NCBI RefSeq assembly: GCF_023515995.1
Contig: NZ_CP097320.1
Span: 930,001-994,000, forward strand
DNA length: 64,000 bases
Reading direction: 5' to 3'
From: Candidatus Mycobacterium methanotrophicum
GTDB taxonomy: Bacteria > Actinomycetota > Actinomycetes > Mycobacteriales > Mycobacteriaceae
Shown here one piece after another: positions 1 through 64,000 of this stretch (position 1 is the first letter of the stretch; each line of letters opens with the position of its first letter). The position numbers and the translations under genes were made by a program. The notes under the pieces are model-generated. The model did not search any database. It was not told where the DNA came from and saw only the letters and a program-made list of their open reading frames with translations.

Positions 1-129
1 GGAGTGGCAGATGCCGACGAACTTGATGTCGATGGCCACGTCGTGCGGCCCAGGGTCGCGACGCGTGATCGTGGTCTTGGTCAGCGGCTCGGTTGCCGAG
101 GTGGCGGCATATGCGGAAACAGTGCTCAT
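1..129 (-). CDS. adhC: NADP-dependent alcohol dehydrogenase AdhC, N-terminal part
   Basis: Only the first 43 codons lie in the window; the gene runs off the left edge. The ATG on the minus strand begins [20 protein letters not shown] and reaches the GICHS motif, whose Cys is the first ligand of the catalytic zinc in medium-chain zinc alcohol dehydrogenases. The sequence is nearly identical to my recollection of M. tuberculosis AdhC (Rv3045), a cytosolic NADP-dependent alcohol/aldehyde oxidoreductase. It lies downstream of fecB on the same strand, the same neighbour as in M. tuberculosis. The identification is firm for the part visible; the rest cannot be judged. Confidence 0.9.
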
Positions 130-223
130 GGGTGGTCCTCTTGAGTGTGCTCTTCGGTATCAATGTGTCGTTAACGCAACAGACTATGTGTTTTCTTTCC
201 GGTGCCGCGCATATCGCAGGCAG

Positions 224-1306
224 TCAGTTGATCGGCGCGTTGATCCACCGCAGGTCGTCGATGACACCGCGGGCCGCAACCACGCCCTCGCCGGTCTGCC
301 ATATTTCGTTGTTCACCACGAACACCCGGTTTTCGCGGGTGGCGGACAGCCTGCGCCACGGGTGGCTGTCGAAGATCGCGTCGGCGCGGTCTTTGGCGGC
401 CGGCGAGGCGAACGACACGTACACCAGGTCGCCGTCGGCCGCTGAGAAGTCCGGGTTGCCCGCCAAGTCGGCGTCGGTGCTGCCCATCTCGGTGTACGGC
501 TTGTCGGTAAACCGTTGTGCCGCAGGACGATCCACGCCGACCGCGGTCAGCACGCTGGCCGGGAAGTTTTCGGCGCCGTATACCCGGATGGTGTTCTCGG
601 TAAACTGCACCACCGACGCCTGGTAGTGGCCGGCGTCATGCGCGGCGCCGTCGTCGTGGGCTTTCTTGGCGAAGTCGTCGATGACGCCGCCCGCCGCGCT
701 GGCCCGCCCGGTGGCCGCGCCCACCCCGCGCAGATTCTCCTGCCAGGCCGCGCCCGGCGCCCCGGTGAACACCGTCGGCGCGATCGCGGTCAGCGCGGGA
801 TACAACTTCGGCGTCAACGCTTGCGAGCCGAGGATCAAATCCGGCTTGGCCGCCGCGATAGCCGCCAGGTCGGGACTGCTGCGGGCGCCGACGCCCGGCA
901 GCCGATGCACGACGGCGCCCAGATACGACGGCTGCGTCGAGGAGCCGTCCGGCAGCGCGGCGGCCACGATCCGCGCCTGCAGCCCCAGTGCGCACAGGGC
1001 GTCGAGCTGGTCGCCGGCGAGCACGACGATGCGCTGCGGGTCGGGGCTCACCTGGACCGAGGCGGGCTCGACGCCCGCGGCGTTGTGGGCGATGCGCGTT
1101 GGCGGGCCGGGATCCACCTGCGCCGGTTGCGGCGCACACGACTCGTCGGGCCGCCGCTGGTTGCCCAACACTCCGGCGCCCGCGATTTGGGTGGTGCTGG
1201 TGATCACCGACGTCGGCGGCGGGCCGCCGGGCGACGCTGTCGTGCAGGCCGTGCACAGCACGGCCGAAATCGCTGTCGCAGCGGCAGCGCAAATCACCGG
1301 TCGCAC
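224..1306 (-). CDS. fecB: FecB-like periplasmic iron-siderophore binding lipoprotein
   Basis: 360 residues. I chose the GTG giving MRPVICAAAATAISAVLC because it puts an export signal at the N terminus; the open frame continues upstream without a signal-like sequence. A hydrophobic stretch ends at LCTAC, a weak lipobox-like motif with Cys near residue 21. The body is a class III periplasmic binding protein fold, with QRIVVLAGDQLDALCALG near residue 90 and QTGEGVVAARGVIDDLRW at the C terminus. The motif TTQIAGAGVLGN matches M. tuberculosis FecB (Rv3044), a cell-envelope heme/carboxymycobactin-binding protein. It is upstream of adhC and divergent from ctaD. No transporter permease lies nearby, so the partner must be encoded elsewhere. 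Confidence 0.92.
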   Translation of the reverse strand: MRPVICAAAATAISAVLCTACTTASPGGPPPTSVITSTTQIAGAGVLGNQRRPDESCAPQPAQVDPGPPTRIAHNAAGVEPASVQVSPDPQRIVVLAGDQLDALCALGLQARIVAAALPDGSSTQPSYLGAVVHRLPGVGARSSPDLAAIAAAKPDLILGSQALTPKLYPALTAIAPTVFTGAPGAAWQENLRGVGAATGRASAAGGVIDDFAKKAHDDGAAHDAGHYQASVVQFTENTIRVYGAENFPASVLTAVGVDRPAAQRFTDKPYTEMGSTDADLAGNPDFSAADGDLVYVSFASPAAKDRADAIFDSHPWRRLSATRENRVFVVNNEIWQTGEGVVAARGVIDDLRWINAPIN

Positions 1307-1475
1307 ACCCCTGAACTGCACGGGTTCGAAGGTAACACCCGGTTCGCTGAGGTCGGCCGCACGGCTATTTCGCCCAATACGACAGTTTGTAGGACTAGTC
1401 GCCCGCCGGGCGCCGTCAAGGGCTAAACTCAAGAACCACTGATCCCAGTTGCTTTGCCCGATGTTAGGAGAGTTC

Positions 1476-4461
<2,986 letters not shown>

Positions 4462-4578
4462 GTCGGCTCGCGGGGTGGGCGGCAGCCGTGGCGTCGCGGT
4501 ACGGCACGATGGTCGGGTGGCCGAAACCGGAAACCGGAGGTGAACCCGAGGATTGGAGAATCCGAGGGTGGAACCGAC

Positions 4579-5412
4579 ATGACAACCGACGCAGCCGACC
4601 CCGATCTGCTGATCGACTTCAAAGACGTTGCGCTGCGACGGGATGGCCATGTGTTGGTTGGGCCGGTGAGCTGGTCGGTCGAACTCGGCGAGCGCTGGGT
4701 GATCATCGGCGCCAACGGCGCCGGCAAGACGTCATTGTTGCGCATCGCCGCCGCGGCCGAGCACCCGTCGTCCGGCATCGCCTATGTGCTCGGTGAGCGG
4801 CTCGGCCGGGTCGACATGTCCGAGCTGCGCTCCCGGGTGGGCTTGAGTTCTTCGGCGTTGGCAGGGCGGATTCCCGGCCATGAGATAGTCCGCGACCTGG
4901 TCGTGTCGGCCGGCTACGCGGTGCTGGGCCGGTGGCGGGAACGCTACGACGACGTCGACTACAACCGGGCGATCGACATGCTGGAGAGCCTGGGCGCCGA
5001 ACACCTGGCCGATCGGTCCTACGGAACGCTGTCGGAAGGCGAGCGCAAGCGGGTGCTGATCGCGCGCGCGTTGATGACCGACCCCGAGTTGCTGCTGCTC
5101 GACGAACCGGTCGCCGGCCTGGATCTCGGCGGCCGTGAAGAGCTGGTGGCGCGGCTGACCGACCTGGCCGCCGACCCGGACGCTCCGGCGCTGGTCCTGG
5201 TGACACACCACGTCGAGGAGATTCCGCCTGGCTTCAGCCACTGCATGCTGATGTCGGCGGGACAGGTTGTCGCAGCGGGTTTGCTGACCGACGTGTTGAC
5301 CGGCGAGAATCTATCCGCGGCGTTCGGCCAGGCGATCACCGTCGACGTGATCGCGGGGCGTTACTTCGCCCGGCGCACTCGCACCCACGCGGCCCACCGG
5401 AGGCGGTTATGA
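4579..5412 (+). CDS. ABC transporter ATP-binding protein
   Basis: 277 residues, equivalent to M. tuberculosis Rv3041c. It is a single nucleotide-binding domain: Walker [10 protein letters not shown] near residues 44-52, signature LSEGE near 150, Walker B LLLLDEP near 170-176 and switch His in LVTHH near 212. The start at ATG ([14 protein letters not shown]) is favoured by homology; an upstream ATG-like start at 4540 is possible. No permease gene is adjacent, so the substrate is unknown. Its 3' end overlaps the next start by four bases (ATGA), indicating translational coupling within the ctaD-serB run. Confidence 0.9.
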
Positions 5413-5888
5413 GCTCACCGAACGATCAGCCGCCGCCGACGCCTCGGCCCGCCGCGACGGTGATGCTGGTCCGCGACGACCCAGAAAGCCCAGGCGGCAG
5501 CTCTGTTTTCTTGATGCGCCGCCACTCGGCGATGGAGTTCGCTGCCGGGGTGACGGTGTTTCGCGACACCTACTTCTTTGTCGGGGCGTTGCCGGAGGGT
5601 CAGCGCGCCGACGGGGAAAACACCGAATCCGACAGCGCGGGTTGGACCACGCCGCAGGCGGCCATCGACGACTTCGCGGGCGGGCGCTGCTTCCTGTTGC
5701 CGCCGACCTGGACGCAGCTGGATTCGCTGGCCGGACGCACGGTCGCCGACGTGTCGGCCGTCGAACGTCAGATCGTCACCGTGCAACCGAACCTGCAAAT
5801 CGACGGCGACACCTGGGTATTCGAGTTCTTCGGCTCCGACCGCTACCACCGAGCACGCAAAGCCGGCGGGCTGGGATGGCGGCTATGA
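5409..5888 (+). CDS. Nudix-family protein with the Nudix box deleted
   Basis: 159 residues, whereas the M. tuberculosis homologue Rv3040c is about 288. The N terminus ([23 protein letters not shown]) and the C-terminal half ([46 protein letters not shown]) are well conserved. They are fused in frame at [10 protein letters not shown] near residue 52. The roughly 105 missing residues are those that carry the Nudix catalytic signature (GX5EX7REUXEEXGU), and no such motif can be found in the protein. Reading frame, ribosome site and ATGA overlaps with both neighbours are intact. Hydrolase activity is therefore not expected, and the product may be a non-functional remnant kept for operon continuity. 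Confidence 0.85.
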
Positions 5889-6628
5889 GCGAATTCGTCA
5901 GCATCCACGTGGGCGCCCCCGGTGTCGGCACCCTGGTGCTGTCGCGACCGCCCACCAACGCGATGACCCGGCAGGTTTACCGGGAGATCGGCCAGGCGGC
6001 CGCCGAGGTCTGCCGGCGCGACGACATTGTCGCGGTGATCGTCTTCGGCGGCCACGACATCTTCTCCGCCGGCGACGACCTGCCGCAACTGCGCACGCTG
6101 GCCGTGTCCGAAGCCGAGACCTGGGCACGGGTGCGTCATGACGCTCTCGACGCCGTCGCGGCGATCCCCAAGCCGACCGTGGCGGCGGTCACCGGCTACG
6201 CCCTGGGCGCCGGGGTGGGCCTGGCGTTGGCCACCGATTGGCGGGTCAGCGGCGACAACGTGCGGTTCGGTGCGACGGAGATCCTGGCCGGGCTGGTGCC
6301 TGACGGCGTCGGTATTGCGCGACTGACGCGCACGGTCGGGGTGAGCAGGGCCAAGGAACTCGTCTACAGCGGGCGTTTCTTCGACGCCGAGGAGGCGCTG
6401 GCCCTGGGCTTGATCGACGAGATGGTGGCCCCTGACGACGTGTACGACGCCGCCGCGACCTGGGCCGGACGCTTCGTCGACGGACCACAGCACTTGTTGG
6501 CTGCGGCCAAGGCCGGCATCGACGAGGTGTTCGACCTGGCCCCGGCTCAGCGGGCGGCCGCGCAACGCCACCGCTTTGTGGAGGTATTCGCCCGCGCCAC
6601 TAAGCTGGCCCAACGTGACGAGTACTGA
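5885..6628 (+). CDS. echA17: Enoyl-CoA hydratase/isomerase family protein (EchA17-like)
   Basis: 247 residues of crotonase fold, equivalent to M. tuberculosis Rv3039c (EchA17). The oxyanion-hole segments are [10 protein letters not shown] near residue 60 and [18 protein letters not shown] near 105. The two glutamates used for hydration in crotonases have counterparts in [12 protein letters not shown] and in RAKELVYSG. The ATG overlaps the preceding stop (ATGA). The family hydrates 2-enoyl-CoA in beta-oxidation, but the true substrate is not shown by sequence. The 3' end overlaps the methyltransferase start by 14 bases, so the run remains one transcription unit. Confidence 0.92.
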
Positions 6629-7583
6629 CCCGGCGCCGCAACCGCATGCCACCGCCGAGCAGGTGGAGGCCGCCCGCCACGACAGCAAGCTGGCCCAGGT
6701 GCTCTATCACGACTGGGAGGCGGAGAACTACGACGAGAAGTGGTCGATCTCCTATGACCAGCGCTGCATCGACTACGCGCGGGACTGCTTCGACGCGATT
6801 GTCCCCGACGACGAGGCCCGCCGGCTGCCCTATGATCGGGCTCTCGAATTGGGTTGCGGCACAGGCTTTTTTCTGCTGAACCTGATCCAGTCGGGGGTGG
6901 CGCGGCGCGGTTCGGTCACCGACCTGTCGCCGGGCATGGTCAAAGTCGCGGTCCGCAACGGCCAGTCGCTGGGCCTGGACATCGACGGCCGCGTCGCCGA
7001 CGCCGAAGGCATCCCGTATGACGACGACACGTTCGACCTGGTGGTCGGTCACGCTGTGCTGCACCACATTCCCGATGTCGAGCTGTCACTGCGTGAGGTG
7101 CTGCGGGTGCTGCGCCCCGGTGGGCGGTTCGTGTTCGCCGGCGAGCCGACCACGGTCGGCGACGGCTACGCGCGGGCGCTCTCGGCGCTGACCTGGCGGA
7201 TGGCGACCAATGTCACCAGGTTGCCCGGTCTGGGCGGCTGGCGGCGCCCGCAGGCCGAACTCGACGAATCCTCCCGCGCGGCCGCGCTGGAGGCTCTCGT
7301 CGACCTGCACACGTTCACACCCGACGATCTGGAGCGGATGGCCGCGCGTGCCGGCGCCGTCGACGTGCAGACCGCCACCGTGGAGCTCACCGCCGCGATG
7401 CTGGGCTGGACGCTGCGCACCTTCGAGCACGCGGTGCCGCCGGGGCGGTTGGGCTGGGGCTGGGCCAAGTTCGCGTTCACCAGCTGGAAGGCGCTGAGTT
7501 GGGTCGACGAGAACCTGTGCCGGCCGGTGGCGCCGAAGGGCTGGTTCTACAACCTGGAAGTCACCGGCGCCAAGCCGTCCTGA
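6615..7583 (+). CDS. Class I SAM-dependent methyltransferase (Rv3038c-like)
   Basis: 322 residues. The GTG start gives [16 protein letters not shown], matching the M. tuberculosis Rv3038c N terminus. The SAM-binding glycine motif ELGCGTGFF lies near residue 78, the acidic loop [11 protein letters not shown] near 103 and the post-II motif [15 protein letters not shown] near 145. The domain is of the Methyltransf_11/UbiE type. The substrate is unknown; proximity to genes of the methylglucose-lipopolysaccharide locus in M. tuberculosis has led to suggestions of a role there, which is inference. It is the last gene of the ctaD run; about 240 bases without a gene follow. Confidence 0.9.
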
Positions 7584-7824
7584 ACGTCGGGCTCGACGAC
7601 GTCCGAGGGTCAGGTTTTCAGGTTCTCGGCCGCCAGTGCGGTAGCACGACGCCGGTGAATCGTTCGACGAATGCGTAAGACTCGCATGTGAAGGTTCCCG
7701 CCAGCGAGCATTTTTTGCCAGCTTGCTCTTACCTTTGCCTTAAGCGTTTGTTACCCTCGATGGACCAAGGGTCGGGAATCTGCAATCCGCACCGTCAAAA
7801 GTGTGGTGGAGAAAGGAACGATCA

Positions 7825-8352
7825 ATGGGTAACGCTCGGGCTATGGGCAGGGTCGGTTTACTGGCGCTGGGATTAGGGGTTGGCGCGGCGATCGCCTCGA
7901 CGCCGGGGGTGGCCTCGGCCGACACGTCCACCGACTGGTTGTCGTTGTTGCTGGGCCCCGACGCGGCGGCGTCGGCTACCACAACTCCGTCATTGTTTGA
8001 TTTCGCCTACTCGATCAACGGGGTGAGTCACGACTTCGGCACCGCGACCGCCACCTCGACCGTCGGCTCGGAGGCCTTCGCCATGGGCAACGACGCCAGC
8101 GCCAATGCTGGCATCGTGGGCAGCGGCAGCACCGACGACTTCGCCATGGCCGACGGCGCCTACGCCCTTGCCGACTCCGGCGGGAACGTCAGCTCGAACT
8201 CCGGCAGCGCCATCGACATCGGCAACAACGTCGCACCCTCGACCTACCCTGGCGCCCCGGACGGCGCCTACTCCGGCGCCGCCACCCTGATCGGCAACAA
8301 CGCGGCCGACGCCGGCAACTCCGGCGCGCCTTCGCCGGCGCCGGCGGCCTGA
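7825..8352 (+). CDS. Exported Ala/Gly/Asn-rich repetitive protein, N-terminal part (frameshifted)
   Basis: The ATG is preceded by GAAAGGA. The first 31 residues form a signal peptide (MGNARAMGRVGLLALGLG, then an Ala-rich core ending ASA). The mature part starts DTSTDWLSLLLGPD and then consists of loose repeats rich in GNNA, GNDA and SGS units. I recognise this as a slow-grower mycobacterial family of exported low-complexity proteins with a shared signal peptide; no function is established. The frame ends at a TGA at 8350-8352, but the same repeat style continues in the next frame (see following entry). The stop is therefore produced by loss of about one base near 8326-8330, within tccggcgcgccttcg. 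Confidence 0.75.
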   Translation: MGNARAMGRVGLLALGLGVGAAIASTPGVASADTSTDWLSLLLGPDAAASATTTPSLFDFAYSINGVSHDFGTATATSTVGSEAFAMGNDASANAGIVGSGSTDDFAMADGAYALADSGGNVSSNSGSAIDIGNNVAPSTYPGAPDGAYSGAATLIGNNAADAGNSGAPSPAPAA

Positions 8353-8819
8353 TCGGAGAGACCGGGAACGGCAGCAACGACTTCGCCTACAACGTCGGCA
8401 ACCTCAACGGCTTCGGTCTCGGCCCCGCCGCCGTCGCCGGTGACAACAACAGCGCCAGCGAGTTCGGCAACATGACCGGAACCAACGACGGTTCGTTCGC
8501 GGGCAACGGCAACGGCAACGGTGACACTGCCAGCTATTTCGGCAACGTGACCAACAGCGACGTGGGTTCGTCCGCGGGCGGCGGCACCCACGACGTGGCC
8601 TACGTCCTCGACCCGTTCGGCACCGAAGGCAGCAGCGCTACCGCCGGCTTCGCCGGTAATTCCGACCTCGCCGGAGTCAACTTCGTCGACGGGGTGACCG
8701 CCACCGCGACCAACGGCAACGACCTTGTCACCCTCCTGCCGGACCTGTTCGGTGCCGGCACCTCCGCTACGGCCGAAAGCTTCGGCAACTTCCTGACCGA
8801 CCTGATGGGGCTGCTGTAG
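8343..8819 (+). pseudogene. C-terminal part of the exported repetitive protein, out of frame
   Basis: In the frame beginning GGLIGETGNGSNDFAY, the Gly/Asn-rich repeats of the preceding gene continue without interruption to 8819. They include FGNVTNSDVGSSAGG and end with the hydrophobic tail SFGNFLTDLMGLL, typical of this family. There is no ribosome site for a separate start; an internal ATG at 8472 is the first possible one. Reading both frames together gives one protein of about 331 residues. This is either a real frameshift mutation or a sequencing error in a GC-rich run; the sequence cannot tell which. Confidence 0.7.
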
Positions 8820-9046
8820 CACTACCGTCCTGCTGGCGGGTCCGCGGTCGCCGTCGGCGCCGCGGACCCCGGCGGGCGGTGTAGCTTTGCCGTGATGCGC
8901 ACCGGAGTTACGCCGTCCTGAGCGCCGGGTTCGGCTTCAGCGGCGACGACGTCAGCTATCTGCGCTCCGAGGCGGGGGCGGCTGCCCTGCGCGACGTTGC
9001 CGGCTACGCCTTCACCGACGCCACCCGGATAGCCGACATCGCGGCA

Positions 9047-10096
9047 GTGCGGGCCAAATTCGCCTGCCGGGCAGCGGTATTGGTGGAGACCGCGCTGCTG
9101 CGCCGGCGCGCGGCCGACAAACTGCCCGGCACCGGCGACTGGCTGTTCACCGACGAGGCGCTGCAGCAGGCCAGCGCTGCACCGGTCGCCCTGCATCGGG
9201 CAAACCGGCTGGGCGGCACAGTGATTCACGATGTGACCTGCTCGATCGGCACCGAGCTCGCGGCGCTGCGTGGCACCGCGGCCCGCGTCGTCGGCAGCGA
9301 CATCGACCCGGTGCGGCTGGCGATGGCGCGACACAACCTCGGCGCCACGGTCGACCTGTGCCGCGCCGACGCGCTGCACCCGGTAACCCGTAACGCCGTG
9401 GTGCTGGCCGACCCGGCGCGCCGCGGCAGCGGGCGCCGGCGCGTCAACCCACGCGACTACCAGCCTGCGCTGGACCGGCTGTTTGAGGTCTATCGCGGCC
9501 GGGATCTGGTCGTGAAATGCGCTCCCGGAATAGATTTCGATGTCGTGAAGCGTCTGGGCTTCGACGGCGAGATCGAGGTGACGTCGTATCGCGGGTCGGT
9601 GCGGGAAGCCTGTTTGTGGTCGCCGGCGTTGGCCGAGCACGGTGTACGCCGGCGGGCCAACTTGCTGGACCGCGGCGAGCAGATCACCGACGCCGAGCCG
9701 GACGACTGCCCGGTCCGGCCCGCCGGTCGCTGGATCGTCGACCCGGACGGCGCCGTGGTGCGGGCCGGCCTGGTGCGTCACTGGGCCGCCCGGCACGCGC
9801 TTTGGCAGCTGGATCAGCACATCGCCTACCTGTCCGGCGACCACTTGCCGACGGGCATGCGCGGGTTTGAAGTGCTGCAGCAGCTGCCCTTCGATGAGCG
9901 CCGGTTGCGGCAGGCGCTTTCGGCGCGCGATTGCGGCGTGTTGGAGATCCTGGTGCGCGGAGTCGACATCGAACCCACGGCGCTGCGACGCCGGTTGGCG
10001 TTGCGCGGCAACGGATCGTTGACGGTGGTGATCACCCGGGTCGGCTCGGGTGCGACTGCGCGAGGGACCGCGTTCGTGTGCCGGCCGTCGCGTTGA
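9047..10096 (+). CDS. THUMP-like/methyltransferase-fold protein (Rv3037c-like)
   Basis: Homologous to M. tuberculosis Rv3037c (about 358 residues), a THUMP-like protein with a Rossmann-type methyltransferase core. The core shows VIHDVTCSIGTELAAL and VVGSDIDPVRLAMARHN (SAM-binding region), then VVLADPARRGSGRRR and the C-terminal ILVRGVDIEPTALRRRL. The GTG at 9047 is the first ordinary start codon. However, clearly homologous sequence (FSGDDVSYLRSEAGAAALRD) lies in the same open frame from about 8924, with no ATG, GTG or TTG ahead of it. The true N terminus may use CTG at 8918, or the start may have been lost. The real product is probably longer than the 349 residues given. Confidence 0.8.
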   Translation: MRAKFACRAAVLVETALLRRRAADKLPGTGDWLFTDEALQQASAAPVALHRANRLGGTVIHDVTCSIGTELAALRGTAARVVGSDIDPVRLAMARHNLGATVDLCRADALHPVTRNAVVLADPARRGSGRRRVNPRDYQPALDRLFEVYRGRDLVVKCAPGIDFDVVKRLGFDGEIEVTSYRGSVREACLWSPALAEHGVRRRANLLDRGEQITDAEPDDCPVRPAGRWIVDPDGAVVRAGLVRHWAARHALWQLDQHIAYLSGDHLPTGMRGFEVLQQLPFDERRLRQALSARDCGVLEILVRGVDIEPTALRRRLALRGNGSLTVVITRVGSGATARGTAFVCRPSR

Positions 10097-10178
10097 GCGC
10101 CGACGTAACGGAAGTCCGCCCACGAGGGTCGTTTCAGACCGACAAGCCCACATCAAGCTGCGAAAATATTCGAAGTTC

Positions 10179-10226
10179 GCACATTTGTGGGCACATTTGT
10201 GGGCACATTTGTGGGCACATTTGCAC
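10179..10226. repeat. 12-bp tandem repeat, four copies
   Basis: Four back-to-back units of gcacatttgtgg; the last copy ends gcac instead of gtgg. The repeat lies in the intergenic region after the THUMP-like gene, just before the decayed exported-protein copy. On the minus strand it would read as repeated CAHK, but that frame is not a gene. It is probably replication-slippage microsatellite DNA and may vary in copy number between strains. Confidence 0.95.
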
Positions 10227-10261
10227 ACTGGTCAATGAACTAAGGAGCCTCAGCGCACGCG

Positions 10262-10530
10262 GGCAGTTACGACGGCGCCTACGCCGAAGGCAACGACCTG
10301 GGGACCTCGACCGGCAAGGCGCCGACCACCTGATCGGCATCGTGAAGTTCTACGGCGACAGCACGACCACAACCACCGCCGAGAGCGCCAACGCGGCCGA
10401 CATGCTGTCCGGCGCCACCGCCGCTGCAGACAGCAGCAACACCATGACCGACGTCACGTCGCTGTTCGACCCGGCCGGCGCGGCCGCCGACGCCAGCCAC
10501 CTGGTGACCGAGATCGCGTCGCTGTTCTGA
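10262..10530 (+). pseudogene. Decayed second copy of the exported repetitive protein family
   Basis: Two frames are needed to read this stretch. The first gives GSYDGAYAEGNDLGTSTGK; the second gives IGIVKFYGDSTTTTTAESAN, followed by MLSGATAAADSSNTMTD and the ending HLVTEIASLF. Both parts have the composition and hydrophobic C-terminal tail of the exported Asn/Gly-rich family encoded at 7825-8819, but there is no signal peptide or start codon. It is a remnant of a paralogue whose 5' half has been lost. The two copies flank the THUMP-like gene, which suggests an old tandem duplication or dispersed family members. Confidence 0.55.
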
Positions 10531-10688
10531 CGGCGTTGTCTCCCGGGCCGCAAGGCCCGTGAGACAATACGTCGGCGGCTGACGCCACCAGGCCGGGGCG
10601 GACCGTTTGCCGCCCCGCGCCAGAGGCGTTGGGTAGTCTGTCGGGACGGCATTTCAGCCGTTTCCAGCCTGCGAGGACAAGTCGAACG

Positions 10689-11402
10689 ATGCGCACCTTG
10701 ATCGCGGCCGCGCTGGCCGCGGCCGGAGCCTTGCTGGGCTGGGCCGGCGGCCCGGTCGCGGCCGCAGACTCAGCGTGCACCAGCATGGGCGGCGATGTCG
10801 AGGGTGATCAGGTCTGCCACGTGCACGCCGCGAACGCCGCCTACACCCTGGACATGAAGTTCCCACTTGACTACCCCGACGAGCAGGCGCTGACCGATTA
10901 CGTCACGCAAAACCGGGACGGGTTCGTCAGTGTCGCACAGACGTCGTCGCAGACGTCGGGCGCCCGCGATGTGCCCTACCAGATGGAGGTGACCTCCCAG
11001 CAGTATCACTCCGGGCAGCCTCCCGCCGGCACCCGAAGCGTGGTGCTCAAGGTCTTCGAGGATCTCGGCGGCCCGCGCCCGTCGACGTCCTACAAGAGTT
11101 TCAACTACGACCTCGGATCACACCAGCCGATCACCTTCGACACCCTCTTCCCGCCCAACAGCAAACCGCTGGACGCCATCTATCCGATCGTCCAGCGGGA
11201 GGTCGGCCACCAGGCCGGGTCCGGCACCGCGATCCTGCCCGGCTCCGGCCTCGACTCGTCGCACTACCAGAACTTCGCGATCACCGACGACGAGCTGATC
11301 TTCTACTTTGCGCCGGGGGAGCTGCTGCCGCCGGCGATCGCCGGCGCGACCCAAGCCCATGTGCCGCGCAACGCCATTCCGCCGCTGGCCATCAAGGGCT
11401 GA
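10689..11402 (+). CDS. Secreted RsiV/DUF3298-type protein (Rv3036c, TB22.2-like)
   Basis: 237 residues. The ATG begins [18 protein letters not shown], a Sec signal peptide ending at VAAA/DSAC. The mature protein has YTLDMKFPLDYPDEQALTDY, then SYKSFNYDLGSHQPITFDTL and HYQNFAITDDELIFYF, matching M. tuberculosis Rv3036c (TB22.2). That family carries a DUF3298-like domain; the M. tuberculosis protein has been reported as a cell-wall-associated esterase, and I cannot confirm catalytic residues here. The gene is monocistronic and convergent with the PQQ-repeat lipoprotein. Confidence 0.88.
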   Translation: MRTLIAAALAAAGALLGWAGGPVAAADSACTSMGGDVEGDQVCHVHAANAAYTLDMKFPLDYPDEQALTDYVTQNRDGFVSVAQTSSQTSGARDVPYQMEVTSQQYHSGQPPAGTRSVVLKVFEDLGGPRPSTSYKSFNYDLGSHQPITFDTLFPPNSKPLDAIYPIVQREVGHQAGSGTAILPGSGLDSSHYQNFAITDDELIFYFAPGELLPPAIAGATQAHVPRNAIPPLAIKG

Positions 11403-11420
11403 CCGGGCCTGCGCTGCCGC

Positions 11421-11453
11421 GACAGTTACATCTGTCACGAGCTGCATCTCGTG
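11421..11453. terminator. Two adjacent hairpins between convergent genes
   Basis: Two short perfect stems stand next to each other: gacag/ctgtc (11421-11436) and cacgag/ctcgtg (11436-11453), each with a six-base loop. They lie between two genes that converge (stops at 11402 and 11507), the position expected for a bidirectional terminator. There is no U tract, as is common for mycobacterial terminators. Confidence 0.45.
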
Positions 11454-11506
11454 GCGCACATAACCGCACACTCGACGAATAGCTCGGTCCGGCGCCAACG
11501 GCCCAC

Positions 11507-12835
11507 TCAGGTCGGCGCGAAGCTGTACACCTGGCCGCCGCTGGTGGCGGTGACCACCCGGCGGTCATGGCCGACCGAGACCCCGACGGGGAAGCCGGTC
11601 GCCTCAGGCAGCGGCAAGATCGCGAGCGTGCGGCCGCTGCCCGGATCGAAGACCAGCAGCGACATCCCCCGTGCTCCCGCGCCGGGCCCGCCGGTCACCA
11701 CGACGTAGCCGGCCTCTCGACCGGCCAGGCTTGACGTCGACAGCGGGCTGATGTCGGTGCGGCGCCACACCTGCTCGGCGTGGTCGCCGGCGTCCCTGAA
11801 GGCAACCAGCCGGGTGCCCGGGCCGCCCCCGGACACGATCAACCCACTCGGCGTCACCGACGGCGGCGTCTGGGCAAGGAACTTCAGCGGCGCCGACCAT
11901 TTCGGCTTGCCGTCGGCAGCGCGCAGCGCCCACAACCGCTCGTCGCGGCCGTTGACGTAAATCGTCGACCCGTCGCCGGACAGCACCGGGCTGGCTATCA
12001 CCCCCGCGCTCACCGCATCGCTGGTCCATTCGCGCGTGAGCAGCGGGCTCTGACCCGGCTGATACTTCAACGCGGTCAGCACCGGCGCGGGGGCGCCCGG
12101 CTGCCAGATGCCCAGCACCACCGTCCCGCTCGACGGCGCAAACGCCGGCGCCGCGGCGACCGGGCAGCCGGCCAGGGCCGGTCCGCAATCGGAGAGCCCG
12201 CGGGTGAAGTCGGCCGGATCGACGTTGTCCACCAGATCTATTGCATTGCCCACCACGGTGCCGCGGTGTGCGTCGAAAACCTGCACCTGCCCCAGGTGCG
12301 TGACAACAAGCAGCTGGTTATGCCCGAGAATCCTTGGCGTAGAAGGCATTCCGATTACCGGCCGGCGCCAACGGATCCACTGGGTGACCGGAAACGACAG
12401 TATCGCTCCCGGCTGGCCGACGTAGAGGTTGTCGAACCCGTCGAACAGCGGGCCGGAGAGGCCGCCGCCTTGGAAGAGCCGGGTGCACCAGCGCTGCCGG
12501 CCGTTGTCGTCGTTCTCCCACTCCATCAGCGAGCAGCCGCCCGGCGTCTGCGCGTTGAGCGCCATCCAATTTCGCGAGCTCAATGCCGGTGCCGCCGCCA
12601 GCGAGCCCTTGACCGATCGGGTCCAGCGCAGGCTGAGGCTGGCGGCCCCGGACGTCGCGGTGTAGCTGCTGTTGGACGCGTCGGCGTATTGCGCCGGCCA
12701 GCCGTCGGCGGGCACGGGGTCGACCCAGGAGTCGGTGTTGCCGCAGCCGGCGAGGGCGGCCGCCACGACGACCGCGGTGACCGCCGTTGCGCGTCGCGCG
12801 TGCCGGTGATGCCCGGCGCCCTTGACGTGCACCAC
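11507..12835 (-). CDS. PQQ-type beta-propeller lipoprotein (Rv3035-like)
   Basis: 442 residues from the first of two tandem GTG codons. A short positively charged N terminus leads to a hydrophobic segment and the lipobox ALAGC (Cys near residue 33). The mature part has repeated WT/VNGRD beta-propeller blades: SLSLRWTRSVKGSLAAAPAL, TIYVNGRDERLWALRAADGK and QTPPSVTPSGLIVSGGG. It is the counterpart of M. tuberculosis Rv3035, a PQQ-like-domain protein with no established function. The exact start is uncertain because the frame is open for another 60 codons upstream. It is divergent from the acyltransferase gene, with about 120 bases between them. Confidence 0.87.
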   Translation of the reverse strand: MVHVKGAGHHRHARRATAVTAVVVAAALAGCGNTDSWVDPVPADGWPAQYADASNSSYTATSGAASLSLRWTRSVKGSLAAAPALSSRNWMALNAQTPGGCSLMEWENDDNGRQRWCTRLFQGGGLSGPLFDGFDNLYVGQPGAILSFPVTQWIRWRRPVIGMPSTPRILGHNQLLVVTHLGQVQVFDAHRGTVVGNAIDLVDNVDPADFTRGLSDCGPALAGCPVAAAPAFAPSSGTVVLGIWQPGAPAPVLTALKYQPGQSPLLTREWTSDAVSAGVIASPVLSGDGSTIYVNGRDERLWALRAADGKPKWSAPLKFLAQTPPSVTPSGLIVSGGGPGTRLVAFRDAGDHAEQVWRRTDISPLSTSSLAGREAGYVVVTGGPGAGARGMSLLVFDPGSGRTLAILPLPEATGFPVGVSVGHDRRVVTATSGGQVYSFAPT

Positions 12836-12954
12836 CCGCGCACCCGGCGGCAAGAAGCGGGTGAGTGGCACAGCCGAGACTAACCTGCGCCGGCTCGCGT
12901 CCGGGTAAGCCCGCCGTTCCGGCGCGCATCGTCGACGGGCTATCCTTTCCGGCC

Positions 12955-13692
12955 ATGACGACAATGTGGGGGGCACCTCTGCATCGCCGCTGGCGGGGAT
13001 CGATGCTCCGCGACCCACGCCAGGCCAAATTCCTCACGCTGGCATCGCTGAAATGGGTGCTGGCCCACCGCGCGTACACCCCGTGGTACCTGGTGCGCTA
13101 CTGGCGGCTGCTGAAGTTCAAACTGGCCAACCCGCACGTCATCACCCGCGGCATGGTCTTTTTGGGCAAGGACGTCGAGATCCACGCGACCCCCGAGCTT
13201 GCCCAACTCGAGATCGGCCGGTGGGTGCACATCGGGGACAAGAACACCATCCGGGCGCACGAAGGCTCACTGCGCTTCGGTGACAAGGTGGTGCTGGGCC
13301 GCGACAACGTGATCAACTGCTACCTCGACATCGAGATCGGCGATTCGGCGCTGATGGCCGACTGGTGCTACGTCTGCGATTTCGACCACCGCATGGATGA
13401 CATCACGCGGCCCATCAAAGACCAGGGGATTATCAAAGGTCCGGTCCGCATCGGCCCCGACACCTGGATGGCGACCAAGGTGACTGTGCTGCGGGGCACC
13501 ACGATCGGCCGGGGCTGCGTGCTGGGATCGCACTCCGTGGTCAGGGGCGACGTGCCGGACTATTCGATCGCCGTCGGCGCGCCGGCCAAGGTGGTCAAAA
13601 ACCGCCAGCTCGCCTGGGAGACCTCGGCTGCCCAGCGCGCCGAACTGGCGGCGGCGCTGGCCGATATCGAACGCAAAAAGGCCACCCGCTAA
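12955..13692 (+). CDS. Left-handed beta-helix acyltransferase (Rv3034c-like)
   Basis: 245 residues from the ATG (MTTMWGAPLHRRW). An N-terminal helical part (residues 1-70) precedes hexapeptide repeats of the left-handed beta-helix: LEIGRWVHIGDKNTIRAH, VVLGRDNVINC, GPVRIGPDTWMATKVTVLRG and SVVRGDVPDYSIAVGAPAKV. The latter is the standard end of this acyltransferase family, which moves acetyl or other acyl groups from CoA to sugars. The orthologue is M. tuberculosis Rv3034c, located in the methylglucose-lipopolysaccharide locus, so sugar acylation of that polysaccharide is a reasonable inference. The annotated M. tuberculosis protein is longer at its N terminus. Confidence 0.88.
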   Translation: MTTMWGAPLHRRWRGSMLRDPRQAKFLTLASLKWVLAHRAYTPWYLVRYWRLLKFKLANPHVITRGMVFLGKDVEIHATPELAQLEIGRWVHIGDKNTIRAHEGSLRFGDKVVLGRDNVINCYLDIEIGDSALMADWCYVCDFDHRMDDITRPIKDQGIIKGPVRIGPDTWMATKVTVLRGTTIGRGCVLGSHSVVRGDVPDYSIAVGAPAKVVKNRQLAWETSAAQRAELAAALADIERKKATR

Positions 13693-13698
13693 GGGTTT

Positions 13699-14718
13699 TC
13701 AGCGTATTTCCCGGTAGCGGCGCAGGGCCTCGCTGCGCTCGGCGTTGTGATCGACGATCGGTTCGGGGTACCCGCTCGGCCGCTCACCGTTGGTCATGCC
13801 GACGTCGTCGGCGTCGGCAAGCTGGGGTATCCAGCGACGAATGTAACCGCCTGTGGGGTCGAACTTTTCGGCTTGCTTAGCCGGGTTGAAGACCCGGAAG
13901 TACGGTGCCGCGTCGGTGCCGCAACCGGCACACCACTGCCAGCCGTGCTGGTTGCTGGCCATGTCGCCGTCGACCAGTTGATCTAAAAACCAGCGGGCCC
14001 CCCACTGCCACGGCAGGTGCAGGTCCTTGACCAGAAACGACGCGACGATCATCCGCACCCGGTTGTGCATGAACCCGGTCTCGCGCAGTTGGCGCATCCC
14101 GGCGTCGACGATCGGGAATCCGGTCTCGCCGACTTTCCATGCCGCGAAGCGGCGCTGGGCAACGGCCCCGGTGTCGGTCTCGATGGCGTCGAAGCCCCGG
14201 CTCCAATTCCACCACACGCTATCCGGCCAGTGGTAGCGGACCGCGGCGTAGAAGTCGCGAAATCCCAACTCCCGCAGGTATGCCCGCGCACCTGCCCGAC
14301 GCTGGTCCAAGTCGGCTGCCATCGTTCGCGGGTGAACGGCGCCGAACTTCAGATGCGCCGACATTCGGCTGGTGGCCATCAGGTCCGGCCGGTTTCGGTC
14401 GTCGGAATAGCGTTCCAGCCCGTCGTCGACAAACGTTTTCCACTGCCGTCGCGCGGACGCCTCGCCGGCGGGCAAGTCGATGGCAGGGATCCGTTCCTCG
14501 GGCCGGCCCCGCGTGACCAGCAGCCGGCCATCGAGGTCGTCGCGCAGCCGGCGCAGCGAGTCGCACATGAACTGCATTCGGCGCGCCCCCGAGGACGCCT
14601 CCAGCCGCGGATCGAGCACGAAGCAGGCAAGCACGTCCTGGGAATCTGCGACCGCTTGCAGCAGCGCCGGCAGGTCATGCAGGCGAAGGTCGCGGCGAAA
14701 CCACAGCAATGCCGGCAT
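13699..14718 (-). CDS. DNA photolyase with an internal deletion in the antenna domain
   Basis: 339 residues, about 100 fewer than normal photolyases (roughly 440-480). It begins normally (MPALLWFRRDLRLHDLPAL) and keeps the whole C-terminal FAD/DNA-binding domain: TSRMSAHLKFG, YLRELGFRDFYAAV, MRQLRETGFMHNRVRM, HLPWQWGARWFLDQLVDGD, NQHGWQWCAGCG and FNPAKQAEKFDP. Between GRPEERIP and AIDLPAGEASARRQWKTF (near residue 76) the second half of the alpha/beta domain and the interdomain linker are missing, without loss of frame. Repair activity and antenna binding are doubtful. It follows tspO by 16 bases, so the two are co-transcribed. Confidence 0.85.
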   Translation of the reverse strand: MPALLWFRRDLRLHDLPALLQAVADSQDVLACFVLDPRLEASSGARRMQFMCDSLRRLRDDLDGRLLVTRGRPEERIPAIDLPAGEASARRQWKTFVDDGLERYSDDRNRPDLMATSRMSAHLKFGAVHPRTMAADLDQRRAGARAYLRELGFRDFYAAVRYHWPDSVWWNWSRGFDAIETDTGAVAQRRFAAWKVGETGFPIVDAGMRQLRETGFMHNRVRMIVASFLVKDLHLPWQWGARWFLDQLVDGDMASNQHGWQWCAGCGTDAAPYFRVFNPAKQAEKFDPTGGYIRRWIPQLADADDVGMTNGERPSGYPEPIVDHNAERSEALRRYREIR

Positions 14719-14734
14719 CAGCGGGCCGTCCGTC

Positions 14735-15217
14735 TCACGATCGGTTGAGTGCCCAGATATGGCCCGCCATCGCGGTGGCGAACGCACACCAGAGTGGATA
14801 AGCCAGCTGAGCTGCTCCGGCGCGCGGATCGGCGGCTGCGGTCCGGCGTGCCAGGTCGGCGCTGCTGGCCGCCAGAACTGCCGCGCCGATCGCCGAAGCG
14901 CCGAGCTTGTGGTATTTGAAGAACAGCCAACTCCATCCGGCGTTGAGAACCAGGTTGGCGCCCAGCGCCAGGGCGTAATTGCGGGCCTGGCGATGGTGGC
15001 CGTCGGCGCGCAGTCGATCGATGGCCGCCGCGGAGGTGACCGCGATGTCGGCATACAGCGTTGTCCACGCCACCGGAAACACCGCGCTCGGCGGGACGTA
15101 GCGGGGTTTACGCAACCGGCCGTACCATACCGGGGCCCGGTTCTTGCTCGCCACACTCCCGGTGCCCGCAGTCGCGGTGACAGCCAGCGCGGTGACGGCC
15201 AGTGCGTGCTTATTCAT
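14735..15217 (-). CDS. TspO/MBR family membrane protein
   Basis: 160 residues from the ATG ([20 protein letters not shown]) preceded by AAGGAAGG. About five hydrophobic segments are seen. Family motifs include [25 protein letters not shown] in two overlapping parts (residues 33-57), [16 protein letters not shown] and [19 protein letters not shown] near the C terminus. TspO proteins bind porphyrins and act as stress or light sensors in bacteria; in Rhodobacter they modulate photopigment genes. Its placement upstream of a photolyase and beside a carotenoid locus suggests a light- or oxygen-linked group, which is inference. Confidence 0.85.
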
Positions 15218-15329
15218 GTTGCCTTCCTTGATATTTCGATTCGACGGGAACTTTGTTTGCGCGCGCCGCGGTGGGCCACCAGATGCGATCACGCGGGCGA
15301 AGAACATCGACCAAGATCGTTTCAGTGAT

Positions 15330-15349
15330 TTAAGTATTAATCAACTGAA
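15330..15349. promoter_or_regulatory. Putative MarR operator, copy 1
   Basis: The 20-bp motif ttaagtattaatcaactgaa lies in the 166-bp divergent space between tspO and the IPP isomerase gene. It matches 18 of 20 bases with the motif at 16671-16690, also in front of a gene, and the two sites bracket the MarR-type regulator gene. It is AT-rich in an otherwise GC-rich region and has a partly palindromic centre (attaat). Binding by the MarR protein is inferred from context. Confidence 0.55.
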
Positions 15350-15383
15350 TTATTCTCCGAAACGCGGATATACGGACTTGGTC

Positions 15384-15932
15384 ATGGGCCCTGATCAGAC
15401 CGCCGACGAGCGCACCGCGCTGGAGTCGCAGATCACCGCCGATTTGCGGGTATTGACGGCCGAATCTGAGCAGATCGGCCGAGCTTTCGCTGTGGTGCAC
15501 GACGACCGGGTCGCGTATTCGGCCGTGACCACGGGGTTGGAACGCTACCGGTTGCCATACAACGCGCTCACTCAGACCAGCCTCGCGCATATCGACTTGG
15601 CCACGCAGTTTCTCGGCGGGTCCTTGCAGGCTCCGATACTGATCGGCGCCATGACGGGCGGCGCTGAGCTGTCCGGCACGATCAACAAGAATCTGGCGGC
15701 AGCTGCCCAGCACCTCGGCCTCGGGATGATGCTCGGCTCGCAGCGGATCATGCTGGAGCAGGCGGGTCGATTTCTCGGCTGGCCCTGCGCGGCAGACCGG
15801 CTGGTTCGCATCGATCGACCGGCCCATCGTGCTGGTCAGCACCTCCTCGATCAAACAGGCCGATGCGGTGTTGGGGCGCATCTGGTCGAGCAACACATTT
15901 TGCGGCCGGCCGCCAAGCCGGTTGTCAAGTAA
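15384..15932 (+). pseudogene. Type 2 isopentenyl-diphosphate isomerase, truncated
   Basis: The first 130 or so residues are recognisable as the FMN-dependent type 2 IPP isomerase (Idi-2/Fni): [38 protein letters not shown] and [21 protein letters not shown] full enzyme has about 340-350 residues. After GSQRIMLEQ the sequence no longer resembles the family and the frame ends at 8 kb short of nothing else recognisable: the FMN-binding barrel, including the catalytic Gln/Glu segment, is absent. The downstream 150 bases read in another frame as [20 protein letters not shown], which I cannot assign. The gene once supplied isoprenoid precursor next to the crt genes and is now almost certainly inactive. 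Confidence 0.7.
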
Positions 15933-15936
15933 CGGG

Positions 15937-16482
15937 CTAGCGCCGCACCTGTACTGCTGATGTGTGCTTGGTTGCCGACTCGCGTTGCCGCGCAACGATT
16001 TCACTCTCAAACTTCGACATCGCGGCGAGCATTGCATCAAACACCCGGTGGGCCGCCATCAGGTCGCGGTCGGGCAGACCGGCAAGCGCGGACCGGAGAT
16101 GGACGCCCAGTGGGGTGAAAAACGCGTGCGCCAGTTCCATCCCGCTGTCTTCATACCGGAGAAGCGCTTTGCGCCGATCCGTGGGATCCGCTTCACGCCG
16201 AACATGCCCGGCGTCGATCATCCGGTCGACGAGGTAGGTGATCGCAGCCGGCGAGACGTCCATGCGCTGCCGCAACTGCGCCATCGTCAACGGTGTTCCG
16301 GCAGTCTCGGCAACCATCACGTGCAACAAAGCGTGAAAGTCGTTGCCGCTCACCTCGTTCTGACGCGCGAACTGGCGACCTACCCGATCAGACTGCGCTG
16401 TGACCGCCCGCATGTCGGCAGACATCAGCTTTTCCAGTTCTGCCCGGCTCACAGGTGAACTTCGAGTGCCCCGGTTGGTCAC
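15937..16482 (-). CDS. MarR family transcriptional regulator
   Basis: 181 residues with a GTG start (MTNRGTRSSPVSRAELEKLM). A winged helix-turn-helix lies at about residues 45-110: GNDFHALLHVMVAE, LTMAQLRQRMDVSPAAITYL, VDRMIDAGHVRREADPTDRR. The last part is the wing motif typical of MarR proteins (ADPTDRRKALL). It is flanked by the broken IPP isomerase and the NAD-binding gene, and near-identical 20-bp motifs stand in front of both neighbours. It is the obvious candidate repressor of this carotenoid region. The ligand or signal is unknown. Confidence 0.88.
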   Translation of the reverse strand: MTNRGTRSSPVSRAELEKLMSADMRAVTAQSDRVGRQFARQNEVSGNDFHALLHVMVAETAGTPLTMAQLRQRMDVSPAAITYLVDRMIDAGHVRREADPTDRRKALLRYEDSGMELAHAFFTPLGVHLRSALAGLPDRDLMAAHRVFDAMLAAMSKFESEIVARQRESATKHTSAVQVRR

Positions 16483-16670
16483 CTAATCGCATCCTTCTTG
16501 GCGATTGTCGCGCGAGCGTATAGGAAACCCGCTGGGTCAGCGGTGATACGCCCTTAACGGGGAAAGTGTGTCACAGTTGCGCTCAAATGCCGCACACCGG
16601 CGGCGCAGAGCCGGCAACAACCTGCTGGGCGGGTTAAGCGGCCCCCGGGTCGCCATTTGACAGCAAAATC

Positions 16671-16690
16671 TTAACTATTAATCAATTGAA
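16671..16690. promoter_or_regulatory. Putative MarR operator, copy 2
   Basis: The motif ttaactattaatcaattgaa is 59 bases upstream of the NAD-binding gene start, in the divergent space between it and the MarR gene. It differs from the copy at 15330-15349 at only two positions. It contains the palindromic core caattg and the repeated attaat. Autoregulation of the MarR gene and control of the divergent gene from this site is a likely but untested reading. Confidence 0.55.
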
Positions 16691-16748
16691 GCAGATCCTT
16701 GCTACGCTGGCTATACGCCGTCGGGACTGCGGCCGAGGGAGTGTCACC

Positions 16749-18296
16749 ATGCGCTGCGTCATTTTCGGTGCGACCGGTTACCTGGGCGCGCGTCTGGCGC
16801 CGGCGCTTCTTGCCGCCGGGCATGAAGTTCGGGTGATGGCACGCACCCCCGCCAAACTCGACGACGTGCCGTGGCGCCAGCAGGTCGACGTGGTCGACGG
16901 CGACGTCACGGATCGCGAACGGGTCCGCGGAGCACTCGAGGGTCAGCAAGTTCTCTACTACCTGGTGCACTCACTGCTGCGTTCGGATTTCGTCGACTTC
17001 GACGCCCGGGCCGCCTCGATCGTCGCCGACGCGGCGGGACAAGCCGGACTTTCGCGCATCGTCTACGTCGGCGGCATCATTCCCGATCAGCAGGAGCTGT
17101 CCGACCATCTGGCGTCCCGGGAAGAAGTGGGACGACTGCTGGGTAAGTCCAAAGTTCCCACCGTGGAGTTGCGCGCGGCGGCGATCATCGGGGCAGGCTC
17201 GGCCAGCTTCGAGATGCTGCGTTATCTGACCGAACGACTGCCGCTGATGGTCACCCCCCGGTGGCTGCGAACTCGGGTCCAGCCGATCGCGGTGCGCGAC
17301 GTGCTCTACTACCTGACCAACGCGGCAGAACTGCCGGCCGAGGTGAGCCGGACTTTCGATATCGGCGGTCCGGATACGTTCACCTACACCGAGATGATCC
17401 GCAAGTACGCCGCGATCGCGGGGCTGGTGCGCCGGGTGGCGATTCCGGTGCCGGTGTTGACGCCGTGGCTCTCGTCGCACTGGGTGAACCTGATCACCCC
17501 GCTGCCACGCGTGCTCGCCACGTCGCTGATGGACTCCCTGGAAAACGACGTGGTATGCGCCGAGCACGACATCGGCGAACACATCCCCGATCCCCCGGGC
17601 GGACTCACCCACTATGAAGAGGCCGTCGAACTGGCCCTGGCCCGGCTGCGAGCCGGCGAGCTGCAGACCCGCTGGTCGCGGCGCGGCGACGACGACGCAC
17701 CGTCGCGGCCGCTGCCCACCGACCCGGCGTGGGCCGGCGGATCGCTGAAAGAGCATGTGTGGGAACGGCGCCTGGACGCCGACGCCGAAACGCTCTGGCA
17801 GGCGTTCGAGGCGCTGGGCACCGTGCACGGCTGGTCGGCGGCCCCGCTCGCCTGGGTGCTGCGGGGGTGGATGGGCAGGCTCGGCGGCGCCGCGAAGGTT
17901 CACCGGCGGCCACCGCATCCGCACCGGCTGCATGCCGGTGAAGCGCTGGACTGGTGGCGGGTCGAGCATGTGCAACGGCCGCACCTGCTGCGGCTGCGCG
18001 CGGACATTGCGCTGCCCGGCCGGTTATGGCTCGAGCTGTCAGCGCACGACGACGGCGACGGCCGCTCCTCGTTTCGACAGACCACGCTGTTTGCGCCGCA
18101 TGGCCTCGCCGGTGAAGCACTGTGGGCGGCGTCCGGCCCGGTTCGGGATGCGTTGCTCGGTGGTATCGCCCGCGACATCACCTCGGCGGTCCAGCGCCGG
18201 GCCGGCGCCGCGGTTTTCAGCGAAGTGCGCAGCGACGGTGAGCGCCACCAGGGCGCCGCGGCGGCTTTTCATCGCGTTCCGGCGCGCAGCCGGTAG
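16749..18296 (+). CDS. NAD(P)-binding protein with C-terminal DUF2867 domain
   Basis: 515 residues from the ATG (MRCVIFGATGYLGARLAPAL). The N-terminal 300 residues form an NmrA-like/extended short-chain dehydrogenase domain: the dinucleotide motif GATGYLG near residue 8, DVVDGDVTDRERVRGAL, YYLVHSLL and VELRAAAIIGAGS. The C-terminal 180 residues (WERRLDADAETLWQAFEALG, GEALDWWRVEHVQRPHLLRL) match DUF2867, a START/SRPBCC-like fold. The reaction is unknown; this architecture is common beside actinobacterial pigment genes. Its last 28 bases overlap the 3' end of the convergent Rieske gene. A MarR-type operator candidate lies just upstream. Confidence 0.85.
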   Translation: MRCVIFGATGYLGARLAPALLAAGHEVRVMARTPAKLDDVPWRQQVDVVDGDVTDRERVRGALEGQQVLYYLVHSLLRSDFVDFDARAASIVADAAGQAGLSRIVYVGGIIPDQQELSDHLASREEVGRLLGKSKVPTVELRAAAIIGAGSASFEMLRYLTERLPLMVTPRWLRTRVQPIAVRDVLYYLTNAAELPAEVSRTFDIGGPDTFTYTEMIRKYAAIAGLVRRVAIPVPVLTPWLSSHWVNLITPLPRVLATSLMDSLENDVVCAEHDIGEHIPDPPGGLTHYEEAVELALARLRAGELQTRWSRRGDDDAPSRPLPTDPAWAGGSLKEHVWERRLDADAETLWQAFEALGTVHGWSAAPLAWVLRGWMGRLGGAAKVHRRPPHPHRLHAGEALDWWRVEHVQRPHLLRLRADIALPGRLWLELSAHDDGDGRSSFRQTTLFAPHGLAGEALWAASGPVRDALLGGIARDITSAVQRRAGAAVFSEVRSDGERHQGAAAAFHRVPARSR

Positions 18297-19267
18297 CGGC
18301 GTTCGGCGTAGGCCAGGTCGTCGCGCCACAGCCGGGCCGCGGCGAAACGCATCAGGGGAGAAATCAGCGGGGCGCCATAGCGTGCCCGCCGGAATCCGGT
18401 CCGTTCGGAATGCGCGACGACGGCTTCGATCACCGCGGTCCGTGGCCGACCGTCAGAACCCAGACCGATTGGTGTGGCGTGAGTTTCGACGACGCTGCCG
18501 GTTCCCTCCCCGTCCACGATGCGCATCAGGACGGTCCGCGCCTCGGGGCTGGTGAACTCGGCGACGGTCGGCACGCCCAGCCGCCCGACGCTGAAGGTCA
18601 CCGCGACCAAAAACCGGTCCGCCTCCTCGCTCGGAGTGGTCAGCACCTCGAGGCGGGTAAACGAATAAGGGTGAAACCAGCCGCCGTGCCACGGATCCAA
18701 GCGGTTGGCGATGATGTCGGACGGCTCGCATGCACCGGTGAGGCTGGCGACGGCGTGCAGGCTGTCGCCGGCCGGCCTGGCCGTAATCACCGGCTGATCA
18801 AGCGGCGGTTCGCCACCAACGCCGTCCATACGAACCCACGCCAGCACGCCGTCGTCGTGGGCGGGCAACGTTTTCCACCGGAATTCATCCCCGTCACCGT
18901 CGAGGCACAGACCGTGCCATCGGCAGATCAGCGCGCCGCGGTGCACCACCGCGGTGGCGAGGTCGGCGCCCAGATGCGGACAACTGCGCGGCCCGACGCG
19001 CAGCCGCCGGTGCTGATCGCGCCAGGCGACCAGTTCGACACCTGCGACGCGGGCGCCCAAGGGCCGGCCGGTCGCCACGTCGCGGCTGGCGGCGAACACA
19101 TACCAGTTGCCGGTCGGCCGGCGCTGCGAGCGGTCCAGCGCGGCGTTGATGATCGCCGGCTGGGCGTCGCGATACGTCGGGCGCTGGCCGGCCCACGCCA
19201 CCGGCGCGATGGCCTGCAGCGGCCAATCCTTCGGCCAGCGTCGCCGTATCCGGTCGCCGATCGTCAT
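18269..19267 (-). CDS. Rieske [2Fe-2S] protein with DUF5914-type C terminus
   Basis: 332 residues from the ATG (MTIGDRIRRRWPKDWPLQAI), which overlaps the crtU stop (ATGA). The Rieske motif is complete: CPHLGADLATAVVHRG followed by ICRWHGLCLDGDGDE gives CxH...CxxH near residues 118-140. The remainder (LDPWHGGWFHPYSFTRLEVL, HSERTGFRRARYGAPL) resembles the DUF5914 domain found in actinobacterial carotenoid clusters. It is the last gene of the crt operon. Together with CrtU, an electron-transfer or oxygenation step on the carotenoid rings is plausible; no direct evidence is visible. Confidence 0.8.
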   Translation of the reverse strand: MTIGDRIRRRWPKDWPLQAIAPVAWAGQRPTYRDAQPAIINAALDRSQRRPTGNWYVFAASRDVATGRPLGARVAGVELVAWRDQHRRLRVGPRSCPHLGADLATAVVHRGALICRWHGLCLDGDGDEFRWKTLPAHDDGVLAWVRMDGVGGEPPLDQPVITARPAGDSLHAVASLTGACEPSDIIANRLDPWHGGWFHPYSFTRLEVLTTPSEEADRFLVAVTFSVGRLGVPTVAEFTSPEARTVLMRIVDGEGTGSVVETHATPIGLGSDGRPRTAVIEAVVAHSERTGFRRARYGAPLISPLMRFAAARLWRDDLAYAERRYRLRAGTR

Positions 19268-20781
19268 TGCGGAGAAAGCCTTTCTCGTCCGGCAAAAAAG
19301 CGCAACAGCGCCGAGCGGCCCTCGGTGGGCACCGTGCACAACGCATGTCCGGCGAGGCCCCATTGCGCCAACGTCTGGTTGGCCGCTGACCAGCCGGTGG
19401 TTGCGGCGCGTTCCATCAGCGCCACCGGCAGGTCGATGCGGATTCCGTCGCCGGCCAGCGCCAGTCCGGGCAACGGCGTGGCGACCGTGGGACGTTGTGC
19501 GTATGTCCCCGGCGCGAACAGCGGGCAGTCGCGGCGGTGCAGCACCCGCTCGTAGACAACCTCAGCCCGCGCGGTTTCGGGATAGAGCTGATGCAGCCGG
19601 CTTAACATGGCGTCCTTCGGCTGCGCGGATTCCACTGCATAGGAGTGCAATTCGACAACCGAGCCGCCGCGTTGGCGGGTCCACCGGGCGGCCTGGCGTT
19701 CATAGCGGTCCAAGACGCTGATGTTGTCCAGCGGTTCGTGGCCTGCGGTGCCCAAAAACGCCGGCCGTGGCGCGGCGACCGGGCGGTCGAGCCAGAGCCG
19801 GTGCACCAAAAACGGCGGCGCGGCGCCCAGTCGCGCGATTCGTGCCCGCCACAGGTCGTCACCGAGACCCGGCGACGCCGCGACGATCTGCTGCAGCCCG
19901 GCCACATCGGTGGCCAGCACCACGGCGTCGGCGTCCAACTGGTCACCGGTATCGGTGTGCACCCGAAACGTGTGGCCGCGCTCGATGCGGGCCACCGCCG
20001 TGCCCTGATGAAACCGCACCTCGAGCTCGCTCAGATAGTCCTGCAGCGGCTGCCAGAGCGCGGTGTCGTAGTTGGCGTTGGCGACGTCGAAAATCAGGCC
20101 CTCGCTGGAGCCGAGGAAATAGATGTGGAACATGGTGGCCAGCTCGGCGGCCGACAGCTGCGTCGGGCTGGCGAAGAAGCTGCGGGAGAACACCTCGAAA
20201 GCCAGGTGGCGCGCCGCGGTGGGGAAATTCAGACTCTTCAAAAAAGTCTCGGCGTCGATGTGATCGAGGCGGTGATAGACGTCGGGCAACGACACCGCCG
20301 CCAGCGGGGCGGCGGCGCGGACGTCGATCCTGGCCAGGTCGCGAAGCCGGAAGGTCGGGCTGCGCAACGCGAACGCCAGCGCGTTGAACGGCGGTGTGCG
20401 AGGCAGCCCCCGGAAGCTGTCCCGCCGGCCGGCGCCGTCGATCAGCGGGTAGTCGTCGACCGGGGTCAACATCGACAGCTGGGGGTCGACGCGGCGCAGC
20501 AACTCCCGCAAGTTGTAGTACTGCCGGAAGAAGGCGTGGAAGCCCCGGTTCATGGCGAGCTGGACGCCACGGTGGTGCTCGGTCCAGGCGCCGACCCGCC
20601 CGCCCAGGTAGTCCTCGCGCTCGATGACGTCGACGGCGATCCCGCGTTCGGCCAGCCCGGTGGCAGCGGCCAGGCCCGCGATACCGGCGCCGATGACGAC
20701 CGCGCGCGGCCGAGACGACAGTGCGCCGGCATCGGGCAGGCCCCGCGGCGCCGGATGCATCCGGCGGCGACGATCGGTCAT
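19264..20781 (-). CDS. crtU: CrtU-like carotene desaturase/methyl-shift FAD oxidoreductase
   Basis: 505 residues. A dinucleotide-binding motif VVIGAGIAGLAAATGLAERG follows a 27-residue leader, then EREDYLGGRVGAW. The stretch GFHAFFRQYYNLRELLRRVD is characteristic of actinobacterial CrtU, which turns the beta-rings of beta-carotene into aromatic rings (isorenieratene). The C terminus has the flavin-contact segment LPGLALAGDGIRIDLPVALM. The ATG overlaps the upstream methyltransferase stop. Pigments of this aromatic type (leprotene/isorenieratene) are known from scotochromogenic mycobacteria. The assignment to CrtU rather than a general phytoene-desaturase-like protein rests on the family-specific motif. 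Confidence 0.78.
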   Translation of the reverse strand: MTDRRRRMHPAPRGLPDAGALSSRPRAVVIGAGIAGLAAATGLAERGIAVDVIEREDYLGGRVGAWTEHHRGVQLAMNRGFHAFFRQYYNLRELLRRVDPQLSMLTPVDDYPLIDGAGRRDSFRGLPRTPPFNALAFALRSPTFRLRDLARIDVRAAAPLAAVSLPDVYHRLDHIDAETFLKSLNFPTAARHLAFEVFSRSFFASPTQLSAAELATMFHIYFLGSSEGLIFDVANANYDTALWQPLQDYLSELEVRFHQGTAVARIERGHTFRVHTDTGDQLDADAVVLATDVAGLQQIVAASPGLGDDLWRARIARLGAAPPFLVHRLWLDRPVAAPRPAFLGTAGHEPLDNISVLDRYERQAARWTRQRGGSVVELHSYAVESAQPKDAMLSRLHQLYPETARAEVVYERVLHRRDCPLFAPGTYAQRPTVATPLPGLALAGDGIRIDLPVALMERAATTGWSAANQTLAQWGLAGHALCTVPTEGRSALLRFFAGRERLSPQ

Positions 20782-21503
20782 CGCGGCGCGTCTCCGAGGA
20801 ACGTGTGCACGATGTTGGCTTCCCAGCCGGGCATGGTTTCACTGTGCACCGCGGCAAAACCCGCGTCGCGCAACCGATGTCGAAATTGGCGGGCGCCGTC
20901 GAAGGTCAGCACGCTGCGCCACAGATGGCGGTACAGCGTCGCGTCGCCGGTCTGCCGCCAGCCGGCCGGAATGATGATGCCCCAGCACACCGCATGCCAC
21001 GCCCAGGTGGCGGCGCGCGAGTCGCGTACCGAGTAGTCGTGCACCGCCAGCGTGGCGCCGGGCCGCAGCAGGCTGCGCAGCGCACGTAGTTGCGTGTCGG
21101 GATCCGACAGATTACGGATCAGATAGGCGGCCAGGATCCCGTCGAACGGCCCGGTGACGCCGTTTTCGGCGAGCGCCTCGACGGGGCAGTGCACGAACCG
21201 CACCGACGCGGGCCAGGGCTTGGCCCGCGCCTCCTCGAGCATTCCCCGCGACGCGTCGACAGCGACGATGTCGGCCTGCGGGGCGACACTGCGCAACGCC
21301 GCTGTCGAGGCCCCGGTGCCGCAGCCGGCGTCGAGCAACCGCAGCCCCTGCCCGTCGGCGGGCAGGCGCATCCGGCGTGCCGAAAGCCGCAGCTGGGCGT
21401 GGTATCCGGGACTGGCGCCGACCAGGCGGTCGTAGGCGGCGGCGCCGACGTCGAAGGCGGCCGGGACGTCGCGGCGGGGCAGGCCGGTGTCACCGAGGCT
21501 CAC
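20778..21503 (-). CDS. SAM-dependent methyltransferase of the carotenoid operon (CrtV-like position)
   Basis: 241 residues from a GTG (MSLGDTGLPRRDVPAAFDVG) that overlaps the end of crtYd by 14 bases. The class I methyltransferase core shows RLLDAGCGTGASTAAL near residue 55, DIVAVDASRGMLEEAR near 80 and FDGILAAYLIRNLSDPD near 120, of the UbiE/COQ5 type. It occupies the same operon position as crtV in Streptomyces griseus (crtE-I-B-V-U-Y). Its substrate is unknown; either the carotenoid end group or a quinone could be methylated. Confidence 0.82.
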   Translation of the reverse strand: MSLGDTGLPRRDVPAAFDVGAAAYDRLVGASPGYHAQLRLSARRMRLPADGQGLRLLDAGCGTGASTAALRSVAPQADIVAVDASRGMLEEARAKPWPASVRFVHCPVEALAENGVTGPFDGILAAYLIRNLSDPDTQLRALRSLLRPGATLAVHDYSVRDSRAATWAWHAVCWGIIIPAGWRQTGDATLYRHLWRSVLTFDGARQFRHRLRDAGFAAVHSETMPGWEANIVHTFLGDAPR

Positions 21504-21801
21504 GTTGCCGTTCCCACACCAGCAGCACCGCGGTGACCAACGCGAAGCCGAACAGGAAATCTTCGACCGGGATGCCCCACCCAAACCGCAGACCGGTGGT
21601 CTGCCGATCGGCGTAGCGCACGATTGGAGCGCTGAGCTTCGTCAACCATCCGTCCACCAGGATCTGAAACCCGACCACGATCAGCATCGACAACCAATAG
21701 GCCGGGCGTCGAAAAAGCCCGGTGCGCAACGCCGTGAGCTCCAAGACGCATACGACGACGACGGCGAGCACGGCCGGCACGGTGTAGCCGAGCCCGGTCA
21801 T
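21490..21801 (-). CDS. crtYd: Lycopene beta-cyclase subunit CrtYd
   Basis: 103 residues with three hydrophobic helices. The ATG (MTGLGYTVPAVLAVVVV) overlaps the crtYc stop. The C-terminal part has the lycopene cyclase domain motif GIPVEDFLFGFALVTAVLLVW, matching the CrtYd/CarRA-type heterodimeric cyclases of Gram-positive bacteria. With CrtYc it closes the ends of lycopene to make beta-carotene in the membrane. Confidence 0.88.
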   Translation of the reverse strand: MTGLGYTVPAVLAVVVVCVLELTALRTGLFRRPAYWLSMLIVVGFQILVDGWLTKLSAPIVRYADRQTTGLRFGWGIPVEDFLFGFALVTAVLLVWERQREPR

Positions 21802-22121
21802 CGGCGGTTGACCCGTTTCAGAATGGCGCTGACCGCGTTGTAGGTCAGCAGCCCGCACACCGGGACGACGATGAAGAACAAGACCTCCTCGATCGGCACC
21901 CGGACCGGCAGATAAACCCCGACGATGTAGGCCGGGTTGTAGGTCCACACGTGTGCGGCGATCGCGACCTCGTCCCAGAGCACAAACACCGCGGCGACCG
22001 GTGCGACAGCCCGCACCGCCCGCCCGGGCTGACGGTAGACGCCGTCGCCGAAGAACTCCAACGGCAAGGTGATCACCAGGCACGCCGCAAGAACGATGAG
22101 GTACTGCCAGCGGTCGATCAC
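21798..22121 (-). CDS. crtYc: Lycopene beta-cyclase subunit CrtYc
   Basis: 107 residues with a GTG start that overlaps the crtB stop (GTGA). Three membrane helices are visible: YLIVLAACLVITLPLEFF, the segment around AVFVLWDEVAIAAHVWTYN, and VPIEEVLFFIVVPVCGLLTY. The motif PIEEVLFF is the catalytic-site motif of the lycopene cyclase domain and pairs with PVEDFLFG in CrtYd. It is the second half of the heterodimeric lycopene cyclase described for actinobacteria. Confidence 0.9.
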   Translation of the reverse strand: MIDRWQYLIVLAACLVITLPLEFFGDGVYRQPGRAVRAVAPVAAVFVLWDEVAIAAHVWTYNPAYIVGVYLPVRVPIEEVLFFIVVPVCGLLTYNAVSAILKRVNRR

Positions 22122-23080
22122 GCCACACCGGATCGGCGATCGGCGGAGCGGGCCGGGTGCCTGCGCCGCGCCCGCCACGACCGCAGCAACCCGGCGCCGG
22201 CGACGCCGAGCCGTCGCGCGGCGCCCACGGTGGCGCGCCGGCCGAATACGGCAAAGTCGCAGTCTTCGATGCGGTCGAGAATATCCGAGTACAACGTCAG
22301 CGCGGTGGCCACGCAGGCCCGCGACCGCGGGGCCAGCAGCGAAATCCCGCCTTGGGCGTACTGGTAGACACCTCGGGCCAGGGCGTGCTGGTCGGCCAAC
22401 GCCTGGCGAACCCGGCGATCGGTGCGGCGGTTGGCCTGGCACCACATCAGCAGGTCGCGATCGACGCCGTGGGCGGCCAGTTCGTCGGCGGGCAGGTAGA
22501 CCCGTCGGCGGGTCAGGTCTTCGTCGATGTCGCGCAGGAAATTGGTGAGTTGGAAGGCCCAGCCCAGCGCTGCGGCGTACGGCGCGGCCTGCTCGGTCGG
22601 GCCGACCGTACCCAAGATCGGCAGCAGTTGCAGGCCAATAGCTTCCGCGGAGCCCTTCATATACAGGTTCAGCGCAGCGCGGTCGGGGTAGTCGGTGATC
22701 GTCAGATCCATCCGCATCGAGGCCAGAAAGTCGTCGAACAGTTCGTCTCTGATGCCGTAGCGGCGCGCGGTGTGGCTGACCGCCGCCAGCACCGGTTCGC
22801 TACCGTGGCCGACGCGTCCGAAGAACTTGTCGGACAACTCCTGCAGCCGCGCCCCGCGGATCGCGGTGTCCAGGTTGGGATCCAGATCGTCGAGGATGTC
22901 GTCGGCGTAGCGGGCGAACCCGTACAGCGCGTGAACCGGTGGACGTTGTTCGGGCGCAAGGAGTCTGGTGGCCAAAAAGAAGGTGCGGCCGTGGGCGGCA
23001 TTGATTTGCCGGCAGCGTCGATATGCCTCGCGCAGGTTCGGGTCCGCGATGCCGGCGGCGTCCAGCTCGCTGCGGATCAT
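22118..23080 (-). CDS. crtB: Phytoene synthase
   Basis: 320 residues; the ATG (MIRSELDAAGIADPNL) overlaps the crtI stop. Both aspartate-rich prenyl-diphosphate/Mg2+ motifs of squalene/phytoene synthases are intact: YADDILDD near residue 56 and QLTNFLRDIDEDL near 175. The start motif INAAHGRTFFLATRLL is also typical. The enzyme joins two geranylgeranyl diphosphates head to head to give phytoene. No crtE (GGPP synthase) is in the operon, so GGPP must come from elsewhere in the genome. Confidence 0.95.
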   Translation of the reverse strand: MIRSELDAAGIADPNLREAYRRCRQINAAHGRTFFLATRLLAPEQRPPVHALYGFARYADDILDDLDPNLDTAIRGARLQELSDKFFGRVGHGSEPVLAAVSHTARRYGIRDELFDDFLASMRMDLTITDYPDRAALNLYMKGSAEAIGLQLLPILGTVGPTEQAAPYAAALGWAFQLTNFLRDIDEDLTRRRVYLPADELAAHGVDRDLLMWCQANRRTDRRVRQALADQHALARGVYQYAQGGISLLAPRSRACVATALTLYSDILDRIEDCDFAVFGRRATVGAARRLGVAGAGLLRSWRARRRHPARSADRRSGVA

Positions 23081-24606
23081 GGCCGGCCGGCTCCGCTGAC
23101 GACGGTCCGCCTCGACTCCTCGACGATGCCGGTGATGCGGTCGGCCGCCAGCCGCCCGGAGATCAGCGCGGTCGGCACCCCGACACCAGGCACGGTGGAC
23201 GATCCGGCCAGCACCGCGTTGTCGGCGCCGCGCACCACGTTGGCCGGACGGAATGGCCCGGTTTGGGCGAAGGTGTGGGCCAGCGCGAACGGGGTGCCGG
23301 CGATCATGCCCTGGCGGGCCCAGTCCGCGGGATCCACGACGTGCAGCACCTTGGCCCCCTCGCGCAGACCGGGAATCAGTCGTGCTGCCACGACGTCGAG
23401 CAGTCGCTCGGTGTAGGCGTCGCCGATCCGAGACCAGTCGAGGACGCCGCGGCTCAGATTGGGCGCCGGCGCCAGGACGTAGAACAGGTCGTGGCCGGCG
23501 GGGGCCAGGCTCGGGTCGCCGGCTGTGGGCCTGGTGACCAGCAGCGACGGGTCCCGCATCAGTCGGCCGTCGCGGATGATGTCGGCGAATGTCTGGTCCC
23601 ACGCGCCGCCGAACACGATGTTGTGATGTGCCAGTGGGCGATTCGCCGACGGCCGACTGGGACGGCCGATGTGCACGACCACCGCCGACGGCGCCGGCCG
23701 CAGGGCGCCGATCCGGCGGGGTTCGCGGCCCAGCAGTGCATAGGTCTGCGGCAGTTCACTGGTCAGCACCACCGCGTCGCAGGTGATGCGCTGGTCGGAG
23801 TCGGTGTGCACGGCGGTCACCCGGTTACCCGCGCGTTCCAGCCCGGTGACCGTGGCGCCGTAGTGGAATCGCACGCCGGCATCCGTGGCGGCGGCGGCCA
23901 GCGCGTCGGGCAGCGCCCGTATCCCGCCGCGCGGAAACAGCACGCCCGAGACGGTGTCCATGTAGGCGATCACCGCGTAGACCGCCAGCGCCTGCTGCGG
24001 CGCCACCCCGGCATACAGCGACTGGAAGGTGAACACTCGGCGCAGCCGCGGGTCGCTGATGTGGCGCCTGACCATCGCCTCCCATTTGCGGAATCCGCCG
24101 ATCGCCGCCAGCCTGGCCAGCTGCGGGTTGAGCATCGACAGCGGGGAATCGAAGTTTCTGGCAATGAACCCGTCGAACTCGATCCGGTACAACCGTGTCA
24201 GCCAGTCCCGCAGCTGCCGGTAGCCCGCGGCCTGCTCGGCACCGGCGAAATCCCGGATCGCAGTGGCCATGCGATCCGCGTCGCTGTGCACATCAAGGCT
24301 GCTGCCGTCGGCGAACTGCGCGCGGTAGGCCGGATCTACCTCGAGCAGATCTACTCGTGCCGAAGCGGTTTCACCGACCGCAGCGAACGTCTCGTCGATG
24401 ATGTCGGGCATGGTCAGCACGGTGGGCCCGGTGTCGAGGCGGTAGCCGTCGACGTCGACCCGCCCGGCGCGTCCACCGGGCCAACTTTCCCGTTCGACCA
24501 CCGTCACTTCGCGGCCGCGGCCGGCCAGGTGCAGGGCCGCCGCGAGACCCGCGAAGCCCGCGCCGACGACGACCACCCGATCGCTTCGAGCCTGCACTGT
24601 CCGCAT
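23077..24606 (-). CDS. crtI: Phytoene desaturase
   Basis: 509 residues. The N-terminal FAD motif VVVGAGFAGLAAALHLAGRG is followed by ERESWPGGRAGRVDVDGYRL and TGPTVLTMPDIIDETFAAVG, typical of bacterial CrtI. The C-terminal carotenoid desaturase signature NVVRGADNAVLAGSSTVPGV then GVPTALISGRLAADRI is present. It introduces the conjugated double bonds converting phytoene to lycopene. It is the first gene of the leftward crt operon; every following gene overlaps its predecessor, so one promoter upstream of 24606 probably drives all seven. Confidence 0.95.
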   Translation of the reverse strand: MRTVQARSDRVVVVGAGFAGLAAALHLAGRGREVTVVERESWPGGRAGRVDVDGYRLDTGPTVLTMPDIIDETFAAVGETASARVDLLEVDPAYRAQFADGSSLDVHSDADRMATAIRDFAGAEQAAGYRQLRDWLTRLYRIEFDGFIARNFDSPLSMLNPQLARLAAIGGFRKWEAMVRRHISDPRLRRVFTFQSLYAGVAPQQALAVYAVIAYMDTVSGVLFPRGGIRALPDALAAAATDAGVRFHYGATVTGLERAGNRVTAVHTDSDQRITCDAVVLTSELPQTYALLGREPRRIGALRPAPSAVVVHIGRPSRPSANRPLAHHNIVFGGAWDQTFADIIRDGRLMRDPSLLVTRPTAGDPSLAPAGHDLFYVLAPAPNLSRGVLDWSRIGDAYTERLLDVVAARLIPGLREGAKVLHVVDPADWARQGMIAGTPFALAHTFAQTGPFRPANVVRGADNAVLAGSSTVPGVGVPTALISGRLAADRITGIVEESRRTVVSGAGRP

Positions 24607-24634
24607 CAGCGGATGCCTCCCGGGATCGCCGGCG

Positions 24635-24736
24635 TCATTCGGTGCGCTTCGTGCAGATGTCGGCCATGGGGCGGGCGTGCCAGTCGAACACTTCGTAGAT
24701 CGGCGCGTCGATGATGCTCGAATACACGATTCCCAT
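24635..24736 (-). pseudogene. Remnant of an SRPBCC-type (polyketide-cyclase-like) protein
   Basis: A 33-codon frame between crtI and the glycosyltransferase, starting MGIVYSSIIDAPIYEVFDWH and then ARPMADICTKRTE. The first 24 residues look like the opening beta-strand and helix of mycobacterial SRPBCC proteins (MGVVYSxxIDAPxxEVxxWH, then ARPGA). A complete protein would have about 150 residues or more. It is too short to fold as that domain and is read as a 5' remnant left next to the carotenoid operon. It could also be a small leader frame. Confidence 0.45.
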
Positions 24737-24801
24737 GTCGTCGACGGTACCGGCGAGCCCGGGCCGGCCCGAATCTGTTGCCCGGCTCCTTCGCGCGCGG
24801 A

Positions 24802-26025
24802 CTACCGATCCGGCAGCGCGTGCTCGACGATAGGCAGCCGCGGCAACGGCTGACGTTCGCGGCGTTTGGCCACCAGATACACCTGCGCGGTCTCGTCGGC
24901 CACCGTGCGCCAGTCGAAGTCGGAGGTCAAGCGTTCCCGCGCGGCCCGGGCCCGGCGCTGCGCGGCCGACGGGTCGTCGAGCACGGCGCCGACAGCTTCG
25001 GCCAGCCGTGTCACATTGCTTGGCGGACAGGATATCCCGGTCTCACCGTCGATCACCGCTTCGCCGAGGCCGCCGATGTTCGTCGTCACCAACGGCGTTC
25101 CCGCCGCGGCGGCCTCCAGCGCCGCCAGCCCGAACGGCTCGTAGTGGCTGGGCAGCACGATCGCGTCGGCGCGATGCAAAGCCGCTAAGAGCTCGTCGTG
25201 ATCGAGCCGGCCGACGAATCGGGTTGCCTTGACCATCCGGTGTTGACGAGCCTGCCCGACGAGCCAGTCGTGCTGGGTGCCTGCGCCGGCGATGGTCAGC
25301 GTGGTGCCCGGATGGGCGCGCCTGATCCGCGGCAGCGCCGCGATCGCGTCGTGCACACCCTTTTCGTATTCCAGCCGGCCCACGAACAGCAGTTCCGCCG
25401 GCCCGCTACGCGGCCGCCGGGCCGCGAACGGCCAGCGGGCCACGTCGATGCCGTTACGGATCATGCTCACCTCGGCCAGTCCCGGGCCGAACAGCTCGGT
25501 AATCTCGTCGCGCATCGACGCCGAACACGTGATCAGCGAATCGGATTCGCGCACCAGCCAGGATTCCACGGCGTGCACCTGCCGGCTCAGCGATCCGGCG
25601 ACCCATCCGGAATGCCGGCCGGCTTCAGTCGCGTGGATCGTGGAAACCATGGGCACGTCGTAAAACTCCGACAACGCGATGGCGGGATGGGCGACCAGCC
25701 AATCGTGGGCGTGTACGACGTCAGGGCGCAAGTCCAGTGCCAGCCCGGCGCGCGTCATCGCGTGCCCCATCGCCAGTGTCCAGGCCATCATGTCGTCGGC
25801 GAAGGTGAACTCGTGCGGGTCCTGCGCGGCGGCGACCACCCGCACGCCGTCCTGCATTTCGTCGGACGACGGGTGGGTGCTCGGATCGGTTCCACTCGGG
25901 CGCCGCGACAACACGACGACCTGGTGCCCGGCGGCGGCCAGCGCGCTGGACAGGTGATGCACGTGCCGGCCCAGCCCGCCGATCACCACCGGCGGGTACT
26001 CCCACGACACCATCAGGATTTTCAT
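24802..26025 (-). CDS. GT4 alpha-1,4-glucosyltransferase of glucan/MGLP synthesis (Rv3032-like)
   Basis: 407 residues of GT-B fold. The N-terminal domain begins MKILMVSWEYPPVVIGGLGR, with the donor-loop GGLGRHV. The C-terminal domain has FVGRLEYEKGVHDAIAALPR and the EX7E region SHYEPFGLAALEAAAAGTPL. It matches M. tuberculosis Rv3032, an alpha-1,4-glucosyltransferase that elongates the methylglucose lipopolysaccharide and contributes to glycogen. Its ATG overlaps the stop of the GH57 gene, forming a three-gene leftward operon with the methyltransferase upstream. Confidence 0.92.
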   Translation of the reverse strand: MKILMVSWEYPPVVIGGLGRHVHHLSSALAAAGHQVVVLSRRPSGTDPSTHPSSDEMQDGVRVVAAAQDPHEFTFADDMMAWTLAMGHAMTRAGLALDLRPDVVHAHDWLVAHPAIALSEFYDVPMVSTIHATEAGRHSGWVAGSLSRQVHAVESWLVRESDSLITCSASMRDEITELFGPGLAEVSMIRNGIDVARWPFAARRPRSGPAELLFVGRLEYEKGVHDAIAALPRIRRAHPGTTLTIAGAGTQHDWLVGQARQHRMVKATRFVGRLDHDELLAALHRADAIVLPSHYEPFGLAALEAAAAGTPLVTTNIGGLGEAVIDGETGISCPPSNVTRLAEAVGAVLDDPSAAQRRARAARERLTSDFDWRTVADETAQVYLVAKRRERQPLPRLPIVEHALPDR

Positions 26026-27566
26026 CGCGGCAGCCTGCGTGCATCCAGTGCGCCGAACAGCCCGTCGGCCCGGTGCCAGCCCTCAGCCAGCCGCTGCGCG
26101 GTGTCCCGGCGGCCCGACGCCAGCGCTCCGGCGATCTCGCGGGCGGCGTGGGCGTGCAGATGGGCCCGGTAGCGGGCGTAGTCGGCGGCCGAGTCCTTGC
26201 TCACCATGAATGGCCAATCACTGGACACGGTAAGCAATGTCTCGCGCAGGATCTGATCGGCGATCTGGTCGCGCGGGATCGGCCCGTCCAGGGATGCCGT
26301 CTGAGCCAGCGCCTTGTCGACGGTGCTCAACGCGGTGTCGACAACCTCGTTGTTGAGCTGTACCAGGTCGGCCACCTTGTCACCGGCCCATACCTGCCAG
26401 TCCTTTCCGGAACCCCAAGAGCTGGGCGGTAATTCAACGGATTCGCCGATAAAACCTTGGGCGACGGCGTCGTTCAGCGTGCCGATGCGCACCCCGGCTT
26501 CCGGTAGTGCACGCAGTAGCCGTTCCAGCCACACCGGTCCTTCGTACCACCAGTGGCCGAACAACTCGGTGTCGAACGCGGCGATCACGTGCGCCGGTCG
26601 CCCGATGCGCTCGGATTCGGCCAGCAGCCGATCGCGGACCACGTCGACGAAATCGGCGACGTGGTTATCGACTGCGCGGTCGGCACGATCGGGATCGTAG
26701 GGCGCCTTGGCATCCGAGGCCACGTTGCGGCCGGTAACCCGGGCGGGTTTCAGGCCGGTGCGATGGTCGTAAGTGTGGAAATCACGGTAGGCGGCGTGGC
26801 CGGGATAGCCGGATTTCGGCGACCACACCCGGTAGCTGACTTGCAGGTCACGTCCGAACGCGACGACGTGCGTGTCGCCGACCGGCCGGGCCAGCGCGGT
26901 GTCACCGTGCAGCGACGGCCCGTCGACCATGAAATGGCCGACTCCGGCGGCGGCGTAGTCGTGTTCCATCCCCGGGGCGTAGGCGCACTCCGGCGCCCAG
27001 ATGCCAATCGGTGTGTGCGCCAACCGCTGCCGGGCATCGGCCAGACCCTCGCGCAGCGCGAACTCGCGCAGCCGCGGCGTCAGCAACGGCTGGAACGGAT
27101 GCGCCAGCGGACCGCCCAGCAACTCAACCGTGCCGGCGTCGATCAGCCCGCGAAGCAGCGGGCTTCCGCCGTGGCGCCACCAGGTGGTGAAATCGTCAAG
27201 TGCCCGCTCGGCCTCAGCGAACTCGCGAATCCCGAACGAGCGCAAGTCCGGCAACGTCGCTGCCTCGGCGGCGCGCAGTTGCCAGTTGGCCAACCAGTGA
27301 TACATCCCGTCCAGGCAATACGGGTCGTCGAGCTGTGCGGCCACCACCGGCGTCATGCCCAGGGTGATCAGGCCACGGCGGTCCTCGCCGGCCAGCTTCC
27401 GCAGCACTTGCAGCAGCGGCAGGTAAGCGGCCGCCCACGACTGGTAGAGCCATTCCTCGCCGACGGGCCAGCGGCCGTGGTGGGCCAGCCACGGCAGGTG
27501 GGTGTGCAGCGCCAGGGTGAACAGACCCGGCACGTGGCTACCGTGGCTACCGGTCGGCTGTGTCAT
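26022..27566 (-). CDS. GH57 family alpha-glucan branching enzyme (Rv3031-like)
   Basis: 514 residues. The GH57 first motif is LFTLALHTHLPWLAHHGRWP near residue 15. The nucleophile region is GIWAPECAYAPGMEHDYAAA and the acid/base region is IAAFDTELFGHWWYEGP. The C-terminal helical domain has the conserved ESVELPPSSWGSGKDWQVW and SSDWPFMVSKDSAADYAR. The orthologue M. tuberculosis Rv3031 has 526 residues and is proposed to branch the glucan of the methylglucose lipopolysaccharide. The ATG overlaps the upstream methyltransferase stop. Confidence 0.92.
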   Translation of the reverse strand: MTQPTGSHGSHVPGLFTLALHTHLPWLAHHGRWPVGEEWLYQSWAAAYLPLLQVLRKLAGEDRRGLITLGMTPVVAAQLDDPYCLDGMYHWLANWQLRAAEAATLPDLRSFGIREFAEAERALDDFTTWWRHGGSPLLRGLIDAGTVELLGGPLAHPFQPLLTPRLREFALREGLADARQRLAHTPIGIWAPECAYAPGMEHDYAAAGVGHFMVDGPSLHGDTALARPVGDTHVVAFGRDLQVSYRVWSPKSGYPGHAAYRDFHTYDHRTGLKPARVTGRNVASDAKAPYDPDRADRAVDNHVADFVDVVRDRLLAESERIGRPAHVIAAFDTELFGHWWYEGPVWLERLLRALPEAGVRIGTLNDAVAQGFIGESVELPPSSWGSGKDWQVWAGDKVADLVQLNNEVVDTALSTVDKALAQTASLDGPIPRDQIADQILRETLLTVSSDWPFMVSKDSAADYARYRAHLHAHAAREIAGALASGRRDTAQRLAEGWHRADGLFGALDARRLPR

Positions 27567-28351
27567 CTGCGCACCGCGATCGCGATGAGGTCCAGGCTGT
27601 CATCGATGCTGCGAGCATCAGCGTCGACGATGTCGAAGTCCGCGGTGCTGACCGCGGCGACGTCGGCCAGCAGCTCCGCCGGCCAGGGCGCGTCAGCGAC
27701 CGCCCGCGCGATCTGGGCGTCGACGATAGAGCCGCCGTGCCGGGCATCCATCTCGGCCAGCCGCGGTCCATGAAAAACTCCGTACAGGCCGTCCAACGCA
27801 AAGCCGGCGTCGACCAACAGCCCGGTCAGCTCGTCGGCATTGAGCTCTCGGGTGTGAAACGGGTTGATCGGGGTGTCGCGGCCCGGCGAGAACGTGATCC
27901 GGTTGGGCGTGGACACCATCAACAGACCCGATGAGCGCAGCACCCTGGCGCACTCGCTGACGAACCGGCCCTGATCCCACAGGTGTTCGATGACTTGAAA
28001 GTTGACCACCGCATCGACCGACGCGTTGGCCAGCGGCAGCTCAGCCAGGTTGCCGTGCATCACTTCTACCTGCGGATAGCGGGCCCGCACATGCGCCACG
28101 GCGGTCTCGTCGTAGTCCAGCGCGATCACCCGCCGCGCGACGCGGGAGATCAGGTCGGCCCCGTAGCCTTCCCCGCAGCCCGCCTCGAGCACCTCGCGTC
28201 CCGCGCAGCGCGGCGACAACCGCTCATAGGCCACCTCGTGGCGGCGAAACCAGTAATTCTCCACGTCGCGGCCCGGGATCGTGCGTTCACCGGTCAACGT
28301 CAATTCGGCGTCGACACGCGCGGGGGGAAGGCGGGGGACAAATGCGCTCAT
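27563..28351 (-). CDS. SAM-dependent methyltransferase (Rv3030-like)
   Basis: 262 residues. The class I methyltransferase motif is VLEAGCGEGYGADLISRVAR near residue 55, with IALDYDETAVAHVRARYP and VDAVVNFQVIEHLWDQGRFV. It is the orthologue of M. tuberculosis Rv3030, the first gene of the Rv3030-3032 group, and is proposed to methylate sugars of the methylglucose lipopolysaccharide. It is the promoter-proximal gene of this leftward operon and diverges from fixA; the 242 bases between them contain no gene. Confidence 0.88.
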   Translation of the reverse strand: MSAFVPRLPPARVDAELTLTGERTIPGRDVENYWFRRHEVAYERLSPRCAGREVLEAGCGEGYGADLISRVARRVIALDYDETAVAHVRARYPQVEVMHGNLAELPLANASVDAVVNFQVIEHLWDQGRFVSECARVLRSSGLLMVSTPNRITFSPGRDTPINPFHTRELNADELTGLLVDAGFALDGLYGVFHGPRLAEMDARHGGSIVDAQIARAVADAPWPAELLADVAAVSTADFDIVDADARSIDDSLDLIAIAVRR

Positions 28352-28593
28352 TGATTAGGCAGGCTAGCCCTCCTAGGCTAGCCCCTGGGGCGGTCGTCGC
28401 GAATGGTTCACCGACGGTATTCCCGCTCGCTGGGTGGACGCGCGAGCAGAACCTGCAGGACGACCCGCTATGGTGGGAAGGCAAACCGCGCAAAGTTACC
28501 CGCTAGTAACATGCGTGTGCGGGATGCACAAGCCGTGACCTAAGTCTTGCGCCGGCTGCTGCAGGGCTCTGCCTAGGAGGACGACCGACACTC

Positions 28594-29394
28594 ATGACGA
28601 ATATTGTGGTCCTGATCAAGCAGGTTCCAGACACCTGGTCCGAGCGAAAGCTCACCGACGCCGATTGGACGCTGGACCGTGAGGCCGCCGACGCCGTGCT
28701 GGACGAGATCAACGAGCGGGCCGTCGAGGAGGCGCTGCTGATCCGGGAGAAAGAGGCCGCCGACGGCACCGAGGGATCGGTGACCGTGCTGACCGCGGGC
28801 CCGGAGCGCGCCGCCGAGGCCATCCGCAAGGCGTTGTCGATGGGCGCCGACAAGGCCGTCCACCTGCTCGACGACGGCATGCATGGGTCGGACGTCATCC
28901 AGACCGGATGGGCGCTGGCGCGTGCGCTGGGCACCATCGAGGGCGCCGAGCTGGTGATCGCGGGTAACGAGTCCACCGACGGCGTCGGTGGCGCGGTGCC
29001 GGCCATCGTCGCCGAGTACCTGGGACTGCCGCAGCTGACTCATTTGCGCAAGCTGTCGCTCGAGGGCGGAAAGATCAGCGGTGAGCGTGAAACCGACGAC
29101 GGCGTGTTCACCCTGGAGGCCTCGCTGCCCGCGGTGGTCAGCGTGAACGAGAAGATCAACGAACCGCGCTTCCCGTCCTTCAAGGGCATCATGGCCGCCA
29201 AGAAGAAGGAAGTCACCAAGCTGACGCTTGCCGAAATCGGTGTCGAGGCTGACGAGGTTGGGCTGGCGAACGCCGGGTCAACGGTGCTGGGCGCAAATCC
29301 CAAGCCGCCCAAGACCGCCGGTGAGAAAGTCGCCGACGAGGGCGACGGCGGCAGCAAGATCGCCGAGTACCTGGTTTCGCAGAAGATCATCTAA
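28594..29394 (+). CDS. fixA: Electron transfer flavoprotein beta subunit
   Basis: 266 residues, the same length as M. tuberculosis FixA (Rv3029c). It begins MTNIVVLIKQVPDTWSERKL. The AMP-binding region DVIQTGWALARALGTIEGAE then LVIAGNESTDG is conserved, and the adenine-nucleotide loop and recognition segment (FPSFKGIMAAKKKEVTKL) are typical of ETF beta. With fixB it carries electrons from acyl-CoA dehydrogenases to the membrane quinone pool. AGGAGG stands about 15 bases ahead of the ATG. Confidence 0.95.
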   Translation: MTNIVVLIKQVPDTWSERKLTDADWTLDREAADAVLDEINERAVEEALLIREKEAADGTEGSVTVLTAGPERAAEAIRKALSMGADKAVHLLDDGMHGSDVIQTGWALARALGTIEGAELVIAGNESTDGVGGAVPAIVAEYLGLPQLTHLRKLSLEGGKISGERETDDGVFTLEASLPAVVSVNEKINEPRFPSFKGIMAAKKKEVTKLTLAEIGVEADEVGLANAGSTVLGANPKPPKTAGEKVADEGDGGSKIAEYLVSQKII

Positions 29395-29443
29395 GTCTCA
29401 AATCCAACACCAATTCCGTTAAAGAAAAGAAACCGCATAACCC

Positions 29444-30400
29444 ATGGCTGAAGTACTGGTGCTCGCCGAGCACGCCGGAGGCGCTGTGAAGAAGGTCACC
29501 TCCGAATTAATCACCGCGGCACGTGTTTTGGGCGAGCCAGCCGCCGTTGTGGTGGGCAAGCCCGGCACCGCCGCGCCGCTCGTCGACGCGCTGAAGGCGG
29601 CCGGCGCCGCCAAGGTCTACGTCGCGGAATCCGACGCCGCAGAGAACTACCTGATCACCCCGGCCGTCGACGTGCTGGCCGGTTTGGCCGAATCAGCCAG
29701 TCCGGCAGCCGTTTTGTTGGCAGCCAATGCAGACGGTAAAGAGATCGCCGGCCGGCTGGCCGCCCGGATCGGTTCCGGTCTGCTGGTCGACGTGGTCGAC
29801 GTCCAGCCCGGCGCCAAGGCGGTGCACTCCATCTTCGGTGGAGCGTTCACCGTCGAGGCTCAGGCCAACGGCGACACCCCGGTGATCACCGTGCGGGCCG
29901 GCGCGATCGACGCCGAACCGGCCGACGGCGCGGGCGAGCAGGTCGCCGTGGAGGTGCCCGAGCCGGCGGCGAACGCGGCCAAGGTCACCGCGCGCGAGCC
30001 TGCGACCGTCGGCCACCGACCAGAGCTCACCGAAGCGACGATCGTGGTGTCCGGTGGCCGCGGGGTGGGCAGCGCCGAGAATTTCCGCGTGGTCGAGGAA
30101 TTGGCCGACTCGCTGGGCGCCGCGGTCGGCGCGTCCCGCGCGGCAGTGGACTCCGGCTACTACCCGGGCCAGTTCCAGGTCGGCCAGACCGGCAAGACGG
30201 TCTCGCCGCAGCTCTACATCGCGCTCGGCATCTCCGGGGCGATCCAGCACCGTGCCGGCATGCAGACGTCCAAGACGATCGTCGCGGTCAACAAGGACGA
30301 GGAGGCGCCGATCTTCGAGATCGCCGACTACGGCGTGGTCGGCGACTTGTTCAAGGTCGCGCCGCAGCTCACCGAGGCGGTGAAGGCCCGCAAGGGCTGA
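29444..30400 (+). CDS. fixB: Electron transfer flavoprotein alpha subunit
   Basis: 318 residues, equal to M. tuberculosis FixB (Rv3028c). It starts [20 protein letters not shown]. The C-terminal FAD domain has the ETF alpha signature: [20 protein letters not shown], then [40 protein letters not shown] and [19 protein letters not shown]. It forms the ETF heterodimer with fixA, 49 bases upstream. It is convergent with the TreX/GlgX gene. Confidence 0.95.
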
Positions 30401-30419
30401 CCCGCCTGTCGCGCGGCGG

Positions 30420-32585
30420 TTACTCGCTGTCGGCCTCTAGCGCCACCATTGCGCGTGGACCGACCGGCACGGTACTGCCGGCCCGAATCGGCTCGCGATC
30501 TTCTGAATTCGGCGTTGTGGCAGAGGTGTCGACGACGGGCATCCACGCTCGGCCGAATTCTTGCGGTGGCAAGGTGAACTCGATCGGCTCGTGGTGCGCG
30601 TTGAAGCACAGCAAAAACGAGTTGTCGGTTACTCGTTGTCCGCGGGCGTCGAGGTCGGGGATGCCCAAGCCGTTCAAATAGACCGCGACCGATTTACCGA
30701 ACCCCGAATCCCAGTCTTCGTCGCTCATTTCGGAGCCGTCCGGCCTGAACCACGAGATATCGGGCTGTGCCTGTGCGCCTCGTCGGCGCACCGGCACACC
30801 TTTGAAGAACCGGCGGCGGCGAAACACCGGATGGCCGGCCCGCAGAGCGGATACCGACCGGGTGAACTCCATCAGCTCCACATCCGCCTTATCCCAGTGC
30901 ACCCAAGTGATTTCGTTGTCCTGGCAGAAGCCGTTGTTGTTGCCATTTTGACTGCGGCCCAGTTCATCGCCGTGTGAGATCATCGGGACTCCCTGCGACA
31001 GCAGCGTCGTCGCAAGAAAGTTGCGCTGCTGGCGGGCACGCCGCACGTTGACCGCCGGATCGTCGGTTGGGCCTTCGATGCCACAGTTCCACGACTTGTT
31101 GTTGCTCTCGCCGTCGTTGTTGCCTTCTTTGTTGTCCTCGTTGTGTTTCTCGTTGTACGAAACCAAGTCGCGCAGAGTGAACCCGTCGTGCGCGGTGACG
31201 AAATTGATCGAAGCCACCGGGCGCCGCGCCGTGTGCTCGTAGAGGTCCGCTGAACCGGTCAGCCGGGAGGCGAATTCGCCGAGCGTTGCCGGCTCGCCGC
31301 GCCAATAGTCGCGAACGGTGTCGCGAAATTTGCCGTTCCACTCCGTCCATTGCGGTGGAAAGTTTCCCACCTGATAGCCGCCTGGGCCCACATCCCACGG
31401 CTCGGCGATCAGTTTTACCTGACTTACCGTCGGATCCTGTTGCACCAGTTCGAAAAACGCTGACAGCCGGTCGACGTCGTAGAACTCGCGGGCCAGGGTT
31501 GCCGCGAGGTCGAATCGGAAGCCGTCAACATGCATTTCGGTCACCCAGTACCGCAACGAGTCCATGACCAGTTGCAGCGTGTGCGGGTGACCGACGTTGA
31601 GACTGTTGCCGGTCCCGGTGTAATCCATGTAGTAGTGCCGGTCGTCATCGACCAGCCGGTAATAGGCGGCGTTATCGATGCCACGCATCGACAACGCCGG
31701 GCCCAGATGGTTTCCTTCGGCGGTGTGGTTGTAGACGACATCGAGGATGACTTCGATGCCTTCCGCATGCAGTGCGCGGACCATGGTCTTGAACTCCTGC
31801 ACCTGACCGCCGGGTGTGCTGCTGGAGGTGTACTTGGAATCAGCGGCGAAGAAGCCAATTGTGTTATATCCCCAGTAGTTTGACAGACCTTTTTCCACCA
31901 GCGTGGAGTCGTTGGCGAAGTGGTGCACCGGCATCAGTTCGATCGCAGTGACGCCCAGAGCCTTCAGGTGCTCGATGATGACAGGATGCGCGATGCCGGC
32001 GTAGGTGCCCCGCATCCGCTCTGGAATGTCGGGGTGTAGTTGCGTCAGCCCTTTGACGTGCGCCTCGTAAATGACTGTGTCGGCGTACTCGTGGCCGGGC
32101 GGACGGTCGTTGCCCCAGTCGAAGAACGGATTGATCACTACCGACTTCGGCATGCGCGGCGCTGAGTCGTCATGGTTGCGGCTGTCGGGGTCGCCGAAGT
32201 TGTAGCTGAACAGCGCCTGGTGCCATTCGAAGTTGCCGTCGATCGCCTTGGCGTACGGATCGATCAACAGCTTGTTCGGGTTGCACCGATGCCCGGCCGC
32301 CGGAGCGTAGGGCCCGTGCACCCGGTAGCCGTAGCGCTGGCCGGGTTCGACAGCCGGTAAAAAGCCGTGCCAGACGAATCCGTCCACCTCGATCAGCGGC
32401 ACTCGGGACTCGGCGCCGTCGGCGTCGAAAAGGCAAAGCTCGACCTGCTCGGCGACCTCGCTGAAGATCGCGAAATTGGTGCCCGACCCGTCGTAGGTCG
32501 CGCCCAGCGGGTAGGCCTTCCCGGGCCACTGCTCCATCGTGGACGCCACCGGCTTTGCGTCGACCGACCCGACCGTTTCCGTCAC
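30420..32585 (-). CDS. glgX: Glycogen debranching enzyme GlgX/TreX paralogue
   Basis: 721 residues from a GTG preceded by AAAGAGGG; this equals the length of M. tuberculosis TreX (Rv1564c), to which it is similar but clearly diverged. An N-terminal CBM48 domain (GKAYPLGATYDGSGTNFAIF) precedes a GH13 barrel: ILDVVYNHTAEGNHLGP, nucleophile region MHVDGFRFDLAATLAREF, acid/base region KLIAEPWDVGPGGYQVGNFP and INFVTAHDGFTLRDLVSYNE. It should hydrolyse alpha-1,6 branches of glycogen. In M. tuberculosis this place holds Rv3027c (an acetyltransferase) instead. Proximity to Rv3030-3032-type glucan genes may be functional. Confidence 0.9.
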   Translation of the reverse strand: MTETVGSVDAKPVASTMEQWPGKAYPLGATYDGSGTNFAIFSEVAEQVELCLFDADGAESRVPLIEVDGFVWHGFLPAVEPGQRYGYRVHGPYAPAAGHRCNPNKLLIDPYAKAIDGNFEWHQALFSYNFGDPDSRNHDDSAPRMPKSVVINPFFDWGNDRPPGHEYADTVIYEAHVKGLTQLHPDIPERMRGTYAGIAHPVIIEHLKALGVTAIELMPVHHFANDSTLVEKGLSNYWGYNTIGFFAADSKYTSSSTPGGQVQEFKTMVRALHAEGIEVILDVVYNHTAEGNHLGPALSMRGIDNAAYYRLVDDDRHYYMDYTGTGNSLNVGHPHTLQLVMDSLRYWVTEMHVDGFRFDLAATLAREFYDVDRLSAFFELVQQDPTVSQVKLIAEPWDVGPGGYQVGNFPPQWTEWNGKFRDTVRDYWRGEPATLGEFASRLTGSADLYEHTARRPVASINFVTAHDGFTLRDLVSYNEKHNEDNKEGNNDGESNNKSWNCGIEGPTDDPAVNVRRARQQRNFLATTLLSQGVPMISHGDELGRSQNGNNNGFCQDNEITWVHWDKADVELMEFTRSVSALRAGHPVFRRRRFFKGVPVRRRGAQAQPDISWFRPDGSEMSDEDWDSGFGKSVAVYLNGLGIPDLDARGQRVTDNSFLLCFNAHHEPIEFTLPPQEFGRAWMPVVDTSATTPNSEDREPIRAGSTVPVGPRAMVALEADSE

Positions 32586-32692
32586 AGCGCCCTCTTTCGC
32601 CGATGGGCCGCGTTGCGACGGCCTGGCCCCGACCTGAATTGCATGCTGGGGGATACCCACCGCGCGGTGGATCACACCTGACTTCGCTTGCA

Positions 32693-32750
32693 CGAGCAGA
32701 CGCGGAATCGCACTACGCGAGCCTTTCGCGTGCGATTCTGCGTCTGCTCG
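32693..32750. repeat. Dispersed inverted repeat (cgagcagacgc type)
   Basis: Arms of 20 bases (32693-32712 and 32731-32750, beginning cgagcagacgcg and ending gcgtctgctcg) pair with one mismatch around an 18-base spacer. The same arms occur at 51328-51394. Palindromes of this sequence are scattered between genes in several mycobacteria as I recall them. Here it sits just upstream of glgX, at the edge of two gene remnants, so it may also mark a rearrangement boundary. Confidence 0.85.
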
Positions 32751-32762
32751 CGCGAGGTTGTC

Positions 32763-32968
32763 CGCCGGTAACTACCGAAGCCCGCTTCGCGAGTCCGTCG
32801 AGTCGCCCGTGTCTCGCCACGCCTCGAGGATGTCGGCGTATTCGGTTGGGTTGCCGAAAAAGAAGCTGTCCTGGTCCAACCGCGCATCCGCGTGGCCCTC
32901 GCCGTTGCAGTAGCGCAGTAGCAGCCGTACCACGGCTTGAGCGCCTCGGCGGTGGCCGCATCGGTCAC
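32763..32968 (-). pseudogene. Remnant of a flavin-dependent monooxygenase
   Basis: One minus-strand frame begins MTDAATAEALKPWYGCYC, resembling the internal TAEALKPWY segment of Baeyer-Villiger/flavin monooxygenases. Another frame then gives FFFGNPTEYADILEAWRDTG. No single frame covers the stretch, and the flavin and NADPH motifs are absent. It is a heavily deleted remnant; the family assignment rests on one short motif and is tentative. Confidence 0.35.
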
Positions 32969-32975
32969 AATCGCG

Positions 32976-33556
32976 TCGACGCGTTACCCACGTCGTTTGT
33001 CGGCCGCGCCGACGTCGCCGCCAATCTCGCGGTGCGGATGATGGCCTGCATCATCGAGGTCATCCCGATCGACCGAGCCAGCCTGCGGCAGCTGCCTGGC
33101 GTCGTCGACACCGTGGCCGCTCGCTTGCGCGCGGGTCAGACGGTGGTCGCGTTCCCGGAGGGCACCACCTGGTGTGGTCTGCCGCGCGACGATGCCGGCC
33201 GCGACGCTGCCGGAGGAGAAGCGGGGCAATCCCACCGCGGGTCGGGGCCGTTCTATCCGGCGATGTTCCAAGCCGCCGTCGACACCGGCCGACCGGTCCA
33301 GCCGCTGCGGCTGCGCTGCCACCACCGCGACGGCAGCGTCTCGACCGTCCCGGCCTATGTCGGCGACGACACGCTGCTGCGTTCGATCGGCCGGGTGCTG
33401 GTCGCTCGCCGCACGGTGGCGCAGGTCTATGTCGAAGCACTGCAGCTGCCGGGTGCCGGTCGGCGTGAGCTGGCCCGCCGCTGCCAGGCCGCTATCAGCA
33501 CGACGGCGGCGTCGCACCCGGCTCATCAGCCACGTCGGCCCGTGCTGGCCTCATGA
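32976..33556 (+). pseudogene. PlsC-like acyltransferase, 5' half missing (Rv3026c-like)
   Basis: The frame beginning about LPTSFVGRADVAANLAVRMM matches the second half of 1-acylglycerol-3-phosphate acyltransferases: IDRASLRQLPGVVDTVAARL, AGQTVVAFPEGTTW (motif III, FPEGT) and AMFQAAVDTGRPVQPLRLRC. The N-terminal part with the catalytic HX4D motif (NHISWLD in homologues) is gone; the sequence upstream is unrelated and no start codon fits. An insertion of about 13 residues after CGLPRD is also present. In M. tuberculosis the intact gene (Rv3026c) is next to iscS as here. The enzyme cannot be active without HX4D. Confidence 0.75.
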
Positions 33557-33589
33557 GGGCGCCGCAGGTGCCGGTATCCTGGGCGGGTC

Positions 33590-34771
33590 ATGGTCTACCT
33601 GGATCACGCCGCGACCTCCCCGATGTACCCCGTCGCCATCGAGGCGATGACGGCCGCGCTGAGCGCGGTGGGTAATGCCTCGTCGCTGCACACCACGGGT
33701 CGGGCCGTCCGACGCCGAATGGAGGAGTCCCGCGAGTTGATCGCGGCCAAGCTGGATGCGCGTCCGTCCGAGGTGATCTTCACCGCCGGCGGCACCGAGA
33801 GCGACAATCTCGCCGTCAAGGGGATCTACTGGGCGCGCCGCCACGCCCAGCCGCGCCACCGGCGCATTGTGACCACCGCGGTGGAGCACCATGCGGTGCT
33901 GGACTCGGTGAACTGGCTGGTTGACCACGAAGGCGCCGAGGTCACTTGGTTGCCCACCGCCGCCGACGGATCGGTGTCGGGCGCCGCGCTGCGTGAGGCG
34001 CTACAGCGCCACGACGACGTCGCGCTGGTCTCGGTGATGTGGGCCAACAACGAGGTCGGCACGATCATGCCGATAGACGAACTCGCCGCTGTCGCAGCCG
34101 AATTCGACGTACCCATGCACAGCGACGCCGTCCAGGCGGTGGGGCAGCTGCCGGTCGTCTTCGGCGCCAGCCAACTATCCGCGATGAGCGTGGCCGCACA
34201 CAAGTTCGGCGGCCCTCCCGGGATGGGTGCGCTGTTGCTGCGTCGCGACGTCGGCTGCGCGCCGCTGTCGCACGGCGGTGGTCAGGAACGCGACATTCGT
34301 TCTGGCACTCCCGATGTCGCCGGTGCCGTCGGCATGGCAACGGCGATGCGGCTTGCCGTGGACGGGCTGGAGGCCAACAGCGCGCGGCTGCGACTACTGC
34401 GCGACCGTCTCATCGACGGTGTGCTGGCAGGCATCGAGAGCGCCCGGGTCAACGGTGCGCTCGGCCTGCGACGGCTGCCGGGCAACGCACACTTCACCTT
34501 CGACGAGTGCGAGGGCGATGCACTCCTGATGTTGTTGGATGCCAACGGAATCGAATGCTCGACAGGGTCGGCGTGCACCGCCGGAGTGGCGCAGCCCTCG
34601 CACGTGTTGCTTGCCATGGGCGCTGAGCCTGCCACTGCTCGCGGGTCGTTGCGATTGTCGCTGGGCCACACCAGCGTCGAGGCCGATGTGGACGCCGCGC
34701 TACGAGTGCTGCCTGCGGCCGTGGCCCGCGCCCGGCAAGCCGCACTGGCCGCCGCCGGGGCGTCACGATGA
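33590..34771 (+). CDS. iscS: Cysteine desulfurase
   Basis: 393 residues, equal to M. tuberculosis IscS (Rv3025c). It begins [23 protein letters not shown]-enzyme features are [29 protein letters not shown] and the Schiff-base lysine in [18 protein letters not shown] near residue 202. The catalytic cysteine lies in [19 protein letters not shown] near residue 325. It removes sulfur from cysteine for Fe-S clusters and tRNA thiolation. Its stop overlaps the mnmA start, which uses that sulfur. Confidence 0.96.
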
Positions 34772-35850
34772 AGGTTCTGGCCGCCATGAGCGGCGGCGTC
34801 GATTCGTCGGTCGCCGCCGCGCGCATGGTCGATGCCGGCCACGATGTGGTCGGCGTCCACCTGGCGTTGTCGCATGTCCCGGGCACATTGCGGACCGGCT
34901 CGCGGGGCTGTTGCTCGAAGGAGGACGCCGGCGATGCCCGCCGCGTCGCCGATGTCCTCGAAATCCCCTTCTACGTATGGGATTTCGCCGACGAGTTCAA
35001 GGCAGGCGTGATCGACGACTTCGTGTCGTCCTACGCTCGCGGACAGACCCCGAACCCGTGTGTGCGATGCAACGAGCGGATCAAGTTCTCCGCGCTGGCG
35101 ACACGTGCACTGGCATTGGGTTTCGATGCGGTCGCCACCGGGCACTACGCTCGGCTGTCCGGCGGGCGGCTGCGCCGTGCCGTCGACCCGGACAAGGACC
35201 AGTCCTATGTGCTGGCGGTGCTGACCTGCGATCAACTGCGCCATGCCGCGTTCCCGATCGGGGACACCCCGAAACCACAGATTCGCGCCGAGGCGGCTCG
35301 GCGCGGGCTGGCGGTCGCGGACAAGCCGGATAGCCACGACATCTGCTTCATCCCGTCGGGTGACACCCGTGCTTTCCTGGGGGAGCGGATCGGGGTGCGC
35401 CGCGGTTCGGTCGTCGACCAGCGGGGGAGCGTGCTGGCCAGCCACGAGGGGGTGCACGGTTTCACCATCGGCCAGCGCAAAGGACTGGGCATTGCCGGCC
35501 CGGGGCCGGACGGCCGGCCGCGCTATGTCACCGCGATCGACGCCGACAGTGGCACCATCGAGGTGGGCTCGGCGGCCGACCTGGATGTTCGGCAGCTGAC
35601 CGGCCGGCAGCCCGTTTTCACCGCCGGGACGTCACCGAGCGGACCCGTCGAGTGCGCGGTGCAGGTGCGCGCGCACGGCGAGGCCGTCGACGCGGTCGCC
35701 GAGTTGGCGGGCGATGACCTTGTGGTCCGTCTGCGCACCCCGCTGCGCGGTGTGGCGCCCGGCCAGACGCTGGTGTGCTACCGCCGTGACCCGGACGGCG
35801 ACGAGGTGATCGGCAGCGCCACTATTACGCGTGCGGCGCCGCGGCGCTAG
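34768..35850 (+). CDS. mnmA: tRNA-specific 2-thiouridylase MnmA
   Basis: 360 residues. The PP-loop motif is [18 protein letters not shown] at the N terminus. The catalytic cysteines lie in [20 protein letters not shown] (near residue 97) and [17 protein letters not shown] (near 195). It carries out 2-thiolation of the wobble uridine in Lys, Glu and Gln tRNAs, using ATP and sulfur from IscS. Translational coupling (ATGA) to iscS fits the pathway. Downstream, the PE/PPE-esx block present here in M. tuberculosis (Rv3016-Rv3023) is absent. Confidence 0.95.
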
Positions 35851-36034
35851 CCGGGGACGTTGGCGGCGATGTTGGTGATCACGATCGTCGACACCGACTC
35901 CGGGAACCCGCAGAAGGTGACCTCCATCGGTGGGGTCGGGCGCCGGATGCCGGTACCGCGGTGCCGTCCGTCATGCGGGTGCAGGCTGCGGCCAGCAGGG
36001 CCGCAGCGAACAACACCAGCACTCGTGACGTCAT
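35847..36034 (-). pseudogene. Small lipoprotein gene, frameshifted
   Basis: The ATG at 36034 opens MTSRVLVLFAAALLAAACTR, a signal peptide with lipobox LAAAC (Cys near 18), but the frame runs only 51 codons into a basic, low-information tail and stops at 35879. The other frame of the same strand gives a sensible ending, PTPPMEVTFCGFPESVSTIV then [10 protein letters not shown], stopping at 35847. Joining the two frames near codon 30 makes a short secreted protein of about 60 residues. I do not recognise the family. The stop overlaps the mnmA stop on the other strand. Confidence 0.5.
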
Positions 36035-36122
36035 CGTTTTCCAGCTTCCGTTTATCCGAGCCTAATCGTGCCGGCGGGCCCTGGCGCGTCGCGCCCGGAA
36101 CTCGATCGAATACGGTTGGCTG

Positions 36123-37136
36123 GTGAGCGTTTTCGCAACCGCCAGTGGGACCGGGTCGTGGCCCGGCACCGCTGCGCGCCAAGCGGCCGAGGTGGTCGTC
36201 GGTGAGTTGGGCGCCGCGATGGCCCACATCGTCGAGCTGCCCGCCCGGGCAGTGGGCGCCGACAGCGTCGGCCGCGCCGGTGCGCTGCTGATCGACATGG
36301 CCATCGACACGGTGCCACGGGGCTACCGCATCGCGGCCCGGCCCGGCGCGGTGACGCGGCGTGCGATCAGCCTGCTCGCCGAGGATATCGACGCGCTGGA
36401 AGAGGCGTGGGAGACCGCGGGGTTGCGGGGCAGCGGGCGACCCGTCAAGGTGCAGGCGCCGGGGCCGATCACACTGGCCGCCGAGCTGGAACTGGCCAAC
36501 GGGCATCGCGCGATCAGCGATCTTGGCGCCGTGCACGATATCGTCGCCTCACTGGCCGAAGGCGTCGCCGCACACCGGGCCGAGGTGTCGCGTCGACTCG
36601 ACACGCCCGTGGTGGTGCAGTTCGACGAGCCGTTGCTGACGGCGGCGGTAACCGGGCGGCTCGCCGGGGTGACCGCGCTGAGCCCGGTCGCCCCCATCGA
36701 CGAGACGTTTGCCACCGCCATGCTCGACACCTGTGCGGCCACCGCTGGCGCCGAGGTGTCGGTGCACAGCTGCGACGCGGAGTTACCGTGGAAAGTGTTG
36801 CAAAACAGCAATATTGCGGCGATTTCGATCGCCGTGGCGACCCTTGGGGCCGCCGATATCGATGCCGTCGCCGAATTCGTCGAATCGGGCCGCACCGTCA
36901 TGCTCGGCGTAGTGTCGCCCAGCGCACCGACGCGACACCCCTCGGCGGAGGAGGTTGCCGCCGCCGTCGTGGCGGTCACCGACCGGCTCGGGTTCGGTCG
37001 CTCGGCGTTGCGCGACCGCATCGGTGTCACCCCGGCGTGCGGTCTGGCCGCGGCGACCCCGCAGTGGGCGCGCACTGCCATCGGGCTGGCTCGGCGCGCC
37101 GCGGAGGCCTTCGCCGACGACCCCGACGCCATCTAG
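36123..37136 (+). CDS. MetE-like (cobalamin-independent methionine synthase family) protein
   Basis: 337 residues with a GTG start (MSVFATASGTGSWPGTAARQ), equal in length to M. tuberculosis Rv3015c. It has the UROD/MetE barrel fold: PVKVQAPGPITLAAELELAN, TPVVVQFDEPLL, VSVHSCDAELPWKVLQNSN and RIGVTPACGLAAATPQWART. The His/Cys set (HSCD and PACGLA) resembles the zinc ligands of MetE, but the protein is less than half the length of MetE and lacks its N-terminal domain. The role is unknown; methyl transfer is an inference from the fold. Confidence 0.9.
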   Translation: MSVFATASGTGSWPGTAARQAAEVVVGELGAAMAHIVELPARAVGADSVGRAGALLIDMAIDTVPRGYRIAARPGAVTRRAISLLAEDIDALEEAWETAGLRGSGRPVKVQAPGPITLAAELELANGHRAISDLGAVHDIVASLAEGVAAHRAEVSRRLDTPVVVQFDEPLLTAAVTGRLAGVTALSPVAPIDETFATAMLDTCAATAGAEVSVHSCDAELPWKVLQNSNIAAISIAVATLGAADIDAVAEFVESGRTVMLGVVSPSAPTRHPSAEEVAAAVVAVTDRLGFGRSALRDRIGVTPACGLAAATPQWARTAIGLARRAAEAFADDPDAI

Positions 37137-37157
37137 CCTGCGCGTCGCAGGCTAGAT
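37131..37157. terminator. Perfect 12-bp hairpin at the end of the MetE-like gene
   Basis: atctagcctgcg pairs perfectly with cgcaggctagat around a three-base loop (cgt). It begins inside the last codons and includes the TAG stop of the MetE-like gene. No U tract follows. It is a strong candidate terminator and lies between this gene and the IS630 remnant. Confidence 0.65.
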
Positions 37158-37226
37158 GAGTGGCGCTCGACCCGATGGTCTCGCCAACCTAAGTGGTCGC
37201 GCTCGTAAATTCGTCGGGGGTGGCGT

Positions 37227-38089
37227 TCAAGCGGCGCGGGGCTGGATGGGGCTGTGCTCGCGTTGATGGCAGTCGAGCCTGGTTAGCGGTTCGTCGAGGT
37301 CGGTGGTGGTGAATTTCCATTTGAATGGCCGTGCGTACTGGTTGTAGCTGGCCCCCAAGGCGTTCAGGCGGTCGATGATGGCGTCAAGGTCGGTGAAATC
37401 GTTGGGCGAGAGCGCTTTTCGCTGAACGATAGAGAAGTAGATCTCGATCTGATTGAGCCAGGACCCATGCGCCGGAGTGCGCACCGGGATCGCGTTGGGG
37501 AACTGGGCGGCGAGCCGGGCAAACGGCTCGATGCCGGTGGTGTCTTCGCAGCGGCCGACGACATACGCGCGGTGCACGTCGTAGGCTGCCAGGTAAGCCA
37601 GCGCGCCGCCACGGTCGTAGTCGTGGTCGACCCGCATCGTGCGCGCCACCCCGGGCGGGAGCGTGGGATGGCAGCGGCAGCGGGGGTTTGAGCGCGTCCT
37701 CGGACAGCCAGCGGCCGATGGTGGCCGATGAGATCGAAGCGCAGATTCCGCTCGTGGTGGCGTAGTGGGCCAGTTTCCGGGCACGCCAGCCCGGCATCGG
37801 CTGGTGGGATGCGCGCGGCCGCTTTGACCTGGGCGATCTGCGCCGCGGTGAACACTGGCGGGCGCCCGCAGCGTTTCGCACCGCCCAGCGAGGCCGCCCC
37901 GGGTGCCGCGCACCAGCGGCGCCGCCATTTGCGCACGGTCTCCGCACAGACCCGCAGCGACGCTGCGATCACCGCGTTCGGGGTTCCCTCGGCCGCGGCG
38001 AGCACGATCTTGGCCCGCGTGACCAGGCGTTGCTCGGTGCGCCCGGCCCGCACCAGGCGGCGCAGTCCGCGCCGCTGCGGCCCGGTCAA
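37227..38089 (-). pseudogene. IS630-family transposase, internally deleted and frameshifted
   Basis: The N-terminal helix-turn-helix part is readable (TGPQRRGLRRLVRAGRTEQR, SLRVCAETVRKWRRRW, GGAKRCGRPPVFTAAQIAQV). The middle and C-terminal parts appear in other frames: CASISSATIGRWLSEDALKP, RVDHDYDRGGALAYLAAYDV, HGSWLNQIEIYFSIVQRKAL and FNGPFKWKFTTTD-like ending. The blocks normally carrying the first two catalytic aspartates are missing (between SEDALKP and CHPTLPP, and between ARLAAQ and FPNAIPV). The element is dead. It sits between the MetE-like gene and ligA. Confidence 0.8.
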
Positions 38090-38105
38090 CGTGATCCGGT
38101 CGGCG

Positions 38106-38399
38106 GGCGGCCTGATGCGGCTGCGTTACGGCGGATCAGCCTCCCGCTGGGGCTTCGCGATCTACCTGGCCAGCAAGAACGGCTACCAAGACTCAGTACT
38201 ACCCACCGGCCACACAGCAGGCTCACCCGAAGACGCCCTCGACACCGCCTGCGGCCTCTACCTCGGCGACCCAACCGCCTGGACACGACCCCCGACGAAC
38301 TTATGGGCGCGAGCCCTAAGGAACCGATCTACGCTGCCACCGGCATGCTCAAGCGGCCCGCCTCACGACCACGACGGCAATCTCGGCACCCTCCGATAA
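38106..38399 (+). pseudogene. Fragment of an unrecognised protein beside IS630
   Basis: The frame LMRLRYGGSASRWGFAIYLA, SKNGYQDSVLPTGHTAGSPE, DALDTACGLYLGDPTAW is convincingly protein-like, with no start codon at its beginning and a frameshift after DPTAW (the other frame continues TTPDELMGASPKEPIYAATG). It directly follows the 5' end of the IS630 remnant on the opposite strand and ends ten bases before ligA. I remember similar short segments near mobile elements in mycobacteria but cannot name a family. Confidence 0.45.
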
Positions 38400-40472
<2,073 letters not shown>

Positions 40473-40479
40473 TGAATGA

Positions 40480-41022
40480 TCAGGGCAGCAGTGGCAGCCG
40501 CCACAGCGGGGTATGCGGCTCCAGCAGCCACATCCGGATAGCGCTGAACCGGAACAGTCGCAGTGTGCCGGTGATGAGTATCGCTGCGAGCGGCAAATCT
40601 GCCACCGTCGCGGTCAGCTCCGACACCAGGAAGTCTCTGGGTCCGGCGGTCATCAGGTCGAACCACGCATCGCAGATCAGCAACATGCCGGTCGCGAACG
40701 CAGTCAGCAGCATCACCTGTCGGCGCAACAGGCCGAACACGACGGTAGCCGCCATCAAAGCGAGCAGCAGCAGGTCGAAGCCGACCCAGGTCGCCGTCCA
40801 GTCGTGCACCAGGTAGACGTCGGGCAGCGCGAACGAGAGATAGACGATCCAGGGAATCAGCACCAGCGTCCCGCCGATCATGAGCCCCAGCCAGCCCCGG
40901 CGAGTCCGGTGCACCGCATCTACCGGCAGCCGATCGGAGAGCGGCCGCTCAAGTCGGTGTATGAGTTGACGCCGTTCGTCCGGGGACATCACGGCGATCT
41001 GGGTATCGGATAACAGCACCAC
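40480..41022 (-). CDS. Four-helix membrane protein of unknown function
   Basis: 180 residues with a GTG start; an ATG at codon 12 (MSPDERRQLIHRLERPL) is an alternative. A cytoplasmic basic region is followed by four hydrophobic segments around GWLGLMIGGTLVLIPWIVYL, ATWVGFDLLLLALMAATVVF, RQVMLLTAFATGMLLICDAW and DLPLAAILITGTLRLFRF. The second segment is followed by an acidic region (WFDLMTAGPRDFLV). I do not recognise a named family. It is convergent with ligA and lies just outside the accessory island; it is not between ligA and Rv3013 in M. tuberculosis as I remember it. Confidence 0.75.
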   Translation of the reverse strand: MVLLSDTQIAVMSPDERRQLIHRLERPLSDRLPVDAVHRTRRGWLGLMIGGTLVLIPWIVYLSFALPDVYLVHDWTATWVGFDLLLLALMAATVVFGLLRRQVMLLTAFATGMLLICDAWFDLMTAGPRDFLVSELTATVADLPLAAILITGTLRLFRFSAIRMWLLEPHTPLWRLPLLP

Positions 41023-41052
41023 ATCTGCTCAGTACCCCGTTTTTCGGCACTG

Positions 41053-41141
41053 TCAATGAAACAGGGTTCCGACGATCCCGGCCAGATGGCCCAGCCGCGC
41101 CACCTCTGATGGCCGGAAAACCGGCCTGCCGGGGCGGCCCA
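41053..41141 (-). repeat. Direct repeat of the 3' end of the ACT-domain gene (left island boundary)
   Basis: This 89-bp stretch aligns with 48797-48885 with 80 of 89 bases identical (counted by hand) and no gaps, in the same orientation. On the minus strand it encodes [20 protein letters not shown], then AGIVGTLFH and a stop. This is the tail of the intact ACT-domain protein at 48797-49456 ([20 protein letters not shown]...). No other part of the gene is present. The pair brackets the accessory region 41142-48796. Confidence 0.85.
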
Positions 41142-41881
41142 ACTGAATACCTTGGTCGGAGCCTTTTGGATACGGTTAGCGTTCAATGCTCGCGAACGGC
41201 CCGCGCACGACCGTAAAGACTCTCGAGTCAGGTCAACCGCGCAGCTTGTCGCTGGCCTGGCGATGCGTGGCGGCCGTCGCAGCGATACGGCGGCGGTGCG
41301 CGGTAAATGAGTGATCGAGAGGTAGTCGTGGATGCAGCAAAATTGACGCTGATGTTTGCTGCAGGATGCGAAGGTGTCGGGTTGTCGGAAAGAGGTTGGC
41401 TGTGACTGATTGGTCTCGTGGCGGCGGGCACGGCGGCCCGACCCCGGTCGGTCCCGTCGAGACGACGGAAGCGACAAGAATTCGGTCCCCGCAGCGGAGA
41501 GCACAGCGGCAGCAGCCGCCACCTCCGCCGACTCCGCGGCCGGCGCCCCCGGCCGTGGTAACCGCGCGAAGGCCCGAGTCAGGGGCCGGGGACCCGGCAT
41601 GGGCGCAGGCTATGGGCCCCTGCGCTCACTGGACCCCCGCCAGCGCGATAGCGTCGCGATCTCGACGCGTGATGCGCTCTCGCCGTGGACGCGGCCGAAG
41701 ACGGGTCGACCGGTGAACCATTCGCGCAGGTTTTCCTGGCTGAGCGGTCCGGCGGCGAGATTGGCGCTGTGGTTGACCGCCATGGTCGTCGAAGGTGCGA
41801 CGAGCCCGGTCAGCGGCTTTGCGGCCACCGCGTTAGTGCGGTGTAAATCGGTTTCGGGAGCTGGTCACACGATGGCTTCGT
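41142..41881. other. Region without a confident gene
   Basis: There is no clear gene in 740 bases. A 25-codon frame with a good ribosome site (GAGAGG) runs 41328-41405 (MDAAKLTLMFAAGCEGVGLS, then ERGWL). Its stop overlaps a GTG at 41402 that opens MTDWSRGGGHGGPTPVGPVE and runs to 41716 with a Pro-rich, increasingly basic tail. The coupled starts look genuine but the second frame seems to lose sense after about 30 codons. On the minus strand, 41640-41828 reads MAVNHSANLAAGPLSQENLR then EWFTGRPVFGRVHGESASRV, protein-like but unassigned. The whole stretch looks like eroded coding DNA. Confidence 0.5.
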
Positions 41882-42066
41882 ATGGTGTCTCACGGACACG
41901 TCTGCGGTAGAGGTTGGGGTAATGCACCCACGTCGACACGTGACGTGGCGTGGCGGTCACCGCGGGTTGGCCGCTGCGGGTGGCTGGCGGTGCTGACATC
42001 TGGCTGCACGTCGGTCGCTGATGGGGTGGCGGTCCCGGCCACCGATTTGGGCCATGACCCCCCACG

Positions 42067-42648
42067 GTGTCTGTGGCGGCCCTAGACGGTTTGCTGCTGC
42101 CACCGGAGCAACTCAACGCGGTGCTGCTCACGGAGGGGCTGGTCTTAGACGATTCAAGCACAACCGGCCAGGGGGGCAAAACCGCCGCAGATGACTGTGC
42201 GGCGGTGTGGCGGGTTGCGTGGTGGCCGGCGTACGAGGGGAGCGGCTGGGTTGCGCCGCGTCTCCGGTTCTTTGAGGATCCGCCCGACGGCGCCACGCTG
42301 CGGGTTTGGCAGGACGTGGTGTCGTTTCCGCTGCCGGTGGACGCCAACGCGTTTTACGCCAAACAGATCGCCGCCTGGCGCACGTGCAACGATCGGCGCT
42401 TGGAACAGCGATACCTCGACGCCCCGGCCGGGCCCGAAGAGTTCTACGATTTCGGCCAGGCCGACGAGCGTGACGGCATGTTGACGATGTCGAGCACCGA
42501 GGAAGCGGTCGACACCGGATGGGGTTGCGAGCGGGCGTTGACGGTCCGCAACAACGTTGCCGTCGACATCCAGGTATGTGGCCGGCGGCCCACGGGCCAG
42601 GCGCAGGCCTTGGCCACCGCGATCGCAGCGAAAGTGCCGGTGACCTAG
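42067..42648 (+). CDS. PknH-like sensor-domain protein; signal peptide out of frame
   Basis: 193 residues. It resembles the extracellular PknH-type sensor domain (PF14032) of mycobacterial lipoproteins: VAALDGLLLPPEQLNAVLLT, AWWPAYEGSGWVAPRLRFF, RVWQDVVSFPLPVDANAFYA and GWGCERALTVRNNVAVDIQV. The paired cysteines of the fold (DDCAAVW, RTCNDR, WGCERA, QVCGRR) are present. A lipoprotein leader with the lipobox-like LTSGCTSVADGVAVPATD precedes it in a different frame (41882-42085), so one base has probably been lost or gained near 42060. Unless corrected, the product lacks an export signal. Confidence 0.7.
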   Translation: MSVAALDGLLLPPEQLNAVLLTEGLVLDDSSTTGQGGKTAADDCAAVWRVAWWPAYEGSGWVAPRLRFFEDPPDGATLRVWQDVVSFPLPVDANAFYAKQIAAWRTCNDRRLEQRYLDAPAGPEEFYDFGQADERDGMLTMSSTEEAVDTGWGCERALTVRNNVAVDIQVCGRRPTGQAQALATAIAAKVPVT

Positions 42649-42652
42649 AGAC

Positions 42653-43369
42653 ATGCGACGGGTAACGAGAATTGGGCATACCGCGGCCGGGATGCTGTCA
42701 TGTGCGGCGGTTGCTGCCGCGTGTTCGACCACGGTGGCTGGCACTGCGCGACCGCTCCCAGCCCGCGACGGCAAAGCGCCGGTGGCGGCGCCGGCTGATC
42801 TGCCCAAACTGTTGCTGTCGGATGCGCAGATCAGCGACATCATCGGGGTCGGGCCGCTGGTGACGTTCGATCCCTACACCGGCATAACGCCACCGCAGGG
42901 CGAGTCATACTCAGACCAGTCGTGCGCAGAGGCGGTGTGGAACACCATGTGGACCGCCTACGACGGCACCGGCTACAGCGGGGCGGCGGGCCGCAAAGTG
43001 GGCGAGCCCGGCGACAAACATCCGCACGACATTGATCAGGGTGTGGTGTCGTTTCCTACCGCCGATGCGGCGACCCGGTTGTGGTTCGCGTGGTGCTTGA
43101 TTGGCAGCGCTGCGCCGATGTGCATTTGAGCTCCACCTAACGCCTCACCGGATCCGGAAGTGGACTGGTACACGGTGGGGTTTGCCCAGCCTTCGGACAA
43201 TATTTCGACCATCGTCGACACGCTTGAAGGCGGGGAAGGACACACGCATGGGCGCGCGATCGCGTCGCGCTCCAACGTGGTGATCGATGTGTATGTGGCG
43301 GGGATGGCCATGACGGCCGACAAGGCGGTGGCGGTGGTCAACGCGATCGCCAACAAGATGCCGCACTGA
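42653..43369 (+). pseudogene. Second PknH-sensor-type lipoprotein, frameshifted
   Basis: The ATG four bases after the previous stop opens a signal peptide with AAVAAACSTTVAGTARPLPA (lipobox-like AAAC), followed by sensor-domain sequence (LPKLLLSDAQISDIIGVGPL, QSCAEAVWNTMWTAYDGTGY, IDQGVVSFPTADAATRLWF). The frame stops at 43129. The missing end of the domain is found in another frame at 43160-43369: DWYTVGFAQPSDNISTIVDT and ASRSNVVIDVYVAGMAMTAD, ending KMPH. It is a paralogue of the preceding gene inactivated by a frameshift; the IS110 begins 16 bases after it. Confidence 0.7.
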
Positions 43370-43384
43370 ATACCAGGACTCCTA

Positions 43385-43632
43385 ATGAGTATTAGCGGGT
43401 CCGGCCTTCGGGCAGACTTGCTACCGGTAGCGGCCGGTGGGTGAGCACTGATGCCTCCTGGATTTCGAGTCCTGATGTCAGATCGTCGCCCCCACCGGTT
43501 CGCCCGGGAGAAGGGATCGCTGATGGGATGTCGTGCCCGCCCGCGTGGCGTGAGCACTGCTTCATTAGGTCGCCGAGAGTTCTCCCGCACGCTGCCGGCT
43601 GTAACCCGGACAACTGCAGACAGGAGCGAGGA
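43385..43632 (+). ncRNA. Possible bridge-RNA region of the IS110 element
   Basis: This 248-base non-coding left end is well conserved in the inverted right copy (47704-47955), although that copy's transposase has decayed. Shared features are GGGCAGACT, the palindrome-like GCTACCGGTAGC (GCTAGCGGTAGC in the other copy), GCGGCCGG, GGGTGAGCACTG, and GGATCGCTGATGGGATGTCG. Recent work on IS110 elements shows that such a left end is transcribed as a structured bridge RNA that selects donor and target DNA. Assignment is from position and conservation; the loops were not folded. Confidence 0.45.
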
Positions 43633-44868
43633 GTGGCGAAATTGCTGTACGTGGGCGACGATTGGGCGGAAGATCATCACGACGTCGAACTGATGGACTC
43701 GGCGGGACGCAGGCTGGCCAGGGCGCGGCTGCCCGAGGGCGCGGCCGGGATCGCGCGGTTGCACGCGATGATCGGCGCCGAGCTGGGCGCCGACGCCGAC
43801 ATGGCCGAGGTGGCGATCGGAATCGAGACCGACCGGGGCCCGTGGGTGGCCGCGCTGATCGCGGCCGGATACACCGTGTACGCGGTGAACCCGCTGTCGG
43901 TGGCCCGGTACCGGGAGCGGCACAGCGTCTCCGGCGCCAAGAGCGACCCGGCGGACGCACACACGCTGGCCGACATGGTCCGCACCGACTCGCACCAGCT
44001 GCGCCCGGTGGCCGGCGACAGCGCGGCAGCCGAGGCGGTGAAAGTTGTTGCCCGCTCGCACAAGACGATGATCTGGGACCGCACCCGCCACACCCAGCGG
44101 CTGCGGCACGCGCTGCGCGAGTACTTCCCCGCCGCGCTGGAAGCCTTCGACGATCTCGACGCGGCCGATGCGCTGGAACTGCTCGGCAGAGCCCCCGACC
44201 CCGCGTCGGCGGCGAAGCTGAACCGCAGCCAGATCCGGGCCGCGCTCAAACACGCCGGTCGCCGCGACATCGACACCAAGACCAGCCGGATCCAGGACGC
44301 GCTGCGCGGCGAGCAGCTCGGCCGCGACCCGGTGATCACCACCGCGTACGCGGCTGCCACCCGCTCGATCGTGGCCGTGCTCACCACCCTCAACGAGCAG
44401 ATCGCGATCCTGCAAGAGCAGGTGGAGGAGCATTTTCACCGGCACCCGGACGCTGAGATCATCCTGTCGCAGCCCGGCCTGGGACCGATCCTCGGCGCCC
44501 GGGTGCTCGCCGAATTCGGCGACGACCCAGCACGGTACGCCGACGCGAAGGCCCGCAAGAACTACGCCGGAACCAGCCCGATCACCCGCGCCTCCGGCAA
44601 GAAGAAGGTCGTGCTCGCGCGGTTCGTGCATCAGGACAGGCTCATCGACGCGCTGATGACGCAGGCGTTCTCCGCGCTGCGCGCCTCGCCCGGCGCACGC
44701 GCCTACTACGACAAGCAACGCGCCCGCGGCCTCGGCCACAACCCCGCGCTGCGCCAGCTCGCCAACCGGCTCGTCGGAATCCTGCACGGCTGCCTCAAGA
44801 CCCGCACGCTCTACGACGAAGCCACCGCCTGGCCGTCCCACAATCAAGATCAACAAACCGCCGCTTGA
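43633..44868 (+). CDS. IS110-family transposase
   Basis: 411 residues from a GTG with GAGCGAGGAG in front. The N-terminal DEDD/RuvC-like domain is complete: LLYVGDDWAEDHHDVELMD, GIETDRGPWVAALIAAGY, and SGAKSDPADAHTLADMVRTD near residue 110. A helical middle (residues 130-290) leads to the C-terminal Tnp_IS116/IS110/IS902 domain: QPGLGPILGARVLAEFGD, ARKNYAGTSPITRASGKKKV and a serine-containing SPGARAYYDKQRARG-like end. No frameshift is seen, so it may be active and could also act on the decayed inverted copy 2 kb away. Confidence 0.9.
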   Translation: MAKLLYVGDDWAEDHHDVELMDSAGRRLARARLPEGAAGIARLHAMIGAELGADADMAEVAIGIETDRGPWVAALIAAGYTVYAVNPLSVARYRERHSVSGAKSDPADAHTLADMVRTDSHQLRPVAGDSAAAEAVKVVARSHKTMIWDRTRHTQRLRHALREYFPAALEAFDDLDAADALELLGRAPDPASAAKLNRSQIRAALKHAGRRDIDTKTSRIQDALRGEQLGRDPVITTAYAAATRSIVAVLTTLNEQIAILQEQVEEHFHRHPDAEIILSQPGLGPILGARVLAEFGDDPARYADAKARKNYAGTSPITRASGKKKVVLARFVHQDRLIDALMTQAFSALRASPGARAYYDKQRARGLGHNPALRQLANRLVGILHGCLKTRTLYDEATAWPSHNQDQQTAA

Positions 44869-44992
44869 CATTTAAGCTCCTGGGATGTCTGACATAGCTC
44901 AGGAATTGGTGACAAACCCAAAGACCCAGGTCAACAAGAAAATAACCCGGGTCAACAAAATGCCGCTTGACAAACCTAGTTCATGGGATGTC

Positions 44993-45102
44993 TACCTCGA
45001 CACCGCCAACAAATGGGGCATCAACAAACTCCACGCCCTCCGCCAACTCTTCACCACCGGCGCGTGGCTACCCCCAATGCTCGTCCCCAGCTGAACAGCT
45101 AC
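44993..45102 (+). pseudogene. IS66-type transposase 3' end, left copy
   Basis: The frame YLDTANKWGINKLHALRQLF, then TTGAWLPPMLVPS and a stop at 45092-45094, is the C-terminal tail of an IS66-family transposase. The rest of the gene on this side is absent; an IS110 right end precedes it directly. An inverted copy lies at 46598-46717. The two tails face each other and the 1.5 kb between them is cbbM with its flanks. Similarity between the arms ends at agctac (45097-45102). Confidence 0.75.
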
Positions 45103-45142
45103 GCCGCCCACCCCGGCTACTCATTAGCGATCGCCCGGCTCC

Positions 45143-45156
45143 TGACGCAGGCGTCA
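45143..45156. terminator. Short hairpin at the cbbM stop codon
   Basis: tgacgc pairs with gcgtca around a two-base loop; the stem includes the TGA stop of cbbM on the minus strand. It is short and lacks a U tract, so the terminator reading is weak. Confidence 0.3.
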
Positions 45157-46551
45157 AGCGACCTTGAGCTGCTTGCGCCAATTCGGGTAGAGGGCGTCGG
45201 CGTCGTGGGGAAAGCTTTCAAAAGCACGGGCGAACTCCCGATACTCTTTTGCCCACGCCAACGGGTCGGCCTTTGCCTTCCAGCACTCATAGGCCTGACG
45301 TAAGGATTTGGCACCAGCGGCTGGGCCATCGACGTGCCCGTAACATCCGCCTCCCGCCGTCATGATGAGATTCCCGTGCCCCAAATTATCAAAGAAGCCC
45401 GGGGTCCGAACCGCATTCATTCCACCGGAGATGATCGGCGTCGTCGCCCTCATGCCGTGCCACTCCTGATGGTAATAAGGGCCATCGGCGCTGTCCCGCT
45501 CGATCATGTAGGCAATGGCCCGGTCATCCTTGCCGCCTTCCATCTTGCCGTAGCCCATAGTCCCCACATGAATTCCGGATGCCCCCAGGAGCCGTGACAA
45601 CTTGATGTGGACGAAGGTGGTATAACCGCGGGGATTGACCCCCGATGTGATGGCTCCGTGGCCGGCCCGATGGTAATGAAGGAAGACATTTGGGAAATGG
45701 CGGCGCACTGTGGCGACACCGCTTGGCCCGGCGACAAAACCGTCCACGAGAAAGGCCACCTTATTCGCATCATTGCCGAAAACCTGGAGGATGTATTCGC
45801 CGCGAGCGATAATTTCCCTGGGATCATCAGCCGTAATGTTGAACGAGAATAGCTTGGCTTCGCCCGTCTTGTCCTGGGCGCGACGCATCGAGTCGGCCAA
45901 GAGCGGAACGACTTCCCGCATCGGACAGAATGGCTGGTTGCCCTGGGGCTCGTCATTCTTAATGAAATCCCCGCCCAGCCAAAAGTCATAAGCGGCATCG
46001 GCAAAAGGCTTGGGACGCAGGCCCAGCTTGGGCTTGATGATGGTGCCCACCACGAAACCGCCATCCACAGGAGATCGCCCCAGAACGCGCCAAAGTTGGC
46101 TGATGTTGAGCGCCGGGCCATCAAAAAGGAGCAAAGCCTTGGGAGGCACGTAGACATCCATGAGGCGCAGGCTGATGAAATCTGCCATTCCCTGATTATT
46201 GCCAACGATCAGGCTGGTGAACTGCGAGAGCATCATCCGCCCATCGGTAATGTTGCGGTCGAAGAGCTCCAGCGGATAGGCCAGCTTTATCAAGCCGCCG
46301 GCCTCGCCGAACGCCTGCTCGTCAATGGCGTAGACCAAGGCATCCACGCCACGGGTGAAGTCGTCGGTCGTGCTCACCTCCACGTTGGTTCCGGTGGAGG
46401 ATTCAGCAGCCACGTGCGCCGCCGTCGCCAGGAAGCCGTGGCCGGGCTTTGGCTGGAGCCGGTACGTGCAGAGAACGTGGTTGCCCTCCGCAATGAGCCT
46501 GCCCTCTTCCAGCTTCAGGTTGCTGTAGCGATGTGACTGGTCATAAGCCAT
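45154..46551 (-). CDS. cbbM: Form II ribulose-bisphosphate carboxylase/oxygenase (RuBisCO)
   Basis: 465 residues, full length for form II (466 in Rhodospirillum rubrum CbbM). It begins [20 protein letters not shown] and ends [11 protein letters not shown]. All catalytic residues are in place, offset by +7 from R. rubrum after a five-residue insertion near position 83: Lys173 ([10 protein letters not shown]), carbamylated Lys198 with Asp200/Glu201 ([14 protein letters not shown]), His294 (HYHRAGHG), His328, loop-6 Lys336 ([11 protein letters not shown]) and Ser375 (IISGGMNA); Glu50 and Asn118 also fit. It fixes CO2 on ribulose-1,5-bisphosphate. Two hand-counted 60-base lines give 50% and 57% GC versus about 65% for neighbouring genes. 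No phosphoribulokinase, CbbR or CbbQ/O gene is in the window. Transfer from an autotrophic proteobacterium or similar donor is inferred. Confidence 0.95.
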
Positions 46552-46557
46552 CTGTAA

Positions 46558-46597
46558 TACTCCTTTGGTGTATAAGCGGATTATACGGTGCTTGTAT
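46558..46597 (-). promoter_or_regulatory. Promoter-like -10 box and Shine-Dalgarno site of cbbM
   Basis: Upstream of the cbbM ATG the minus strand has AAAGGAG (46560-46566), about eight bases before the start. A perfect sigma-70-type TATAAT lies at 46580-46585. No clear -35 hexamer is seen 17 bases further up; that position falls in the IS66 tail. The whole signal is inside the cargo, just within the inverted repeat, so the gene carries its own expression signals. A consensus -10 with such AT-rich context is unusual for this genome. Confidence 0.55.
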
Positions 46598-46717
46598 GTA
46601 GCTATTCAGCTGGGGGCTAGCGCTGGGGGTAGCCAGGCGCCGGTGGCGAAGAGCTGGCGGAGGGCGTGGAGTTTCATGGAGTTTGTTGATGCCCCATTTG
46701 TTGGCGGTGTCGATGTA
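46598..46717 (-). pseudogene. IS66-type transposase 3' end, right copy (inverted)
   Basis: Inverted copy of 44993-45102. The minus strand reads YIDTANKWGINKLH, then an 11-bp duplication (catgaaactcc) shifts the frame, after which the tail ALRQLFATGAWLPPALAPS and stop are recognisable in the shifted frame. The upstream part of this transposase lies beyond the IS110 insertion at 47956-48668, which ends in FAIVHS; IS66 relatives read FAIV-SYL-TA-KWG across this point. The IS110 therefore inserted exactly at this codon. Confidence 0.75.
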
Positions 46718-47955
46718 GACATCCCATGAAACTGGTTTGTCAAGCGGCATTTTGTTGATCTGGGTTATTTTATTGTTGACCTGGGTCTTTGGGTTGGGGC
46801 CATGCGGTTGATTCGTTGTAGTTGGTGCGGATTTTGAGGCAGCCGTGCAGGATGCCGACGAGCCGGTTGGAGAGCTGGCGTGGTGCGGCGTTGTTGCTCA
46901 GCTCCCGGTCGCGTTGTTTGTTGCAGTCGGCGCGGGCGCCGGGTGAGGCGCGTAGCGCGGACTGGGCTTGGAGCATGAGCGCGTCGATGAGCCGGTGGTT
47001 GTGCACGAACCGGGTGTGCCACGACCTTCTTCTTGCCCGACGCACGGGTGATGGGGCTGGTGCCGGCATAGTTCTTGCGTGCCTTGGCATCGGTGTAACG
47101 CCCTGGGGCATCACCGAATTCGCCGAGCACCCGGGCGCCGGGCAACGGTCCCATGCCGGGCTGGGACATGATGATCTCAGCGTCCGGGTGCCGGCCAGAA
47201 TGGGCCTCCGCCTGCCCTTGCAAGACCTCGATCTGCTCGTTGAGCGTACGAAGGACTGCCACGATGGAGCGGGTGGTAGCCGCGTACGCGCCGGCCATCG
47301 CCTCGCGGCGGCCGAGCTGCCGGCCGCGCAGAGCGTCCTGAATACGCGCGGTTTTGGTGTCGATGTCGCGGCGGCGGGCGCCTTTGAGCGCAGCCCGGAT
47401 CTGGGGGCCAGTCAGCTTGGCCGCCGAGGCCGGGCCGGGCGCCTTGGTCAGCAACTGCAGCGTGTCAGCGGCGTCGAGGTCTTCGAAGGCCTCTAACGCG
47501 GCCGGGAAGTACTCGCGCAGCGCATGCCGCAGACGCAGCACATGGCGAGTGCGTTCCCAAATCAGCGTCTTATGCACGCGGGCAACCACTTTGATCGCCT
47601 GAACCTGAGAACTGTCGGCTGCGACGGACCGCAGCTGAATGCGCGTCGGTGCGCACCATGTCAGCCATGATCCTCCGCCCAATCGTCTTCCACGAATAAC
47701 AAAACCAATCCTCCTGGTTCGACACCAATGGATGATTCGGTAACGTGCGGGCGAACTGCCGGCAACCTAATGAACCAGTGCTCACGCCACATGCGGCGGG
47801 CACGACATCCCATCAGCGATCCCTCCTCCCGAGCTAACCGGCGGGGGCAACGATCTACCTCTAGCTAGGACTCGAAGTCCAGGAGCTAACAGTGCTCACC
47901 CGCCGGCCGCTACCGCTAGCGAGTCTGCCCGATGGACCGGCCCGCTAGTTCCGGT
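46718..47955 (-). mobile_element. IS110-family element, right copy (inverted, decayed)
   Basis: It spans from the right end at about 46718 (catcccatg...gtcaagcggc on the plus strand) to the left end next to CTCCTA at 47956-47961. It is inverted relative to the copy at 43385. Its non-coding left end is well conserved, but its transposase is deleted and frameshifted. It interrupts the IS66-type transposase gene between the Ser-Tyr codons. Confidence 0.75.
46769..47690 (-). pseudogene. IS110 transposase, N-terminal domain deleted and frameshifted
   Basis: After the start region (VEDDWAEDH in one frame) about 290 bases are missing, and the sequence resumes at ADMVRTDAHQLRSV-like coding. The removed part contains most of the DEDD catalytic domain. 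The middle (VARVHKTLIWERTRHVLRLR, TKTARIQDALRGRQLGR) and the C-terminal domain up to NYAGTSPITRASGKKKVV are in frame; then a further frameshift moves the tail (FVHNHRLIDALMLQAQSALR, ASPGARADCNKQRDRELSN) into another frame. It ends STAWPQPKDPGQQ. It cannot encode an active recombinase. Confidence 0.85.
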
Positions 47956-48668
47956 TAGGAGTGCACGATGGCGAAGTCGGCGAGGCCTTCCACGGTGCGC
48001 GGGCAGCCGCCGGAGCTGCGTTGCTGGATTTCGACTGGGCGCAGGGTGCGTTCGGCGTCGTTGTTGGTGAACGGCACCGACAGGTCGGTGGCGAAGCGCA
48101 GGATCATGTCCTCATAGCGGCGGAACCGGGTGATCAGGGTGCGGCCTTGGCGGCGAGTTCGGTGTGCTGGCGACGGTTTTCGTCGCTGCCGTGGGCCAGC
48201 GCGCCCAGGTAGTGGTTGCGGATGGCCGCGAGTACGGCCGGGTCGAGGGCTTCGGCGCCAGCGGCGCGGGCGGCGGTGGCGGCGTGGTGGGCGTCGAGCA
48301 GCACGCCGGCCAGGGCCAGTGCCCATTGCTGGTGGTCGGGGTCGGCGTCGGAGATCGAGCGCAGGTCGCGCAGCAGATGCGCGGCGCACCAGGCGTGGAT
48401 CGCGGGCAGATGGCTGTGGCCGGCGTAGCCGTCGCGTACCAGCACCCCGGTGTATTCGGTGAGCACGCCGCCCTCGCCGATGGTGGCGGCCCAGCGGTGC
48501 CCGACGTGCATCAAGGTCAGGTATTCGGTGCAGGCGACGTGCACGTAGGACAGGGCGCCGCCGGCACAAGCTGGCCGTCACCCGTAGCTCGCCGTCCTCG
48601 ACCGCGGCCTTGCCGACACGCGCGCCGGGCAGTTCGAAGAGGGCATTGAGTAGGGGTGACGCGCGCAC
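47956..48668 (-). pseudogene. IS66-type transposase, central part, frameshifted
   Basis: Two frames are used. One (48134-48544) gives MHVACTEYLTLMHVGHRWAA, TEYTGVLVRDGYAGHSHLPA and HAWCAAHLLRDLRSISDADP, the DDE-domain core of IS66 transposases. The second gives TLITRFRRYEDMILRFATDL, SVPFTNNDAERTLRPVEIQQ and RSSGGCPRTVEGLADFAIVH. The 5' end (zinc-finger region and orf1/orf2) is missing and the 3' end is cut by the IS110 insertion. It is a dead element; its tail lies at 46598-46717. Confidence 0.8.
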
Positions 48669-48727
48669 GGACGGCTCCGGGATCGATTGGGGTTAGAGCC
48701 CTCGAACCTAGATCACGTCCGTGCGCC
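48661..48727. repeat. 11-bp perfect inverted repeat at the IS66 edge
   Basis: gcgcacggacg (48661-48671) is the exact reverse complement of cgtccgtgcgc (48714-48724), with 42 bases between. It lies where recognisable IS66 coding sequence ends, about 70 bases from the end of the island. It could be a remnant of an insertion-sequence end, a terminator, or a recombinase site. Confidence 0.5.
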
Positions 48728-48796
48728 CCCGCTCACCCTCCTCGCCCCATACCACACGCTCGATGATCCACATCGACGTCAGGAGAGCCGAATATT

Positions 48797-49456
48797 TCAA
48801 TGCAACAGGGTTCCGACGATTCCGGCCAGGTAGCCCAGCCGCGCCACCTCTGACGGCCGGAATACCGGCCCGCCCGGCCGGCCCAGCATCACCGCCGTAT
48901 CGGGCGATCCCAGCGGCGCGGCGACCAGCGTGGTGTCCAGCTCACGCCAGACCTGCGGCACCCAGTCGTCGCCGGCGTCCAGGGCAGTGGGGTGCTGGAT
49001 AGGCATCCACGGGACGGCGTCGAGTCGGGTTTCCGGCGCGCCCGGGCTGCCGACCACGGGCCGGATCCCGTTCTCGGAGCTGCGCAGCACCGCACACCAG
49101 CTCACCCGCAGCACCTGCGGCGCCTCGGCGACCAGCACCTTTAGCTTGCCCGCGGTGTCGCCGGCGGCGGCGACGTGGTCAATCAGTTCCAGTTCCCGGT
49201 GGGCTTCCAGCAGGCCGGTGTGCGGTCGCAGGCTGTCCACCCGCACCCCGTTGAGTGCTTCGGCAGCGGTGATCAGCGTGTCGGGCATGGCTCTCGGCGG
49301 CAGCTCGACCACGAGGTCGTCAATCGCGTAGCCGGACCCGCGTTCGATGACATCCAGCGACAAGATGTCGGCGCCCACCGAGCCCAGGGCCAGGGCCAGC
49401 GAGCCGAGGCTGCCTGGCCGGTCGGCAAGCTGAATGCGCAGCAGATAGGAAGGCAC
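48797..49456 (-). CDS. ACT-domain regulatory protein (Rv3013-like)
   Basis: 219 residues (218 in M. tuberculosis Rv3013). The GTG start gives [20 protein letters not shown]. The N-terminal ACT domain ([20 protein letters not shown], then [20 protein letters not shown]) is followed by a second ligand-binding-like region ending [20 protein letters not shown]. Such proteins sense amino acids; the partner is unknown. It is divergent from gatC. Its last 89 bases are repeated at 41053-41141, marking the junction with the accessory island. Confidence 0.9.
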
Positions 49457-49550
49457 CTGCAACACTGTTGCACAGCCACGCGCCCGCGGCATGTCGGCGG
49501 CGAGTGTGCTGCCAGCGTCATATTCGGACAGCCCGATAGGCTCTTGCGTC

Positions 49551-49850
49551 GTGTCCCAGATCTCCCGCGACGAGGTGGCCCATCTGGCCCGTCTGGCCCG
49601 GCTGGCATTGACCGATGCCGAGCTGGACACCTACGCCAGCCAACTCGACGCCATCCTGACCCATGTCAGCCAGGTCCAAGCCGTCGACGTCACCGGTGTC
49701 GAGCCAACCGACAACCCGCTCAAAGACGTCAACGTCGCCCGCCCCGACCAGATCACACCGTGCCTGACTCAGCAGGAAGCGCTCGCCGAGGCGCCTGAAG
49801 CCGTGGACGGGCGCTTCGCTGTCCCGCAGATCCTCGGGGAACCGCAATGA
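49551..49850 (+). CDS. gatC: Asp/Glu-tRNA amidotransferase subunit C
   Basis: 99 residues, equal to M. tuberculosis GatC (Rv3012c). The GTG start gives [20 protein letters not shown], the standard opening of the family, followed by [20 protein letters not shown] and [11 protein letters not shown]. It is the small belt-like subunit that wraps GatA and GatB. The ATG of gatA overlaps its stop. Confidence 0.95.
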
Positions 49851-51325
49851 CCGACATCATCCGGCTCGACGCCGCGACGCTGGCCGGCAAAATCGCCGCC
49901 AAGGAGCTGTCGTCCACCGAGGTCACCCAAGCGTTCCTGAACCAGATCGCGGCGACCGATGGACGCTACGGCGCCTTCCTGCACGTGGCGGCCGATGCGG
50001 CGTTGTCGGCCGCGGCAGCCGTCGACAAGGCGATAGCCGCCGGCGAGTCGCCGTCACCGCTGGCAGGAGTGCCGTTAGCTCTCAAAGACGTGTTCACCAG
50101 CCGCGACATGCCGACCACCTGCGGGTCGAAGATCCTCGAGGGCTGGCGTTCCCCCTACGACGCCACGGTGACCGCGCGCCTGCGAGCAGCCGGTATCCCG
50201 ATCCTGGGCAAAACCAACATGGACGAGTTCGCGATGGGCTCGTCGACGGAGAACTCCGCCTACGGCCCGACTCGCAACCCGTGGGACACCGACCGGGTTC
50301 CGGGTGGCTCCGGGGGCGGCAGCGCTGCCGCGCTCGCGGCGTTTCAGGCACCGCTGGCCGTCGGAACCGACACCGGCGGCTCGATCCGCCAGCCGGCCGC
50401 GCTGACGGCGACCGTCGGCGTCAAACCCACCTACGGCACGGTGTCCCGCTACGGCCTGGTGGCTTGCGCGTCATCGCTGGATCAGGGCGGTCCGTGTGCG
50501 CGCACCGTGCTCGACACCGCGCTGCTGCATCAGGTGATCGCCGGACACGATCCGAAAGACTCCACCTCCGCCGACGCCGACGTTCCCGATGTCGTCGGCG
50601 CCGCGAAGGCCGGCGCCGCGGGAGATCTGAGCGGTGTCCGCGTCGGCGTGGTCCGGCAGTTGCGCGGCGAGGGTTATCAGCCCGGTGTGCTGGAATCGTT
50701 CAACAGTGCCGTCGAGCAGTTGACCGCGATCGGCGCCGACGTGTCCGAAGTCGACTGTCCCCACTTCGATCACGCGCTGGCCGCCTACTACCTGATCTTG
50801 CCGTCGGAGGTGTCGAGCAACCTGGCCCGCTTCGACGCCATGCGCTACGGGCTGCGGGTCGGCGACGACGGCACGCACAGCGCCGAGGAGGTGATGGCTC
50901 TTACCCGGGCGGCCGGGTTCGGGCCAGAGGTCAAGCGGCGCATCATGATCGGCACCTACGCGCTGTCGGCGGGCTACTACGACGCCTACTACAACCAGGC
51001 GCAGAAGGTGCGCACGTTGATCGCCCGTGACCTCGACGCTGCCTATGCATGCGTGGACGTGCTGGTGTCGCCTACCACGCCGACGACCGCATTCCGGTTG
51101 GGGGAGAAGGTAGACGATCCGCTGGCGATGTATTTGTTCGACCTGTGCACGCTGCCGCTGAATTTGGCCGGCCACTGCGGAATGTCGGTGCCGTCGGGGT
51201 TGTCGCCGGACGACAATTTGCCGGTCGGGCTGCAGATCATGGCGCCGGCGCTGGCCGACGACCGGATCTACCGGGTGGCGGCGGCCTACGAGGCCGCCCG
51301 CGGACCTCTGCCGTCAGCCATTTAA
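49847..51325 (+). CDS. gatA: Asp/Glu-tRNA amidotransferase subunit A
   Basis: 492 residues of the amidase-signature family. The Ser-cisSer-Lys triad is present: Lys in [20 protein letters not shown] (near residue 77), and the glycine/serine loop [20 protein letters not shown] then [20 protein letters not shown] (near 150-185). It releases ammonia from glutamine for transamidation of Glu-tRNA(Gln) and Asp-tRNA(Asn). gatB is 2.5 kb downstream, separated by pfkA and a MinD-like gene. Confidence 0.97.
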
Positions 51326-51327
51326 CT

Positions 51328-51394
51328 GGCGCGAGCAGACGCAGAATCGCGTAAAAAATCGCCTAGCGCGTGCGATTCTGCGTCTGCTCGCGCC
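51328..51394. repeat. Dispersed inverted repeat, second copy; likely gatA terminator
   Basis: Arms of 23 bases (51328-51350, starting ggcgcgagcaga; 51372-51394, ending tctgctcgcgcc) pair perfectly around a 21-base spacer containing taaaaaa. It starts two bases after the gatA stop. The arms match those at 32693-32750. A stem this strong between gatA and pfkA should terminate or punctuate transcription. Confidence 0.85.
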
Positions 51395-51425
51395 ACCCGG
51401 GCGACAACCAGGCAAGATGAGGGGC

Positions 51426-52457
51426 ATGCGGATCGGAATTCTTACCGGCGGCGGGGACTGTCCCGGGCTCAACGCCGTCATCCGTGCGGTGGTGCGCACC
51501 TGCGACTCGCGATACGGGTCGTCGGTGGTCGGATTTCAGGACGGATGGCGCGGGCTGCTGGAAAACCGGCGCATGCAACTGCGCAATGACGACCGCAACG
51601 ACCGACTGCTGACCAAGGGCGGAACGATGCTGGGCACCGCCCGGGTACACCCGGACAAACTGAAGACCGGACTAGACCAGATCAAGCAGACGCTGGACGA
51701 CAACGGCATCGACGTGCTGATCCCGATCGGCGGCGAGGGAACGCTGACCGCCGCGCACTGGCTCTCCGAGGAGAACGTCCCGGTTGTCGGCGTGCCGAAG
51801 ACCATCGACAACGACATCGACTGCACAGACGCAACTTTCGGCCACGACACGGCGTTGACGGTGGCCACCGACGCGATCGACCGGTTGCACAGCACCGCCG
51901 AGTCGCACCAGCGGGTGATGCTGGTCGAGGTGATGGGCCGGCACGCCGGCTGGATCGCGCTCAACGCCGGGCTGGCGTCCGGCGCTCACATGACGCTGAT
52001 CCCCGAAAAGCCCTTCGACGTCGAAGAGGTGTGCCGGCTGGTCAAATGGCGATTCCAGCGCGGCGACTCGCATTTCATCTGCGTGGTCGCCGAAGGCGCC
52101 AAACCGGCCCCCGACTCGATGACGCTGCGTGAAGGCGGCCTCGATGAATTCGGCCACGAGCGGTTCACCGGCGTGGCCGACCAGTTGGCCGCAGAGGTGG
52201 AGAAGCGCATCAACAGGGAAGTCCGGGTGACTGTGCTCGGCCATGTCCAGCGCGGCGGCACGCCGACCGCTTACGACCGGGTGCTGGCCACCCGCTTCGG
52301 TGTCAACGCGGCCGATGCCGCACACGCCGGCGAGTTCGGCAATATGGTGGCGCTGCAAGGCCAGGACATCGGCCGGGTGCCACTGGCAGACGCGGTGCGC
52401 CAGCTCAAGCTGGTACCGCAAAGTCGCTACGACGACGCCGCCGCCTTCTTCGGTTAA
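51426..52457 (+). CDS. pfkA: ATP-dependent 6-phosphofructokinase
   Basis: 343 residues, equal to M. tuberculosis PfkA (Rv3010c). The ATG gives [20 protein letters not shown]. Family motifs are [33 protein letters not shown] (catalytic TIDND) and [20 protein letters not shown]. Gly in GGEGT indicates ATP use, while Lys in PKTIDND replaces the Gly of E. coli PfkA (PGTIDND), a combination known from actinobacterial enzymes. It phosphorylates fructose 6-phosphate in glycolysis. Confidence 0.95.
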
Positions 52458-52584
52458 CCCCGGGAACGTCACCCCCGCTTTACGTTCATGCAGGCTCGGG
52501 TTCACCCGCACGCCACTGAGGATCGGCCAGTTCAGCGCCCGTCTCAGGTGTTCCGCGCCCAGTCGCAGTGCTACCGTCGAAGAC

Positions 52585-53739
52585 ATGAATCCCCGCGATT
52601 TTGATCGCGGTGTAATTCACAGATCACCGCCCAGGGTGGTGCGGCAAAGTTACCCGCCGCACCACCGAACTTCGACGGGTCAGCCACGGCCGGCCCACCC
52701 CGCCGGTCCCGGCGATCAGCGGTCGCCATGGCCGGCTCAACCGCCGATCGGGACAGCCACTGTTCCAGCAGTCCAGGCAAAGACGCCGCCGGCTGGGTCG
52801 CCGCGCCCGGTGCGCAGGATCGCACTCGACAGCCTGGAAGATCCATACGCCGAACCGCCGCCGGAATTCAGCTGGCGAAGCTTGCTAACCCGGCTCACCG
52901 GAATCCACCTGGGTCCGAGCCGAAGCGAGAGCTATGAACTCGAGCTGCGTGGTCGGGTCCGGGCGCCCTTAGGCAGCGCGTTTCCCATCGCCGTCTTGAA
53001 CCTCAAAGGTGGCGTCGGCAAAACATCGGTCGTCGAGGCTCTTGGCTCAACATTCGCCGATGCACGCACCGACCGGGTGATCGCCTTGGACCTCGACGGC
53101 GGAGATCTCGCCGACCGGCATGGCTACGAAAACCAGCTGAGCCTGGTCGATCTGCTCGCCAATCGGTCGGTGACGAGGTATCCGGACGTGCGAGCGTACA
53201 CCCGACGCAACCGTGCCGGCCTGGAGCTGCTGGCGCTGCCGAACTATTCAGACACCGACTGGCTCCTCAATCGCGACGACGTCCGTAGAGCGTTTTCGAT
53301 ACTCCGGAATCACTACTCCGTGGTGTTGATGGACTGCGGCAAGGCGCTCAAATCCGCTGTGACGGAAGCGGTTTTGTCCGAGGCGCGAGCCCTTGTGGTG
53401 GTCACCAACGCTTCGGTCGACGCAATCGAGAAGACTCGAACCACAATTAAGTGGTTGTCCAAAAACGGATATCGGCGACAGATCGAGTCGACGGTGCTGG
53501 CGATCAACCACACCGAACAAGGCAAGGCCAGCGGCCCGGTGAGCAACCGGCTTCAGCAGCTGTCGGACCAGTTCGCGCCCGAACGTGTGGTGAACCTCCC
53601 GTTCGACCGGCATGTGCACCAGGGCCAAGAAATCGCTCTCGGGCAGCTGGGCAAGCGGGGCAGCCGAGGCTACCTGGAGATGGCCGCCGCGTTGGCCGAC
53701 ATGTTCCCCAGACGCGATATGGGAACGCCGGCGCACTAG
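52585..53739 (+). CDS. MinD/ParA-like ATPase with Pro-rich N terminus
   Basis: 384 residues from the ATG (MNPRDFDRGVIHRSPPRVVR). The first 90 residues are Pro/Arg-rich and probably disordered. The deviant Walker A motif LNLKGGVGKTSVVEALGSTF lies near residue 145, with IALDLDGGDLADRHGYENQ (near 170) and VVLMDCGKAL (near 250), as in MinD/ParA and the ATPase domains of ESX-associated proteins such as EspI. The partner is unknown. It separates pfkA from gatB, which are adjacent in M. tuberculosis, so it is an insertion relative to that order. Confidence 0.85.
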   Translation: MNPRDFDRGVIHRSPPRVVRQSYPPHHRTSTGQPRPAHPAGPGDQRSPWPAQPPIGTATVPAVQAKTPPAGSPRPVRRIALDSLEDPYAEPPPEFSWRSLLTRLTGIHLGPSRSESYELELRGRVRAPLGSAFPIAVLNLKGGVGKTSVVEALGSTFADARTDRVIALDLDGGDLADRHGYENQLSLVDLLANRSVTRYPDVRAYTRRNRAGLELLALPNYSDTDWLLNRDDVRRAFSILRNHYSVVLMDCGKALKSAVTEAVLSEARALVVVTNASVDAIEKTRTTIKWLSKNGYRRQIESTVLAINHTEQGKASGPVSNRLQQLSDQFAPERVVNLPFDRHVHQGQEIALGQLGKRGSRGYLEMAAALADMFPRRDMGTPAH

Positions 53740-53787
53740 CGCCGCCAGTCAGGCGTCGGTCGAACGTCGCCCATTAGGATCGAGCGT

Positions 53788-55311
53788 ATGACTTCTGCCG
53801 TGAGTGCTGCCAAGGCGCCCAATGCGGAACTGCTCGACTACGACGATGTCATCGTCCGCTACGAGCCGGTGCTCGGCTTGGAAGTGCATGTCGAGCTGTC
53901 CACCGCCACCAAGATGTTCTGCGGCTGCGCCACCGCGTTCGGCGCCGAGCCCAATACCCAGGTGTGCCCGGTATGCCTGGGCCTACCTGGTTCGCTGCCG
54001 GTGCTCAACGCGGCCGCGGTGGAATCCGCGATCCGGATCGGGTTGGCGTTGAACTGCGAGATCGTGCCGTGGTGCCGGTTCGCCCGGAAAAACTACTTCT
54101 ATCCGGACATGCCGAAGAACTACCAGATCTCGCAGTATGACGAGCCGATCGCCGTCAACGGCTATCTGGATGTGCCGCTCGAGGACGGCACCAGCTGGCG
54201 AGTCGAGATCGAACGTGCACACATGGAGGAAGACACCGGCAAGCTGACCCATTTGGGCGGCGAAACAGGCCGCATCCACGGAGCAACGACGTCGCTGATC
54301 GACTACAACCGGTCGGGCGTGCCGTTGATCGAGATCGTCACCAAGCCCATCGAGGAGACCGGTGAACGGGCCCCGCAAATCGCGCGGGCCTATGTGACAG
54401 CCTTGCGAGACCTGTTGCGCGCGTTGGGTGTTTCCGATGTCCGGATGGATCAGGGTTCGATGCGCTGCGACGCCAACGTGTCGCTGAAACCGATCGGCGC
54501 CAGCGAATTCGGCATCCGCACCGAGACCAAGAACGTCAACTCGCTCAAAAGCGTCGAGGTCGCCATCCGCTACGAGATGCAGCGGCAGGGCGCCGTTTTG
54601 ACCGCCGGAGGACGGATCACCCAGGAAACGCGCCACTTCCACGAGTCCGGCTACACCAGCCCGGGCCGTACCAAGGAGACCGCCGAGGATTACCGCTACT
54701 TTCCTGAGCCCGACCTGGAACCGGTGGCGCCCAGCCGCGAGCTCGTCGAGCGGTTGCGTCAGACCATTCCGGAATTACCGTGGTTGCGCCGCAAGCAGGT
54801 CCAGCGGGAGTGGGGCGTCTCTGACGAGGTGATGCGCGATCTCGTCAACGCCGGGGCCGTCGAACTGGTGACCGCGACCGTCGAGCACGGCGCTTCCAGC
54901 GAGAAGGCCCGCGCCTGGTGGGGCAACTTCCTGGTGCAAAAGGCCAACGAGGCGGGCGTGGAACTCGATGAATTACCGATCACCCCAGCTCAAGTCGCGG
55001 CCGTGGTGGCGTTGGTCGACGAAGGCAAGCTGTCCAACAAGTTGGCCCGCCAAGTCGTCGAGGGTGTGCTCGCCGGCGAGGGCGAACCTGAAGCGGTGAT
55101 GACCGCGCGGGGATTGGCCGTGGTGCGCGACGATTCATTGATTCAAGCCGCGGTTGACCAGGCATTGGCGGCCAATCCCGATGTCGCCGAGAAGATCCGG
55201 GGCGGCAAAGTTCAGGCCGCAGGCGCGATCGTCGGCGCGGTCATGAAGGCCACCAAGGGTCAAGCCGACGCAGCGCGGGTGCGCGAGCTGGTGCTCAAAG
55301 CCTGCACTTAG
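53788..55311 (+). CDS. gatB: Asp/Glu-tRNA amidotransferase subunit B
   Basis: 507 residues (509 in M. tuberculosis). The signature near residue 160 is present ([19 protein letters not shown]), as is the kinase-type active-site region ([40 protein letters not shown] with zinc-type cysteines). The C-terminal YqeY-like tail ([20 protein letters not shown]) is intact. It activates the tRNA-bound glutamate or aspartate with ATP and binds the tRNA. Confidence 0.96.
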
Positions 55312-55530
55312 CGGCTGGCGGGGTTCTACGCCGACGGCAGCGCAATCGTCATCACATCCGACGGCTACTTGTTTCCCGCGCGAGGGGCGATGGCCGACGC
55401 CATCCCGAACCCGTCGATTCGTATGCTCGACGGGGTGGCTCATCTGGCCGGTCTGGAAGATCCAAGACTAGTGAGCACTCTCGTCGAGGAGTTCCTGTTG
55501 CAAGACGAACATGACTCTGGCCCAACGTAA
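55312..55530 (+). pseudogene. C-terminal remnant, possibly of an alpha/beta hydrolase
   Basis: An open frame without a start codon follows gatB immediately: RLAGFYADGSAIVITSDGYL, then PNPSIRMLDGVAHLAGLEDP and RLVSTLVEEFLLQDEHDSGP to a stop at 55528-55530. The segment with DGVAHLAGLEDP...LVEEFL resembles the end of alpha/beta hydrolases, where the His of the triad is followed by a final helix. No nucleophile elbow is present. The assignment is tentative. Confidence 0.4.
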
Positions 55531-55558
55531 CTAGCCGAACTTGGCGGGCATTTCGGCG

Positions 55559-56068
55559 ATGTTGGGTGATGATGGCGATGTGGGCGACGACTCTTTCGAC
55601 CGACTGGTCGGGATGCTGGACTACACGATGTTCGTAGTGACGACGCAAGCCGACGGTCATCCCTCGGGCTGCCTGGTCGGCTTCGCCACCCAGACCAGCA
55701 TGCGGCCTGTGCGGTTTCTGGTCGGACTGTCCAAGAACAACCACACCACTCGGGTGGCGGCGCGATCTGACCACCTGGCGGTGCACGTGTTGGCGCGCAG
55801 GCATATCGGGTTGGCGCATCTGTTCGGGGGCCAGACCGGCGACCAGGTCGACAAATTCGATCACTGCTCATGGCGCACCGGCCCGGAGGGCATGCCGATT
55901 CTCGACGACGCGGTGGCATGGTTCGTCGGCAGGACGCTCAAGCGGTTCGATCTCGGCGACCACATCGGTTACCTGTTGGCACCTCTCACCGGAGATGCCG
56001 TTGAAGCCGCCAACGATCTGGTCAGCTTTTCCGACGTCGCTGATATGGAGCCGGGTCACCAGGCCTGA
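55559..56068 (+). CDS. Flavin reductase-like FMN-binding protein (Rv3007c-like)
   Basis: 169 residues from the ATG (MLGDDGDVGDDSFDRLVGML); a TTG six codons upstream is possible. It is a flavin-reductase-like split beta-barrel: DYTMFVVTTQADGHPSGCLV, GFATQTSMRPVRFLVGLSKN, TRVAARSDHLAVHVLARRHI and FDHCSWRTGPEGMPILDDAV. The M. tuberculosis counterpart is Rv3007c. It probably reduces or binds FMN; no partner oxygenase is nearby. Confidence 0.88.
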   Translation: MLGDDGDVGDDSFDRLVGMLDYTMFVVTTQADGHPSGCLVGFATQTSMRPVRFLVGLSKNNHTTRVAARSDHLAVHVLARRHIGLAHLFGGQTGDQVDKFDHCSWRTGPEGMPILDDAVAWFVGRTLKRFDLGDHIGYLLAPLTGDAVEAANDLVSFSDVADMEPGHQA

Positions 56069-56091
56069 AGCGGCCTACGTCGAACTGCTCG

Positions 56092-57213
56092 CTAGGTCTT
56101 GTCCTCGTTGGCCCGCGGGAAACCGCCGCCGTGCGGGAACAGGGGGAACACCACGTCGTCGAGCTTCGTGGCGTCGCCGTCGGTCTTGTTAACCGTTGCC
56201 CCCCAGACGTTGCCGTCCGGCGACATCCGCAGCGCCCACGCGTGCCCGTGAGTGTCTTTACGGACGACGTCAGGCGGGCCGGTGACAGCACCGGTTCCCT
56301 GGGCGAGGTGGACGGCCACCGTCTGCATGGTGTTGATCAAGTTGACCAGCACGGTGCCGTCCAACGCCGCGCAGCCGGCCACACCCGGCCGGTCCGGCCA
56401 CGTCCACACCGTGGATACCTTGGAGTCCTTTCTGATCCGCTGCAACCGGTCGGCGGTGGGGGCGCGGTCGAGGACGTAGAGCGAGCCGTCGACGGGGTCG
56501 GTGCACAGCCCGCCGCCCGCGCCGATACCGCTAAGCGCGGTGGTGGGTGGTGCCTGGTTGAGCGTGGTCGGCTGCTCGATACGGATGACTTTGCCGGCCA
56601 ACGATGCCGGATCGGCGGCCATCGCCGGGTTGCCCGCATCACCGGTGAGCACGACCAGCGTGGTGGGGCTGGTGAAGAGCAGCGCACCGGTGTTGCCGGT
56701 GGCGCCTTTCGGGATCCCGGTCAAGATGTCCTTCGGGATATCGCCGTCAGCGATGCGGACAACCCGATTGTCGACAGGCGTGCTGATGTAGGCGTACATC
56801 AACCGGTCCTGTGAATAGGTCGGTGAGAGCGCGATGTCCATCAGCCCACCGTCGCCGGACGGGTCGACCGGGATGACGGTCTTCACCTTCGGCTCGGCGC
56901 TGACCGACACCTCTTTGACAGCGCCGGTGGTCCGTTCGGCCACCAGCGCGGACTTGCTGTCAGGCTGCATGAGCAGGCCGCTGGTGGTTTCCAGGCAGCC
57001 CTGCATCACCCCTGGTGCAGGGCACTTTTTGGGGAATGGCTTGTCAGGCAGCGGTGGTGGCGGGGGAGGTGTCGAGCTCGGCGGCGGATGACGCTGGGGC
57101 TCGGTGGTGAACGGCTGCGATGCGGCATCGTTGAACTGCGCGCAACCGGCTAAAACCAGCAGCGTTGAGCAGAGCGCGGCCAACCCGCGCCGCCTCGACC
57201 ACCACAACTGCAT
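56092..57213 (-). CDS. lppZ: Lipoprotein LppZ, PQQ/glucose-sorbosone-dehydrogenase-like propeller
   Basis: 373 residues, equal to M. tuberculosis LppZ (Rv3006). The ATG opens MQLWWSRRRGLAALCSTLLV and the lipobox VLAGC places the lipidated Cys near residue 24. A Pro-rich linker follows (PPPSSTPPPPPPLPDKPFP), then a beta-propeller of the GSDH type: DPSGDGGLMDIALSPTYSQD, RLMYAYISTPVDNRVVRIAD, SGIGAGGGLCTDPVDGSLYV. Catalytic function is unknown. It is exported and anchored in the cell envelope. Confidence 0.93.
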   Translation of the reverse strand: MQLWWSRRRGLAALCSTLLVLAGCAQFNDAASQPFTTEPQRHPPPSSTPPPPPPLPDKPFPKKCPAPGVMQGCLETTSGLLMQPDSKSALVAERTTGAVKEVSVSAEPKVKTVIPVDPSGDGGLMDIALSPTYSQDRLMYAYISTPVDNRVVRIADGDIPKDILTGIPKGATGNTGALLFTSPTTLVVLTGDAGNPAMAADPASLAGKVIRIEQPTTLNQAPPTTALSGIGAGGGLCTDPVDGSLYVLDRAPTADRLQRIRKDSKVSTVWTWPDRPGVAGCAALDGTVLVNLINTMQTVAVHLAQGTGAVTGPPDVVRKDTHGHAWALRMSPDGNVWGATVNKTDGDATKLDDVVFPLFPHGGGFPRANEDKT

Positions 57214-57381
57214 AGCGGCCAGATTACGGACATCTCGGCTTGGTTGCCCGCGACGGGGTGGCGCGCGTCTTCCCCGGATTGCCCGCAAACGAGCAGTCGC
57301 GTGCGGCGACACGCTAATCGGCACAGCGAAAGCGCCGCTCAAATCCCCAATTCGGGCCGAATTGCCCTTACCCTGACACGA

Positions 57382-58239
57382 GTGACCAGTCAACCGAATG
57401 ACGCACCGTGGCAGCGGCCAGAGGATACCGCGGCGCGAACTCCGGCGCGGCCGAGCTCGGCAAGCCTGGTCGACCCGGAGGACGACCTGCCGTCAGCCAC
57501 GTATGCAGGCGATTTCGAGACGACCACCATCCCGCACTACGACTCCAGTGCCTCCAGCAATGCGCGCCCGGCCAGTACGGGGTACGGGCTGATCGGGGGC
57601 CAGGAGCCGTTGCCCTACCAGCCGCACTCATCCACCGGCCGACACTCGGGGTTCGGCCCGGAGGGCATCGACGAGCGTAACGAGGACGACGACGAGCGGG
57701 TGCGCGCCGCTGGCCGTCGCGGCACGCAGCATCTCGGTCTGCTGATCCTGCGGGTCGGCCTGGGCTCGGTGTTCGTCGCGCATGGGCTGCAGAAGCTGTT
57801 CGGCTGGTGGGGCGGGCAGGGACTGAGCGGATTCAAGAACTCGCTGTCCGATATCGGCTACCAGCACGCCGACATCCTCACCTACTGCGCCGCCGGCGGC
57901 GAGATCGCCGCCGGCGTGCTGCTGGTACTGGGGCTATTCACGCCGCTGGCCGCCGCGGGCGCGCTGGCTTACCTGATCAACGGCCTGCTGGCCGGGATGT
58001 CGGCTGCGCACCATGGGAAGTCGTTGCCGTTCTTCCTGCCGAACGGACATGAATACGACATCACGCTGATCGCGATGGCCACCGCCGTGGTCCTCGTCGG
58101 CCCGGGACGCTACGGCTTCGACGCTGGTCGGGGCTGGGCGCGGCGGCCGTTCATCGGGTCGTTTGCGGCGCTGATCGGGGGCGTCGGCGCCGGCATCGCG
58201 CTGTGGGCGCTGCTCAACGGCGCCAACCCGGTGACCTGA
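57382..58239 (+). CDS. DoxX-family membrane protein (Rv3005c-like)
   Basis: 285 residues with a GTG start (MTSQPNDAPWQRPEDTAART). A long acidic, probably disordered N-terminal part (residues 1-110) precedes four membrane helices of the DoxX domain: LGLLILRVGLGSVFVAHGLQ, AAGGEIAAGVLLVLGLFTPL, AAAGALAYLINGLLAGMS and ITLIAMATAVVLVGPGRY. In M. tuberculosis Rv3005c (DoxX) forms a membrane oxidoreductase complex with SodA and SseA that protects against oxidative stress; those partners are not encoded here. Confidence 0.9.
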   Translation: MTSQPNDAPWQRPEDTAARTPARPSSASLVDPEDDLPSATYAGDFETTTIPHYDSSASSNARPASTGYGLIGGQEPLPYQPHSSTGRHSGFGPEGIDERNEDDDERVRAAGRRGTQHLGLLILRVGLGSVFVAHGLQKLFGWWGGQGLSGFKNSLSDIGYQHADILTYCAAGGEIAAGVLLVLGLFTPLAAAGALAYLINGLLAGMSAAHHGKSLPFFLPNGHEYDITLIAMATAVVLVGPGRYGFDAGRGWARRPFIGSFAALIGGVGAGIALWALLNGANPVT

Positions 58240-58245
58240 GCCGGC

Positions 58246-58635
58246 TCAGCTGTACGGATTAGGCACTCGGCCGCCGCTGGCCTGGGTGAATTGCGGCAAG
58301 GTCGCGAAGGTGACCGCAGGCAACCGCAACTGGTCGCCGTTTTTGAGCTGCGCGCGCGCCCACGAGCCTCTGCTGAACCGCAGCCCGTCGATGTCCTCCC
58401 ACCGCACGGCGCGACTGCCCAGCAGCGTGCGCACTGTCACGCCGTCTTGATCGGCCTGCGTGCGAAGCCGAAAAATCAATGCCGACAACACCACCGGAAC
58501 GATCAGCAGCGGTGCGGTCGCCGGCCAGGTCAAGACGGGCACCAGCAGGCCGAGCGCGAAAAAACCCACCGCGAAGTGGGCCATCGGCGAAATGTTGATC
58601 ACCACTGGCGGTGTTTCCAGCGAATCTTTCGCCAC
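58246..58635 (-). CDS. PH-domain membrane protein (Cfp6-like)
   Basis: 129 residues from a GTG (MAKDSLETPPVVINISPMAH). Two hydrophobic helices (FAVGFFALGLLVPVLTW, LLIVPVVLSALIF) are followed by a small bacterial PH domain: RTQADQDGVTVRTLLGSRAV, RWEDIDGLRFSRGSWARAQL, NGDQLRLPAVTFATLPQFT. It corresponds to M. tuberculosis Cfp6 (Rv3004), detected in culture filtrate. Function is unknown. It is convergent with doxX; the stops are six bases apart. Confidence 0.88.
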   Translation of the reverse strand: MAKDSLETPPVVINISPMAHFAVGFFALGLLVPVLTWPATAPLLIVPVVLSALIFRLRTQADQDGVTVRTLLGSRAVRWEDIDGLRFSRGSWARAQLKNGDQLRLPAVTFATLPQFTQASGGRVPNPYS

Positions 58636-58779
58636 ACTGGCATCATGTCATCCCTTGAAATTGCAACGAGGGCTGTGCCGGGAGCGGAACGCACGACCGT
58701 GGACGCAATCTCAACGCCTGGGTGGCCTGCCAAGCCCAAATTTGACTGCTGACCTGTGCGGAGGATACCGTCGGGCATT

Positions 58780-58830
58780 ATGGACAGCCGTGAAATGCTC
58801 GTAGTACTCGGTCGGCGCGTCGGTGGCTGA
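58780..58830 (+). CDS. ilvB leader peptide (branched-chain amino acid attenuator)
   Basis: A 16-residue frame, MDSREMLVVLGRRVGG, whose centre is Leu-Val-Val-Leu. It lies 145 bases upstream of ilvB and is followed by a terminator-like hairpin with a T tract (58883-58919). The layout matches the ilvB leader peptides of Corynebacterium (with LVVV) and other actinobacteria, where ribosome stalling at the Val/Leu codons prevents formation of the terminator. A GGAGG-like site (cggagga at 58759-58765) is 14 bases ahead of the ATG. Confidence 0.75.
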   Translation: MDSREMLVVLGRRVGG

Positions 58831-58882
58831 TTAGACCGGGTTATTCCCAAGCCGGGAGTAGCTTTTTCGAGCACCAACGCGC

Positions 58883-58919
58883 AACCCTCGTGCAGCCGCT
58901 GAGCTGGCGGGGGTTTTTT
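58883..58919 (+). terminator. ilvB attenuator terminator
   Basis: aaccctcg (58883-58890) pairs with cgggggtt (58908-58915) with one G-T pair, and cagc/gctg pair inside it; six T residues follow (58914-58919). U-tract terminators are uncommon in mycobacteria, and this one lies between the leader peptide and ilvB, as needed for attenuation. An antiterminator pairing was not worked out. Confidence 0.7.
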
Positions 58920-58974
58920 GTTGGCAGTGCTTGTCAACCTCCGACGCCAACCATCAGGATGTAAAGAGGAACCA

Positions 58975-60828
58975 GTGAGCGCTCCCACCACGCGACAGCC
59001 ACAGCCGTCGCAACCCCTCAACGGCACGCGGGCCAAAGCAAAGACGCCCACGCCTCAACCGAAACGCATTGCGCCACAACAACTCACCGGTGCGCAATCG
59101 GTAATCAGGTCGTTGGAAGAGCTCGACGTCGACGTCATTTTCGGAATCCCTGGCGGCGCCGTATTACCGGTCTACGACCCGCTGTTCGATTCGCAGAAGC
59201 TGCGCCATGTGCTGGTGCGCCACGAGCAGGGCGCCGGTCACGCTGCCAGCGGCTACGCACACGCCACCGGAAAAGTCGGCGTCTGCATGGCCACCTCGGG
59301 TCCCGGCGCCACCAACCTGGTGACTCCGCTGGCCGACGCGCAAATGGATTCCATCCCAGTGGTCGCGATCACCGGGCAGGTCGGTCGCTCGCTGATCGGG
59401 ACTGACGCCTTCCAGGAGGCCGACATCTCCGGCATCACCATGCCGATCACCAAACACAATTTTCTGGTCCGCAACGGCGATGACATCCCCCAGGTGCTGG
59501 CCGAGGCTTTTCATCTCGCGGCTACCGGCCGGCCCGGGGCGGTGCTCGTCGATATCCCTAAAGACGTGCTGCAAGGCCGGTGCACGTTCAGCTGGCCGCC
59601 ACGCATGGACCTGCCCGGCTACAAGCCGAACACCAAACCGCACAATCGCCAGATCCACGAAGCCGCCAGGTTGATCGCCGCAGCGCGCAAACCTGTGCTC
59701 TACGTCGGTGGCGGCGTCATCCGCGGCGAGGCGTGCGAGCAGCTGCGCGAATTGGCCGAGCTGACCGGCATTCCGGTGGTGACCACGCTCATGGCGCGCG
59801 GTGCGTTCCCGGACAGCCACCGTCAGCACCTGGGCATGCCCGGCATGCACGGCACGGTGGCCGCGGTGGCGGGACTGCAGCGCAGCGACCTGTTGATCGC
59901 GCTGGGCACCCGTTTCGACGATCGGGTGACCGGCAACCTCGACTCGTTCGCGCCCGAGGCCAAGGTCATCCACGCCGACATCGACCCCGCCGAGATCGGC
60001 AAGAACCGACGCGCCGACGTGCCGATCGTGGGTGACGTCAAGGCTGTCATCGCCGATCTGATCGAGGCGCTGCGCCACGCTCGCGTGCCGGCCAACATCG
60101 ATATCGCCGCCTGGTGGGACTACCTCGATGAGGTGCGGGCCACCTACCCATTGAGCTACGGGCCGCAAAGCGACGGCAGTCTGGGCCCCGAGTATGTGAT
60201 CGAGAAGCTGGGTGAGATCGCCGGCCCGGAGGCCGTGTATGTCGCCGGCGTCGGCCAGCACCAGATGTGGGCCGCACAGTTCATCAAGTACGAAAAACCG
60301 CGTAGCTGGCTGAATTCCGGCGGTCTGGGCACCATGGGGTTCGCCATCCCGGCGGCCATGGGCGCCAAGCTCGCCCGCCCGGATGCAGAAGTGTGGGCGA
60401 TCGACGGCGACGGCTGCTTTCAGATGACCAACCAGGAATTGGCCACCTGCGCGATCGAGGGCGCGCCAATCAAAGTGGCGCTGATCAACAACGGCAACCT
60501 GGGCATGGTCCGTCAATGGCAGTCGCTGTTCTATCAGGAGCGCTATTCGCAGACCGACCTCGCCACCCACTCGCACCGCATCCCGGACTTCGTCAAGTTG
60601 GCCGAGGCGCTGGGCTGTGTCGGATTGCGTTGCGAGCGTATGGAAGATGTAGCAGACGTCATTGCTCAGGCGCGGGCGATCAACGACCGGCCGGTGGTGA
60701 TCGACTTCATCGTGGGCGCCGACGCTCAGGTCTGGCCGATGGTTGCCGCCGGAACCAGCAATGACGAGATCCAGGCGGCCCGTGGCATCCGCCCGCTGTT
60801 CGACGACGAATCCGAAGGGCACGCCTAA
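58975..60828 (+). CDS. ilvB: Acetolactate synthase large subunit
   Basis: 617 residues (618 in M. tuberculosis IlvB1). The GTG preceded by AAGAGGA opens [20 protein letters not shown]. After a 40-residue disordered leader come the ThDP-dependent domains: [20 protein letters not shown] with the catalytic Glu in [20 protein letters not shown], the FAD-binding middle, and the Mg-ThDP motif [20 protein letters not shown]...NNGNLGM near residues 480-510. It condenses pyruvate (or 2-ketobutyrate) in the first step of valine, leucine and isoleucine synthesis. It is controlled by the attenuator upstream. Confidence 0.97.
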
Positions 60829-61340
60829 TGACCGGATCGCCGAAGACGCACACATTGTCGGTGCTCGTCGAAGACAAACCCGGTGTGCTCGCGCGCGTGG
60901 CTGCGCTGTTCTCCCGCCGCGGATTCAACATCGAATCGCTTGCGGTGGGGGCCACCGAGCAAAAAGACATGTCGCGGATGACGATCGTCGTCTCCGCCGA
61001 GGAAACGCCGCTCGAGCAGATCACCAAGCAGCTCAACAAGCTCATCAACGTCATCAAAATCATCGAGCAAGATGACCACAATTCGGTGGCACGGGAATTG
61101 GCCCTGATCAAGGTGCGGGCCGACGCCGGCACTCGCAGTCAGGTCATCGAAGCGGTCAACTTGTTTCGCGGCAAGGTTATTGACGTGTCGCCGGAGTCAT
61201 TGACCATCGAAGCCACGGGTGACCAGAGCAAGTTGGAGGCGCTCCTGCGGGTGCTGGAGCCCTTCGGTGTCCGCGAGATCGTGCAGTCCGGCCTGGTATC
61301 GCTGTCTCGCGGGCCACGCAGCATCGGCACGGCCAAATAG
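60828..61340 (+). CDS. ilvN: Acetolactate synthase small regulatory subunit
   Basis: 170 residues. The ATG shares one base with the ilvB stop (TAATG). The N-terminal ACT domain (LSVLVEDKPGVLARVAALFS, RRGFNIESLAVGATEQKDMS) binds valine, and the C-terminal half (VARELALIKVRADAGTRSQV, RVLEPFGVREIVQSGLVSLS) completes the regulatory subunit. It activates IlvB and gives feedback inhibition. Confidence 0.96.
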   Translation: MTGSPKTHTLSVLVEDKPGVLARVAALFSRRGFNIESLAVGATEQKDMSRMTIVVSAEETPLEQITKQLNKLINVIKIIEQDDHNSVARELALIKVRADAGTRSQVIEAVNLFRGKVIDVSPESLTIEATGDQSKLEALLRVLEPFGVREIVQSGLVSLSRGPRSIGTAK

Positions 61341-62378
<1,038 letters not shown>

Positions 62379-62384
62379 CCCCCG

Positions 62385-62936
62385 CTACGGCGAACGTGAA
62401 GCTGTTGCGAGTTTTCTGGCGAATTCCCGCAACGGTTTCACGTTCGGCGGATTGGGCCGTTCCGCTCGCACGCCGAGCACCGGTTGCCGGAGGTCACCGT
62501 TGCTGAATGCGGGGCACCACGGTCGGTGCCCCCGGTCATCCGGCCACACCAGCTGTAATGCCCGCAGCTCGCTGCCATAGAACGCGACCGCCACGTCCAT
62601 GTGGGCATCGGGATGCTGCACCTGAACAACCCCCAGTAGTACGTCACCGGCTATTGAGATCAGCTCGCCTGGAATCGGCCTTCCGCCAGCCACCAGATAG
62701 TCGGCGACGCTGTTGAGCATCCGAGCCGCCGGCTGCGGCGACAGCCCTGTCACCAACAGCTCGGGAAGGCCGCGCTCGTGCAAACCGACCGTGTAGGCGT
62801 ACGGCGCGCGGTCGCTCTCCACGAGTTGCACCACCCAACCCTTGCTTTCCCACCGCCTCATGCATGGCCTCCAGCCACTCCTGCACCCTGGCCTCAGGGT
62901 GATCGCATTTCCAGGTGTTTGTCCTCCGGCCGTCAT
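62385..62936 (-). pseudogene. DUF4262 protein, frameshifted near its N terminus
   Basis: The main frame is a DUF4262 domain: KGWVVQLVESDRAPYAYTVG, LHERGLPELLVTGLSPQPAA, and VLLGVVQVQHPDAHMDVAVA. Its expected opening (TWKCDHPEARVQEWLEAMHE) is present, but in another frame of the same strand. The switch is near 62850, in the run gggaaagcaaggg, so one base has been lost or gained. Read together they give a protein of about 190 residues. Function is unknown. The gene is convergent with ilvC. Confidence 0.65.
62391..62446. terminator. Long imperfect hairpin between ilvC and the DUF4262 gene
   Basis: cgaacgtgaa (62391-62400) pairs with ttcacgttcg (62437-62446) and gttgcg (62404-62409) with cgcaac (62428-62433), leaving three-base internal loops. 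It begins 13 bases after the ilvC stop and overlaps the last codons of the convergent gene. It is a good candidate for a terminator working in both directions. Confidence 0.55.
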
Positions 62937-63027
62937 GGTTACCGACAGGATCCACCGGGGCACCGACACGCCACTGGTGTGCGATCCCGGCTCCGCCGCG
63001 CTGGCGATCACCGCTTAGGCTGGCCGG

Positions 63028-64000
63028 GTGAGCCTGCCTGTCGTTCTGATTGCTGACAAACTTGCCCAATCAACCGTCGCCGCGCTGGGCGACGACATCG
63101 AAGTGCGCTGGGTCGACGGCCCGGAGCGGGAAAAGCTGCTGGCGGCGGTACCCGAAGCCGACGCCCTGCTGGTGCGCTCGGCCACCACCGTCGACGCCGA
63201 AGTGTTGGTCGCCGCACCCAAGCTGAAAATCGTCGCCCGGGCCGGTGTCGGGCTGGACAACGTTGACGTCGAGACCGCCACCGAACGCGGTGTGCTGGTC
63301 GTCAACGCCCCGACGTCGAACATCCACAGCGCCGCCGAGCACGCGCTGGCGCTGTTGCTGTCCGCCGCGCGCCAGATCCCCGCGGCCGACGCCTCGCTGC
63401 GCGAGCACACCTGGAAGCGGTCGTCGTTCTCGGGTATCGAAATCTTCGGCAAGACCGTCGGGGTGGTCGGGCTGGGCCGCATCGGGCAGTTGGTGGCGCA
63501 GCGGTTAGCGGCTTTCGAAACAAACATCGTGGCCTACGACCCCTACGTGTCGCTGGCCCGCGCCGCCCAGCTTGGTATCGAGCTGCTTCCGCTTGACGAG
63601 CTGCTGGCCCGTGCCGACTTCATCTCGGTGCATCTGCCTAAAACGCCTGAGACAGCGGGTCTGATCGACAAGGACGCGCTGGCCAAAACCAAGCCCGGGG
63701 TGATCATCGTCAACGCCGCCCGCGGCGGTCTGGTCGACGAGGCCGCGCTCGCCGACGCAGTCAGCAGCGGACACGTTCGGGCCGCGGGCATCGATGTGTT
63801 CTCCACCGAGCCCTGTACCGACAGCCCGCTGTTTGACCTGCCGCAAGTGGTGGTCACCCCGCACCTGGGCGCCTCGACTGAGGAGGCACAGGACCGCGCC
63901 GGCACCGACGTGGCCGCCAGCGTGAAGCTCGCGCTGGCCGGAGAGTTCGTTCCCGACGCGGTCAATGTCGGCGCCGGGGTGGTCAGCGAGGAGGTGTCAC
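63028..64000 (+). CDS. serA: D-3-phosphoglycerate dehydrogenase, N-terminal part
   Basis: The GTG (MSLPVVLIADKLAQSTVAAL) opens a frame that continues to the window edge; 324 of about 528 residues are present. Motifs are RAGVGLDNVDVETATERGV (substrate/hinge), the NAD motif GVVGLGRIGQLVAQRLAAF near residue 150, VNAARGGLVDEAALADAVSS with the catalytic Arg region, and FDLPQVVVTPHLGASTEEAQ with the catalytic His near 280. It oxidises 3-phosphoglycerate in the first step of serine synthesis, the pathway completed by SerB. It corresponds to M. tuberculosis SerA1 (Rv2996c). Confidence 0.96.
   Translation, partial: MSLPVVLIADKLAQSTVAALGDDIEVRWVDGPEREKLLAAVPEADALLVRSATTVDAEVLVAAPKLKIVARAGVGLDNVDVETATERGVLVVNAPTSNIHSAAEHALALLLSAARQIPAADASLREHTWKRSSFSGIEIFGKTVGVVGLGRIGQLVAQRLAAFETNIVAYDPYVSLARAAQLGIELLPLDELLARADFISVHLPKTPETAGLIDKDALAKTKPGVIIVNAARGGLVDEAALADAVSSGHVRAAGIDVFSTEPCTDSPLFDLPQVVVTPHLGASTEEAQDRAGTDVAASVKLALAGEFVPDAVNVGAGVVSEEVS

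Follow-up and report, generated by a model that had tools for sequence, protein, structure and literature searches.

Form II RuBisCO of Methylacidimicrobium type as the likely replacement of the native enzyme in Candidatus Mycobacterium methanotrophicum

Life takes in CO2 mainly through RuBisCO, and engineers of crops and microbes aim to swap one form of this enzyme for another. Form II enzymes in actinobacteria are already known, and the available sections of a culture-collection survey ascribe them to horizontal transfer (PMC12999727). Propionicicella superfundia and three culture-collection species resemble the genome described here in being actinobacterial carriers of form II, but this set has a different origin in our tree (L072 is 69% identical to the protein studied here, among the best 80 of 581 loci). 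In the same sections, the Mycobacteriales surveyed carried form IE in seven cases out of seven (PMC12999727). For Ca. Mycobacterium methanotrophicum and M. methanica MM-1, the accessible parts of Kambara et al. 2025 report soluble methane monooxygenase (sMMO) together with a Calvin cycle, and do not name the form of RuBisCO (PMC12366331); genes for sMMO and phosphoribulokinase (prk) were found here. Growth of both at low pH is described in the portions available of two papers (PMC12366331, PMC12542659). A further relevant organism is the verrucomicrobial methanotroph Methylacidimicrobium tartarophylax, which, according to the excerpted text of a review, was isolated from Solfatara soil and grows at pH 0.5-5.5 (PMC8498564). 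According to that text, verrucomicrobial methanotrophs have a form I RuBisCO, and no mention of 'form II' was found in it (PMC8498564). By contrast, the genomes of two Methylacidimicrobium strains each contain a cbbM of form II (L008:3828-5225, L009:8001-9398). Among the matches listed, no open-licence title or abstract opening described a form II RuBisCO in a mycobacterium, though it may be noted elsewhere, and no open-licence paper containing both 'Mycobacterium methanotrophicum' and 'RuBisCO' was found.

The window, by which we mean the whole 64,000-nt stretch analysed, spans positions 930001-994000 of the 4.72-Mb contig C1 of Ca. M. methanotrophicum (genome G000; two contigs totalling 5,002,371 bases, with completeness rated at 99.56% and contamination at 2.78%). 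It contains an intact cbbM of 465 aa on the minus strand (45154..46551), identified by its ORF and profile scores. The product belongs to a known family: it reaches 810.7 bits with the NCBIfam equivalog for form II (NF010002, cut-off 489), contains both Pfam RuBisCO domains, and is closest among solved structures to 6ius and 5c2c, the latter bearing the name Form II RubisCO. All eight positions checked (K173, K198, D200, E201, H294, H328, K336, S375) hold the expected residues, and the same eight, including the carbamylated lysine, are invariant in 86/86 aligned form II proteins; they correspond, at a constant offset of +7, to catalytic residues of the R. rubrum enzyme. A PF00016 search of the whole genome returned this gene as the sole RuBisCO match, and a second, form I copy was rejected on this result. 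The donor-type leader of cbbM (46552..46597, minus strand) contains AAAGGAG at 46560-46566 and TATAAT at 46580-46585. A sigma-70 scan called no promoter sites for cbbM (0.8 expected by chance), and a promoter at the TATAAT is only suggested by its sequence. LP2A, a Methylacidimicrobium strain, has TGTAAT and M. tartarophylax GAAAAT at the same place, so the TATAAT may be ancestral, and its origin after transfer was rejected.

The foreign cargo (45103..46597, 1495 nt, minus strand) lies between inverted arms ending at 45102 and 46598. Two IS66 tails point at cbbM, the left (44983..45102, plus strand, start approximate) comprising the C-terminal end of the transposase and terminal sequence, the right (46598..46713, minus strand) also with an approximate start. 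Two further IS66 elements elsewhere in the genome (L192, L193) terminate in almost the same sequence as is found at the cargo's edges, so the cargo is bounded by two facing IS66 ends. Each tail adjoins an IS110 transposase: a full-length copy of 475 aa on the left (43441..44868, plus strand; 182 bits against a cut-off of 140) and a broken one on the right (46765..47682, minus strand; 71 bits against the same cut-off). The right IS66 remnant retains part of a broken transposase body (47955..48668, minus strand, by ORF and profile search), and the left is the tail alone. A composite transposon would be flanked by two complete, near-identical IS copies; these IS66 copies are incomplete. Moreover, the two arms match each other at only 79-94% and are therefore no newly formed, identical pair; a young composite transposon of IS66 type was rejected on these grounds, and the flanks have aged, whereas cbbM is still intact. 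Matches to the actinobacterial sRNA Ms_AS-4 (Rfam) fall within both IS110 copies (44469-44550 and 47083-47164), antisense to the transposase, and this family may therefore include IS110-borne sequence.

Host genes lie on either side and are collinear with the mycobacterial genome G186. They are a ligA-like gene (38409..40472, plus strand) and, beyond the insertion, an ORF of unknown family followed by gatC/gatA/pfkA-like genes (48797..52457, no strand assigned), gene names that we take to be correct. These blocks are separated by ~0.6 kb in G186 compared with 8.3 kb here, of which the part from 40459 to ~43377 is host-type DNA rather than IS and has no match in the G186 stretch.

A protein search of genome contigs, from which the best 80 of 581 confirmed relatives were taken, placed CbbM closest to two Methylacidimicrobium, M. 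tartarophylax 4A (94% amino acid identity) and strain LP2A (89%), followed by one locus at 79% and the other 77 at 68-71%. The best 120 of 3907 hits in a protein database included a 90% and a 91% match, both to unnamed proteins, and one of 85% to a protein labelled Acidithiobacillus sp. In a tree of form II proteins (86 rows, 85 of them different), CbbM is sister to M. tartarophylax (support 100/94) within a clade of five (100/98) that also holds LP2A and the two unnamed proteins; the protein at 85% branches next to this clade (100/100). The DNA agrees: 45129-46599 matches M. tartarophylax at 91.6% over 1472 bp, the leader with its AAAGGAG included, as against 84.5% for LP2A and 74.9% for a Thiohalobacter MAG. 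The match ends clean at the IS66 termini, and no M. tartarophylax-type match was found for the first 26 nt of the cargo. Both Methylacidimicrobium proteins share with CbbM the extra residues after position 78, and their genes share a leader with a ribosome-binding site. However, cbbM of M. tartarophylax sits between a GH57 gene and ATP-synthase genes, whereas here it sits between IS66 ends in a mycobacterium. The GC3 of cbbM (0.723, or 72.3%; overall GC 59.3%) is near that of M. tartarophylax (0.710) and below that of the five flanking host ORFs measured (0.819-0.862, or 81.9-86.2%).

The mycobacterial and M. tartarophylax genes differ at 98 codons, 68 silent and 30 replacement (pairwise dN 0.034, dS 0.251). 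On the branch leading to the mycobacterial gene 26 codons could be assigned, 22 silent and 4 replacement (omega ~0.06, binomial p 8e-11), and on the M. tartarophylax branch 38 (30 silent, 8 replacement), with 34/98 assignable to neither. Counted less strictly, at the amino-acid level, each branch has 11 replacements, with 8 left unresolved. Part of this purifying selection may predate the transfer.

Taken together, these comparisons strongly support horizontal transfer into a mycobacterium of a form II RuBisCO gene that is intact and under selection, and by sequence relationship its nearest known source is Methylacidimicrobium, a genus of acidophilic verrucomicrobial methanotrophs, and not a proteobacterium. 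A first-pass annotation of this DNA had described the 465-residue CbbM with its catalytic residues at +7, the GC lower than its surroundings and the facing IS66 ends, each adjoining an IS110, with cbbM between them, and all of this holds. It had also proposed a recent horizontal gain. The gain itself is borne out by the tree, the DNA match, GC3 and selection, but the arms are not fresh. Its association of form II with proteobacteria does not extend to this gene, which the phylogeny it had suggested as a check placed with Methylacidimicrobium.

The annotation had further offered a role other than CO2 fixation on the ground that no phosphoribulokinase was visible, and had named a genome-wide search for prk as a check. 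That search gave two PF00485 matches, a weak one of 46 bits in an ORF that looks, we presume, like a pantothenate kinase, and a full-length one of 236 bits. The latter is an intact prk of 293 aa (G000:C1:3675587-3676468), 2.7 Mb from cbbM, so the genome has the phosphoribulokinase of the Calvin-Benson-Bassham cycle and its absence is ruled out. Since this mycobacterial-type prk is intact and adjoins an FBPase gene, the proposed other role loses its premise. The prk and FBPase products are 87% and 84-85% identical, respectively, to those of the form-I mycobacteria G186 and G083. Around them lie an epimerase gene, an ORF that we take to be a response regulator, a broken transketolase gene and HypD/HypE-type genes, with prk following FBPase; of the regeneration enzymes in the cluster, FBPase and epimerase are intact and the transketolase is broken. 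IS fragments are found upstream of FBPase.

For prk, FBPase, the response regulator and the epimerase, the form I (IE) clusters of G186 and G083 agree with this locus in gene type and in order. In both relatives FBPase and prk are faced by orf201, the third gene of the cbbLS operon, by cbbS and cbbL, then by FBA, and further off are the response regulator, epimerase, transketolase and a second PRK-like gene. Judged by position, cbbL also faces prk within ~3 kb in G039 and G252. The cbbL-cbbS pair therefore lies beside prk in 4/12 of the form-I mycobacterial loci read, and because the remaining 8/12 stretches have no prk or FBPase match near cbbL, the ancestral order rests on four genomes. Unlike G186 and G083, with cbbL-cbbS-orf201 beside prk, Ca. 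M. methanotrophicum retains an orf201 tail alone: the response-regulator ORF ends at 3675256, residues 113-201 of orf201 begin at 3675298 (79% identity to G186), and prk follows. Comparison with the relatives gave no match to cbbS, cbbL or FBA at this locus, so the mycobacterial form I arrangement is absent. Form I-type CbbX was not found either, the four matches in the genome (34-40% identity) being in ORFs of 622-773 aa. We interpret the orf201 tail as the remaining trace of a form I operon that was lost. The sensor-kinase gene (the response regulator's neighbour in the relatives), FBA and the second PRK-like gene, all neighbours of these genes in the relatives, are absent from the cluster and the transketolase is broken; the Calvin cluster may thus be decaying. 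In the relatives the distance from prk to the response regulator is ~17 kb (G083) and 34 kb (G186), and G186's own prk has frame breaks near its end.

A protein search with CbbM matched 54/396 mycobacterial genomes, and a RuBisCO family search 42/297, yet form II-like identity was seen in only 3/396: Ca. M. methanotrophicum itself, G391 (70%, full length) and G293 (65% over a 285-residue stretch). The others match at 29-37%, as expected for form I. By gatA-pfkA DNA, scored in 351 genomes, the closest relative is G148 (87%), then G186 (86%); G148 has no RuBisCO match and no prk, which tells against a replacement. G391 is a MAG, 73% complete, in which a 74-kb contig with genes of mycobacterial type carries the form II gene (L218:9870-11249) next to Mce4_CUP1 and DUF222 genes. 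The form II gene product is 90% identical to a protein of a Burkholderiales MAG. The prk locus of G391 (L221:5066-12997) holds FBPase, prk, a gene we take to be LysR-type, FBA, a sensor-type ORF, a response regulator and transketolase, with no cbbL or cbbS match. This suggests, from weaker data, a second and independent swap. G293 is a poor MAG (74% complete, ~630 contigs) that also has a form I gene and no prk match, and its form II fragment may be a binning error. In the same MAG (L188:3680-4480, L187, L179) an mmoX 97% identical to that of Ca. M. methanotrophicum, a form I cbbLS contig and, on another contig, the truncated form II fragment occur together, possibly through mixed binning or possibly through transfer of methane monooxygenase genes between mycobacteria.

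Those encoded in the host genome are mmoX (623 bits to 1fyz), Y, B, Z and a reductase, and the genome also encodes a NiFe hydrogenase (694 bits, with a full large-subunit match at 316013-317548). Downstream of the sMMO genes, on the opposite strand, is a gene for a GTP-type PEP carboxykinase (L175:15166-17118, minus strand). Fragmentary matches to the NiFe-hydrogenase large subunit (G000:C1:3663299-3663604 and 3741625-3742761) suggest decayed or divergent hydrogenases. It is plausible that host and source had an acidic, CO2-rich habitat in common.

Because native-type cbbLS is missing from the prk locus and the form II gene is the sole RuBisCO in the genome, the foreign enzyme likely replaced the native one and was not just gained. 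We give a probability of about 0.72 to this replacement, in which the only RuBisCO groups with Methylacidimicrobium, cbbL and cbbS of native type are gone from beside prk, and the foreign enzyme is predicted to work with the resident kinase. The lineage would formerly have had form I and then lost cbbLS, the loss and the gain of cbbM being linked in either order, with IS66/IS110 activity supplying the landing site. CbbM would carboxylate RuBP supplied by the host's own kinase, with the oxidation of methane or H2 as energy source, and a CO2-rich acidic habitat would have made a form II enzyme of low specificity tolerable.

The damage to the Calvin cluster could instead mean that cbbM is a passenger in a pathway being lost, with no useful CO2 fixation. 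The broken transketolase and the missing sensor kinase, FBA and second PRK-like gene are in keeping with this, as are the IS fragments upstream of FBPase, the hydrogenase fragments near the cluster and the lack of a called promoter for cbbM. However, none of cbbM, prk and FBPase is disrupted, cbbM has escaped the decay seen in the IS copies around it, and silent codons outnumber replacements 22 to 4 on its branch, so we regard this as unlikely. Somewhat less probable again is that RuBisCO and prk act in a non-cyclic role, as a redox sink or, while methane is being oxidised, in assimilating CO2 in connection with sugar-phosphate metabolism, rather than in autotrophic growth. The sMMO genes and the broken transketolase would fit such a role, and the available part of one paper reports that RuBisCO is essential in Methylococcus capsulatus Bath, with a non-canonical Calvin cycle (PMC8388818); against it, the hydrogenase and most Calvin genes are present, and housekeeping genes could supply the other steps. 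One short gene between repeats could also be an assembly chimera or contaminating Methylacidimicrobium DNA. This we consider very improbable, and contamination was rejected: the cargo's edges coincide exactly with two IS66 ends that have other copies elsewhere in the genome, it lies in a 4.72-Mb contig with host genes either side, its DNA is 8% different from the nearest known source, and without cbbM the genome would have prk but no RuBisCO.

Replacement of the native RuBisCO is directly testable, because the enzyme can be expressed and compared with CbbM of M. tartarophylax and with mycobacterial form I. What is new here is the likely natural exchange of a mycobacterium's own RuBisCO for an enzyme from another phylum, in a genome that keeps its native kinase and in which a putative scar of the old operon can still be read. 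If so, this mycobacterium would depend on a verrucomicrobial enzyme of form II whose gene has no activase gene next to it. More tentatively, and at somewhat less than even odds, at least two mycobacterial lineages may have independently lost cbbLS from the prk locus and come to rely on form II, verrucomicrobial in Ca. M. methanotrophicum and of betaproteobacterial type in G391, with foreign RuBisCOs acting as plug-in parts; the two would then be natural RuBisCO transplants showing the kinetic trade-off selected in CO2-rich habitats. Were the replacement true, methane-oxidising acidophiles of different phyla would trade core carbon-fixation genes.
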